Below, piece after piece: positions 1 to 35,442 of a DNA stretch of 35,442 nucleotides. Every line of letters starts with the position of its first letter. Position 1 is the stretch's first letter. The notes under the pieces are model-generated. The model did no database searches, had not been told where the DNA came from, and saw only the letters and a list, made by a program, of their open reading frames with translations. The DNA comes from Ruminococcus sp. (GTDB lineage: Bacteria; Bacillota; Clostridia; Oscillospirales; Acutalibacteraceae), in assembly GCA_017473955.1 (NCBI GenBank), contig JAFUIK010000053.1, positions 1-35,442 on the forward strand, written 5' to 3'. Position numbers and translations under genes: made by a program.

Positions 1-198
1 ATTATGTCGCTGAAAGAGTCTTTTGCTCAGTCTGTGTTACTGCTCAAATCATACTTTTCTTCTACATATGATGCTTTTTTACTACGTCGCACAAAGACTT
101 ATCTTTTCAGAAATTGCATTATTTTGATTTTTGTTGCACTTTCTGCAGTTTTAGATATGGTTTTGTGGATGCTTTTTGCAGGAATGTTTAATTTTTAA
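1..198 (+). CDS. hypothetical protein with C-terminal membrane helix, possibly 5'-partial
   Basis: I do not recognise this protein. From the first ATG (position 4) it is 64 residues. The reading frame is still open at the first base of the window, so the gene may begin further upstream and only its C-terminus be visible. What is seen is a basic amphipathic first half (residues 1-36) followed by one strongly hydrophobic helix (about 38-61) ending almost at the C-terminus, so it is probably an integral membrane protein. No convincing ribosome binding site can be judged because the window starts 3 bases before the ATG. The next gene begins 12 bases after its stop in the same direction, which suggests co-transcription with the membrane protein downstream. 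Confidence 0.5.
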   Translation: MMSLKESFAQSVLLLKSYFSSTYDAFLLRRTKTYLFRNCIILIFVALSAVLDMVLWMLFAGMFNF

Positions 199-210
199 TG
201 AGGTAGGGTA

Positions 211-1167
211 ATGGAAGAAACAAGAAAGCGTATGAAGTTTGAGGTGCTTATCGAAAGATATTTTTCAAACTTCGGACGTATAATTTTGACTAATTTAATA
301 TTTTTTGTACCGCTTTTAGTTTTAATCGGAGTGATGTTTTTACTTCAAAGCGTTGTACAAGGGGTGACTTTTACAGTTTTATCCTCACTTTTAGCAATTG
401 TGCTTTTCCCGTTTTATTCAGGACTTGTTCTTGTGTGCAGAAATTTAGCTCGCGGGGATGAAGAAGTAAAAGTATTTTCCTCTTTTATAAAAGGTGTAAA
501 GGAAAATTTTAAAAAGTTTTTGCTTTATGGTGCTATTGTATCTTTGGTAATTATACTTAGTTATTTCTCAATTTCCGTGTATTCAAAGCTCTTATCATCT
601 TCGTGGATGTTTTATGCTTTGCTTATCGTGTGTATACTCATAGCGTTAGCCGCTTTGTTTGCATTTTTTTACATTCCCGTTATGACAGTCACATTTGACT
701 TGACTGTTAAAAATATTTTAAAAAACAGCTTTCTTATGTCTTTTGGTGAGATAAAGAATAACTTCTTCGCACTTATTGCTTTAGCTATAGTTTTGGCAAT
801 TGGCTTTACTATCGTGGCTTTTTCTTCAAATGCGGTTGTTTTGATTGTACTCACGCTGTTGTTGTTAGCTTTACTTTTGCCTGCATCATGTCAGTTTGTT
901 GTAAGCTTTTTTGTGTATGATGATATGTATGCGTCTATTGCTCAGCGTGATGAAAAGTCAGAATTGCTGGACAAGGCTATCATTGAAGCCAAGAATAAGG
1001 TTGCTCAGACACAGGTAGTGGAGGATTATTCTGATGTTGATATCAGTTCTTTAAAGGATACTGATGAATATGTTTTTTACAAAGGTAAAATGATGAAGCA
1101 AAGCGTGCTCTTGAAGCTGGCACTTGAGCAGAGAAATGGGGGAGCCCCTGATAATATGGAGGATTAA
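211..1167 (+). CDS. polytopic membrane protein, unknown function
   Basis: A 318-residue integral membrane protein with about six hydrophobic segments (near residues 23-46, 53-76, 104-125, 133-158, 185-205 and 207-235) and a charged C-terminal tail from about 240. A cytoplasmic-looking loop with basic and aromatic residues (about 77-103, containing KGVKENFKKF) follows the second helix. This layout recalls YesL/DUF624-like membrane proteins, but the resemblance is by eye and I would not assign the family. The start is supported by a GAGGTAGGG stretch just upstream of ATG 211. The tail is acidic and mixed-charge and carries no recognisable enzyme motif. It is followed after a single base by a membrane-anchored protein, so these two genes (and probably the ORF before) form one transcription unit ending at the terminator at 1754. 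Confidence 0.75.
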   Translation: MEETRKRMKFEVLIERYFSNFGRIILTNLIFFVPLLVLIGVMFLLQSVVQGVTFTVLSSLLAIVLFPFYSGLVLVCRNLARGDEEVKVFSSFIKGVKENFKKFLLYGAIVSLVIILSYFSISVYSKLLSSSWMFYALLIVCILIALAALFAFFYIPVMTVTFDLTVKNILKNSFLMSFGEIKNNFFALIALAIVLAIGFTIVAFSSNAVVLIVLTLLLLALLLPASCQFVVSFFVYDDMYASIAQRDEKSELLDKAIIEAKNKVAQTQVVEDYSDVDISSLKDTDEYVFYKGKMMKQSVLLKLALEQRNGGAPDNMED

Positions 1168-1168
1168 T

Positions 1169-1750
1169 ATGGCAAAAAAGGTTACTATAACACTGCTTAT
1201 ACTACTTTTAGCAGGCATCGCGGTTATCGGAGTGTATTTCTTTACTCAGGGTGGATTTAATTCAAGTGATAAACAGAAAGCAACATCCGCGATAATCAGC
1301 GAACAGTATCTAGACGAAGATATGGGTGACGAAGAGTACATTATTGATGCTAAAGAGGAAGAAACCCAAGAAACAGAAGAAGCTACAGGTTACATTCCGT
1401 CTGATAGCGACCTTGCAGATAATACTGCTGAAATCGCAACTACAAATTTTTCAATTGGTCGCATTGTTGACCACACTTCGGGTGAAGAGGTACAGGGACG
1501 TGTGGTTTTTGGCAAAGGTTTTAACCAATCTGAAAACTATATTAAATTCAACGAAAACGGTTACTTCGAAATTTACCTCACAGGTTATCTTGACGAGGCA
1601 AAAAAAGGGAAATACACCGAATATGACGATATTATTTATGTAGAGTTTGAGGATGGTAAAGCCGCCGAGTATGATGTTGAGTATACCGATTCCGGTTTAA
1701 TCAGTTACATTATGGTGAATTATGGTGACTATGATATTTATTTCTCATAA
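1169..1750 (+). CDS. membrane-anchored extracytoplasmic protein, unknown function
   Basis: A 193-residue protein starting at ATG 1169. The frame could be read from an upstream ATG at 1124, inside the preceding gene, but AGGAGG-like sequence (TGGAGG, 1158-1162) lies at the right distance from 1169, and the Lys-rich start followed by a hydrophobic helix (about 5-24) makes a proper signal anchor. After the helix comes a low-complexity acidic Glu/Thr-rich linker (about 33-80) and then a compact domain (about 95-193) with alternating aromatic, Gly and Asp residues typical of an extracellular beta-rich fold. No lipobox cysteine is seen, so anchoring by the uncleaved helix is more likely than lipidation. 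It starts one base after the stop of the polytopic membrane protein, so translation is probably coupled. Function unknown. Confidence 0.75.
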   Translation: MAKKVTITLLILLLAGIAVIGVYFFTQGGFNSSDKQKATSAIISEQYLDEDMGDEEYIIDAKEEETQETEEATGYIPSDSDLADNTAEIATTNFSIGRIVDHTSGEEVQGRVVFGKGFNQSENYIKFNENGYFEIYLTGYLDEAKKGKYTEYDDIIYVEFEDGKAAEYDVEYTDSGLISYIMVNYGDYDIYFS

Positions 1751-1753
1751 AGT

Positions 1754-1780
1754 AAGCAGCACTTTTAGTGCTGCTTTTTT
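1754..1780 (+). terminator. Rho-independent terminator
   Basis: A perfect 10-bp stem (1754-1763 with 1767-1776, core GCAGCAC/GTGCTGC), a 3-nt loop and a T run. It ends the unit of membrane genes and overlaps the 3' end of the convergent minus-strand gene at 1779. Confidence 0.85.
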
Positions 1781-2018
1781 AGTGCTCTTTTTCATTGTTA
1801 ATAAACCAGCGGTTATCCTCCAAAAATAGATACTTTTCACTTTGTTTTATTCTGCAGGTATATCGTATCCCAGCACCGCCCGCTTTAAGTGAAGCGGCAT
1901 AGCGTATATCGGTTATCCTGTCAATATCGAAAGACCTTCCATCATCCCAGTTGATTTTAAGTGGCAGTATGTTGCCGTCAGCATCAAATTTAGCTGTCAC
2001 AGATACATATTGTTTCAT
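1779..2018 (-). CDS. small conserved protein encoded behind Y-family polymerase
   Basis: A 79-residue soluble protein with no signal or membrane helix. It starts MKQYVSVTAKFD and ends with a Trp/Asn-rich C-terminus; the middle has an IDRITDIR stretch and a Gly-rich turn (LKAGGAGIRYTCR). The strand-turn pattern suggests a small beta barrel or OB-like fold (inference). I recognise the type as a short conserved ORF often found beside dinB-like genes in Clostridia, comparable in size and position to the DUF6504-type partners of DNA polymerase IV in other phyla, but homology is not proven here. An AAAAGGAGG site lies 5-6 bases upstream of its ATG and overlaps the stop of the polymerase gene, 12 bases away. 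It therefore shares that gene's LexA-type promoter and is probably SOS-induced. Function unknown; a polymerase accessory role is the simplest guess. Confidence 0.75.
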   Translation of the reverse strand: MKQYVSVTAKFDADGNILPLKINWDDGRSFDIDRITDIRYAASLKAGGAGIRYTCRIKQSEKYLFLEDNRWFINNEKEH

Positions 2019-2030
2019 ATTAACCTCCTT

Positions 2031-3269
2031 TTAGAAATACCCCACAGGGTGTACAGTGTGTTCTTCCTTAGGATTAAAGCCTGAAAGATTTTTGTCAAAC
2101 ATCAGTTTGCACGGATTTATAGAGAAATTACCAAAGCGATTTTTAATCTTATCAAGTGCCGAGTCCAAATGTTCTTGACGTATAACACTTTTTTCATCAA
2201 CAAATATTGAAGTCTGGTGGGAGACGGTGTCTGGCTCGAAATCGCTCACACTGACTCCAAGACTACGTATGTTTTTATCAAACGTATAGTTTCCTTTGAA
2301 AAGCTCAAGACTTGCTTTAAGTATGTCGCTGGTAAGATTTGTGGAGCAATCCAGCTTTTTTTGTCTTGTAAATGAGTAAAGCTCGGTGTTTCTTATACTG
2401 ATGCACACGGTTTTAGCTCTATAGCCTTGCTCTCTCATTCTTCTGCAAACACTGTCACACAGAACCATAAAAATAATTTTAGCATCCTCAAAGTTCTCTA
2501 AATCCCTAATAGCAGTTGTAGAGTTACCAATAGATTTAACGGCCGATACCTCGTCAGCTTTCATAACAGGGGAGAAATCCAGCCCATTTGAAAAACTGTG
2601 CAGAATATCTGCCCATTTTCCAAAATTTTTTCTTAGTAACGGTAACGGAAAATTAGCAAGGTCACCTATTGTAAAAATCCCAAGCTGTTTTAGTTTTCGC
2701 TCAGTAGCACGGCCAACGTAAAGTAGGTCACTTGCTTTAAGATACCATACTATATCTTTGTAGTTCTCTTTAGTGATGACGGTTACTGCATCGGGCTTTT
2801 TGTAATCGCTCCCAAGCTTTGCGAATATCTTGTTAAAGCTGACACCGATGCTTACCGTGATTCCAAGCTCTGCTTTTATTCTGTGACGGATTTCCTGAGC
2901 TATACTTTCGCCACTTCCGTAAAGCATCGTGCTTCCCGTTACGTCCAACCACGCTTCATCTAAACCAAACGGCTCGATATTATCTGTGTAGTCGCTGTAA
3001 ATTTCCCGACAAAGTTTTGAAAATCGAATGTACCTGTCATAATGAGCTGAAGCTGTTACGAGCTCAGGACATTTTTGCTGTGCTTGCCATATAGGTTCAC
3101 CCGTTTTGACATTAAATTTTTTAGCAATTTCATTTTTAGCGAGTATTATGCCATGTCGTTTATCTTTGTCACCACATACGGCAACGGGCTTATCCCTGAG
3201 CTGTGGATTGTAAAGACATTCAACACTCGCAAAAAAACCGTTGCAATCGCTGTGTAATATAGTTCTCAT
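2031..3269 (-). CDS. dinB: Y-family DNA polymerase (DNA polymerase IV-like)
   Basis: A 412-residue translesion polymerase of the UmuC/DinB superfamily. Visible landmarks are the first metal-binding Asp8 in HSDCNGFFASVE (with the steric-gate aromatic at 12-13), the finger motif around 38-50, and the palm motif FGLDEAWLDV (about 101-110) holding the catalytic Asp104-Glu105 pair. A helix-hairpin-helix-like thumb (YVGRATERKLKQLGI) and a C-terminal little-finger domain follow. Usual DinB proteins have SIDEA or SLDEA; the Gly-Leu variant still keeps both acidic residues. Such enzymes copy damaged templates at stalled forks. The ORF is intact and of normal length (about 350-420). It is the first gene of a two-gene unit, and its promoter carries a LexA site, so DNA-damage control is well supported. 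The sub-class (Pol IV versus Pol V-like) is less sure. Confidence 0.93.
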   Translation of the reverse strand: MRTILHSDCNGFFASVECLYNPQLRDKPVAVCGDKDKRHGIILAKNEIAKKFNVKTGEPIWQAQQKCPELVTASAHYDRYIRFSKLCREIYSDYTDNIEPFGLDEAWLDVTGSTMLYGSGESIAQEIRHRIKAELGITVSIGVSFNKIFAKLGSDYKKPDAVTVITKENYKDIVWYLKASDLLYVGRATERKLKQLGIFTIGDLANFPLPLLRKNFGKWADILHSFSNGLDFSPVMKADEVSAVKSIGNSTTAIRDLENFEDAKIIFMVLCDSVCRRMREQGYRAKTVCISIRNTELYSFTRQKKLDCSTNLTSDILKASLELFKGNYTFDKNIRSLGVSVSDFEPDTVSHQTSIFVDEKSVIRQEHLDSALDKIKNRFGNFSINPCKLMFDKNLSGFNPKEEHTVHPVGYF

Positions 3270-3313
3270 AATACCACCTGTTCTTACTTAATGCACATAA
3301 GTTTCTTAAATTA

Positions 3314-3342
3314 ATTATAGAACAGATGTTCGAAAAAGTCAA
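3314..3342 (-). promoter_or_regulatory. sigmaA promoter with LexA (SOS) box in the spacer
   Basis: On the minus strand: -35 TTGACT (3337-3342), a 17-bp spacer and -10 TATAAT (3314-3319). The spacer holds CGAACATCTGTTCT (3319-3332), which matches the Gram-positive LexA operator CGAAC-N4-GTTCG in 9 of 10 conserved positions. Its placement between -35 and -10 would block RNA polymerase when LexA is bound. The transcript reaches dinB after about 40 bases. Confidence 0.88.
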
Positions 3343-3375
3343 TAAAAAGATAGCGGACTCTGTTTAGAGTCCGCT
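3341..3375 (-). terminator. Rho-independent terminator of pgcA
   Basis: A perfect 10-bp stem (3352-3361 with 3366-3375, AGCGGACTCT and its complement), a 4-nt loop, and on the minus strand a TCTTTTTATT tail. The tail abuts the -35 box of the dinB promoter, which insulates dinB from phosphoglucomutase transcription. Confidence 0.85.
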
Positions 3376-3394
3376 GGAAATTTTAGTAATTAAA

Positions 3395-5110
3395 TTACGA
3401 TAGATAAGTCTTTGCACTATCAGCGAGCTTATCAGTGATAGCCTGTGCATCGTCTGCGTCCTTACCTACAGCAGTGATGTAAAGCTTGATTTTAGGCTCA
3501 GTACCTGATGGTCTGATGATGCAAGCGTGCTCACCCTCAAGTGAGTAGGAGAGAACGTTTGACTTAGGAAGATTGATAATATTCTCTTCGCCTGTAACAA
3601 GGTCATATTCCTTGCTTTCTAAATAGTCAGCAATCTTAACAACCTTGTATGAAGCAAACTCCTTAGGAGCATTTTCTCTAAGGGATGCCATAATATCAGC
3701 CATTTTCTGCATACCTGTAGCACCAGAGAAACCAAAGTTTAATGTGGTATTCTTATAGTAGCCGTATTCTTTATACATCTCATCCATAACCATAGCAAGA
3801 GTCTTACCCTGCTTTTTGTAGTAAGCAGCCATCTCGCAGATGAGCATAGAAGCAACAACAGCATCCTTATCTCTTACATAAGAACCTGAAAGGTAGCCGT
3901 AGCTTTCTTCAAAACCAAATACAAATCTATCTTCCTCGTTGTTTTTCTCAAGGTTTAAAATAACTTCACCGATGTATTTGAAACCTGTGAGAACGTTTTT
4001 GAGTTGTGCGTTGTATTTATTACAGATAGCGTTGATAAGCTTTGTAGTAACAATTGTCTTAACAATAATAGGGTCTTTAGGAAGTGTGCCGGCTTCTGTG
4101 CGTGAACGGAGAATGTATTCTGTGAGCATCGCACCGGTTTCATTACCTGTTAAAAGTCTGTATGATCCGTCGTAATCCTTAACAGCTATACCAACTCTGT
4201 CGGCATCAGGGTCTGTAGCTAAAAGAAGGTCAGGTTGTGTTTTTTCACACATTTCTAAACCGAGTTGTAATGCTTCCTTGATTTCAGGGTTTGGATATGG
4301 GCAGGTAGTAAAGTTGCCGTCAGGCATCTCCTGTTCTTTAACGATAGCTACCTTCTCAACACCAATTTCAGAAAGAACACGTCTTACAAGCTTGTTACCT
4401 GTACCGTTAAGTGGTGTGTAAACAACGCTTAAGTCAGCATCCTTGCAGATATCTTTTGCAACCTGACGTGTTTTAACGCACTCAAGGTACTGAGTGTATA
4501 CGCTGTCATCAACGTATTCAACCATACCGCTGTTTACTGCATCCTCAAGGGATGTAATTTTAACACCGCTGAACATATCAATGCTCTGAATTTCGTCGTA
4601 TACAGCGTTAGCGGCAACGTCTGTCATCTGACAACCATCTTCGCCATATGCTTTATAGCCGTTATATGCAGCAGGGTTATGGCTAGCAGTAATCATAATA
4701 CCTGCCTGACACTTGAAGTGTCTTACAAGGAAGCTTAAGACAGGAGTAGGCTGAAGCTCGCTTGTGATATAAACCTTGATGCCGTTAGCAGCGAGAACTC
4801 TTGCAGCTTCGTTCATAAAGAGGTCAGCCTTGATTCTGCTGTCGTGAGAAATAGCGACAGCACCTTTACCGTATTTTTTGATTACGTAGTTAGCAAGACC
4901 CTGAGTTGCCTGTCTTACAACATAGATATTCATTCTGTTTGTGCCTGCCCCGATAATACCTCTAAGACCTGCAGTGCCAAACTCGAGAGTACGATAAAAT
5001 CTGTCGTAAATCTCTTCGTCGTTACCCTTAACATTTTCTAGTTCAGCAGTAAGGTCAGTATCTTCAACTGCTTTGTTTAACCACTCATTGTACAATTCAA
5101 TATGATTCAT
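3395..5110 (-). CDS. pgcA: alpha-phosphoglucomutase / phosphomannomutase
   Basis: A 571-residue enzyme interconverting glucose 1-phosphate and glucose 6-phosphate (or the mannose pair) through a phosphoserine. All four family signatures are visible: the active-site loop TASHNP (141-146, Ser143 phosphorylated), the Mg-binding loop DPDADR (300-305), the sugar-binding loop GFEESYGYL (399-407) and the phosphate-binding loop RPSGTEPK (533-540). Length matches the PgcA type of Firmicutes (about 570-580) rather than the shorter GlmM. The product feeds UDP-glucose for cell-wall glycans and glycogen-type metabolism. It appears monocistronic, with its own weak promoter (5167-5195) and terminator (3341-3375). 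The start ATG is preceded by a GGGTGGG site. Substrate preference between glucose and mannose cannot be read from sequence by eye. Confidence 0.95.
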   Translation of the reverse strand: MNHIELYNEWLNKAVEDTDLTAELENVKGNDEEIYDRFYRTLEFGTAGLRGIIGAGTNRMNIYVVRQATQGLANYVIKKYGKGAVAISHDSRIKADLFMNEAARVLAANGIKVYITSELQPTPVLSFLVRHFKCQAGIMITASHNPAAYNGYKAYGEDGCQMTDVAANAVYDEIQSIDMFSGVKITSLEDAVNSGMVEYVDDSVYTQYLECVKTRQVAKDICKDADLSVVYTPLNGTGNKLVRRVLSEIGVEKVAIVKEQEMPDGNFTTCPYPNPEIKEALQLGLEMCEKTQPDLLLATDPDADRVGIAVKDYDGSYRLLTGNETGAMLTEYILRSRTEAGTLPKDPIIVKTIVTTKLINAICNKYNAQLKNVLTGFKYIGEVILNLEKNNEEDRFVFGFEESYGYLSGSYVRDKDAVVASMLICEMAAYYKKQGKTLAMVMDEMYKEYGYYKNTTLNFGFSGATGMQKMADIMASLRENAPKEFASYKVVKIADYLESKEYDLVTGEENIINLPKSNVLSYSLEGEHACIIRPSGTEPKIKLYITAVGKDADDAQAITDKLADSAKTYLS

Positions 5111-5166
5111 AATTATAACCCACCCAATTCAAAATAATATAGTTTTTGAATATAAAATACGCTATT

Positions 5167-5195
5167 ACTATATCATACTAAAGTTGATATTACAA
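5167..5195 (-). promoter_or_regulatory. putative sigmaA promoter of pgcA
   Basis: Minus strand -35 TTGTAA (5190-5195), 17-bp spacer, -10 TATAGT (5167-5172), about 57 bases before the pgcA ATG. The spacing is ideal and both hexamers are imperfect. Confidence 0.5.
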
Positions 5196-5256
5196 CATTT
5201 AAAACACGATTTATGAATATAGCATAATTGTTCACAGAAAAATCACAACAAAAATG

Positions 5257-5285
5257 TTGATTTATTATGCTGAATGTAGTAATAT
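5257..5285 (+). promoter_or_regulatory. putative sigmaA promoter
   Basis: -35 TTGATT (5257-5262), 17-bp spacer, -10 TAATAT (5280-5285), about 32 bases before the ATG at 5318 and divergent from pgcA. The following ribosome binding site AAGGAGGT (5303-5310) is perfect. Confidence 0.6.
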
Positions 5286-5317
5286 AAGTATTGTTCTTTT
5301 TTAAGGAGGTAATCAAA

Positions 5318-6175
5318 ATGGAATATAAAGAAGAATTCAGCGAGCTCAATGAACTCGTTAACGACACGGAAGAAACAGTGGAAGTTGTCGAAACACAGGA
5401 TGTCAACGAAGCAGTAACTGGGGAAGAGACTCTTGTCGAAGAACCGACTGAAGAAGTAAAGACTAAGAAGAAGTTCCCTCTGCAGACACCTATTATTATT
5501 GCTGTTTGCATTTTACTCGCAGCTGTTGTAGTGTTCTTTGGTATCAGTATTTTCACACCTACTGTCGAGGGTACATGGCTTTATGAGTCAGAGGAAGGCT
5601 ATAGCTTTTATTACAATTTCAACGAAAAAGGCGACGAGAAAAAGTGTATGATGAATATCGGCACAATTTACTTCCCTGGTACATACGATGTTTCTGTAGG
5701 CGATGAGTCAAGCACAGTTACAGTCAGCACATCTGCAGGCTATGTAAATGGTAGCTATACTTATTCAATAACAGGTAACAGACTTTTTGGTAACCGTGTG
5801 CTTACATTAACAAGCGAGGATGGTACAACACTCACTCTTAATCAGGCAAAGAAAACTAAGGATAGCGATTTTGTAAAGCCTGCCGAGGATTTCAAACCTG
5901 TTGAGAAAATAGTAGGCGAGTGGGAATTTGTATACGAGGAGTACGGCGTTTCCTATAAGCTTACTATTAACGATGACGGTACTTTAGTTTACGATCAGTT
6001 TGGTATGCAGGAAATTCACTGTGCTTACACCGCGGACGATAAGACTATCAACCTCTCGTTCTTTGAAACTGAGCTCATTACTCAGGAGGAGGAGTACTAC
6101 TTTGACGGTGACCAACTTATTTTCTTAGGTATTAATTGGTCAAAAGTAGGCGAATCAACAGCTGATCAGGCATAA
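5318..6175 (+). CDS. membrane-anchored protein with acidic cytoplasmic tail and duplicated outer module
   Basis: A 285-residue protein, start chosen at ATG 5318 because AAGGAGGT lies 7 bases upstream; a TTG at 5291 in the same frame has no such site. Residues 1-48 are strikingly acidic (Glu/Val/Thr-rich, nearly no basic residues), then a TKKKF stop-transfer cluster, one membrane helix (about 57-79), and an extracytoplasmic part made of two similar modules. Each begins with G-x-W (VEGTWLYESEEGYSFYYNF at 83 and VGEWEFVYEEYGVSYKLTI at 199) and continues as alternating strands with aspartate turns. This pattern resembles lipocalin-like or DUF5640-type beta domains, found in many gut Clostridia surface proteins, but I do not assign a family. 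The orientation is cytoplasmic acidic tail inside, modules outside (positive-inside rule). It is a single gene between its own promoter and a terminator. Function unknown. Confidence 0.8.
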   Translation: MEYKEEFSELNELVNDTEETVEVVETQDVNEAVTGEETLVEEPTEEVKTKKKFPLQTPIIIAVCILLAAVVVFFGISIFTPTVEGTWLYESEEGYSFYYNFNEKGDEKKCMMNIGTIYFPGTYDVSVGDESSTVTVSTSAGYVNGSYTYSITGNRLFGNRVLTLTSEDGTTLTLNQAKKTKDSDFVKPAEDFKPVEKIVGEWEFVYEEYGVSYKLTINDDGTLVYDQFGMQEIHCAYTADDKTINLSFFETELITQEEEYYFDGDQLIFLGINWSKVGESTADQA

Positions 6176-6186
6176 TATTGCAAAAC

Positions 6187-6214
6187 AAAAAGCAGGGGAA
6201 ACCCTGCTTTTTTT
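6187..6214. terminator. bidirectional terminator
   Basis: Stem AGCAGGG/CCCTGCT (6191-6197 with 6202-6208) closed by a GAAA tetraloop and flanked by A-run and T-run, so it works for the plus gene ending at 6175 and the minus gene ending at 6220. Confidence 0.85.
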
Positions 6215-6219
6215 GTGTC

Positions 6220-7611
6220 TTAAAGTTGTATATCTTCAACTTCAATTGTTAATAACACCAAATCAACAATATCAATGCTGTTGGAGTAATCAAGGTCGGC
6301 AGCATTTACGTAAACACCGGAGGGGATAACCTCTTCCAATAGATATTTGAACATCATCTTCTTATCTCGTGAGTTCATATTACCTTCACCTGTGAGGTCA
6401 CCTTTAACAGATAATTCATATTCGATTGAAATATCTTCGTTATAGAATGTCACAATTGTAGCGGTACCGATTTTACCGCTATCAATAATTTTGCCGTCGA
6501 ATCTTTCAAAGCTTATATCATATCCGTCATAATTCATATTACGCTTAAATTGGGCAACAGTAGTTTCTGGCTCTATATCTGTAATCCATAGTTTACTATG
6601 GTCGACAGTGTATGTATCACTATATATCTCATCACTGATATCAGGATATTTATCAATAGCAGAATCAACGCTGTTTAAGCTTTTGAGTTTTGAATACTCG
6701 ACGTGACACACTGTAGGATATCCGTTATGGTAGATAAATGCAAATATGTTGTCATTTACAACGCAAAGGCTCCGAATTTGTCTGTTGAGCTTAATGTGTT
6801 TCACGATTCTATTGGTGTTTATATCAACCGCATAGACAGTGTCATAATCTGAAGTGATAACGCAATTATCGTGTATTCCTCCTGATGGATAGATGACAGT
6901 ACTCGGAAAACTTATAAGATTAGCAATTCTGTTATTGCTGAACGTATAGATATATCCCGTATTGTCAATAAAAGCGTTGTCGGAAATGAAGCTCGCAGGT
7001 GCATCAATGTTACATCTGCAAATCGTATTCAAAGATTGATTATAAAGTTCAAACAAAGAGTTGTTTGAAAAGCAATAAACAGCCCCGTTATAATCACACA
7101 TAAGATGACATCTGTCATTTGCTACTTTATAGGTGTGAATATGTTTACCACTTTTTGAATATTGCCTAACCTCACCGTAATCATTGGCAATGTAAATACA
7201 ACCATTTGAATATGCGATTTGAGAGCTTTCATAATTTGATGTACCTGAAATATAAAAGCTTGTAATAGTATCTTTGTATATGTCATAAAGTACAATTTGT
7301 GTTTGGTTCAGCGTTTCAACGGGAGAAATAAAAAGAAAAGTGTCTGAAAACAGGTTGTATGCATATACATTGTTCTCAAGTGTAAAGCTAACCGAATAAC
7401 TATCAGGATAAATAGCGTCAAGCTGTACATCACTACCGTTTGTTCCGACCAAAAACACCTGCTCATTATTCTGTAAAAGTTCTACATTATAAAGAGATTT
7501 AAAGGAAGAATAGGTATACATATCATAGCCGTCAACTTTTAACGAAAGTATTATTGAGAAAACAGCTATAACAATAAAAATAGCTATAGTTTTGAAAAAC
7601 CTGCGTTTCAC
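6220..7611 (-). CDS. exported protein with repeat-rich body and degenerate C-terminal dockerin
   Basis: A 463-residue protein starting at a GTG (7611) preceded by GAGGGGGG. An MKRRFFK start and hydrophobic helix (about 8-25) form a signal peptide or anchor. Residues about 40-330 are repeated short strands with Tyr/Asn/Ser-rich turns (for example NGCIYIANDYG and NGAVYCFSN), the look of a beta-propeller built from about 40-residue blades (inference). Residues about 345-400 resemble the small module that often precedes dockerins in Ruminococcus proteins. The C-terminus (about 404-455) is a type I dockerin-like pair of calcium loops: GDLTGEGNMNSRD and ADLDYSNSIDIVD. Loop 1 is degenerate (Thr and Glu where Asn and Asp are usual). 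Dockerins normally attach enzymes to cohesins in cellulosome- or amylosome-like complexes. No catalytic domain is recognisable here, so a structural or binding role is likelier than an enzyme. Confidence 0.75.
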   Translation of the reverse strand: MKRRFFKTIAIFIVIAVFSIILSLKVDGYDMYTYSSFKSLYNVELLQNNEQVFLVGTNGSDVQLDAIYPDSYSVSFTLENNVYAYNLFSDTFLFISPVETLNQTQIVLYDIYKDTITSFYISGTSNYESSQIAYSNGCIYIANDYGEVRQYSKSGKHIHTYKVANDRCHLMCDYNGAVYCFSNNSLFELYNQSLNTICRCNIDAPASFISDNAFIDNTGYIYTFSNNRIANLISFPSTVIYPSGGIHDNCVITSDYDTVYAVDINTNRIVKHIKLNRQIRSLCVVNDNIFAFIYHNGYPTVCHVEYSKLKSLNSVDSAIDKYPDISDEIYSDTYTVDHSKLWITDIEPETTVAQFKRNMNYDGYDISFERFDGKIIDSGKIGTATIVTFYNEDISIEYELSVKGDLTGEGNMNSRDKKMMFKYLLEEVIPSGVYVNAADLDYSNSIDIVDLVLLTIEVEDIQL

Positions 7612-7632
7612 GAAAATCCCCCCTCAAATCGC

Positions 7633-7661
7633 ATTATATACTATAAAAATCGATTTGTGAA
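7633..7661 (-). promoter_or_regulatory. sigmaA promoter of the dockerin gene
   Basis: Minus strand -35 TTCACA (7656-7661), 17-bp spacer, -10 TATAAT (7633-7638), about 22 bases before the GTG start. Confidence 0.7.
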
Positions 7662-7665
7662 ATAA

Positions 7666-7684
7666 TCGTGACATAAGGTCACAA
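7666..7684. promoter_or_regulatory. inverted repeat, possible regulator site
   Basis: On the minus strand TTGTGAC-CTTAT-GTCACGA: 7-bp arms with one mismatch (5 perfect inner pairs, GTGAC/GTCAC), placed a few bases upstream of the -35 of the dockerin-gene promoter, where an activator would sit. No regulator is assigned. Confidence 0.4.
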
Positions 7685-7732
7685 GAATTTTTTATATTTC
7701 GGAATTAGAATAATAATCCGTTTTTTGTAAAC

Positions 7733-7763
7733 AAAAAAACGCTACCTTCTATGGTAGCGTTTT
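7733..7763 (-). terminator. Rho-independent terminator of yebC
   Basis: Stem AACGCTACC (7738-7746) with GGTAGCGTT (7753-7761), 6-nt loop, followed on the minus strand by a run of T. Confidence 0.85.
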
Positions 7764-7780
7764 ATAACGAGTAATTTAAA

Positions 7781-8521
7781 TTATTCCTCTGGCATCTCCC
7801 AGTTATGCCAGACATTCTGAATATCGTCATTATCCTCGAACATATCAAGCATCTTCTGCATCTTCTCACAGATAGCAGGGTCATCAATAGCTGTGTATGT
7901 GCTTGGCACCTGTTCAACCTCAGCTGAAGCAAAAATATAACCCTTTTCAGTAAGGTCATCTCTAATGCCACCCAAATCATCAGGCTCTGTATATACAGTG
8001 AAGATATCAGCATCAGCCTCGAAATCAGCAGCACCCGCTTCTAAAGCGTCTTCCATAACTGTGTCCTCATCTTTATCGAGTTCTTCACGTTCAATGATGA
8101 GAACGCCTTTTTTCTCGAACATAAAGCTAACACAACCCGGAGTGCCCATATTACCACCGAATTTGTCAAAGTAATGTCTTACTTCACCTGCTGTACGATT
8201 TCTGTTATCAGTAAGAGCTTCAACTATAACAGCAACACCTGATGGGCCATAACCTTCGTATGTAACAGCTTCGTAGTTAGCACCGTCGTTGCCTGATGCA
8301 GCTTTCTTAATAATTCTGTCGATGTTGTCATTTGGAACGTTAGCAGCCTTAGCTTTAGCGATACAATCTTTGAGCTTAGAGTTAACATTAGGGTCAGCAC
8401 TTCCGCCATCGCGGATAGCAACCATCAGCTCTCTGCCGATTTTTGTGAAGACTTTAGCTCTTGCTGCGTCGTTTTTACCTTTTTTCTGTTTAATGGTACT
8501 CCATTTATTATGTCCTGACAT
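7781..8521 (-). CDS. yebC: YebC/PmpR family protein
   Basis: A 246-residue member of the YebC/PmpR family (DUF28), of typical length and starting MSGHNKWSTIKQKKG as nearly all members do. An in-frame ATG 27 bases upstream (8548) would add MKNCKRDDL, which the family lacks, so 8521 is preferred; AAAGGGATGA lies before it. Other signatures are DAARAKVFTKIGREL (about 18-32), the Pro-Asn-rich VPNDNIDRIIKKA, and YEGYGPSGVAVIVE. The family is described both as DNA-binding regulators and, more recently, as ribosome-associated factors that help translation through proline-rich stretches. The ribosomal role fits a gene next to this housekeeping block, but it is inference here. It is monocistronic, with its own promoter and terminator. 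Confidence 0.95.
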   Translation of the reverse strand: MSGHNKWSTIKQKKGKNDAARAKVFTKIGRELMVAIRDGGSADPNVNSKLKDCIAKAKAANVPNDNIDRIIKKAASGNDGANYEAVTYEGYGPSGVAVIVEALTDNRNRTAGEVRHYFDKFGGNMGTPGCVSFMFEKKGVLIIEREELDKDEDTVMEDALEAGAADFEADADIFTVYTEPDDLGGIRDDLTEKGYIFASAEVEQVPSTYTAIDDPAICEKMQKMLDMFEDNDDIQNVWHNWEMPEE

Positions 8522-8552
8522 TAAATCATCCCTTTTACAATTTTTCACAAGG

Positions 8553-8581
8553 ATTATAGCACATACAAATGATTATTGCAA
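8553..8581 (-). promoter_or_regulatory. sigmaA promoter of yebC with extended -10
   Basis: Minus strand -35 TTGCAA (8576-8581), 17-bp spacer ending in TGC, -10 TATAAT (8553-8558); the TGnTATAAT form is an extended -10. Confidence 0.8.
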
Positions 8582-8617
8582 ATAAAAATAAAAAGTTACA
8601 GTTTTGTCATACTTCTA

Positions 8618-8646
8618 TTGAGATATTTTGCTGTGAGTGGTATAAT
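8618..8646 (+). promoter_or_regulatory. sigmaA promoter of the yicC-rsgA operon
   Basis: -35 TTGAGA (8618-8623), 17-bp spacer, -10 TATAAT (8641-8646), about 49 bases before yicC. It is the only clear promoter found ahead of the long operon, divergent from the yebC promoter. Confidence 0.8.
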
Positions 8647-8694
8647 AATTTTCAAAGTTTTTATTATATAAAAGTATAGGGAAGGGTTGATGTT

Positions 8695-9573
8695 ATGGTA
8701 ATGTCGATGACAGGCTTTGGCAGATGTGAAACCGAGGTCAACGGCAGAAAGATTACTATTGAGATGAAAAGTGTTAACCACCGCTATTTCGAGTTTTCTT
8801 GTCGAACCACAAGAGGCTACAGCTTCTTGGAGGATAGAGTTAAGAAATATGTAGCTACCAAGGTAGCTCGCGGTAAGGTTGATATGTATATATCCGTTAT
8901 CGAACCTGAAGATACCGAGGTTAAAGTTACTCTCAATAAACCTCTTGCAGCAGGATATGTTAACGCTATCCACACTTTAGCTTCTGAGTACAATATTCCT
9001 GATGATTTGTCAGTAGCTGTTCTTTCTCGTTATTCTGATATCTTCCAGATACACAAGGAGGAGCAGGATGAGGAACAGGTCTTTAGCGACGTGAAGGTAG
9101 CACTGGACATCGCTCTTAACGGTTTCATATCTATGAGACAGGCTGAAGGTAAAAAACTAAAGGAAGATGTTTTATCTCGTGTTGATACGATTATGTCTAT
9201 TGTATCAGAGATTGAGGAACGCTCACCGATTACAGTTGAAGAATATCGCTTAAAACTCACAAAGCGTATTTCAGATATGCTCTCAGGCTCGGAGATTGAT
9301 GAACAGAGAATCTTAACAGAAGCTGCTATCTTTGCTGATAAGGTTGCTGTTGACGAAGAAACAGTTCGCCTGCGTAGCCATTTTGAGCAGATGAAAACTT
9401 TTTTTGCTTCAGGTGTACCAATCGGCAGAAAACTTGATTTCCTTGTTCAGGAAATGAATCGAGAGGCTAATACAATCGGCTCTAAGGTTACCGACTCTGT
9501 TCTTGCTCATAAGGTAGTTGATATTAAATCAGAGATTGAGAAAATCCGCGAACAGATTCAGAACATAGAGTAA
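8695..9573 (+). CDS. yicC: YicC/YloC family endoribonuclease
   Basis: A 292-residue protein of the YicC family. The N-terminal hallmark SMTGFGR (residues 4-10) is followed by [19 protein letters not shown], and the C-terminal DUF1732 region has [21 protein letters not shown] (about 241-261), where conserved acidic and basic residues sit. The family has been shown to be an Mn-dependent endoribonuclease acting on mRNA and small RNA. The start at ATG 8695 follows a GGGAAGGG site; a second in-frame ATG two codons later (MSMTGFGR) is an alternative. It is first in the operon, 16 bases before remA, the same order as in Bacillus (yloC-remA-gmk-rpoZ). The ORF is intact and of usual length. Confidence 0.95.
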
Positions 9574-9589
9574 TAAGGGAGAGTTTTTT

Positions 9590-9838
9590 GTGAGATTTAT
9601 CAATATTGGTTTTGGCAACGTCGTATCTGCTGAAAAGGTTGTTTCAGTTGTATCGCCTGATTCAGCTCCAATTAAACGTATCATCCAGACCGCTAAATCC
9701 GATTCATCACTTATTGATGCTACATATGGCAGAAAATGCAAGGCTGTTATCATTACTGACAGCGACCATATTATTCTTTCTGCTATTACCCCGGAAACTA
9801 TTACATCAAGACTTGAGGAGGAACTGAAAAATGGCTAA
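9590..9838 (+). CDS. remA: RemA-type regulator (DUF370)
   Basis: An 82-residue protein beginning [18 protein letters not shown], with [11 protein letters not shown] and the conserved [19 protein letters not shown] block (about 43-61). These are diagnostic of RemA/DUF370, which forms DNA-binding oligomeric rings and in Bacillus activates biofilm matrix and osmoprotection genes. The start codon is GTG (9590), preceded by GGGAGAG; no ATG is available in the right place and the N-terminus aligns with the family from this GTG. It lies between yicC and gmk as in most Firmicutes, and its last 8 bases overlap gmk, so the two are translationally coupled. What it regulates in this organism is unknown. 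Confidence 0.93.
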
Positions 9839-10409
9839 AGGCTTGCTTGTAGTTTACACTGGTGCTTCAGGAGTTGGCAAAGGCACCATTATGGAGAAAC
9901 TTCTTGCTGATAACAAGAATCTTAAATTGTCTGTATCAGCCACTACTCGTGCCCCAAGACCCGGTGAGGTTGATGGTGTGAACTATCATTATATTACAAA
10001 AGAAGAATTTGATGATATGATTAAAAATGACCTGTTGCTTGAGTACGCTACATATTGCGGTAATATGTACGGTACTCCGAAAGCGGCTGTGCTTGAATTA
10101 CTTGAGCAGGGCTATGATGTTATGCTTGAGATTGAAGTTAAAGGATATGAACAGGTTAAAAGACTTTATCCTGAGTGTGTAACTATTTTTGTTCTGCCAC
10201 CTGATGTTAACGAACTCGAACGTAGACTCAGAAAGCGTGGCACAGAAACAGAAGATGTTATCAAAGAACGTTTGGCACGAGCTGTTGAAGAGATGGAATA
10301 TGCATCTCAGTTTGATTATAAGGTTATAAATGACGATGTCGACAGAGCAGAAAAAGAAATTCTCGACATCATTTCAAATATTAAAAACGATAGAAATAAG
10401 GAGAACTGA
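9831..10409 (+). CDS. gmk: guanylate kinase
   Basis: A 192-residue enzyme phosphorylating GMP to GDP with ATP, in the cytoplasm. The P-loop is GASGVGKGT (11-19), slightly different from the usual GPSGVGKGT. The GMP-binding region [20 protein letters not shown] (about 36-55), with Arg, Tyr and acidic contacts, and the lid region [17 protein letters not shown] are clear. Length is normal. AGGAGG (9815-9820) lies within the end of remA, which this gene overlaps by 8 bases. rpoZ follows after 2 bases. GDP/GTP supply sits next to genes for transcription and replication restart, a conserved order rather than a pathway link. Confidence 0.97.
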
Positions 10410-10411
10410 TT

Positions 10412-10618
10412 ATGAAAAGAGCATCACTTGACGATATGTTAAAAGGTAGAGAGAGCCGTTACGCTTTAGTTATCGGTGTAGCAAAAAGAGCCAGAGAAAT
10501 CGCTCAGGGCTTTAAAGACGAAAACGTAATTACTGATGAGAAGCCTGTGCTTTTAGCAATCGAAGACTTCAAAAACCACAAGTATAACATCTTAGAGCCT
10601 GAATCAGACGAAGTATGA
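10412..10618 (+). CDS. rpoZ: RNA polymerase omega subunit
   Basis: A 68-residue protein with the omega-subunit pattern SLDDMLKGRESRYALVIGVAKRAREIA (Ser-Arg-Tyr-x-Leu, then Val-x-x-x-Ala-Lys-Arg-Ala-Arg). Omega assists folding of the beta-prime subunit and assembly of RNA polymerase. It is a typical short Firmicutes version. The start follows AAGGAG at good spacing, 2 bases after gmk. Its stop overlaps the ATG of priA (ATGA). In Bacillus a coaBC gene stands between rpoZ and priA; here it is absent. Confidence 0.95.
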   Translation: MKRASLDDMLKGRESRYALVIGVAKRAREIAQGFKDENVITDEKPVLLAIEDFKNHKYNILEPESDEV

Positions 10619-13056
10619 TTAACCTTATCGCAGGCATCGCCGTAGATAATACGGTGTACCATTTTGATAAGATGTTTGACTATATTGTACCAGAAAACCT
10701 TGCTGCTGATATAAAAGCAGGGTGCAGAGTGTTGATCCCCTTCGGACGTGGTAACAAAAAGCGTCAGGGTATTGTTATGTACCTAAAAAACGATAAAAAT
10801 GCTGATATTAGTAAGCTAAAGGAAGTTCATTCGCTTTTAGACATAGAACCGGTGCTTAATGACGAAATGTTGCAAATGGCACAGTTTATGAAAGCACATT
10901 GCTTTTGCACCTATTATGATGCAGTGAAAGCGATGCTTCCCGCTGGTATAAATTATAAAATCACAACTGAATATTCGGTGAAAAAACCTTTGGAGTTCGA
11001 ATTGTTTGACCTCGATGATGAAAAACGCAGGGTTGTACAGTTTTTACTGAAAAAAGTTTTACCTGTCAAAAAGGAAGCTCTTCTTGACACTTTTGGTTTA
11101 AGTGATTCATCTTTGCTTGATGATATGTGCAAGGATGGCTTGCTTCAAAAAAATGATTCGACTTATCGAAAAACAGGAGATAAGTCTGTCAAGATGGTAC
11201 GCGTTGAAGATGTGCCTGTTGGTAATATCAAACTTACACCAAAGCAGAACACCGTGCTTGAATTACTACAGACTGTAGGTGCCGCTTGTGTTAAAGAGGT
11301 TTGTTATTATACAGGTGTTACGACTTCTGTAGTTGATTCCTTAGTGAAAAAGGGGCTTGCTTCTTACTATGATGACGAGGTTTTCAGAATTCCTCAATCA
11401 GGTGTATCACAAAAACGCGAAGTCGTTTTAACTCAAGAGCAAGAACAGGCTTACAAATCTTTACTTGATGATTATCATAGCAAAAATGGAGTAGTGTCAC
11501 TTTTATATGGAATCACAGGCTCTGGTAAAACATCTGTTTTTATGAAACTTATTGAAGATGTTATAAGTGATAATAAAGGCGTAATTGTTATGGTGCCTGA
11601 AATTGCGTTAACCAGCCAGCTTATCTCGATATTTAAGTCTAACTTTCCTGATAAAGTAGCTGTGTTTCACAGCGGATTATCTTTAGGTGAGCGACTTGAT
11701 GAATTCAAGCGTGTTAAAAAAGGATTAGCATCCATCGCGATAGGAACTCGTTCTGCAGTTTTTGCACCTTTTGAAAATTTAGGCCTTATTATTATGGATG
11801 AGGAACAGGAGCATACCTACAAATCAGAGGGTAAACCTCGATTCCACGCTCGTGAGCTTTCTAAATTCAGAACAAATTATAATAATTCTTTACTGGTGCT
11901 TGCTTCCGCAACACCAAGCGTTGAAACATACTATAACGCAAAAACAGGTAAGTATCATATAGCAACATTAACTCAGCGTTATGGTACGGCTACCTTACCT
12001 GATGTTTTGGTCGCTGATATGAACGAAGAAGTATCGCTAGGCAATTCATCACAATTTTCCAGTTTACTACTTGAAAATATCGAGCAGAATCTTGCTGATA
12101 AAAAGCAGACTATATTACTGCTTAATCGCAGAGGACACAATACGTTTGTAACTTGTCGTAATTGTCGAGAGACTGTCTCTTGTCCAAATTGCTCGATTTC
12201 AATGACATACCACAGTGCGAACAATCGCCTGATGTGTCATTATTGTGGTCATTCCGTAAAGTACGATGGAGTTTGTCCTACATGTAACGGTCATTCACTT
12301 CGTTTTGTAGGTTACGGAACACAAAGAGCAGAAGTAGAGCTTGCTGATATTTTTCCTGATGCAAGGATTTTACGAATGGATACCGATGCAACGATGAGTA
12401 AATCTTCTCACGAGAAGAAGCTTGCTGAATTCTCAAATGGTGAGTATGATATCTTAGTCGGTACACAAATGGTTGCTAAGGGACTTGATTTTCCTGATGT
12501 AACCTTAGTAGGAGTATTAAGTGCAGACCAGATGCTCTACAGTGATGACTACAGAAGCTTCGAAAACGCTTTTTCAATGTTGACACAGGTTGTCGGTCGT
12601 AGCGGTCGAGGTAAGGATAAGGGGAGAGCTGTTATACAAACATTTACTCCTGAAAATCCGATTATTAGTCTTGCGTCACAGCAAAATTACGATGCTTTCT
12701 ACGAAGACGAGATAAAAATCAGAAAAGCTATGCTTTATCCGCCATTTGCTCAAATGTGTCTCATCGGCTTTGTTTGTGAAAACAGCGTTAAGGTATCAAG
12801 TGCCTGTGCTCAGTTTATGAGACTGCTGACCGAAAAGCTTAACAGCAGTTACAACGATATACCGATAAGAGTACTTGGACCATCTCCTGCGAGTATACCA
12901 AAGGTTAATAATAAGTACAGATATAAAATTATTTTAAAATGCAGAAATGATGCAAGGTTTAGAGAGATGCTGTCGCTTGCGTTAACTGAGTTTTCAAAAC
13001 TCAAAGACTACACAGATGTCACGGTTTACGCCGATATGCATCCTCACGAATTGTAA
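10615..13056 (+). CDS. priA: primosomal protein N' (PriA helicase)
   Basis: An 813-residue 3'-to-5' DNA helicase that reloads the replisome at stalled forks. Domains in order: the 3'-OH binding N-terminal domain (1-105, starting with the typical AVDNTVYHFDKMFDYIVP), a winged-helix region (about 205-255), helicase lobe 1 with Walker A GITGSGKT (299-306) and motif II DEEQ (395-398), two zinc-binding clusters with eight cysteines (514, 517, 523, 526, 541, 544, 554, 557), helicase lobe 2 with QVVGRSGRG, and the C-terminal domain. Motif II reads DEEQ rather than the DEEH of E. coli PriA, a change I believe is common in Clostridia. Full length is intact. It overlaps rpoZ by 4 bases and is followed by def after 23 bases. 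Confidence 0.97.
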   Translation: MINLIAGIAVDNTVYHFDKMFDYIVPENLAADIKAGCRVLIPFGRGNKKRQGIVMYLKNDKNADISKLKEVHSLLDIEPVLNDEMLQMAQFMKAHCFCTYYDAVKAMLPAGINYKITTEYSVKKPLEFELFDLDDEKRRVVQFLLKKVLPVKKEALLDTFGLSDSSLLDDMCKDGLLQKNDSTYRKTGDKSVKMVRVEDVPVGNIKLTPKQNTVLELLQTVGAACVKEVCYYTGVTTSVVDSLVKKGLASYYDDEVFRIPQSGVSQKREVVLTQEQEQAYKSLLDDYHSKNGVVSLLYGITGSGKTSVFMKLIEDVISDNKGVIVMVPEIALTSQLISIFKSNFPDKVAVFHSGLSLGERLDEFKRVKKGLASIAIGTRSAVFAPFENLGLIIMDEEQEHTYKSEGKPRFHARELSKFRTNYNNSLLVLASATPSVETYYNAKTGKYHIATLTQRYGTATLPDVLVADMNEEVSLGNSSQFSSLLLENIEQNLADKKQTILLLNRRGHNTFVTCRNCRETVSCPNCSISMTYHSANNRLMCHYCGHSVKYDGVCPTCNGHSLRFVGYGTQRAEVELADIFPDARILRMDTDATMSKSSHEKKLAEFSNGEYDILVGTQMVAKGLDFPDVTLVGVLSADQMLYSDDYRSFENAFSMLTQVVGRSGRGKDKGRAVIQTFTPENPIISLASQQNYDAFYEDEIKIRKAMLYPPFAQMCLIGFVCENSVKVSSACAQFMRLLTEKLNSSYNDIPIRVLGPSPASIPKVNNKYRYKIILKCRNDARFREMLSLALTEFSKLKDYTDVTVYADMHPHEL

Positions 13057-13079
13057 ATATAAGAATAAGGAGTGTTATT

Positions 13080-13556
13080 ATGGCTCTTAGAAAAATAGTT
13101 ACAGAGGGTGACGACGTATTACTGAAAAAATGTCGCCCTGTCGAAAAGTTTGATAAAAAGCTTTGGGATTTACTTGATGATATGGCTGAAACTCTTTATG
13201 ATTCAGGCGGTGTTGGTCTTGCCGGACCACAGGTTGGAATTATGAGAAGGGTTTGTGTCATTGATATCGGCGACGGCTTAGTTGAGTATATCAACCCTCA
13301 AATTATAAGTAGTGAGGGCTCACACGAGGTTGTTGAGGGTTGCCTTTCATCACCTGGTGAGTTTGGTCTTGTTAATCGTCCTGTTAAGGTTGTAGCAAAA
13401 GCGTTTGACCGTGATGGTAAAGAATTCACTGTTGAGGGTGAAGATTTATTCGCACAGGCTATGTGTCACGAGTTTGACCACTTAGACGGTGTGCTTTTTA
13501 AATCTAAAGCCATCAGAATGTTAAGTCCTGAAGAACTTGAGCATGATGAAGATTAA
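13080..13556 (+). CDS. def: peptide deformylase
   Basis: A 158-residue metalloenzyme removing the N-formyl group from nascent peptides. The three motifs are present: GVGLAGPQ (44-51), EGCLS (86-90, Cys88 a metal ligand) and HEFDH (130-134, both His metal ligands and Glu131 catalytic). Motif 1 has Gly in place of the second Ala of the usual GLAAPQ, a mild variation. Length fits the type 1 enzymes. AAGGAG is upstream of the ATG. It stands just before fmt, so the formylation and deformylation steps are made together. Confidence 0.96.
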   Translation: MALRKIVTEGDDVLLKKCRPVEKFDKKLWDLLDDMAETLYDSGGVGLAGPQVGIMRRVCVIDIGDGLVEYINPQIISSEGSHEVVEGCLSSPGEFGLVNRPVKVVAKAFDRDGKEFTVEGEDLFAQAMCHEFDHLDGVLFKSKAIRMLSPEELEHDED

Positions 13557-13565
13557 GGTGAGAGT

Positions 13566-14489
13566 ATGAAAATAGTATTTATGGGAACACCTGATTTTGC
13601 TGTTGCTTGCTTAAAAGGGCTAGTTGATGCAAACCACGATGTTTGTGCTGTTTTTACTCAACCTGATAAACCTCGTGGCAGGAAAATGATTATGACCCCT
13701 CCTGATGTTAAGGTGTATGCACAAGAGCTTAATATTCCTGTCTATCAACCTAACACTTTAAAAGATGGAAAAGCACTTGAAGTTATTGAAAGCTACGCAC
13801 CTGATGTTATTGTGGTTGCGGCTTATGGAAAGATACTGCCAAAGAGTATTATTGATTATCCAAAATACGGTTGCATCAATGTTCATGGTTCCATCCTTCC
13901 TAAATATCGAGGTGCAGCTCCAATCCAGTGGTCTGTAATTAATGGTGATAAGGAAACAGGGGTCACTACAATGCAGATGAACGAGGGCCTTGATACAGGA
14001 GATATACTGCTTATTGAAAAAACTCCTATTTCTATCGATGATACAGCAAGCTCGGTTTTTGATAGACTTGCTACTATGGGCGGCGAACTCATCGTAAAAA
14101 CTCTTGAACTAGCCGAAAAAGGCGAGCTTACTCCTGTTAAACAAGATGACACTGATTCATCGTATGCTCCGATGCTTGATAAAGCTATCAGTGAGATTGA
14201 TTGGAGCAAAGATGCTCTTGCAATTCATAATCTTATAAGATGTTTATATAGCTGTCCTATAGCTCAGACTGTATTTTACTGCAAAAAGATCAAGATTTAC
14301 AAATCAGCATTATCAGAGCTTTGTGGTAAAGTCGGCGAGGTTGTGTCTGTTTCACCACTAACAATAGCCTGTGGTGACAAATCAGTTGAAATTTTAGAGC
14401 TTCAGCTTGAGGGTAAAAAAAGAATGGATTATAAGTCGTTCCTTTTAGGACATCATATTGAATGCGGAACAAATATTTTGGAGGCTTAA
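13566..14489 (+). CDS. fmt: methionyl-tRNA formyltransferase
   Basis: A 307-residue enzyme that formylates initiator Met-tRNA using 10-formyl-tetrahydrofolate. The catalytic block INVHGSILPKYRGAAPIQW carries Asn105 and His107, and Asp143 lies in GLDTGDILL, giving the usual Asn-His-Asp triad. The N-terminal Rossmann start is MKIVFMGTPDFA. The C-terminal domain (about 205-307) that contacts the tRNA is complete. It starts 9 bases after def with a GGTGAG site, and its final codons contain the GGAGG for the next gene. Confidence 0.97.
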   Translation: MKIVFMGTPDFAVACLKGLVDANHDVCAVFTQPDKPRGRKMIMTPPDVKVYAQELNIPVYQPNTLKDGKALEVIESYAPDVIVVAAYGKILPKSIIDYPKYGCINVHGSILPKYRGAAPIQWSVINGDKETGVTTMQMNEGLDTGDILLIEKTPISIDDTASSVFDRLATMGGELIVKTLELAEKGELTPVKQDDTDSSYAPMLDKAISEIDWSKDALAIHNLIRCLYSCPIAQTVFYCKKIKIYKSALSELCGKVGEVVSVSPLTIACGDKSVEILELQLEGKKRMDYKSFLLGHHIECGTNILEA

Positions 14490-14490
14490 T

Positions 14491-15186
14491 ATGTATTTTT
14501 GGGGCTATGATTTAACTTATTTTATTTTTATGATACCTTGCCTGATTTTGTCTATTTATTGCAGTGCAAAGGTTAATTCAACATTCAATAAGTATTCAAA
14601 AGTAGCAAATAAACGTGGAATTACAGGTGCACAGGCTGCGTATCAGGTGCTTACAGCAAACGGCGTGACAGGTGTTAGAATTGAACTGGTTAGTGGTAAA
14701 CTTACTGACCATTTTGATCCACGTACTAACACAATCAGATTGTCCGAAGCTGTGTATAATAACACATCAGTTGCCGCTGTCGGAGTAGCTGCTCACGAAG
14801 CAGGACACGCCGTTCAGCATGCACAGGATTATTTACCAAATAAAATCCGTTCAGCTATTGTGCCTGTTGCAAATATTGGTTCAAAGCTTAGTTGGATATT
14901 CATTTTTATAGGCTTTCTTTTGCCTGTACAATATAATTTTGTTATCACTTTAGGTATTATTTTCTTTTCGTTTTCAGTATTGTTTACTTTGGTAACCTTA
15001 CCTGTTGAATTTGATGCTTCAAAAAGAGCGTTGGCTACAATTCAGGGTACAAACTTACTGTATAATGATGAGTACACGGGAGCCAAAAAGACTCTTTCTG
15101 CTGCTGCTATGACTTATGTAGCGGCTGCGGCAACTGCTATTGCACAGTTACTTAGATTGATTCTTTTAGCTAACAGAAGAAGATAA
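14491..15186 (+). CDS. membrane-bound zinc metallopeptidase (YugP type)
   Basis: A 231-residue integral membrane protein with the zinc signature HEAGH (102-106) in VAAHEAGHAVQHAQDY and a downstream EFDAS (173-177) likely to supply the third ligand. Membrane helices lie at about 7-25, 122-142, 148-170 and near 205-225. The start is taken at ATG 14491, where TTGGAGG (14478-14483) is correctly spaced; a frame opening at 14458 lies inside fmt. This matches the YugP-like neutral zinc metallopeptidase family of Firmicutes. The family's substrate is not established to my knowledge. Gene order fmt-peptidase-rsmB is familiar in Clostridia. A role in membrane protein turnover is inference. Confidence 0.9.
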   Translation: MYFWGYDLTYFIFMIPCLILSIYCSAKVNSTFNKYSKVANKRGITGAQAAYQVLTANGVTGVRIELVSGKLTDHFDPRTNTIRLSEAVYNNTSVAAVGVAAHEAGHAVQHAQDYLPNKIRSAIVPVANIGSKLSWIFIFIGFLLPVQYNFVITLGIIFFSFSVLFTLVTLPVEFDASKRALATIQGTNLLYNDEYTGAKKTLSAAAMTYVAAAATAIAQLLRLILLANRRR

Positions 15187-15220
15187 AAGGTTTTATTAAT
15201 TTGTTTTCATAGAGGTTATT

Positions 15221-16561
15221 ATGTCTGACGTCAGAAAAATTGCGTTTAATACTATTTACAGAGTGCTCCATGATGAGGCGTACTCTGCTTTGGCATTGAA
15301 TAGTGCTATCAAAGACAATAACCTCGAAAGATTAGATGTAGGTTTTCTTTCTCGTCTTGTTTACGGTGTTATTGAACGTAAGATTTTACTTGATTATGTG
15401 ATTTCGCAGTATTCTAAGATAAAGCCAAAGAAAATTGAAAATAAAACTCTTATCATTCTTGAGATGGGGTTGTTTCAGCTTTTATTTATGGATAAAGTGC
15501 CGTCTAGTGCTGCCGTAAACGAAGCGGTTAAGCTCTCAAAAAAAGTTGGTGCCTACAAGTCCTCGGGGTTTATTAATGCTGTGTTACGAAATTTTGTCCG
15601 AAATGATTTGAAATATAATCTTCCTGATGAAGGTGACAAATTAAAGTATTTATCTGTTAAGTATTCATGCCCTGAGTTTTTAATTGAAAAATGGCTCAAG
15701 CAGTATGGAGAGAATAACACTATCGGTATTTTAGAAGGATTAGCAGATAGACCTCCTCTTACTATAAGAGTAAATACTCTTAAAACTTCTAAAGAACAAC
15801 TTGAAAGCTCTCTTGAGAACGAGGGCGTAGTTGTATCAGAAGTAGATTATTTACCAAACGCCCTAAATATTGACAATACAGGTTCTATTGAAACACTGGC
15901 ATCGTTTAAAAACGGAGAGTTTTATGTTCAGGATAGTGCTTCTCAGCTTTGTTGTGAAATGCTTGATGTTAAAGAAAATATGACCGTATGCGATGTGTGT
16001 TCAGCACCTGGAGGAAAATCTTTATACTCTGCTATAAATATGAATAACAAGGGTAAAGTGTATTCCTACGATTTGTTTGAGCATAAAATTAAATTGATTA
16101 AGGAATCAGCCAAGAGGTTGTCTGTTGATATAATTGATGCTAGCGTAAGGGATGCACAAGCTGGTGACGTATCTTTGCCAAAATGCGACAGATTGATTTG
16201 TGATGTGCCTTGTTCAGGCTTTGGAATTATTCGCAGAAAGCCTGAAATTCGTTACAAAAAAGCAACAATTGTTGACAATTTACCGCAGTTGCAATACAGT
16301 ATATTGTGTGCGAGTGCTGACAGCTTATCAATTGGTGGTGTGCTTGTTTACTCCACATGTACTTTGTGTGACGAGGAAAACAAAGAGATTGTTGAAAAAT
16401 TCCTTGATGAACACCCAGATTATGAGCCAATTGCACTTAATTTGCCGAGTGGATTTAAACGTTTTATTGATGAACCCGAATATATGGTGACACTGTTGCC
16501 ATGCAAAGGGATGACTGACGGCTTTTTTATCGCTAAGTTTCGAAAGGTAGGCTACAAATGA
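15221..16561 (+). CDS. rsmB: 16S rRNA (cytosine-967-C5)-methyltransferase
   Basis: A 446-residue enzyme: an N-terminal NusB-like RNA-binding domain (about 5-125, with FLSRLVYGVIERK and INAVLRNF) and a C-terminal SAM-dependent m5C methyltransferase. SAM-binding is seen in DVCSAPGGKS (258-267). The two catalytic cysteines of the RsmB/NOL1 family are Cys331 in DVPCSG and Cys380 in STCTL. It modifies C967 (E. coli numbering) of 16S rRNA. The start follows AGAGG, 34 bases after the peptidase gene. The last codon overlaps rlmN as ATGA, so the two rRNA modification genes are coupled. Confidence 0.96.
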   Translation: MSDVRKIAFNTIYRVLHDEAYSALALNSAIKDNNLERLDVGFLSRLVYGVIERKILLDYVISQYSKIKPKKIENKTLIILEMGLFQLLFMDKVPSSAAVNEAVKLSKKVGAYKSSGFINAVLRNFVRNDLKYNLPDEGDKLKYLSVKYSCPEFLIEKWLKQYGENNTIGILEGLADRPPLTIRVNTLKTSKEQLESSLENEGVVVSEVDYLPNALNIDNTGSIETLASFKNGEFYVQDSASQLCCEMLDVKENMTVCDVCSAPGGKSLYSAINMNNKGKVYSYDLFEHKIKLIKESAKRLSVDIIDASVRDAQAGDVSLPKCDRLICDVPCSGFGIIRRKPEIRYKKATIVDNLPQLQYSILCASADSLSIGGVLVYSTCTLCDEENKEIVEKFLDEHPDYEPIALNLPSGFKRFIDEPEYMVTLLPCKGMTDGFFIAKFRKVGYK

Positions 16562-17589
16562 TAGATATAAAGTCACTTTTCGACTACGAAATAGAAAAAC
16601 TTTTGTGTGATAACTCATTCCCTAAATTCAGAACAAAGCAGGTAGTGCAGTGGCTTCAAAAAGGTGTGACATCTTTTTGTCAAATGACCAATATACCGAA
16701 ACAGTTGATTGCTTTTCTTGATGAAAATTGCTACATAGCTGTTGCAAAAGTCGAAAGAAAGTTAGTTTCAAAACTTGATGAAACTGTTAAGTATTTGTTT
16801 TCGTTCAATGACGGAGAATGTGTAGAAAGTGTAGTGATGAAGTATCACCACGGCTATTCTATTTGTATTTCTACTCAGGTAGGGTGCAAAATGGGGTGTA
16901 CCTTTTGTGCCACTGGTAAGAGTGGTTATTCCCGTGATTTAACAGCATCCGAAATGTTAGCACAGATTGAGTCAGCTCAACACGACCTTAATATAAGAAT
17001 TTCTAATATCGTTCTTATGGGTATGGGTGAGCCTCTGGATAACTATGATAATGTAGTAAGATTCCTTAAGCTCGTATCATCCGAAAATTCACTGAATATA
17101 GGTATGAGGCACATTACGCTTTCTACCTGCGGAGTAGTGCCAAGAATTTACGAGCTTGCTGATTTAGGATTACAGCTCACGCTTTCTGTGTCGCTTCATG
17201 CTCCTGTTGATGAAATCAGAAGCACAACGATGCCGATTAACAAAGCGTATAATATATCTGAGCTTTTAAAAGCTTGCAAATATTATATAAATAAAACAAA
17301 TCGACGTATTTCATTTGAGTACGCGATGATTGATTCAGTTAACGATACCGACGAATGTGCAAAATTACTTTCACAGAAGCTTAGCGGTATGCTGTGCCAC
17401 GTTAACCTGATTCCCGTGAATACAGTCAAAGGTACAGGTTATATTAAAAGTAGGTTTGAAAGACAACAAGCTTTCATAGATATATTGTCTAAACATGGCG
17501 TTACTGCAACTGTGAGAAGAACTTTAGGCAGTGATATTAACGCATCATGTGGACAGTTAAAGAGAAATTACAAGGAAGGAGGAATATGA
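16558..17589 (+). CDS. rlmN: 23S rRNA / tRNA adenine-C2 methyltransferase (radical SAM)
   Basis: A 343-residue radical SAM enzyme methylating A2503 of 23S rRNA and A37 of some tRNAs. The 4Fe-4S motif is CKMGCTFC (Cys110, 114, 117). The mechanistic cysteine near the C-terminus is Cys331 in NASCGQL, and GMGEPLDNY (about 155-163) is the conserved GEP motif region. Length is normal. It overlaps rsmB by 4 bases. Its last codons contain the ribosome binding site of the phosphatase gene that follows. It could be confused with the resistance enzyme Cfr, but the operon and normal length favour RlmN. Confidence 0.95.
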   Translation: MIDIKSLFDYEIEKLLCDNSFPKFRTKQVVQWLQKGVTSFCQMTNIPKQLIAFLDENCYIAVAKVERKLVSKLDETVKYLFSFNDGECVESVVMKYHHGYSICISTQVGCKMGCTFCATGKSGYSRDLTASEMLAQIESAQHDLNIRISNIVLMGMGEPLDNYDNVVRFLKLVSSENSLNIGMRHITLSTCGVVPRIYELADLGLQLTLSVSLHAPVDEIRSTTMPINKAYNISELLKACKYYINKTNRRISFEYAMIDSVNDTDECAKLLSQKLSGMLCHVNLIPVNTVKGTGYIKSRFERQQAFIDILSKHGVTATVRRTLGSDINASCGQLKRNYKEGGI

Positions 17590-17590
17590 C

Positions 17591-18316
17591 TTGGAAGTTT
17601 TCTCTAGAAGTGATATAGGATTAGTAAGAAAAGAAAATCAGGACAGTTGTAGCTTCTCTGTCATTTCTTCCAGCTGTGTATGGGCAGTTGTTTGTGACGG
17701 TATGGGTGGAGCGAAAGGTGGTAAAACCGCAAGCTCTACGGCAGTTGAATTTATTACGGAGTTTCTAAACAAAAATTACTCCGAAAAAATGGATGAAGAA
17801 GAACTGTCAGCGTTACTTATAGACGCTGTTGATGGAGCTAATTCTGAGGTTTACAAAAAGGCAATGGAAGATGTGGAGCTTACAGGAATGGGCACTACTT
17901 GCGACCTTGTTTTTATCAGAAATTCTATTGTCCATGTAGTCCACGTCGGTGACAGCCGTACATATTCAATCAGAGGTGGAAAAATTCTTCAGATTACTGA
18001 AGACCATTCTGTTGTGCAGGAAATGGTTAAACGTGGTGAACTAACTCCTGAGCAGGCACAAAATCACCCTAATAAGAATTTTATTACAAGAGCACTTGGA
18101 ATTAATCAGACTTTACATCTTGATTACATAGAAGCGGATTTTCAATACGGTGACGTATTACTTATTTGCTCTGATGGTTTGTCTAACTGTGTTACCACAG
18201 CTGATATTGTCAAGACAGTACACGAAAACCGCGGTGTTCTACTAATTGATACACTTATTGAGCTTGCAAAAATCGGCGGTGGTTCAGATAATATCACCGC
18301 GACCGTAATATATTGA
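17591..18316 (+). CDS. prpC: PP2C-type Ser/Thr protein phosphatase
   Basis: A 241-residue metal-dependent phosphatase (Stp/PrpC). Motifs are SDIGLVRKENQD (7-18), CDGMGG (35-40), VGDSRTYSI (about 116-124) and CSDGLSN (about 193-199), with Asp residues binding two Mn/Mg ions. The start codon is TTG at 17591: AAGGAGGA (17576-17583) sits 7 bases upstream, inside the end of rlmN, and the family's N-terminus aligns there; the ATG at 17586 is out of frame. It dephosphorylates targets of the PASTA kinase encoded 15 bases downstream, a pair that governs cell wall growth, division and dormancy exit in Firmicutes. Confidence 0.95.
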   Translation: MEVFSRSDIGLVRKENQDSCSFSVISSSCVWAVVCDGMGGAKGGKTASSTAVEFITEFLNKNYSEKMDEEELSALLIDAVDGANSEVYKKAMEDVELTGMGTTCDLVFIRNSIVHVVHVGDSRTYSIRGGKILQITEDHSVVQEMVKRGELTPEQAQNHPNKNFITRALGINQTLHLDYIEADFQYGDVLLICSDGLSNCVTTADIVKTVHENRGVLLIDTLIELAKIGGGSDNITATVIY

Positions 18317-18331
18317 GAGGAGTGACATCAA

Positions 18332-20338
18332 ATGGATAAATATACAGGCAAAAAGCTTGATGGCCGATATGAGATAAGAGAGCTTATCGGCGTTGGCGGT
18401 ATGGCTAATGTTTACCATTGTTATGATACAATTGATGATAGAGAGGTTGCTATCAAGATTTTAAAGGACGAGTTTTTAGATAACGAGGATTTTATCCGCA
18501 GATTTAAAAACGAGTCTAAAGCAATCGCTGTGCTTAATCACCCTAACATTGTACGAGTATACGATGTTAGCTTTGGCGATATGATTCAGTACATCGTTAT
18601 GGAGTATATCGATGGCATTACGCTCAAAGAGTATATTGAGATGCAGGGTGTTCTTGACTGGAAAGAAACACTGCATTTAACAACACAGATTTTAAAAGCT
18701 TTACAGCATGCTCACGAAAACGGCATTGTTCATCGTGATATAAAACCACAGAACATTATGTTGTTACAGGATGGTACTATTAAAGTTACTGACTTTGGTA
18801 TTGCTCGTTTTTCCTCAAATGCTACAAGAACAATGACAGAGCAGGCTATCGGCTCAGTGCATTATATCGCACCAGAGCAGGCTAGAGGCGACAAAACTGA
18901 CGGCAAGACAGATATTTATTCTGTTGGCGTTATGATGTACGAGATGCTAACAGGTCAGTTACCGTTTGATGGTGATTCTGCAGTTTCTGTAGCTCTTATG
19001 CAGTTACAGACAACAGCAAAGCGTCCTCGTCAGGTCAATCCTGATATTCCTTCAGGTCTTGAAGAAATCACAATCAAAGCTATGCAAAAAACTCCTGACA
19101 GTAGATACCACTCTGCTGTTGAGATGCTTTCTGACATTGAGCGTTTCAGGCTTAACCCAAGCATCAGCTTTGAATACAAATATTTTGAGGAAAAAGCAGG
19201 CTACAGTGATGCTGTTAAAAAGTCTAAGAAAACTCAAGAGCCTGAAAACTATGGAGATAATCACGAATATTATGATGATTCTCCTGTTAAGTCGCCGGTT
19301 CTTTCTGCTATCAAGGGTGTAATTATCGCTGCTGTTATTGCTTTGCTCATATTTGGAGGTATGGCTTTATACACAGGTTATACTTCTTCTCAGCCTAAGG
19401 AAGAAGTTGTTCCTGATTTTGTTGGTCTTACTATCGCTGAAGCTAATACACTTAACAATGGTCGTTTTGTGTTCACATATGAAAGCAGATACAGCGATGA
19501 GTTTGATGTTGATACAATCATTTATCAGACTCCTGAAGCTAATTCTAAGAAGATTAAAGAGGGCTCAACTATCAATTTAGTTGTCAATTCAGCTGATTCC
19601 GAGGTTGCTGTTCCTTATGTTGGTGTCAGCGGCGATGTCAATGCTACTGTTGAAAAGCTAAAACAGGTAAACCTTGTGCCACAAATTTTATATATCAATT
19701 CTGATAAGGAAGAGCAATCAGTAGATAGTCTGTTCCCACCAATTGGTACAAAAGTTCCTATCGGTTCAACTGTATATGTTATGGTTTCTAAAGGACCATC
19801 TTATGAAGGCATCGAAATGCCTGATATAAAAGGTCTTTCATTATCAGAAGCTCAGGCTCTTCTTGAAGAGCTTGGTTTTGAGAACATAAAGGTTGCTTAT
19901 GATGAAAAGAGTAAAGAGGAAAAAGACGAAGTAATCAGACAGAATCCTGTAACAGGCAGTAAGATTAAGCCTGATTATAACATCGTTATCACTTGCTCAA
20001 AGGGTGAGAAGAAGGAGAAAGAAGCTACCATTTACGTTGATTTACCTTCCGGTGTAACTGGTGAAGTAGAGGTAACTGTGCTCGTAGATGGAGCAGTTGA
20101 TTCTACTTACAGTAAGACTGTAGTTCCTGCTTACAATTCTACTTATACTATAAAAGTTAAAGGTAAGGAAACGGTTACAGTGCTTATCCTTCTCGATGGA
20201 CAAGAATACCGTGAGTATTCCGTTAATTACGAAGAGGGTTATGTAACAACCGTACATTCATATGAGTATCAGGGAGCAGTAACAGAAACAACAGCACCGA
20301 CCGAAGCACCTACAGACGCTGTTGCTGAAGTGCAGTAA
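18332..20338 (+). CDS. prkC: PASTA-domain Ser/Thr protein kinase
   Basis: A 668-residue eukaryotic-like kinase. The cytoplasmic kinase domain (about 12-275) has the Gly loop GVGGMANVY (20-28), Lys42, HRDIKPQN (134-141), DFG (154-156) and APE (180-182), all catalytic residues present. A juxtamembrane linker (about 290-322) leads to one membrane helix (about 327-349). Three PASTA repeats follow outside (about 358-422, 424-490 and 495-560), which in this family bind muropeptides or lipid II. Beyond them is an extra beta-rich domain (about 565-650) and a Thr/Ala/Pro-rich tail ending TEAPTDAVAEVQ. Thr-rich activation loop residues (NATRTMTE, 163-170) are probable autophosphorylation sites. It starts 15 bases after prpC with GAGAGGAG, and is followed after one base by rsgA, a known substrate class of PrkC kinases. 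Confidence 0.96.
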   Translation: MDKYTGKKLDGRYEIRELIGVGGMANVYHCYDTIDDREVAIKILKDEFLDNEDFIRRFKNESKAIAVLNHPNIVRVYDVSFGDMIQYIVMEYIDGITLKEYIEMQGVLDWKETLHLTTQILKALQHAHENGIVHRDIKPQNIMLLQDGTIKVTDFGIARFSSNATRTMTEQAIGSVHYIAPEQARGDKTDGKTDIYSVGVMMYEMLTGQLPFDGDSAVSVALMQLQTTAKRPRQVNPDIPSGLEEITIKAMQKTPDSRYHSAVEMLSDIERFRLNPSISFEYKYFEEKAGYSDAVKKSKKTQEPENYGDNHEYYDDSPVKSPVLSAIKGVIIAAVIALLIFGGMALYTGYTSSQPKEEVVPDFVGLTIAEANTLNNGRFVFTYESRYSDEFDVDTIIYQTPEANSKKIKEGSTINLVVNSADSEVAVPYVGVSGDVNATVEKLKQVNLVPQILYINSDKEEQSVDSLFPPIGTKVPIGSTVYVMVSKGPSYEGIEMPDIKGLSLSEAQALLEELGFENIKVAYDEKSKEEKDEVIRQNPVTGSKIKPDYNIVITCSKGEKKEKEATIYVDLPSGVTGEVEVTVLVDGAVDSTYSKTVVPAYNSTYTIKVKGKETVTVLILLDGQEYREYSVNYEEGYVTTVHSYEYQGAVTETTAPTEAPTDAVAEVQ

Positions 20339-20339
20339 T

Positions 20340-21227
20340 ATGACAGAATTAAAAGGAATTATTATAAAAATAACAGGTGGCTTCTACTATGTAGAGGCCA
20401 ATTCCTGTATATACGAATGTAAAGCAAGAGGGATATTTCGAAAAAGAGGTAATAGTCCACTTGTAGGTGACAGAGTGGAAATCAATGTACCTGATGATGA
20501 CAGTTATTGCTCTATAGAAACAATAGAGAAAAGAAAAAACTCTCTTGTTAGACCTGCACTGGCTAACCTTGACACACTTGTTATCGTTAGTTCAGTGGTT
20601 GAACCGACTGTCAATACTTATATCATTGATAAAATGATATGTGCAGCTGTTGATAAGGGAATTGAACCGGTTGTAGTTTTTTCAAAAACAGACCTGAAGC
20701 CCTGTGATGAGTACTTGGATATTTATAAAAAATCAGGCATCAAAGCTATTGAATACTCAAGTGTTACAAATAAAGGTATTGAAGAAATTATAGAGGTTCT
20801 TAGTGGTAAAATATCTGCATTTTCAGGCAATACAGGTGTAGGAAAATCTACTTTGCTTAATGCTTTATTTCCTGAACTTAATTTGCAAACAGGTGAAATA
20901 AGCGATAAACTCGGTAGAGGTAAACATACTACCAGAACTGTTGAATTGTTTAAGTGCTTTGGTGGTTATGTAGCTGATACTCCTGGTTTTTCAACTGTTG
21001 ATTTAGACAGATATGAAATTATTAAAAAGGACGAATTACAGCACTGTTTCCCTGAATTTGAGGATTATATTGCGGAGTGTAAATTCACTTCCTGTGCCCA
21101 TATATGTGAAAAAGGTTGTGCTGTGATTGAGGCTGTTGAAAATGGTTTGATTTCAAAATCACGACATGACAGCTATGTTAGAATGTACAATGAGGTTAAA
21201 GACCTTAAAGACTGGCAATTAAAATAA
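20340..21227 (+). CDS. rsgA: ribosome small-subunit-dependent GTPase A
   Basis: A 295-residue circularly permuted GTPase that checks late 30S assembly. An OB fold (about 1-65) precedes the GTPase domain, whose motifs come in permuted order: G4 SKTD (115-118), G1 GNTGVGKS (163-170), G2 region GKHTTRT and G3 DTPG (213-216). A zinc knuckle follows (Cys247, Cys252, His254, Cys260). G4 differs from the textbook NKxD, which is common in RsgA of Firmicutes. The start at ATG 20340 gives the standard N-terminus MTELKG; the frame is open further upstream inside prkC. It begins one base after the prkC stop with no strong ribosome binding site, so translational coupling is likely. It is the last protein gene of the operon. 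Confidence 0.95.
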   Translation: MTELKGIIIKITGGFYYVEANSCIYECKARGIFRKRGNSPLVGDRVEINVPDDDSYCSIETIEKRKNSLVRPALANLDTLVIVSSVVEPTVNTYIIDKMICAAVDKGIEPVVVFSKTDLKPCDEYLDIYKKSGIKAIEYSSVTNKGIEEIIEVLSGKISAFSGNTGVGKSTLLNALFPELNLQTGEISDKLGRGKHTTRTVELFKCFGGYVADTPGFSTVDLDRYEIIKKDELQHCFPEFEDYIAECKFTSCAHICEKGCAVIEAVENGLISKSRHDSYVRMYNEVKDLKDWQLK

Positions 21228-21254
21228 TTATATTATATCAGTATGATATTAATC

Positions 21255-21330
<76 letters not shown>

Positions 21331-21357
21331 ACCCCGAGCAATTTGTTCGGGGTTTTG
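21331..21357 (+). terminator. terminator after tRNA-Ala
   Basis: Stem ACCCCGAGCA (21331-21340) with TGTTCGGGGT (21344-21353), one G-U pair, followed by TTTTG. It starts directly at the base after the tRNA CCA and ends the long operon. Confidence 0.85.
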
Positions 21358-21432
21358 TTATTGCTTTTTTACATTTTGTGATATTTATAATTCTTATTTA
21401 CAAAAATGTAATAGATAAATCAGTAGTGTATC

Positions 21433-21462
21433 TTGTAATAATTATATTTGATGTGCTATAAT
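21433..21462 (+). promoter_or_regulatory. sigmaA promoter with extended -10
   Basis: -35 TTGTAA (21433-21438), 18-bp spacer ending TGC, -10 TATAAT (21457-21462), about 44 bases before the pseudokinase ATG. It shows that this gene is transcribed separately from the prkC operon. Confidence 0.7.
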
Positions 21463-21505
21463 AACGACATAATGTGAATTTGCGACTTTTTGGGGGAATA
21501 ATAAT

Positions 21506-23128
21506 ATGCCTTTATGTATGGGTTGCCTTAATGAAATAAATAGCAGTAACAACGTTTGTGGTAATTGCGGTTTCGATAATGCTAAACCTCAGTCTGCTCC
21601 TTTTTTACCATACGGAACAGTTCTCAACAATAAGTATGTTGTAGCAAAAGATTTGGGAACAAACGGTGAGAGCACTCGTTATCTCGGTTATGACAAGACT
21701 ACAGGTAAGGTTATAGTTATCCGTGAGTTTTTACCTATCGGATTATTTGACAGAGTGCAGGATGAAAAGGAGATATCCGTTCTACCTGAAGCTATCAATA
21801 ACTATAGTGTAGCTCTTGCTGATTTCGAGGACTATTATAATAAAATTAAATCTCTTTCTGACTTATCTGCTGTTGTAGTAATTGAGGATATCTTCAGAGA
21901 AAATAACACATGTTATGTAATCGAAGAAAGTGATGATAATATACCTTTTACCGAGTATGTTAAGAAAAACGGTGGTCATTTAGAATGGGATACAGCTAGA
22001 CCATTGTTTATGCCGATTATTTCTCTCCTTGAAGCCTTGCATAAAAATGGTATCGGTCATTATGCTGTGTCACCATCCAACTTGTCTGTTAACGCTGAGG
22101 GCAAGCTTATATTATCAGGCTTTTCTACTGAAAACGAGCGTAAACGCGGTACTATGCTTAAGTCTCAGTTGTTCAGTGGTTGTGCTGCACCCGAGCAGTA
22201 TCGTAACGATAATGTTTTAGATGTTTCAACTGATATTTATGGATTTACTGCTACTCTGTTTTATGCACTCACAGGCAATCTGCCTGCTAATGCTAAAGAG
22301 AGAGAAAAGGATTCTCGTTTGCTAATCAGTACTAATACTGTTAAGCGTTTACCTCCACATGTTGTTACAACTCTGGCAAATGGTCTGCAGATGCGTAGAG
22401 ATGCTCGTATATCTGACTTTGAAGAATTGCGTTCCCAGCTTTCTGTAGCATCAACCGTACAGGCTATTCAGGAGGAGATTTCCCGTACTGCTAGTATGAC
22501 TCCAATCTATAAAGATGGCGAAAATAAATCCAATGTAAACGCAACAGCTGTTGGCATTGTTGCAACTATAGTTGCTTTGCTCTTATTCTCGGCTATCGGA
22601 CTATATTGGCTTTCAATCAATCCACTTCAGGGATTATTTAAAGACGAGACTGTAGCTCCGACTACTGTAGCCGCTACTGAAGGTTGGACAGGACCTGTTG
22701 TTGCTGATTATGTTGGTAAAACATACGAAGAGGTTGTTGCCGCTGTTGAAGCTGACGGCTCTATTACTCTTAAGGTTTCTGCTGACGGTGAATATAGCGA
22801 CACAGTACCGCAGGGAACAGTTATCTCACAGACTCCTTCTGCAGGTGAGCCTATTACATCAGGCTCCTCGCTTATATACGTTGTATTGAGTAAAGGTCCT
22901 GAAATGAAGAAGCTACCTGAAGTTGAAGGCAAAACACTCACCGAAGCTTCTAAGGAGCTTATTGAACTTGGATACATTGTTCTTCAGGAAGCCGAGTACA
23001 GTGGCAATTATGCTGAAGGTGTAGTAATGGGTTATGTTAACCTTTCTCCGGGAGATTCTGTTGAATCGGGTTCCGAAATTACTTTAAGAGTAAGCAAAGG
23101 TACAGAGATTACTGACGAAGACGAATAA
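21506..23128 (+). CDS. zinc-ribbon, kinase-like (probable pseudokinase), PASTA membrane protein
   Basis: A 540-residue protein. Order: zinc ribbon (Cys4, Cys7, Cys18, Cys21 in CMGC and CGNC); kinase-like domain (about 37-315); membrane helix (about 345-367); Thr/Pro-rich linker; and two PASTA repeats (about 397-463 and 468-530) ending in an acidic tail. The kinase fold is suggested by NKYVVAKDLGTNGESTRYLGYD, by the helix before the catalytic loop (LLEALHKNGIGH) and by a retained APE (228-230). Catalytic residues are missing: the ATP lysine position reads VIVIREF (Arg73), HRDxKPxN reads HYAVSPSN (185-192), and DFG is replaced by SGF (204-206). It should therefore not transfer phosphate in the usual way. 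A GGGGGAATAATA stretch precedes the ATG. It lies just downstream of the prpC-prkC-rsgA block. A role as receptor or scaffold sensing cell wall fragments is inference. Confidence 0.88.
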   Translation: MPLCMGCLNEINSSNNVCGNCGFDNAKPQSAPFLPYGTVLNNKYVVAKDLGTNGESTRYLGYDKTTGKVIVIREFLPIGLFDRVQDEKEISVLPEAINNYSVALADFEDYYNKIKSLSDLSAVVVIEDIFRENNTCYVIEESDDNIPFTEYVKKNGGHLEWDTARPLFMPIISLLEALHKNGIGHYAVSPSNLSVNAEGKLILSGFSTENERKRGTMLKSQLFSGCAAPEQYRNDNVLDVSTDIYGFTATLFYALTGNLPANAKEREKDSRLLISTNTVKRLPPHVVTTLANGLQMRRDARISDFEELRSQLSVASTVQAIQEEISRTASMTPIYKDGENKSNVNATAVGIVATIVALLLFSAIGLYWLSINPLQGLFKDETVAPTTVAATEGWTGPVVADYVGKTYEEVVAAVEADGSITLKVSADGEYSDTVPQGTVISQTPSAGEPITSGSSLIYVVLSKGPEMKKLPEVEGKTLTEASKELIELGYIVLQEAEYSGNYAEGVVMGYVNLSPGDSVESGSEITLRVSKGTEITDEDE

Positions 23129-23129
23129 A

Positions 23130-23158
23130 AAACAGGTGGGTTTATAGCCCACCTGTAC
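23130..23158. terminator. convergent terminator
   Basis: Stem ACAGGTGGG (23132-23140) with CCCACCTGT (23148-23156). The T run is strong on the minus strand (TTTTTTATT) and weak on the plus strand, so it mainly serves the XRE regulator but probably ends both genes. Confidence 0.8.
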
Positions 23159-23167
23159 TTATATAAT

Positions 23168-23836
23168 TTACTTTTTGAACTTCATATTACTTTCTGCATG
23201 TTGTATTAGGTTGAAAACAGAACTTGCGATTTGAGGATATTCCGATGCAATACTGTCGGGAGATATTTCGAGTTCAGCACATTGTTTTACAAAATCAATG
23301 TCGCACGACGGGTCTGTCGCACTAGTTACTCTTGTTGAAATTACCTGCATTGCAGCCGTTGAAAAACCTGAGTATACCTCTTTGTGTACTGCAAACATAT
23401 CCTGAGGATTATTTCTGTTTGCTGAATACACTTTCCTAAACATATTATATGTTGCCAGCATCAAGTAATTTGAAACATTGTTTGAAAGCTTGCGATTTCC
23501 GATTTTTATCAGGTAGTCATATAGTACACCTTGAGTGTTTTGTATTAGTTTTTTGTTAACAATCTGAGATACCGCATCACGCTTTGCTTTTGACACATCA
23601 TCGCTTATATCTGTAATATCGCTGTATCTCTGCGGTGTACGACCGAGCAGATAGTCACACGATACATCATAGTAATCTGCTATTTTTATCAGGAATTCCA
23701 ACCCACATTCTCTTATGCCTTTTTCATAGTGTGAGAGTAGTGCTTGAGAAACACCCAAGTCATTGGCCACTTGCTTTTGGCTTAACTTCTTTTCTTTTCT
23801 TAGCAGGGTTATTATTCTAGAAAAATCCTTATTCAT
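23168..23836 (-). CDS. XRE-family transcriptional regulator with C-terminal domain
   Basis: A 222-residue protein. The N-terminal Cro/CI-type helix-turn-helix (about 7-65) is clear: LSQKQVANDLGVSQALLSHYEKG (about 18-40), then LIKIADYYDVSCDYLLGRTPQ. After a linker, an all-helical C-terminal domain (about 85-222) of unknown family follows, possibly for dimerisation or ligand sensing. No membrane helix or metal motif is seen. It is transcribed divergently from the histidine phosphatase; a perfect palindrome overlies its own -35, consistent with autorepression. The start ATG 23836 follows AAAAAGGTGG. Regulated genes are unknown apart from this inference. Confidence 0.87.
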   Translation of the reverse strand: MNKDFSRIITLLRKEKKLSQKQVANDLGVSQALLSHYEKGIRECGLEFLIKIADYYDVSCDYLLGRTPQRYSDITDISDDVSKAKRDAVSQIVNKKLIQNTQGVLYDYLIKIGNRKLSNNVSNYLMLATYNMFRKVYSANRNNPQDMFAVHKEVYSGFSTAAMQVISTRVTSATDPSCDIDFVKQCAELEISPDSIASEYPQIASSVFNLIQHAESNMKFKK

Positions 23837-23861
23837 ACCAATACCACCTTTTTATACAGAT

Positions 23862-23890
23862 AGTATAATATATATATTACAATTTGTAAA
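23862..23890 (-). promoter_or_regulatory. sigmaA promoter of XRE regulator
   Basis: Minus strand -35 TTTACA (23885-23890), 17-bp spacer, -10 TATACT (23862-23867). A plus-strand TATAAT (23864-23869) overlaps the same -10 and may serve the divergent phosphatase, though no good -35 is paired with it. Confidence 0.65.
23877..23889. promoter_or_regulatory. 13-bp perfect palindrome, candidate operator
   Basis: TTACAA-T-TTGTAA, 6-bp arms around one central base, lying across the -35 of the XRE gene promoter and just before the ribosome binding site of the divergent phosphatase gene. Confidence 0.5.
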
Positions 23891-23902
23891 GTCGGAGGGC
23901 TT

Positions 23903-24529
23903 ATGAAATCTTATAAAATTCATTTAATCAGACATGGTGCAATAGAAGATACTTTATCGGGAGCTTATATCGGTACAACTGATGTTTCGTTATCCGATGA
24001 AGGTAAGCGTCAACTAAAACTACTTGACCATAATATGGATTATCCATATGCTCAGGTGCTCTTTACCAGTCCGCTTAAGCGTTGCAAGGAAACCTGCAAA
24101 ATTATTTATAGCCACTTGGAGCCTATCGTAATTGATCAGCTTATTGAATGTAATTTTGGCGAGTGGGAGGGTAAAACCGCAGATGAGCTCTCGGGTGACC
24201 CTGATTTTTCAAAATGGTTAGCTGGTGATAGTGAAATCAAACCTCCTCGCGGTGAGAGTAATAACGACTTTACTCGCAGAATTTGTTTGATGTTTGAAAA
24301 TATCGTTAACGGACTCATTAAAACAGGTACGACCGATTGTGTGATTGTCACGCACGGAGGAATTATTATGACATTACTTGCTGTTTATGGCTTGCCACAA
24401 GCTAAACCTTTTGATTGGGCTTGCGATAACGGCTACGGATATTCTATGCGTATAACACCGATGCTCTGGCAAAGAGATAAGGTAGCTGAGGTTTATGACC
24501 TTATTCCTAAAGAAAGAGAAGAAGATTAG
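23903..24529 (+). CDS. histidine phosphatase family protein
   Basis: A 208-residue member of the phosphoglycerate mutase-like branch. The phospho-accepting His11 is in IRHGAIED; Arg60 is in SPLKRCKET; Glu82 lies ahead of GEWEGK; and His151 is in VTHGG. This is the full catalytic set for a phosphatase acting through phosphohistidine. The GEWEGKTADEL block resembles alpha-ribazole phosphatase (CobC) and general PhoE-type phosphatases, but no cobalamin genes are nearby, so I leave the substrate open. CGGAGGG precedes the ATG. It is divergent from the XRE regulator and may be controlled by it. Confidence 0.9.
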   Translation: MKSYKIHLIRHGAIEDTLSGAYIGTTDVSLSDEGKRQLKLLDHNMDYPYAQVLFTSPLKRCKETCKIIYSHLEPIVIDQLIECNFGEWEGKTADELSGDPDFSKWLAGDSEIKPPRGESNNDFTRRICLMFENIVNGLIKTGTTDCVIVTHGGIIMTLLAVYGLPQAKPFDWACDNGYGYSMRITPMLWQRDKVAEVYDLIPKEREED

Positions 24530-24534
24530 CACAG

Positions 24535-24562
24535 AAAAAGCACTGCGTGAGCAGTGCTTTTT
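24535..24562. terminator. bidirectional terminator
   Basis: Perfect 12-bp stem AAAAAGCACTGC/GCAGTGCTTTTT with a GTGA tetraloop, giving T runs in both directions for the phosphatase and malic enzyme genes. Confidence 0.87.
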
Positions 24563-24578
24563 GTATATCATATTCTTG

Positions 24579-25748
24579 TCATATCCTTGCAACATTAGTT
24601 TTTTTAGCAGCTGTCGCTACTGCTTTTGCTACACCTTCACCAATACGTTTATCCAGTGGGTCTGGGAGTATGAAGTCTACTGCCAACTCATCGTCTTTAA
24701 CAAGTTCTGCTATTGCGTATGTAGCTGCAACTTTCATTTCTTCATTTATTTCAGAAGCTCTGCAATCTAAAGCTCCGCGGAAGATGCCCGGAAAAGCCAG
24801 CACATTGTTAATCTGGTTAGGAAAATCCGACCTACCTGTGCCAACAATATAAGCACCGTATTCTTTTGCTTTATCAGGCATAATCTCTGGGTTGGGATTA
24901 GCCATAGCAAAGATTATCGGTTTTTCGTTCATTGATTCTATCATATTTTTAGTGACGATATCAGGAGCTGAAACTCCGACAAAAATATCAGCGTTTATCA
25001 TAGCATCACTTAATACTCCTTTAACATTATTCGGATTTGTGATTTTTGCCATATCACGCTGTGCTTCATTAAAGTTTTCATTATCAGCAATTATTCCGTT
25101 TCTATCAACCATTATCAGATTTTTTATACCAAGATTAAGCAGATGTTTTCCGATAGCGATACCTGCTGAGCCGGCTCCGTTGATAACAAGCTGTATATCA
25201 GCGATATTTTTATCAGCGAGCTTAAGTGCATTTAACAGAGCTGCACCTACAACAATTGCTGTTCCGTGTTGGTCGTCGTGGAAAACAGGAATATCGCACT
25301 TTTCTTTTAGCTTTCTTTCGATTTCAAAACATCTTGGTGCTGATATATCCTCTAAGTTTATTCCTCCAAAGCTACCGCTTATCATATAAATAGTGTTAAC
25401 GATTTCATCAACATCCTTGCTTTTGATACAAATAGGGAAAGCGTCAACATCTGCAAATTCCTTAAACAGAGCACACTTGCCTTCCATAACAGGCATACCA
25501 GCCTCAGGACCGATGTCTCCTAAACCGAGTACTGCTGTTCCGTCTGTAACTACTGCTACTAGATTATTTCGTCTGGTAAGCTCATAGGATTTATTAATGT
25601 CCTTTTGGATTTCAAGACAAGGCTGAGCTACACCTGGTGTGTATGCAAGCGATAAATCCTCTCTTGTGTTAATCGGAACGTTTGATTTCACTTCAATCTT
25701 TCCGTTCCATTCATAATGTTTTTTTAGTGATTTTTCCTTAATGTTCAT
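24579..25748 (-). CDS. malic enzyme (NAD(P)-dependent)
   Basis: A 389-residue enzyme converting malate to pyruvate, CO2 and reduced cofactor. Motifs: YTPGVAQPC (36-44), [13 protein letters not shown] (a conserved catalytic and NAD region, about 68-80), [10 protein letters not shown] with the catalytic Lys, the metal-binding FHDDQHGTA (about 155-163), and the Rossmann glycine loop [12 protein letters not shown] (about 188-199). Length near 390 is that of the short bacterial class (YtsJ-like) without the phosphotransacetylase domain of MaeB. The cofactor cannot be decided by eye. The ribosome binding site (AGAGAG) is weak. The gene is divergent from rnpB with overlapping promoters. Confidence 0.95.
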
Positions 25749-25769
25749 AGTTTTTTCTCTCTAAAATAT

Positions 25770-25797
25770 TTGACTTTTTATTTTTATATTATATAAT
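25770..25797 (+). promoter_or_regulatory. promoter of rnpB
   Basis: -35 TTGACT (25770-25775), 16-bp spacer, -10 TATAAT (25792-25797), with RNase P RNA beginning about 6 bases later, as expected for a stable RNA. Confidence 0.8.
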
Positions 25798-25816
25798 GTA
25801 TCTGCGAGTAAGTCAG
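25788..25816 (-). promoter_or_regulatory. putative promoter of malic enzyme gene
   Basis: Minus strand -35 CTGACT (25811-25816), 17-bp spacer, -10 TATAAT (25788-25793), 40 bases before the ATG. Its -10 overlaps the rnpB -10 and its -35 lies in the first bases of rnpB. Confidence 0.55.
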
Positions 25817-26152
25817 GCAGTTGCGGGCGACGTGTGAAAACACCTGTCCGAGGAAAGTCCGGGCTCCATAGAGCAAGAATAACGGCTAACGGCCGCCGGG
25901 GGTGACCCTAGGGAAAGTGCAACAGAAATATACCGCCACATTATTTGTGGTAAGGATGGAAAGGCGAGGTAAGAGCTCACCGGGGTTGGGGAGACCCAAC
26001 TGCCATGTAAACCCTATTCGGAGCAACACCGTGGTAAGACATTATTTGCCTGCTCGGCAAGTCTTTTGGAGGTGGCGTTGAGCTGATGCGGTAACGCACA
26101 GCCAAGATAGATGACTGCCAAATACAAAACCCGGCTTATAGACTTAGTCGCA
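25803..26152 (+). ncRNA. rnpB: RNase P RNA, bacterial type A
   Basis: The catalytic RNA of ribonuclease P, which matures tRNA 5' ends. Ends pair (TGCGAGTAAGTC at 25803 with GACTTAGTCGCA at 26141-26152, one mismatch). The universally conserved core is present: GAGGAAAGTCCGGGCTCC (about 25850), the AGGGAAAGTGCAACAGAAA block with TATACCGCC, GGTAAGGATGGAAAGGCG, TGTAAACCC, and near the 3' end AGATAGATGACTGCC with ACAAAACCCGGCTTATAG. Length of about 350 nt and this arrangement fit type A. Boundaries are from the terminal helix and may be off by a few bases. Confidence 0.96.
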
Positions 26153-26155
26153 TTT

Positions 26156-26178
26156 AACACCCGAAAGGGTGTTTTTTT
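26156..26178 (+). terminator. terminator of rnpB
   Basis: Stem AACACCC/GGGTGTT (26156-26162 with 26167-26173) with GAAA loop and a seven-T run, which overlaps the stop codon of the convergent pncB. Confidence 0.88.
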
Positions 26179-27628
26179 ATTTGTTTGCTTTTTTAAGAAG
26201 CTCGTTTTTGACTTCCCACAGCTTTTGAGAAAGGTCAACGTAGTAGGTGTGTGGATTTTCAAAACGCTTAACCTCATCCCACAATGTGTCAAGATGAGCC
26301 TTACAATAATATTTAATATGCTCAAGCGATGGCATTTCCTGAATCAGTTCGCCGTTTTCAAAATACTTTTTCATTATAGGTATTGCGATAAAGTTTTCAA
26401 CGGTTTTTCGTTTCCATGTATGCTCAGGGTCGAAAATTTCATATGGTTCATTATCATTGATTTTTTCATCGTGCAAAGTTATTACATCAGCAATTGCTTT
26501 GTTAGTATCCTTGTCATAAAGTCGCCATACGTTTTTAAAACACGGTGTTGTGATTTTTTCAACATTTTCGCTAATCTTGATTTTAGGGGTGATATTACCA
26601 TCTTCGTCTTCTACAGCCACAAGCTTGTATACACCACCGAATACAGGTTGTGATGAAGAGGTTATAAGTCGTTCTCCTACACCAAATGTATCAACCTGAG
26701 CCCCCTGTAAAAGCATATCGCGTATAATATATTCATCCAGTGAGTTTGATGCACATATTTTACAGTCGGGAAACCCTGCGTCGTCAAGCATTTTTCTGGC
26801 TTTTTTGGATAGATAGGTTATATCACCACTGTCAATTCTTATACCTGCTGGTCTGTAACCGTTTGGAACAAGCTCTTCGTTAAATACCTTGATTGCGTTT
26901 GGTACACCTGATTTGAGTACATTATATGTATCTACAAGTAATGTACAGGAGTTTGGGTACCTTTTTGCATAAGCTCTAAATGCATCAAGCTCGGTATCAA
27001 ACATCTGAACCCAACTGTGAGCCATAGTACCGAGTGCTGGAATATGATAATCTCTGTCAGCTATAGCACACGCAGTGCCAACACATCCGCCGATATATGC
27101 GGCTCTAGCACCTAGTATTGCTCCGTCAAATCCCTGAGCTCTTCGTGAACCGAATTCCATAACAGCTCTGCCGTCAGCCGCTCTGACGATTCTGCTGGCT
27201 TTGGTAGCAATGAGACTCTGATGATTAATACACAGAAGAATCATAGTTTCAATAAACTGTGCCTGAATTACAGGACCCTTGACTGTGATAATTGGTTCGC
27301 CTGGGAACACAGGAGTTCCTTCAGGAATAGCCCATACATCGCAAGAAAACTTGAAATTTTTCATATACTGAAGGAATTCTTCCGAAAACATATTTTTGCT
27401 TCTTAAGTATTCGATATCTTCGTCAGTAAATTTAAGATTCTGAAGGTATTCAACCATTTGCTCTACACCTGCTACAATCGCAAAGCCGCCTTTGTCAGGA
27501 TTTTTTCTGTAAAACATATCAAAGTATGCGGTTTTATCTTTGAAATTATTTTCAAAATATCCGCCTGCCATGGTTATTTCGTAAAAATCTGTCAGCAAAG
27601 TGAGATTTCTTTTAATATTTTCGGTCAT
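26177..27628 (-). CDS. pncB: nicotinate phosphoribosyltransferase
   Basis: A 483-residue enzyme joining nicotinate and PRPP to give nicotinate mononucleotide, with ATP hydrolysis, in NAD salvage. Family marks are TDFYEITMAGGYF (13-25), MEFGSRRAQGFDGA (157-170), GTMAHSW (200-206, His204 being the likely phosphorylated His), DTYNVLKSG, RIDSGDI and the PRPP-binding region near SNSLDEYI with FGVGERL. Length fits the Firmicutes PncB type. CGGAGGAG precedes the ATG with ideal spacing, and an extended -10 lies upstream. It provides NAD in the same neighbourhood as malic enzyme, but with RNase P RNA between, so a functional link is not shown. Confidence 0.96.
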   Translation of the reverse strand: MTENIKRNLTLLTDFYEITMAGGYFENNFKDKTAYFDMFYRKNPDKGGFAIVAGVEQMVEYLQNLKFTDEDIEYLRSKNMFSEEFLQYMKNFKFSCDVWAIPEGTPVFPGEPIITVKGPVIQAQFIETMILLCINHQSLIATKASRIVRAADGRAVMEFGSRRAQGFDGAILGARAAYIGGCVGTACAIADRDYHIPALGTMAHSWVQMFDTELDAFRAYAKRYPNSCTLLVDTYNVLKSGVPNAIKVFNEELVPNGYRPAGIRIDSGDITYLSKKARKMLDDAGFPDCKICASNSLDEYIIRDMLLQGAQVDTFGVGERLITSSSQPVFGGVYKLVAVEDEDGNITPKIKISENVEKITTPCFKNVWRLYDKDTNKAIADVITLHDEKINDNEPYEIFDPEHTWKRKTVENFIAIPIMKKYFENGELIQEMPSLEHIKYYCKAHLDTLWDEVKRFENPHTYYVDLSQKLWEVKNELLKKANK

Positions 27629-27674
27629 AACTACTCCTCCGTATTAAAATACTAGATGTTGTTTGCTATTTCTT

Positions 27675-27683
27675 ATTATACCA
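27675..27683 (-). promoter_or_regulatory. extended -10 element for pncB
   Basis: Minus strand TGGTATAAT, a perfect extended -10, 46 bases before the pncB ATG. No good -35 is found at normal spacing. Confidence 0.55.
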
Positions 27684-27787
27684 CAAAATAGTTGCAAAAA
27701 ACACAATTTTTTCTTTTAAATAATTAAAATTTTGTAACTCAATTGGTAAAAATATTTCATTTTTTTAAATTTTCTTACAAAAAAGAC

Positions 27788-27816
27788 TTGTTTTTTTTCT
27801 AATAATGTATTATACT
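27788..27816 (+). promoter_or_regulatory. putative sigmaA promoter
   Basis: -35 TTGTTT (27788-27793), 17-bp spacer, -10 TATACT (27811-27816), preceded by about 80 bases of nearly pure A/T that could act as an UP element. It leaves an untranslated leader of about 88 bases before the HTH gene. Confidence 0.6.
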
Positions 27817-27910
27817 AGCCTTACGTTAGATTTTTGCGTTTAAAGAATTTCTATATGGAATTATCTAAAAGAAATTTAAAAGACATTTTTATAGAGTAGG
27901 GAGAGTCAGA

Positions 27911-28162
27911 ATGAGATTACGTAAACAAGAACTCGGCGATCGCAACGTCGTTGGTGCAAGAGTAGAAGCTGCACGTAAGAAAAAAGGTATGAAGCAGAAA
28001 GAACTGCTTGCACAGTTACAGGTAAACGGTGTTGATATGAACGCATCCGGTTTATCTAAGCTCGAAGGTCAGATCAGATACGTTACAGATGTTGAACTTA
28101 TTGCACTTGCGGACATTCTCGAAGTTTCTGTAGATTTCTTACTCGGAAGAGCACAACAGTAA
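27911..28162 (+). CDS. small XRE-type helix-turn-helix protein
   Basis: An 83-residue protein that is nearly only a Cro/CI-type DNA-binding domain: ARVEAARKKKGMKQKELLAQL, a recognition region around MNASGLSKLEGQ, and the ending LADILEVSVDFLLGR seen in many Firmicutes XRE regulators. The insertion LQVNGVDM between the two helices of the HTH makes it longer than the usual turn. No effector domain is present. Ribosome binding site GTAGGGAGAG before ATG 27911. It is alone in its transcript, between the promoter at 27788 and a very stable terminator at 28201, which suggests an independently and perhaps highly expressed regulator. Targets unknown. Confidence 0.85.
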   Translation: MRLRKQELGDRNVVGARVEAARKKKGMKQKELLAQLQVNGVDMNASGLSKLEGQIRYVTDVELIALADILEVSVDFLLGRAQQ

Positions 28163-28200
28163 TTAAATAGAGTATTACCAGCATTTTGGTTTCTGTTTTT

Positions 28201-28243
28201 CAGGCGGTAGGTTGCTTTTGTAATCTACCGTCTGAATTTTTTT
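28201..28243 (+). terminator. strong Rho-independent terminator
   Basis: A 15-bp stem (28201-28215 with 28220-28234, three G-U pairs), TTTT loop and a T7 run after AA. Confidence 0.9.
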
Positions 28244-28283
28244 GCCTATACTTGTCATACTTTTATTAGTATGAGGTGATATA

Positions 28284-29306
28284 TTGAAAGCTGTTTTAGT
28301 TAGATACAAACCGCAGATTTATTTTTTCTTGATTTTCACATCAGCGTTTTTTATTGTGAAAATATTTTTTCTGTATTTTTTACCTTTTATCATAGGATTT
28401 ACTGTTTCGTTGTTGATGTACCCTGTCTATAAATTTATGAAAAAGAGATTGTTATTTAAATCTTCGTTTTCCGCTACAGTTATAACCTTGTTTATATTTT
28501 CTGTTATAATCGCCTTATTGCTTTTTATAGGTTATTTATTAGTTTCTCAATCGCTTAATCTATATCATAATAATATTGATTTTTTTAATAAATATATAAA
28601 AGGTATAAGATTTCCTGATGTTGTAAGTTCGATGAGTTTGAGTGGTGATATGGTAAGTAAGATTTCTGACACAGCGGTTGGAATTGTTAAGGTTATACCT
28701 ATATCAATAACTCTGCTTATTATTTCCTTTGTTTCAACTATATGTATAATTAATAATTTATCAAATATAAAAGAGCTTGTTGCATCGAAACTTTCAAATG
28801 AACATTCAAAGCATTTTGAAGTGTTAGTTTCTAAATCAAAGAGCATTTTGAAGAAGTATGTACGGTCGTATTTGTTTTTATACACACTTACCTTTATAGA
28901 ATCTGTGTTTATTTTTACATTGATTGACCTTGATTATGTTATAGTATTTGCTTTTTTAGCTGCTGTGTCTGATTTGTTGCCTGTTTTAGGTCCGGGTGCT
29001 GTTTATTTACCGATAGCTGTCGCAAAATTTATTTCCGGAGAGTTTTTGTCTTGTATAACATTGGTGATTTTCTGGGCTATTGTTGTTATCATAAGACAGA
29101 TTATTGAGCCTAAAATTGTATCTGACACAATAAAAATACACCCGCTTGTTATTCTATCTGCATTATATTTTTCGATTGTCAGTTCGAGTGTTTGGGTGTT
29201 TTTCTATCTTACTTTTATTACTGTTTTGTATAAAATACTCATTGAATCTGATGTGCTTAAGCCACTTTTTTTCACAAAAGAGAAAGAGAGTGCTAAAGAA
29301 TGTTGA
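28284..29306 (+). CDS. AI-2E/YtvI-family membrane protein
   Basis: A 340-residue polytopic protein of the AI-2E transporter (UPF0118/PerM) family. N-terminal paired helices (about 13-32, 33-52), a further helix (61-83), a soluble loop (about 90-130), and the C-terminal helical bundle with the family signature DLLPVLGPGAVYLP (about 233-246), followed by a long helix near 256-272 and IIEPKIV (about 275-281). This resembles YtvI, a sporulation-associated member in Firmicutes; substrate and role are not settled. The start codon is TTG (28284), with GAGGTGAT 6 bases upstream; ATG alternatives lie too far in. The murD promoter overlaps its stop codon, so the two are transcribed separately or partly by read-through. 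Confidence 0.87.
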   Translation: MKAVLVRYKPQIYFFLIFTSAFFIVKIFFLYFLPFIIGFTVSLLMYPVYKFMKKRLLFKSSFSATVITLFIFSVIIALLLFIGYLLVSQSLNLYHNNIDFFNKYIKGIRFPDVVSSMSLSGDMVSKISDTAVGIVKVIPISITLLIISFVSTICIINNLSNIKELVASKLSNEHSKHFEVLVSKSKSILKKYVRSYLFLYTLTFIESVFIFTLIDLDYVIVFAFLAAVSDLLPVLGPGAVYLPIAVAKFISGEFLSCITLVIFWAIVVIIRQIIEPKIVSDTIKIHPLVILSALYFSIVSSSVWVFFYLTFITVLYKILIESDVLKPLFFTKEKESAKEC

Positions 29307-29330
29307 TATTTTCAAAAAAAAGCGTATAAT
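29303..29330 (+). promoter_or_regulatory. sigmaA promoter of murD
   Basis: -35 TTGATA (29303-29308) overlapping the TGA stop of the upstream gene, 16-bp spacer, -10 TATAAT (29325-29330), 32 bases before murD. Confidence 0.75.
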
Positions 29331-29362
29331 TAACCTATATATGTAACTTTTGGGGGTAAATT

Positions 29363-30754
29363 ATGGATAACAGAATTTACGACTTTTTGACCTCGTTAAA
29401 AGGTAAAAATATTGCTCTTATAGGTATCGGTAGAAGTAATCTGCCACTCATTTCTCTGTTTAGCTCTTATGGTGCTTATGTTACCGCTTGCGACAGACGT
29501 TCGTATGAGGAGTTGGGTGAGTATGCTGCTCTTGCTGAAAAAAGTGGAGCTACACTATCGCTCGGCGAAAATTATCTTGATAACACAAGTGCGGATATTG
29601 TTTTACGTACACCTGGTATGAAGTTTTATCTTGATAAATTAGTTGATATGAGAAATAACGGTGTTGTTGTTACATCCGAGATGGAGTTGTTCTTCGACCT
29701 TTGTCCGTGTAAGATTATCGCAGTAACAGGTTCTGATGGTAAAACAACAACCACTACCATCATTTCTGAAATACTTAAAAAATCAGGTAAAACTGTCCAT
29801 CTCGGTGGTAACATAGGTAAACCGCTTTTGCCTGAAATTGAAAAAATAAAGTCTACTGATATTGCTGTGGTAGAGCTTTCAAGTTTCCAACTTATATCAA
29901 TGAGGAAAAGCCCTGATATCGCTATTGTTACCAATATTGAGCCTAATCATCTTGATATACATAAGGATATGCAGGAGTATGTAGACTCTAAAAAGAATGT
30001 AATTTTGCATCAGAATGCTTTTTCAAAAGCTGTTCTTAATCTTGATAACAATCTTTCAAATAGTTTTTCTAATGATGTTAGGGGAGAACTCAGAAAATTC
30101 AGTCGTAAAGAAGAAGTATATAATGGTTGTTATCTTGATGGTGACAATATCGTTTACAGCGAGTTTGGCAACAAAACCACAATAATGTCTATCAAAGATA
30201 TAAAAATCCCAGGTATGCATAATGTAGAAAACTTTATGACGGCGATTTCTGCTGTTTGGGGCTTAGTTGAGATTAGTGATATAGTTGAGGTTGCAAAGAC
30301 TTTCTGTGGTGTTGCTCACAGAGCTGAGTTTGTACGAGAGCTAGATGGAGTAAGATATTATAACGACTCGATTGCCAGTAGTCCGACTCGTACAGCGTGT
30401 GGCACACTTTCACTTTATGATGAGAAAATTTTGCTCATTTGTGGTGGCTATGATAAAAACCTCGATTACACCGATTTAGGTAATATTATTTGTAATAAAG
30501 TAAAGCATCTTATTCTTCTTGGTGCTACTGCAGATAAAATCGAAACAGCTGTAAGAAATAGTTGCAACTTTGACAATTGTGGAATTAATATTGTTAGAGT
30601 ATCTTCGATGGATGAGGCAGTTAAAAAATCGCGTGAATTAGCTATAAGCGGTGATGTAGTATCTATGTCACCTGCTAGTGCAAGCTTTGATATGTATAAG
30701 GATTTCGAGCAAAGAGGAAACCACTTTAAGCAGTTGGTGAATGAGCTTAAATGA
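29363..30754 (+). CDS. murD: UDP-N-acetylmuramoyl-L-alanine--D-glutamate ligase
   Basis: A 463-residue Mur ligase adding D-glutamate to UDP-MurNAc-L-Ala in the cytoplasm. An N-terminal Rossmann-like domain (IALIGIGRSNLPLI, 17-30) binds the nucleotide substrate. The central ATPase has the P-loop VTGSDGKTTTTT (121-132), followed by ELSSFQL and NIEPNHLDIH, and the C-terminal domain carries AHRAEFVRELDGVRYYNDS and GGYDKNLD, hallmarks of MurD rather than MurC, MurE or MurF. Length is normal. A GGGGG site precedes the ATG. It is not in a mur/fts (dcw) cluster here but begins a small unit with a GNAT enzyme that it overlaps by 4 bases (ATGA). Confidence 0.95.
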   Translation: MDNRIYDFLTSLKGKNIALIGIGRSNLPLISLFSSYGAYVTACDRRSYEELGEYAALAEKSGATLSLGENYLDNTSADIVLRTPGMKFYLDKLVDMRNNGVVVTSEMELFFDLCPCKIIAVTGSDGKTTTTTIISEILKKSGKTVHLGGNIGKPLLPEIEKIKSTDIAVVELSSFQLISMRKSPDIAIVTNIEPNHLDIHKDMQEYVDSKKNVILHQNAFSKAVLNLDNNLSNSFSNDVRGELRKFSRKEEVYNGCYLDGDNIVYSEFGNKTTIMSIKDIKIPGMHNVENFMTAISAVWGLVEISDIVEVAKTFCGVAHRAEFVRELDGVRYYNDSIASSPTRTACGTLSLYDEKILLICGGYDKNLDYTDLGNIICNKVKHLILLGATADKIETAVRNSCNFDNCGINIVRVSSMDEAVKKSRELAISGDVVSMSPASASFDMYKDFEQRGNHFKQLVNELK

Positions 30755-31527
30755 TAAAGATTATTGATAACGATTTTGTACTATACAGCGAGTTTAAAGA
30801 GTTTTGTAAACGTGATTCATTTGGTACAAGAATTTATTCGCATTTTTTATGTTATGGATATGAATTCAAATTTATTGAATTCTGGGTTCAAATTAACGAA
30901 GACGAGAGTATATCTGCGGCATTTTGCAGATTAGATGGCGATTTTGTCGTGTCGCTTTCTGATGATAGTGATTTTGATGAAGTATCGACTTTTTTGTCTT
31001 TTCAGGACAAGCTTAGTGTCACCTTTGATGAAAGATATAGGCAAAAAATCGGTTTGTTGTATTCCTTAGAATCTTCGGGTGATGTTCTTTTATATAAGGG
31101 CAATGATTATGTTATAAAGTCGTATGATATTGTGACACCTGAAATAAAAGACTATCATAAACTTTTGTTAACTTGTGAAAGTAAGGATTTTTTTGTGCCT
31201 GAATATATGACTTTTTTATCTGATGTTTCAAGACGACTGCAAAGAAACTTGTGTGATATTTACGGAATTGTAAGTAGCAATACACTTGCAAGTTGTGCGA
31301 TGACCGTATCGTACACCGATTTTTCAACGATTTTGGGTGCTGTTGCTACTCATCCTGAACACAGAAAGCATGGTTATGCTGGATGTATTGTAAAATCTTT
31401 GGCTGAGAATTGTAAAAATCGAGGTAATGTATATATTTATACAACTGTTGAACGTAATACTAGATTCTACGAGAGCTTGGGCTTTATAGTTAATGGGCGA
31501 TGGATTAAGTATACATATGGAGGATAA
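30751..31527 (+). CDS. GNAT-family N-acetyltransferase
   Basis: A 258-residue protein. Its C-terminal part (about 125-255) is a GNAT fold with the acetyl-CoA motif A: GAVATHPEHRKHGYAG (196-211), Arg-x-x-Gly-x-Ala type, then IYTTVERNTRFYESLGF (229-245), typical of motif B. The N-terminal 120 residues are acidic and less conserved and resemble the degenerate first half of two-lobed GNAT proteins. Substrate unknown. Its ATG overlaps the murD stop, so coupling with cell wall precursor synthesis is possible but not proven. The PLP enzyme that follows starts 3 bases later. Confidence 0.88.
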   Translation: MIKIIDNDFVLYSEFKEFCKRDSFGTRIYSHFLCYGYEFKFIEFWVQINEDESISAAFCRLDGDFVVSLSDDSDFDEVSTFLSFQDKLSVTFDERYRQKIGLLYSLESSGDVLLYKGNDYVIKSYDIVTPEIKDYHKLLLTCESKDFFVPEYMTFLSDVSRRLQRNLCDIYGIVSSNTLASCAMTVSYTDFSTILGAVATHPEHRKHGYAGCIVKSLAENCKNRGNVYIYTTVERNTRFYESLGFIVNGRWIKYTYGG

Positions 31528-31530
31528 AAT

Positions 31531-32796
31531 TTGAACAACTTATTTGGTTTCGATGAAAATATATTGCAGCTTTCTGAAAAAGCACTTGAGATGTGTAAAG
31601 AAAGCTTTGAAAAAATAGAAAGAATACAGGAATATAACCAACAGAAAATGCTCAAAGCGTTTCAAGAGGCTGGTGTGTCAGAAAGTCATTTCGCAGGTTC
31701 GACAGGTTATGGCTACGATGATAGGGGCAGAGATATTCTTGATAAGGTGTATGCTTATGTTTTTGATGCAGAAGATGCTCTGGTTAGACACAATTTTGTA
31801 AGTGGCACACATACACTTGCGGTTGCTTTGTTTGGTATGTTAAGACCAGGCGATGAGATGATTTGTGTTACAGGTACTCCGTACGATACAATTCAGGGTA
31901 CTATCGGTATTAACTCAGATTACAGTGGCTCACTCAAGGATTTCGGTGTCAAATACAGTGAAGTAGCGTTGAAAGAAGATGGCACAGTTGATCTTGACGC
32001 AATCAGAGAAGCTGCTAAAAAACAACCTAAGATGATTTATATCCAGCGTTCACGTGGATATAGTGTGCGAGATTCGTTGCTTTGTAAGGACATAAAGGCT
32101 ATTTGCGATGTAGTAAGAGAAGTGTCACATAAATCAATTATTATGCTCGATAACTGCTATGGTGAGTTTGTTGAGTGTGAAGAACCGTTGTCGAATGGTG
32201 TTGATATTATGGCAGGTTCACTTATTAAGAACCCTGGTGGTGGTATTGCTCCTACAGGTGGATATATTGCAGGTAGAGCAGATCTGGTTGAGATGTGTTC
32301 ATACAGACTCACAACACCGGGTACCGGTAAGGAGATTGGCTGTACTTTATCGGTATTAAGAGAGATGTTTATGGGTGCTTTTCATGCACCTCAGGTTACA
32401 GGCGAAGCACTGAAAACTGCTGTGTTTACAGCAGCATTATTTGAGTTGTTGGGTTATGAAGTATCTCCGAGATATAACGAAGATAGGGGAGATATCATTG
32501 AGCTTGTAAAATTACATAATAGCGAGAATCTTATTGCTTTTTGTAAAGGTATACAGAAAGGCTCACCTGTTGATAGCTTCGTTACACCATATCCGTCAGA
32601 TATGCCGGGTTATGACTCACAGGTTATTATGGCGGCAGGTGCGTTTACCTTAGGTTCTTCTATCGAGCTCTCTGCTGATGCACCATTAAGAGATCCATAC
32701 GCTGTCTGGATGCAAGGTGGACTTAACTTCAACAGCGGAAAAATAGGTATTATGTTAGCGGCACAGGAAGTGCTTAAAATAACAAATAACTTATAA
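31531..32796 (+). CDS. PLP-dependent methionine gamma-lyase-like protein (YnbB/aluminium-resistance family)
   Basis: A 421-residue fold-type I PLP enzyme. The PLP-binding Lys233 is in GSLIKNPGGGIAPTGGYIAG (229-248); Asp207 in MLDNCYGEF contacts the ring nitrogen; SGTHT (91-95) and GTPYDT (115-120) are family marks. These fit the group annotated as methionine gamma-lyase family or aluminium resistance protein (YnbB in Bacillus), whose true reaction is not well established. The start is TTG 31531, with ATGGAGGAT upstream at proper spacing; the family N-terminus matches. It is the last gene of the murD unit and ends at a bidirectional terminator. Confidence 0.9.
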   Translation: MNNLFGFDENILQLSEKALEMCKESFEKIERIQEYNQQKMLKAFQEAGVSESHFAGSTGYGYDDRGRDILDKVYAYVFDAEDALVRHNFVSGTHTLAVALFGMLRPGDEMICVTGTPYDTIQGTIGINSDYSGSLKDFGVKYSEVALKEDGTVDLDAIREAAKKQPKMIYIQRSRGYSVRDSLLCKDIKAICDVVREVSHKSIIMLDNCYGEFVECEEPLSNGVDIMAGSLIKNPGGGIAPTGGYIAGRADLVEMCSYRLTTPGTGKEIGCTLSVLREMFMGAFHAPQVTGEALKTAVFTAALFELLGYEVSPRYNEDRGDIIELVKLHNSENLIAFCKGIQKGSPVDSFVTPYPSDMPGYDSQVIMAAGAFTLGSSIELSADAPLRDPYAVWMQGGLNFNSGKIGIMLAAQEVLKITNNL

Positions 32797-32798
32797 AA

Positions 32799-32836
32799 AT
32801 AAGCTCTTACCTTTATGGGGTAAGAGCTTTCTTTAT
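32799..32836. terminator. bidirectional terminator
   Basis: Perfect 11-bp stem AAGCTCTTACC (32801-32811) with GGTAAGAGCTT (32819-32829), 7-nt loop, T-rich on both sides. It separates the convergent PLP enzyme and tadA. Confidence 0.85.
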
Positions 32837-33282
32837 TTTTTCTGTCTTAATTTTTTGAAGAAATCAGTTATAAGATTACTGCACTCATCTTCCAGAATAC
32901 CACCTTCAAAATGTGGTCTGAATGAATTCTGGAGTTCCAGAATATTTACTGTTGAGCCACAGCAACCGAAGTTTTTATCATATGCACCAAAATACACGTT
33001 AGGTATTCTTGCATTCACTATAGCACCACTGCACATGGGGCAAGGCTCAAGTGTTACATAAATATCACATTCCCAAAGACGCCAGCCACCAAGTTTGTTG
33101 CACGCATTATTTATAGCCTCTATCTCAGCGTGAGAGAGTGCATTTTTGGATTGTTCTCGTCTGTTCCTACCTGTTGCTATAATTTCATTATCTTTTACTA
33201 TTACAGCTCCTACGGGTACTTCACCCTCATCAAAGGAAATTTCAGCCAGCCTCAACGCTTCTCTCATAAACTCTGTGTTCAT
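32833..33282 (-). CDS. tadA: tRNA adenosine(34) deaminase
   Basis: A 149-residue zinc deaminase converting the wobble adenosine of tRNA-Arg(ACG) to inosine. Motifs: HAE (51-53) with catalytic Glu53, and PCPMCSGAI (80-88) with Cys81 and Cys84 as zinc ligands. NALSHAEIEAI and the C-terminal FFKKLR are typical of TadA rather than other cytidine deaminase-like enzymes. The ATG overlaps the stop of the upstream CPBP gene by 4 bases; AGAGG lies within that gene. Pairing with a CPBP protease is a local operon, without known functional link. Confidence 0.94.
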   Translation of the reverse strand: MNTEFMREALRLAEISFDEGEVPVGAVIVKDNEIIATGRNRREQSKNALSHAEIEAINNACNKLGGWRLWECDIYVTLEPCPMCSGAIVNARIPNVYFGAYDKNFGCCGSTVNILELQNSFRPHFEGGILEDECSNLITDFFKKLRQKK

Positions 33283-34313
33283 AGTGAAACCTCTGCCAGA
33301 AATACCATCATAATTGCTTCTGATAAGGAAATAACGGTGAATGCTATCACTGTTGGACTCATAAATACAGTTTTAGCTTTCTCTTTGAAATTAATAACAC
33401 TATTAGCTCCTGGCAATTTAAAGAAACCACTGTGGTTCTTACTAAAATATGAGAAGCCAAGTAGTCCCAAAACACTAATGAATATGAGTATAATGGAGTA
33501 TATAAAGTTTACAGCGTTATCGCTAAGATTTGTGTTTGTAGTAAGAAGAGTCAAAGTAACACTTAGGCCATTATTTAAGAAATGAATAATAATACCGGGG
33601 AGAAGTGAGTTGGTTTTAACAGCTATGAAACCAAGCATCAATCCTACTACTAAAGCAAACGGAATCTGTGCGAAATTTCCGTGCATCAAGCCAAACATTA
33701 AGCCCGAAACAAGAACCGCCAGACCATCAGAATATTTTCTTAACAAACCTAAAATTACGCCTCGAAATGCAAATTCTTCAACTAAGGCAGGTAGTACAGC
33801 GACGGTTACATAAAACAGTACGATGTCGAGTATGCTGTCGCAATTGTACTCGGTATCAGTGATTGCTTTAAGTCCCAATTTTTCTAACACGACCAGTAGT
33901 ATGTTGGAAACATAGTTTGCTATCATACAGACAGCCATACCTATAGTGCATAAGTGAAATGTTAATTTGGTACCGATTTTATCCATCGGGAATATTTTAC
34001 CTAAATTTTCCCTGGTTATCATACTATATATAATAGAAACACCAAAGAATGTTATAATTGAAACAAGACCGCTCATAAGCATTAAAAAAGTTGTATCTTC
34101 CATAAAAGCTAATTCGGTCATTGATGAGTTGTCTGTGTCGCTGAAAAAACTGCCAAGTAGCGGTATGAACATAGTAACAGTTGATGCTATTGTCATAATC
34201 AAGAAGAATAACAGCAGTACTAAACCGACTTTATTCGAGTCTTTTCTCAACTCTTTTTTATAATTATATTTGATATTTTCCTGATAATCGAAATTGTATT
34301 GATAAATTTGCAA
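33279..34313 (-). CDS. CPBP-family intramembrane metalloprotease
   Basis: A 344-residue membrane protein, taken from TTG 34313, which has GGGAG 8 bases upstream. An ATG at 34328 adds five residues but has no ribosome binding site, and the frame is open further (to 34466) with a hydrophobic stretch that I judge to be non-coding because it runs over the infC promoter. About eight hydrophobic helices. CPBP (Abi/CAAX protease-like) motifs: EEFAFRG (179-185) with the double Glu and Arg, FGLMHGN (207-213) with His211, and HFLNN (244-248). Such proteins cleave or process membrane peptides; in some bacteria they give bacteriocin immunity. The substrate here is unknown. It is co-transcribed with tadA. 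Confidence 0.85.
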   Translation of the reverse strand: MQIYQYNFDYQENIKYNYKKELRKDSNKVGLVLLLFFLIMTIASTVTMFIPLLGSFFSDTDNSSMTELAFMEDTTFLMLMSGLVSIITFFGVSIIYSMITRENLGKIFPMDKIGTKLTFHLCTIGMAVCMIANYVSNILLVVLEKLGLKAITDTEYNCDSILDIVLFYVTVAVLPALVEEFAFRGVILGLLRKYSDGLAVLVSGLMFGLMHGNFAQIPFALVVGLMLGFIAVKTNSLLPGIIIHFLNNGLSVTLTLLTTNTNLSDNAVNFIYSIILIFISVLGLLGFSYFSKNHSGFFKLPGANSVINFKEKAKTVFMSPTVIAFTVISLSEAIMMVFLAEVSL

Positions 34314-34373
34314 CGCTAAAACTCCCATAATTATTTTTATATATAATAATACAAAAAATATTAAAAATAATTC

Positions 34374-34402
34374 TTGACAAACAAAATAAAAGAATATATA
34401 AT
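34374..34402 (+). promoter_or_regulatory. consensus sigmaA promoter of infC operon
   Basis: Perfect -35 TTGACA (34374-34379), 17-bp spacer, perfect -10 TATAAT (34397-34402). It is the strongest promoter in the window, as expected for ribosomal protein genes. Confidence 0.9.
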
Positions 34403-34408
34403 ACTTAG

Positions 34409-34568
34409 GAACAATAAAGCAAAGCGGAAATGCTTTCACCTGTGGGGTGTCGTCTGCACGGGTCAATACTTCTCACAACATGGTTGTGTTTGATTTGTAT
34501 TGCAATGCGGACGGAAGTGTTTCTGTTCGCATTTATTATTTGTATAATAACTTTGGAGGTGCTTTAAC
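34409..34568 (+). promoter_or_regulatory. structured infC leader (L20-leader type)
   Basis: About 160 bases between promoter and infC. Visible hairpins: AAAGC/GCTTT near 34420-34434; CACAAC-ATG-GTTGTG (34474-34488); and a long stem AATGCGGACGGAA/TTCTGTTCGCATT (34504-34516 with 34521-34533, some G-U pairs), followed by ATTATTTG, which could act as an attenuator. In Bacillus the equivalent leader is bound by ribosomal protein L20, the last gene of the operon, which represses it. The fit to that leader class is by position and general look; pairing is not computed. Confidence 0.65.
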
Positions 34569-35087
34569 ATTAGCACAAAGGAACTTCAGATCAATGAGGA
34601 AATTCGCGACAAAGAATTACGTATCATAGGTGCTGATGGTGCTCAGCTCGGTATTATGAGTGCATCACAGGCCCTTGATATTGCTGCTGAGAAGAATCTT
34701 GACCTTGTTAAGATTGCTCCGCAGGCTACACCACCTGTCTGTAAGATTATGGACTATGGTAAGTATCGTTTTGAACAAGCTAAAAGAGAAAAGGAAGCTA
34801 GAAAGAATCAGCATACTGTTGATATCAAGGAAATTAAACTTTCCCTTAATATCGATACCCACGATTTTAACACTAAGCTTCGTAACGCTCAGAAGTTTTT
34901 TGCTCACGGCGATAAAGTTAAGGTTTCTATCAGATTCAGAGGAAGAGAAATGGGTCACGCAGAATACGGTTACGATATTATGCAGAAATTTGCTGAGGCT
35001 TGTCAAGAGGTTGCTAACATTGAAAAACCTGCTAAACTTGAAGGTCGTCAGATGCTCATGTTCCTTGCACCAAAGTCAGGTAAGTAA
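34569..35087 (+). CDS. infC: translation initiation factor IF-3
   Basis: A 172-residue factor that binds the 30S subunit, prevents premature 50S joining and checks start-codon choice. The start is the non-canonical ATT at 34569: GGAGGT (34555-34560) lies 8 bases upstream, and reading from it gives STKELQINEEIR, the standard IF-3 N-terminus; the first ATG is 29 codons later and would remove a third of the N-terminal domain. Marks: VKIAPQATPPVCKIMDYGKY (about 54-73), the linker KEARKNQ, and the C-terminal domain with VKVSIRFRGREMGH and EGRQMLMFLAP. The AUU start lets IF-3 repress its own translation in E. coli; here this is inference from the same codon. rpmI follows after 18 bases. Confidence 0.95.
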   Translation: MSTKELQINEEIRDKELRIIGADGAQLGIMSASQALDIAAEKNLDLVKIAPQATPPVCKIMDYGKYRFEQAKREKEARKNQHTVDIKEIKLSLNIDTHDFNTKLRNAQKFFAHGDKVKVSIRFRGREMGHAEYGYDIMQKFAEACQEVANIEKPAKLEGRQMLMFLAPKSGK

Positions 35088-35105
35088 TTAAAGGAGGACA
35101 CTACA

Positions 35106-35303
35106 ATGCCTAAAATTAAAACACACAGCGGCGCTAAGAAGCGTTTCAAACTCACAAAGAACGGTAAAGTTATCCGTGCTCACGCTAACAAGAGACACAT
35201 TCTGAACAAAAAGACAACTAAGCGTAAGAGAGGCTTAAGACAGAATGCTGTTACAGATAAGACAAATGTAGCACAGGTTAAGCGCTTAATCCCTTATAAA
35301 TAA
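35106..35303 (+). CDS. rpmI: 50S ribosomal protein L35
   Basis: A 65-residue, strongly basic protein starting [17 protein letters not shown] with the [19 protein letters not shown] block that defines L35. AAAGGAGG precedes the ATG. It is the middle gene of infC-rpmI-rplT. Codon use is rich in frequent codons, as in highly expressed genes. Confidence 0.97.
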
Positions 35304-35339
35304 TCGCTTATTCATTCTAAAATTCGGAGGTAACATATA

Positions 35340-35442
35340 ATGGCACGTATTAAAGGCGCGATGATGACTCGCAAAAGAAGAAAAAAGACATTAAAACTTG
35401 CTAAAGGTTATTTTGGTGCTAAGAGTAAGCACTTTAAGATGG
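35340..35442 (+). CDS. rplT: 50S ribosomal protein L20, 3'-truncated by window end
   Basis: The first 34 codons of L20 ([19 protein letters not shown], then [15 protein letters not shown]), cut by the window edge. L20 is a primary 23S rRNA binder needed for early 50S assembly and, in Bacillus, the repressor of this operon through its leader. CGGAGGTAAC precedes ATG 35340. Typical complete length is about 117 residues. Confidence 0.96.

What the first reader, a model, noticed from the sequence alone, without database searches (positions are those of the whole stretch)
21506..23128. Zinc-ribbon pseudokinase with two PASTA domains beside an active PASTA kinase
The protein has a Cys4 zinc ribbon, a kinase-like domain, a membrane helix and two PASTA repeats. 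The ATP lysine is replaced by Arg73, HRDxKPxN reads HYAVSPSN, and DFG is replaced by SGF, while APE and the fold-defining spacing remain. PASTA repeats of active kinases sense muropeptides or lipid II. A catalytically dead PASTA receptor with a cytoplasmic zinc ribbon, encoded next to prpC-prkC-rsgA but under its own extended -10 promoter, suggests a signalling scaffold or an inhibitor/activator that pairs with PrkC through mixed PASTA dimers (inference). Mycobacterial MviN shows that membrane pseudokinases can act as phosphorylation-dependent scaffolds, but that domain order is different.
Basis: partly seen in the sequence, partly recalled or inferred. Interest (0 to 1): 0.75.

Follow-up and report, generated by a model that had tools for sequence, protein, structure and literature searches.

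The report
Conserved dead PASTA kinase, gut Ruminococcus
A gut Ruminococcus carries a membrane protein that looks like a bacterial cell-wall-sensing kinase but has lost the residues needed for catalysis; the same dead receptor is kept in nearly all sampled genomes of two related bacterial families, so it probably signals without being an enzyme.

Summary
In detail: window 21506-23128 (+) encodes 540 aa with a Cys4 ribbon, a kinase fold, one membrane helix and two PASTA repeats, and the kinase site is dead. One correction: DFG aligns with G205-F206-S207, not SGF, so the DFG Phe is kept. It is not a one-off: of loci fetched by similarity alone, none keeps the HRD Asp (0 of 57, 79, 28 and 20). 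Of 161 distinct relatives none has the alpha-C Glu, 17 the beta-3 Lys, 11 the DFG Asp; HRD His, APE Glu and alpha-H Arg are in all 161. In an order-wide sample it occurs in 28 of 29 (plus a fragment) and 28 of 28 genomes of two families; one of 190 others gave a member. dN/dS against five close orthologues is 0.02-0.07. Linkage to prkC is real in this genus (rsgA upstream in 63 of 80 loci) but seen in 0 of 40 loci of other genera, which weakens the PrkC co-receptor idea. Best reading: an ATP-independent, wall-tethered signalling scaffold. The seven pseudokinase families of a 2025 review, as far as I read it, include none with PASTA. New variant of a known kind.

The parts
21506..23128 (+). PASTA pseudokinase gene, 540 aa
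21515..21568 (+). Cys4 zinc ribbon, residues 4-21
   Evidence: C4, C7, C18, C21 invariant in 25 and 46 rows; zinc binding inferred
21617..22450 (+). kinase-like domain, residues 38-315
21722..21724 (+). Arg73 in place of the beta-3 Lys
22058..22081 (+). HYAVSPSN in place of HRDxKPxN; His185 kept, Asp lost (Ala187)
22118..22126 (+). Gly205-Phe206-Ser207 in place of DFG; Phe kept
22187..22195 (+). APE motif kept
22451..22540 (+). juxtamembrane stretch 316-345; Glu324 invariant in 25 rows
   Evidence: low pLDDT
22541..22618 (+). single long helix, residues 346-371, taken as the membrane helix
   Evidence: membrane insertion inferred from its hydrophobic sequence
22697..22891 (+). PASTA repeat 1
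22910..23098 (+). PASTA repeat 2
21454..21462 (+). extended -10 TGCTATAAT, with TTGTAA at 21433-21438
21398..21411 (.). inverted repeat TTACAAAAATGTAA, operator-like element
   Evidence: TNACAnnnnTGTAA within 220 nt in 74 of 79 genus loci, 0.25 expected in shuffles
21330..21354 (+). terminator-like hairpin after tRNA-Ala, between the prkC group and this gene
   Evidence: 4 such sites found, 1.8 expected; tRNA
23132..23156 (.). terminator-like hairpin between this gene and the convergent XRE gene
18332..20338 (+). prkC, active-looking PASTA kinase (neighbour)
   Evidence: NF033483 540 bits, cut-off 450

Best explanation
It is a single-pass membrane receptor whose cytoplasmic kinase domain is catalytically dead, the local copy of a clade-wide family (zinc ribbon - pseudokinase - TM - PASTA). 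Shown by computation: architecture, loss of catalytic residues across the clade, kinase fold, single origin of the clade, retention in nearly all sampled genomes of two families, purifying selection in close orthologues. Inferred: the outer PASTA repeats bind peptidoglycan or lipid II and place the protein at sites of wall synthesis; the pseudokinase, which keeps the structural core (HRD His, DFG Phe, APE Glu and alpha-H Arg), acts as a binding platform that, with the zinc ribbon and juxtamembrane helix, recruits a cytosolic partner without using ATP. Wall state would be passed inward by where the protein sits and what it holds. PrkC may be a partner or may phosphorylate it, but nothing here shows that.
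Against: No partner, ligand or localisation is known. Four members keep both Lys and DFG Asp, so nucleotide binding is possible in part of the clade; AlphaFold3 models in the 2025 review place ATP in other pseudokinases with beta-3 Arg (PMC12599244). PASTA ligand binding is inferred from the domain family only. dS is near saturation in the pairs used. The model is of moderate confidence (pTM 0.51).
Confidence: 0.5

Rival explanations
1. Allosteric partner of PrkC: the pseudokinase forms mixed dimers with PrkC and tunes its activity.
For: Near prpC-prkC-rsgA in this genus, 63 of 80 loci with rsgA upstream; both carry PASTA; only one other kinase, 234 aa, was found in this incomplete genome. A PknB heterodimer with a different membrane protein, AuxB, exists in S. 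aureus (PMC12505970, abstract). The careful tree does not reject a psk plus PrkC grouping.
Against: 0 of 40 loci in other genera have rlmN, prpC, prkC or rsgA nearby; a hairpin and a promoter-like site separate it from the operon.
Confidence: 0.25
2. Active enzyme in disguise: residual kinase activity or another reaction (AMPylation, glutamylation) as in SelO or SidJ.
For: Known for other pseudokinases (PMC12599244); 17 of 161 keep the beta-3 Lys and 11 the DFG Asp.
Against: The window protein lacks two of three Gly-loop glycines, the beta-3 Lys, the alpha-C Glu, the HRD Asp and the DFG Asp at once.
Confidence: 0.1
3. Wall anchor only: PASTA repeats and the membrane helix do the work and the kinase domain is an inert relic.
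For: PASTA functions separate from kinase activity in S. aureus PknB (passages).
Against: The kinase region is about as constrained as the whole gene (dN 0.038-0.126 against 0.036-0.145) and keeps core residues in all 161.
Confidence: 0.1

Closest known systems
PrkC/PknB/Stk1 PASTA kinases (NF033483)
   Same: N-terminal kinase fold, one TM helix, C-terminal PASTA repeats
   Different: Catalytic residues lost; N-terminal Cys4 ribbon; 115 bits against a cut-off of 450; separate clade
Zinc-ribbon kinases of Clostridia with beta-3 motif IKE[YF]xP (no formal name known to me)
   Same: Cys4 ribbon before the kinase domain, same beta-3 motif, mostly Ser in the catalytic loop; 11 distinct ones also carry PASTA by my HMM
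   Different: These keep beta-3 Lys and DFG Asp (73 of 73 with HRD)
PpkA (5hnv; Serratia T6SS kinase, recalled)
   Same: Best structural match, and best sequence match of the kinase region among solved chains
   Different: Active kinase with other domains (recalled)
MviN pseudokinase (ActPs3)
   Same: Membrane pseudokinase linked to peptidoglycan regulation
   Different: Pseudokinase at residues 710-942 of a larger transmembrane protein, mainly actinobacterial (PMC12599244); no PASTA (recalled)
DYD kinases
   Same: Membrane-associated, present in Firmicutes, beta-3 Lys to Arg, no alpha-C Glu
   Different: Described as keeping HRD and/or DFG-type motifs with a DYD signature (PMC12599244); here both Asp are gone

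Membership tests
Bacterial Ser/Thr pseudokinase | Loss of at least one of beta-3 Lys, HRD Asp, DFG Asp | tested here: met
   All three lost in the window protein; definition from PMC12599244
Bacterial Ser/Thr pseudokinase | Protein kinase fold | tested here: met
Bacterial Ser/Thr pseudokinase | No phosphotransfer activity | not testable with these tools
   needs an assay
Stk1-family PASTA kinase (NF033483) | Curated family score | tested here: not met
   115.1 bits, cut-off 450
Stk1-family PASTA kinase (NF033483) | Intact Lys, HRD Asp, DFG Asp | tested here: not met
Stk1-family PASTA kinase (NF033483) | TM helix and C-terminal PASTA | tested here: met
   outside location inferred
DYD pseudokinase family | HRD retained and DYD in place of DFG | tested here: not met
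   HYA and GFS; definition from PMC12599244
ActPs3 / MviN | Activation-loop deletion, often a TM region C-terminal to the pseudokinase, actinobacterial | tested here: inconclusive
   A TM helix follows the domain, but the host is Bacillota (named relatives) and PASTA is present; the family profile was not available

The most novel reading that the evidence does not exclude
A natural, family-wide kinase-dead PASTA receptor that arose once, replaced catalysis by ATP-free conformational or scaffold signalling from peptidoglycan, and became a near-universal component of wall control in two families of gut Clostridia, including the keystone starch degrader Ruminococcus bromii.
Probability: 0.4. Interest if true: 0.8.

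Novelty: new variant of a known kind. Interest (0 to 1): 0.6.

Why it matters
Whether PASTA domains act only by switching the attached kinase, or have work of their own, is open: recent S. aureus work argues that they do have such work (PMC12505970, abstract and passages). A clade in which evolution kept the PASTA receptor and discarded catalysis is a natural test of that, in gut bacteria. It would also be a PASTA-linked pseudokinase family beyond the seven of the 2025 review, with active zinc-ribbon kinases at hand for comparison.

Tried and rejected
Rejected: pseudogene. The frame is open in the window and in nearly all listed full-length relatives (exceptions: one in-frame TAA in matches of G320 and G353, and G117), and dN/dS is 0.02-0.07. 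Rejected: an alternative register with intact Lys or Asp (HMM alignment and relatives). Not shown: descent from within the zinc-ribbon kinases. The quick tree nests the clade among them (SH-aLRT 81-87); the careful 44-row tree makes the zinc-ribbon rows a group of their own (83/81, not starred) and so does not reject psk plus PrkC. Only 3 and 5 PrkC rows survived the identity filters in these trees.

Circularity to note: the 161 were picked as lacking HRD Asp and the 73 as having HRD, so those two columns are fixed by choice; the independent checks are the similarity-picked loci and the trees. Three zinc-ribbon sequences that also lost HRD Asp but lie outside the clade (loci L184, L225, L292) were left out of the 161.

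Regulon of the upstream palindrome: the loose motif TNACANNNNTGTNA occurs 60 times in the genome against 56 for the reversed control, so no regulon is visible. In other genera the strict motif was upstream in 4 of 40 loci. A similar repeat (13 hits with a 3-nt spacer, 2 with 4) precedes the XRE gene in 15 of 50 loci (1.0 expected), but it overlaps a -35-like hexamer, so an XRE-operator link is only a lead.

Not found in print: searches listed no paper on a PASTA pseudokinase of this kind; I saw only the top of long lists (20 of 47, 20 of 62, 15 of 7,116, 12 of 14), and searches found no paper for their terms. The library holds open-licence papers only; the 2019 pseudokinase paper PMC6997932 is not held. 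Of PMC12599244 I read parts 1-3 of 8 plus keyword passages; of PMC12505970 the abstract and passages; of PMC9674922 and PMC6213207 passages.

Rows dropped: one search used 56 of 58 loci (L024 cut by a contig end, L065 missed by the pattern); one search dropped 4 of 370 kinase ORFs for short coverage and collapsed the rest to 297 distinct. My PASTA HMM is weak: it misses repeats in 5 clade members whose tails look PASTA-like. One search counted 80 loci, one of which (L095) is a cut gene with no real upstream; the count is 74 of 79, and the motif was defined after seeing 9 of these. The 28-of-29 and 28-of-28 counts rest on best E-value per genome, counted by hand from the table; of the 28 second-family genomes I fetched 25, all lacking HRD Asp, and did not read 3. 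Of the other 190 genomes, kinase-only matches of four (G331, G312, G341, G435) were not fetched. The window's own genome is 83% complete.

The second structure job was not used.

Full report
What is there. The window is a 35.4-kb contig of a 1.6-Mb, 83% complete genome. Named relatives place it among Ruminococcus: a 94% identical orthologue is in Ruminococcus sp. RGIG4579, and R. bromii ATCC 27255 and YE282 carry orthologues at 51% and 53%. The ORF at 21506-23128 encodes 540 aa with a Cys4 ribbon, a kinase domain, one membrane helix and two PASTA repeats. Upstream are rlmN, prpC (Stp1-type phosphatase), prkC and rsgA, then a tRNA-Ala with a hairpin after it and an extended -10 (21454-21462).

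Catalysis. Aligned to the neighbouring PrkC, Lys42 becomes Arg73, HRD becomes HYA, DFG becomes GFS and APE is kept. Among loci fetched purely by similarity, HRD Asp is in 0 of 57, 0 of 79, 0 of 28 and 0 of 20; two loci with cut genes dropped; the sets overlap in part. From all fetched loci I took 370 kinase-like ORFs, kept 366, 297 distinct. 161 of these are the window protein's group. None has alpha-C Glu; 17 have the beta-3 Lys, 11 the DFG Asp, 4 both; HRD His, APE Glu and alpha-H Arg are in all 161; DFG Phe in 148. In 73 zinc-ribbon kinases with HRD, Lys and DFG Asp are in 73 of 73. The catalytic-loop Lys is already Ser in 59 of those 73, so that change is inherited. In a weighted comparison, positions fixed in the active kin but lost here are chiefly in the ATP site and catalytic loop, while many structural positions are shared. 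The window protein keeps the first Gly-loop glycine and has lost the other two.

Origin. The dead rows form one clade in both trees (SH-aLRT 100, 50 rows, none of 54 active zinc-ribbon rows inside; 100/99). It shares the ribbon and the beta-3 motif with active zinc-ribbon kinases; whether it is nested among them or beside them is unresolved, and a grouping with PrkC is not excluded. Eleven active zinc-ribbon kinases also carry PASTA-like repeats, up to seven by my rough HMM, so PASTA fusion is not confined to the dead branch. Some second-family members keep Lys and DFG Asp but have HRG, which suggests that the HRD Asp went first (inference).

Spread. In 247 genomes of the order, best matches at E 3.2e-101 or better occur in 28 of 29 genomes of the window's family (the 29th, G109, has a 160-aa fragment), and at 4.1e-60 or better in 28 of 28 of a second family. 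Of the other 190 genomes one (G276) gave a clade member; the other listed matches there were kinase-only or PrkC-type (loci read). In 343 genomes of the class no match spanning columns 1-538 was listed outside those two families (listing capped), and the kinase-only zinc-ribbon relatives fetched there nearly all keep HRD and DFG (L292 is an exception). Within the genus 59 of 60 genomes have some match, which counts other kinases too: the best in G057 is an active zinc-ribbon kinase. Whole-gene dN/dS against five close orthologues is 0.024-0.072, with synonymous sites near saturation.

Neighbourhood. rsgA lies upstream on the same strand in 63 of 80 genus loci, 10 more have under 6 kb upstream, 7 lack it. 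In R. bromii ATCC 27255 thiN and tRNA-Ala lie between, and groEL follows. In 40 loci of other genera none has rlmN, prpC, prkC or rsgA nearby; a yebC gene precedes in 9 (one of them named) and the XRE regulator is present in 7. The gene is not tied to prkC.

Regulation. A palindrome TNACAAAANTGTAA lies within 220 nt upstream in 74 of 79 genus loci, against 0.25 in shuffles, amid less conserved DNA. The strict motif is upstream in 4 of 40 loci of other genera. The binding protein is unknown.

Mechanism. I favour an ATP-independent wall-tethered scaffold (confidence 0.5): fold core kept, catalysis gone, constraint strong. The PrkC co-receptor idea is possible (0.25). Work on S. aureus PknB shows PASTA functions that do not need kinase activity and a PknB heterodimer with another membrane protein, AuxB (PMC12505970; abstract and passages). 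C. difficile authors could not exclude that their second kinase CD2148 is a pseudokinase (PMC9674922, passage).

Compared with what is known. The 2025 review lists ActPs1-3, GLW, CP1, DYD and DLHK (PMC12599244, parts 1-3); its text has 'PASTA' once, in a reference title, and 'zinc' never. None of the family descriptions I read matches; DLHK in detail lies in a part I did not read. I file this as a new variant of a known kind: a pseudokinase in a PASTA-receptor architecture.

Noticed in passing
window 21398-21411: Inverted repeat TTACAAAAATGTAA upstream of the gene; TNACAnnnnTGTAA in 74 of 79 genus loci versus 0.25 in shuffles. No regulon seen in the genome.
   Followed up: partly
window 23168-23836 (-): XRE-type regulator (RstR-like HTH, below that family's cut-off), convergent with the pseudokinase gene in 45 of 80 genus loci and present in 7 of 40 loci of other genera; a similar repeat precedes it in 15 of 50 loci.
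   Followed up: partly
L230, L232, L231, L217, L221: Active-looking zinc-ribbon kinases of 1,024-1,495 aa with up to seven PASTA-like repeats in the same order.
   Followed up: partly
L184, L225, L292: Three zinc-ribbon kinases outside the clade that also lost the HRD Asp: decay has probably happened more than once.
   Followed up: no
L192 1444-2148 (own genome, contig C45): A 234-aa kinase with HKD and DFD in place of HRD and DFG, the only other kinase found in this incomplete genome.
   Followed up: no
L193 1853-4162 (-): SpoVD/PBP2-like penicillin-binding protein with PASTA repeats next to mraY, the third PASTA protein found in the genome.
   Followed up: no
L204 (G320) and G353: Matches in these two second-family genomes run over one in-frame TAA.
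   Followed up: no
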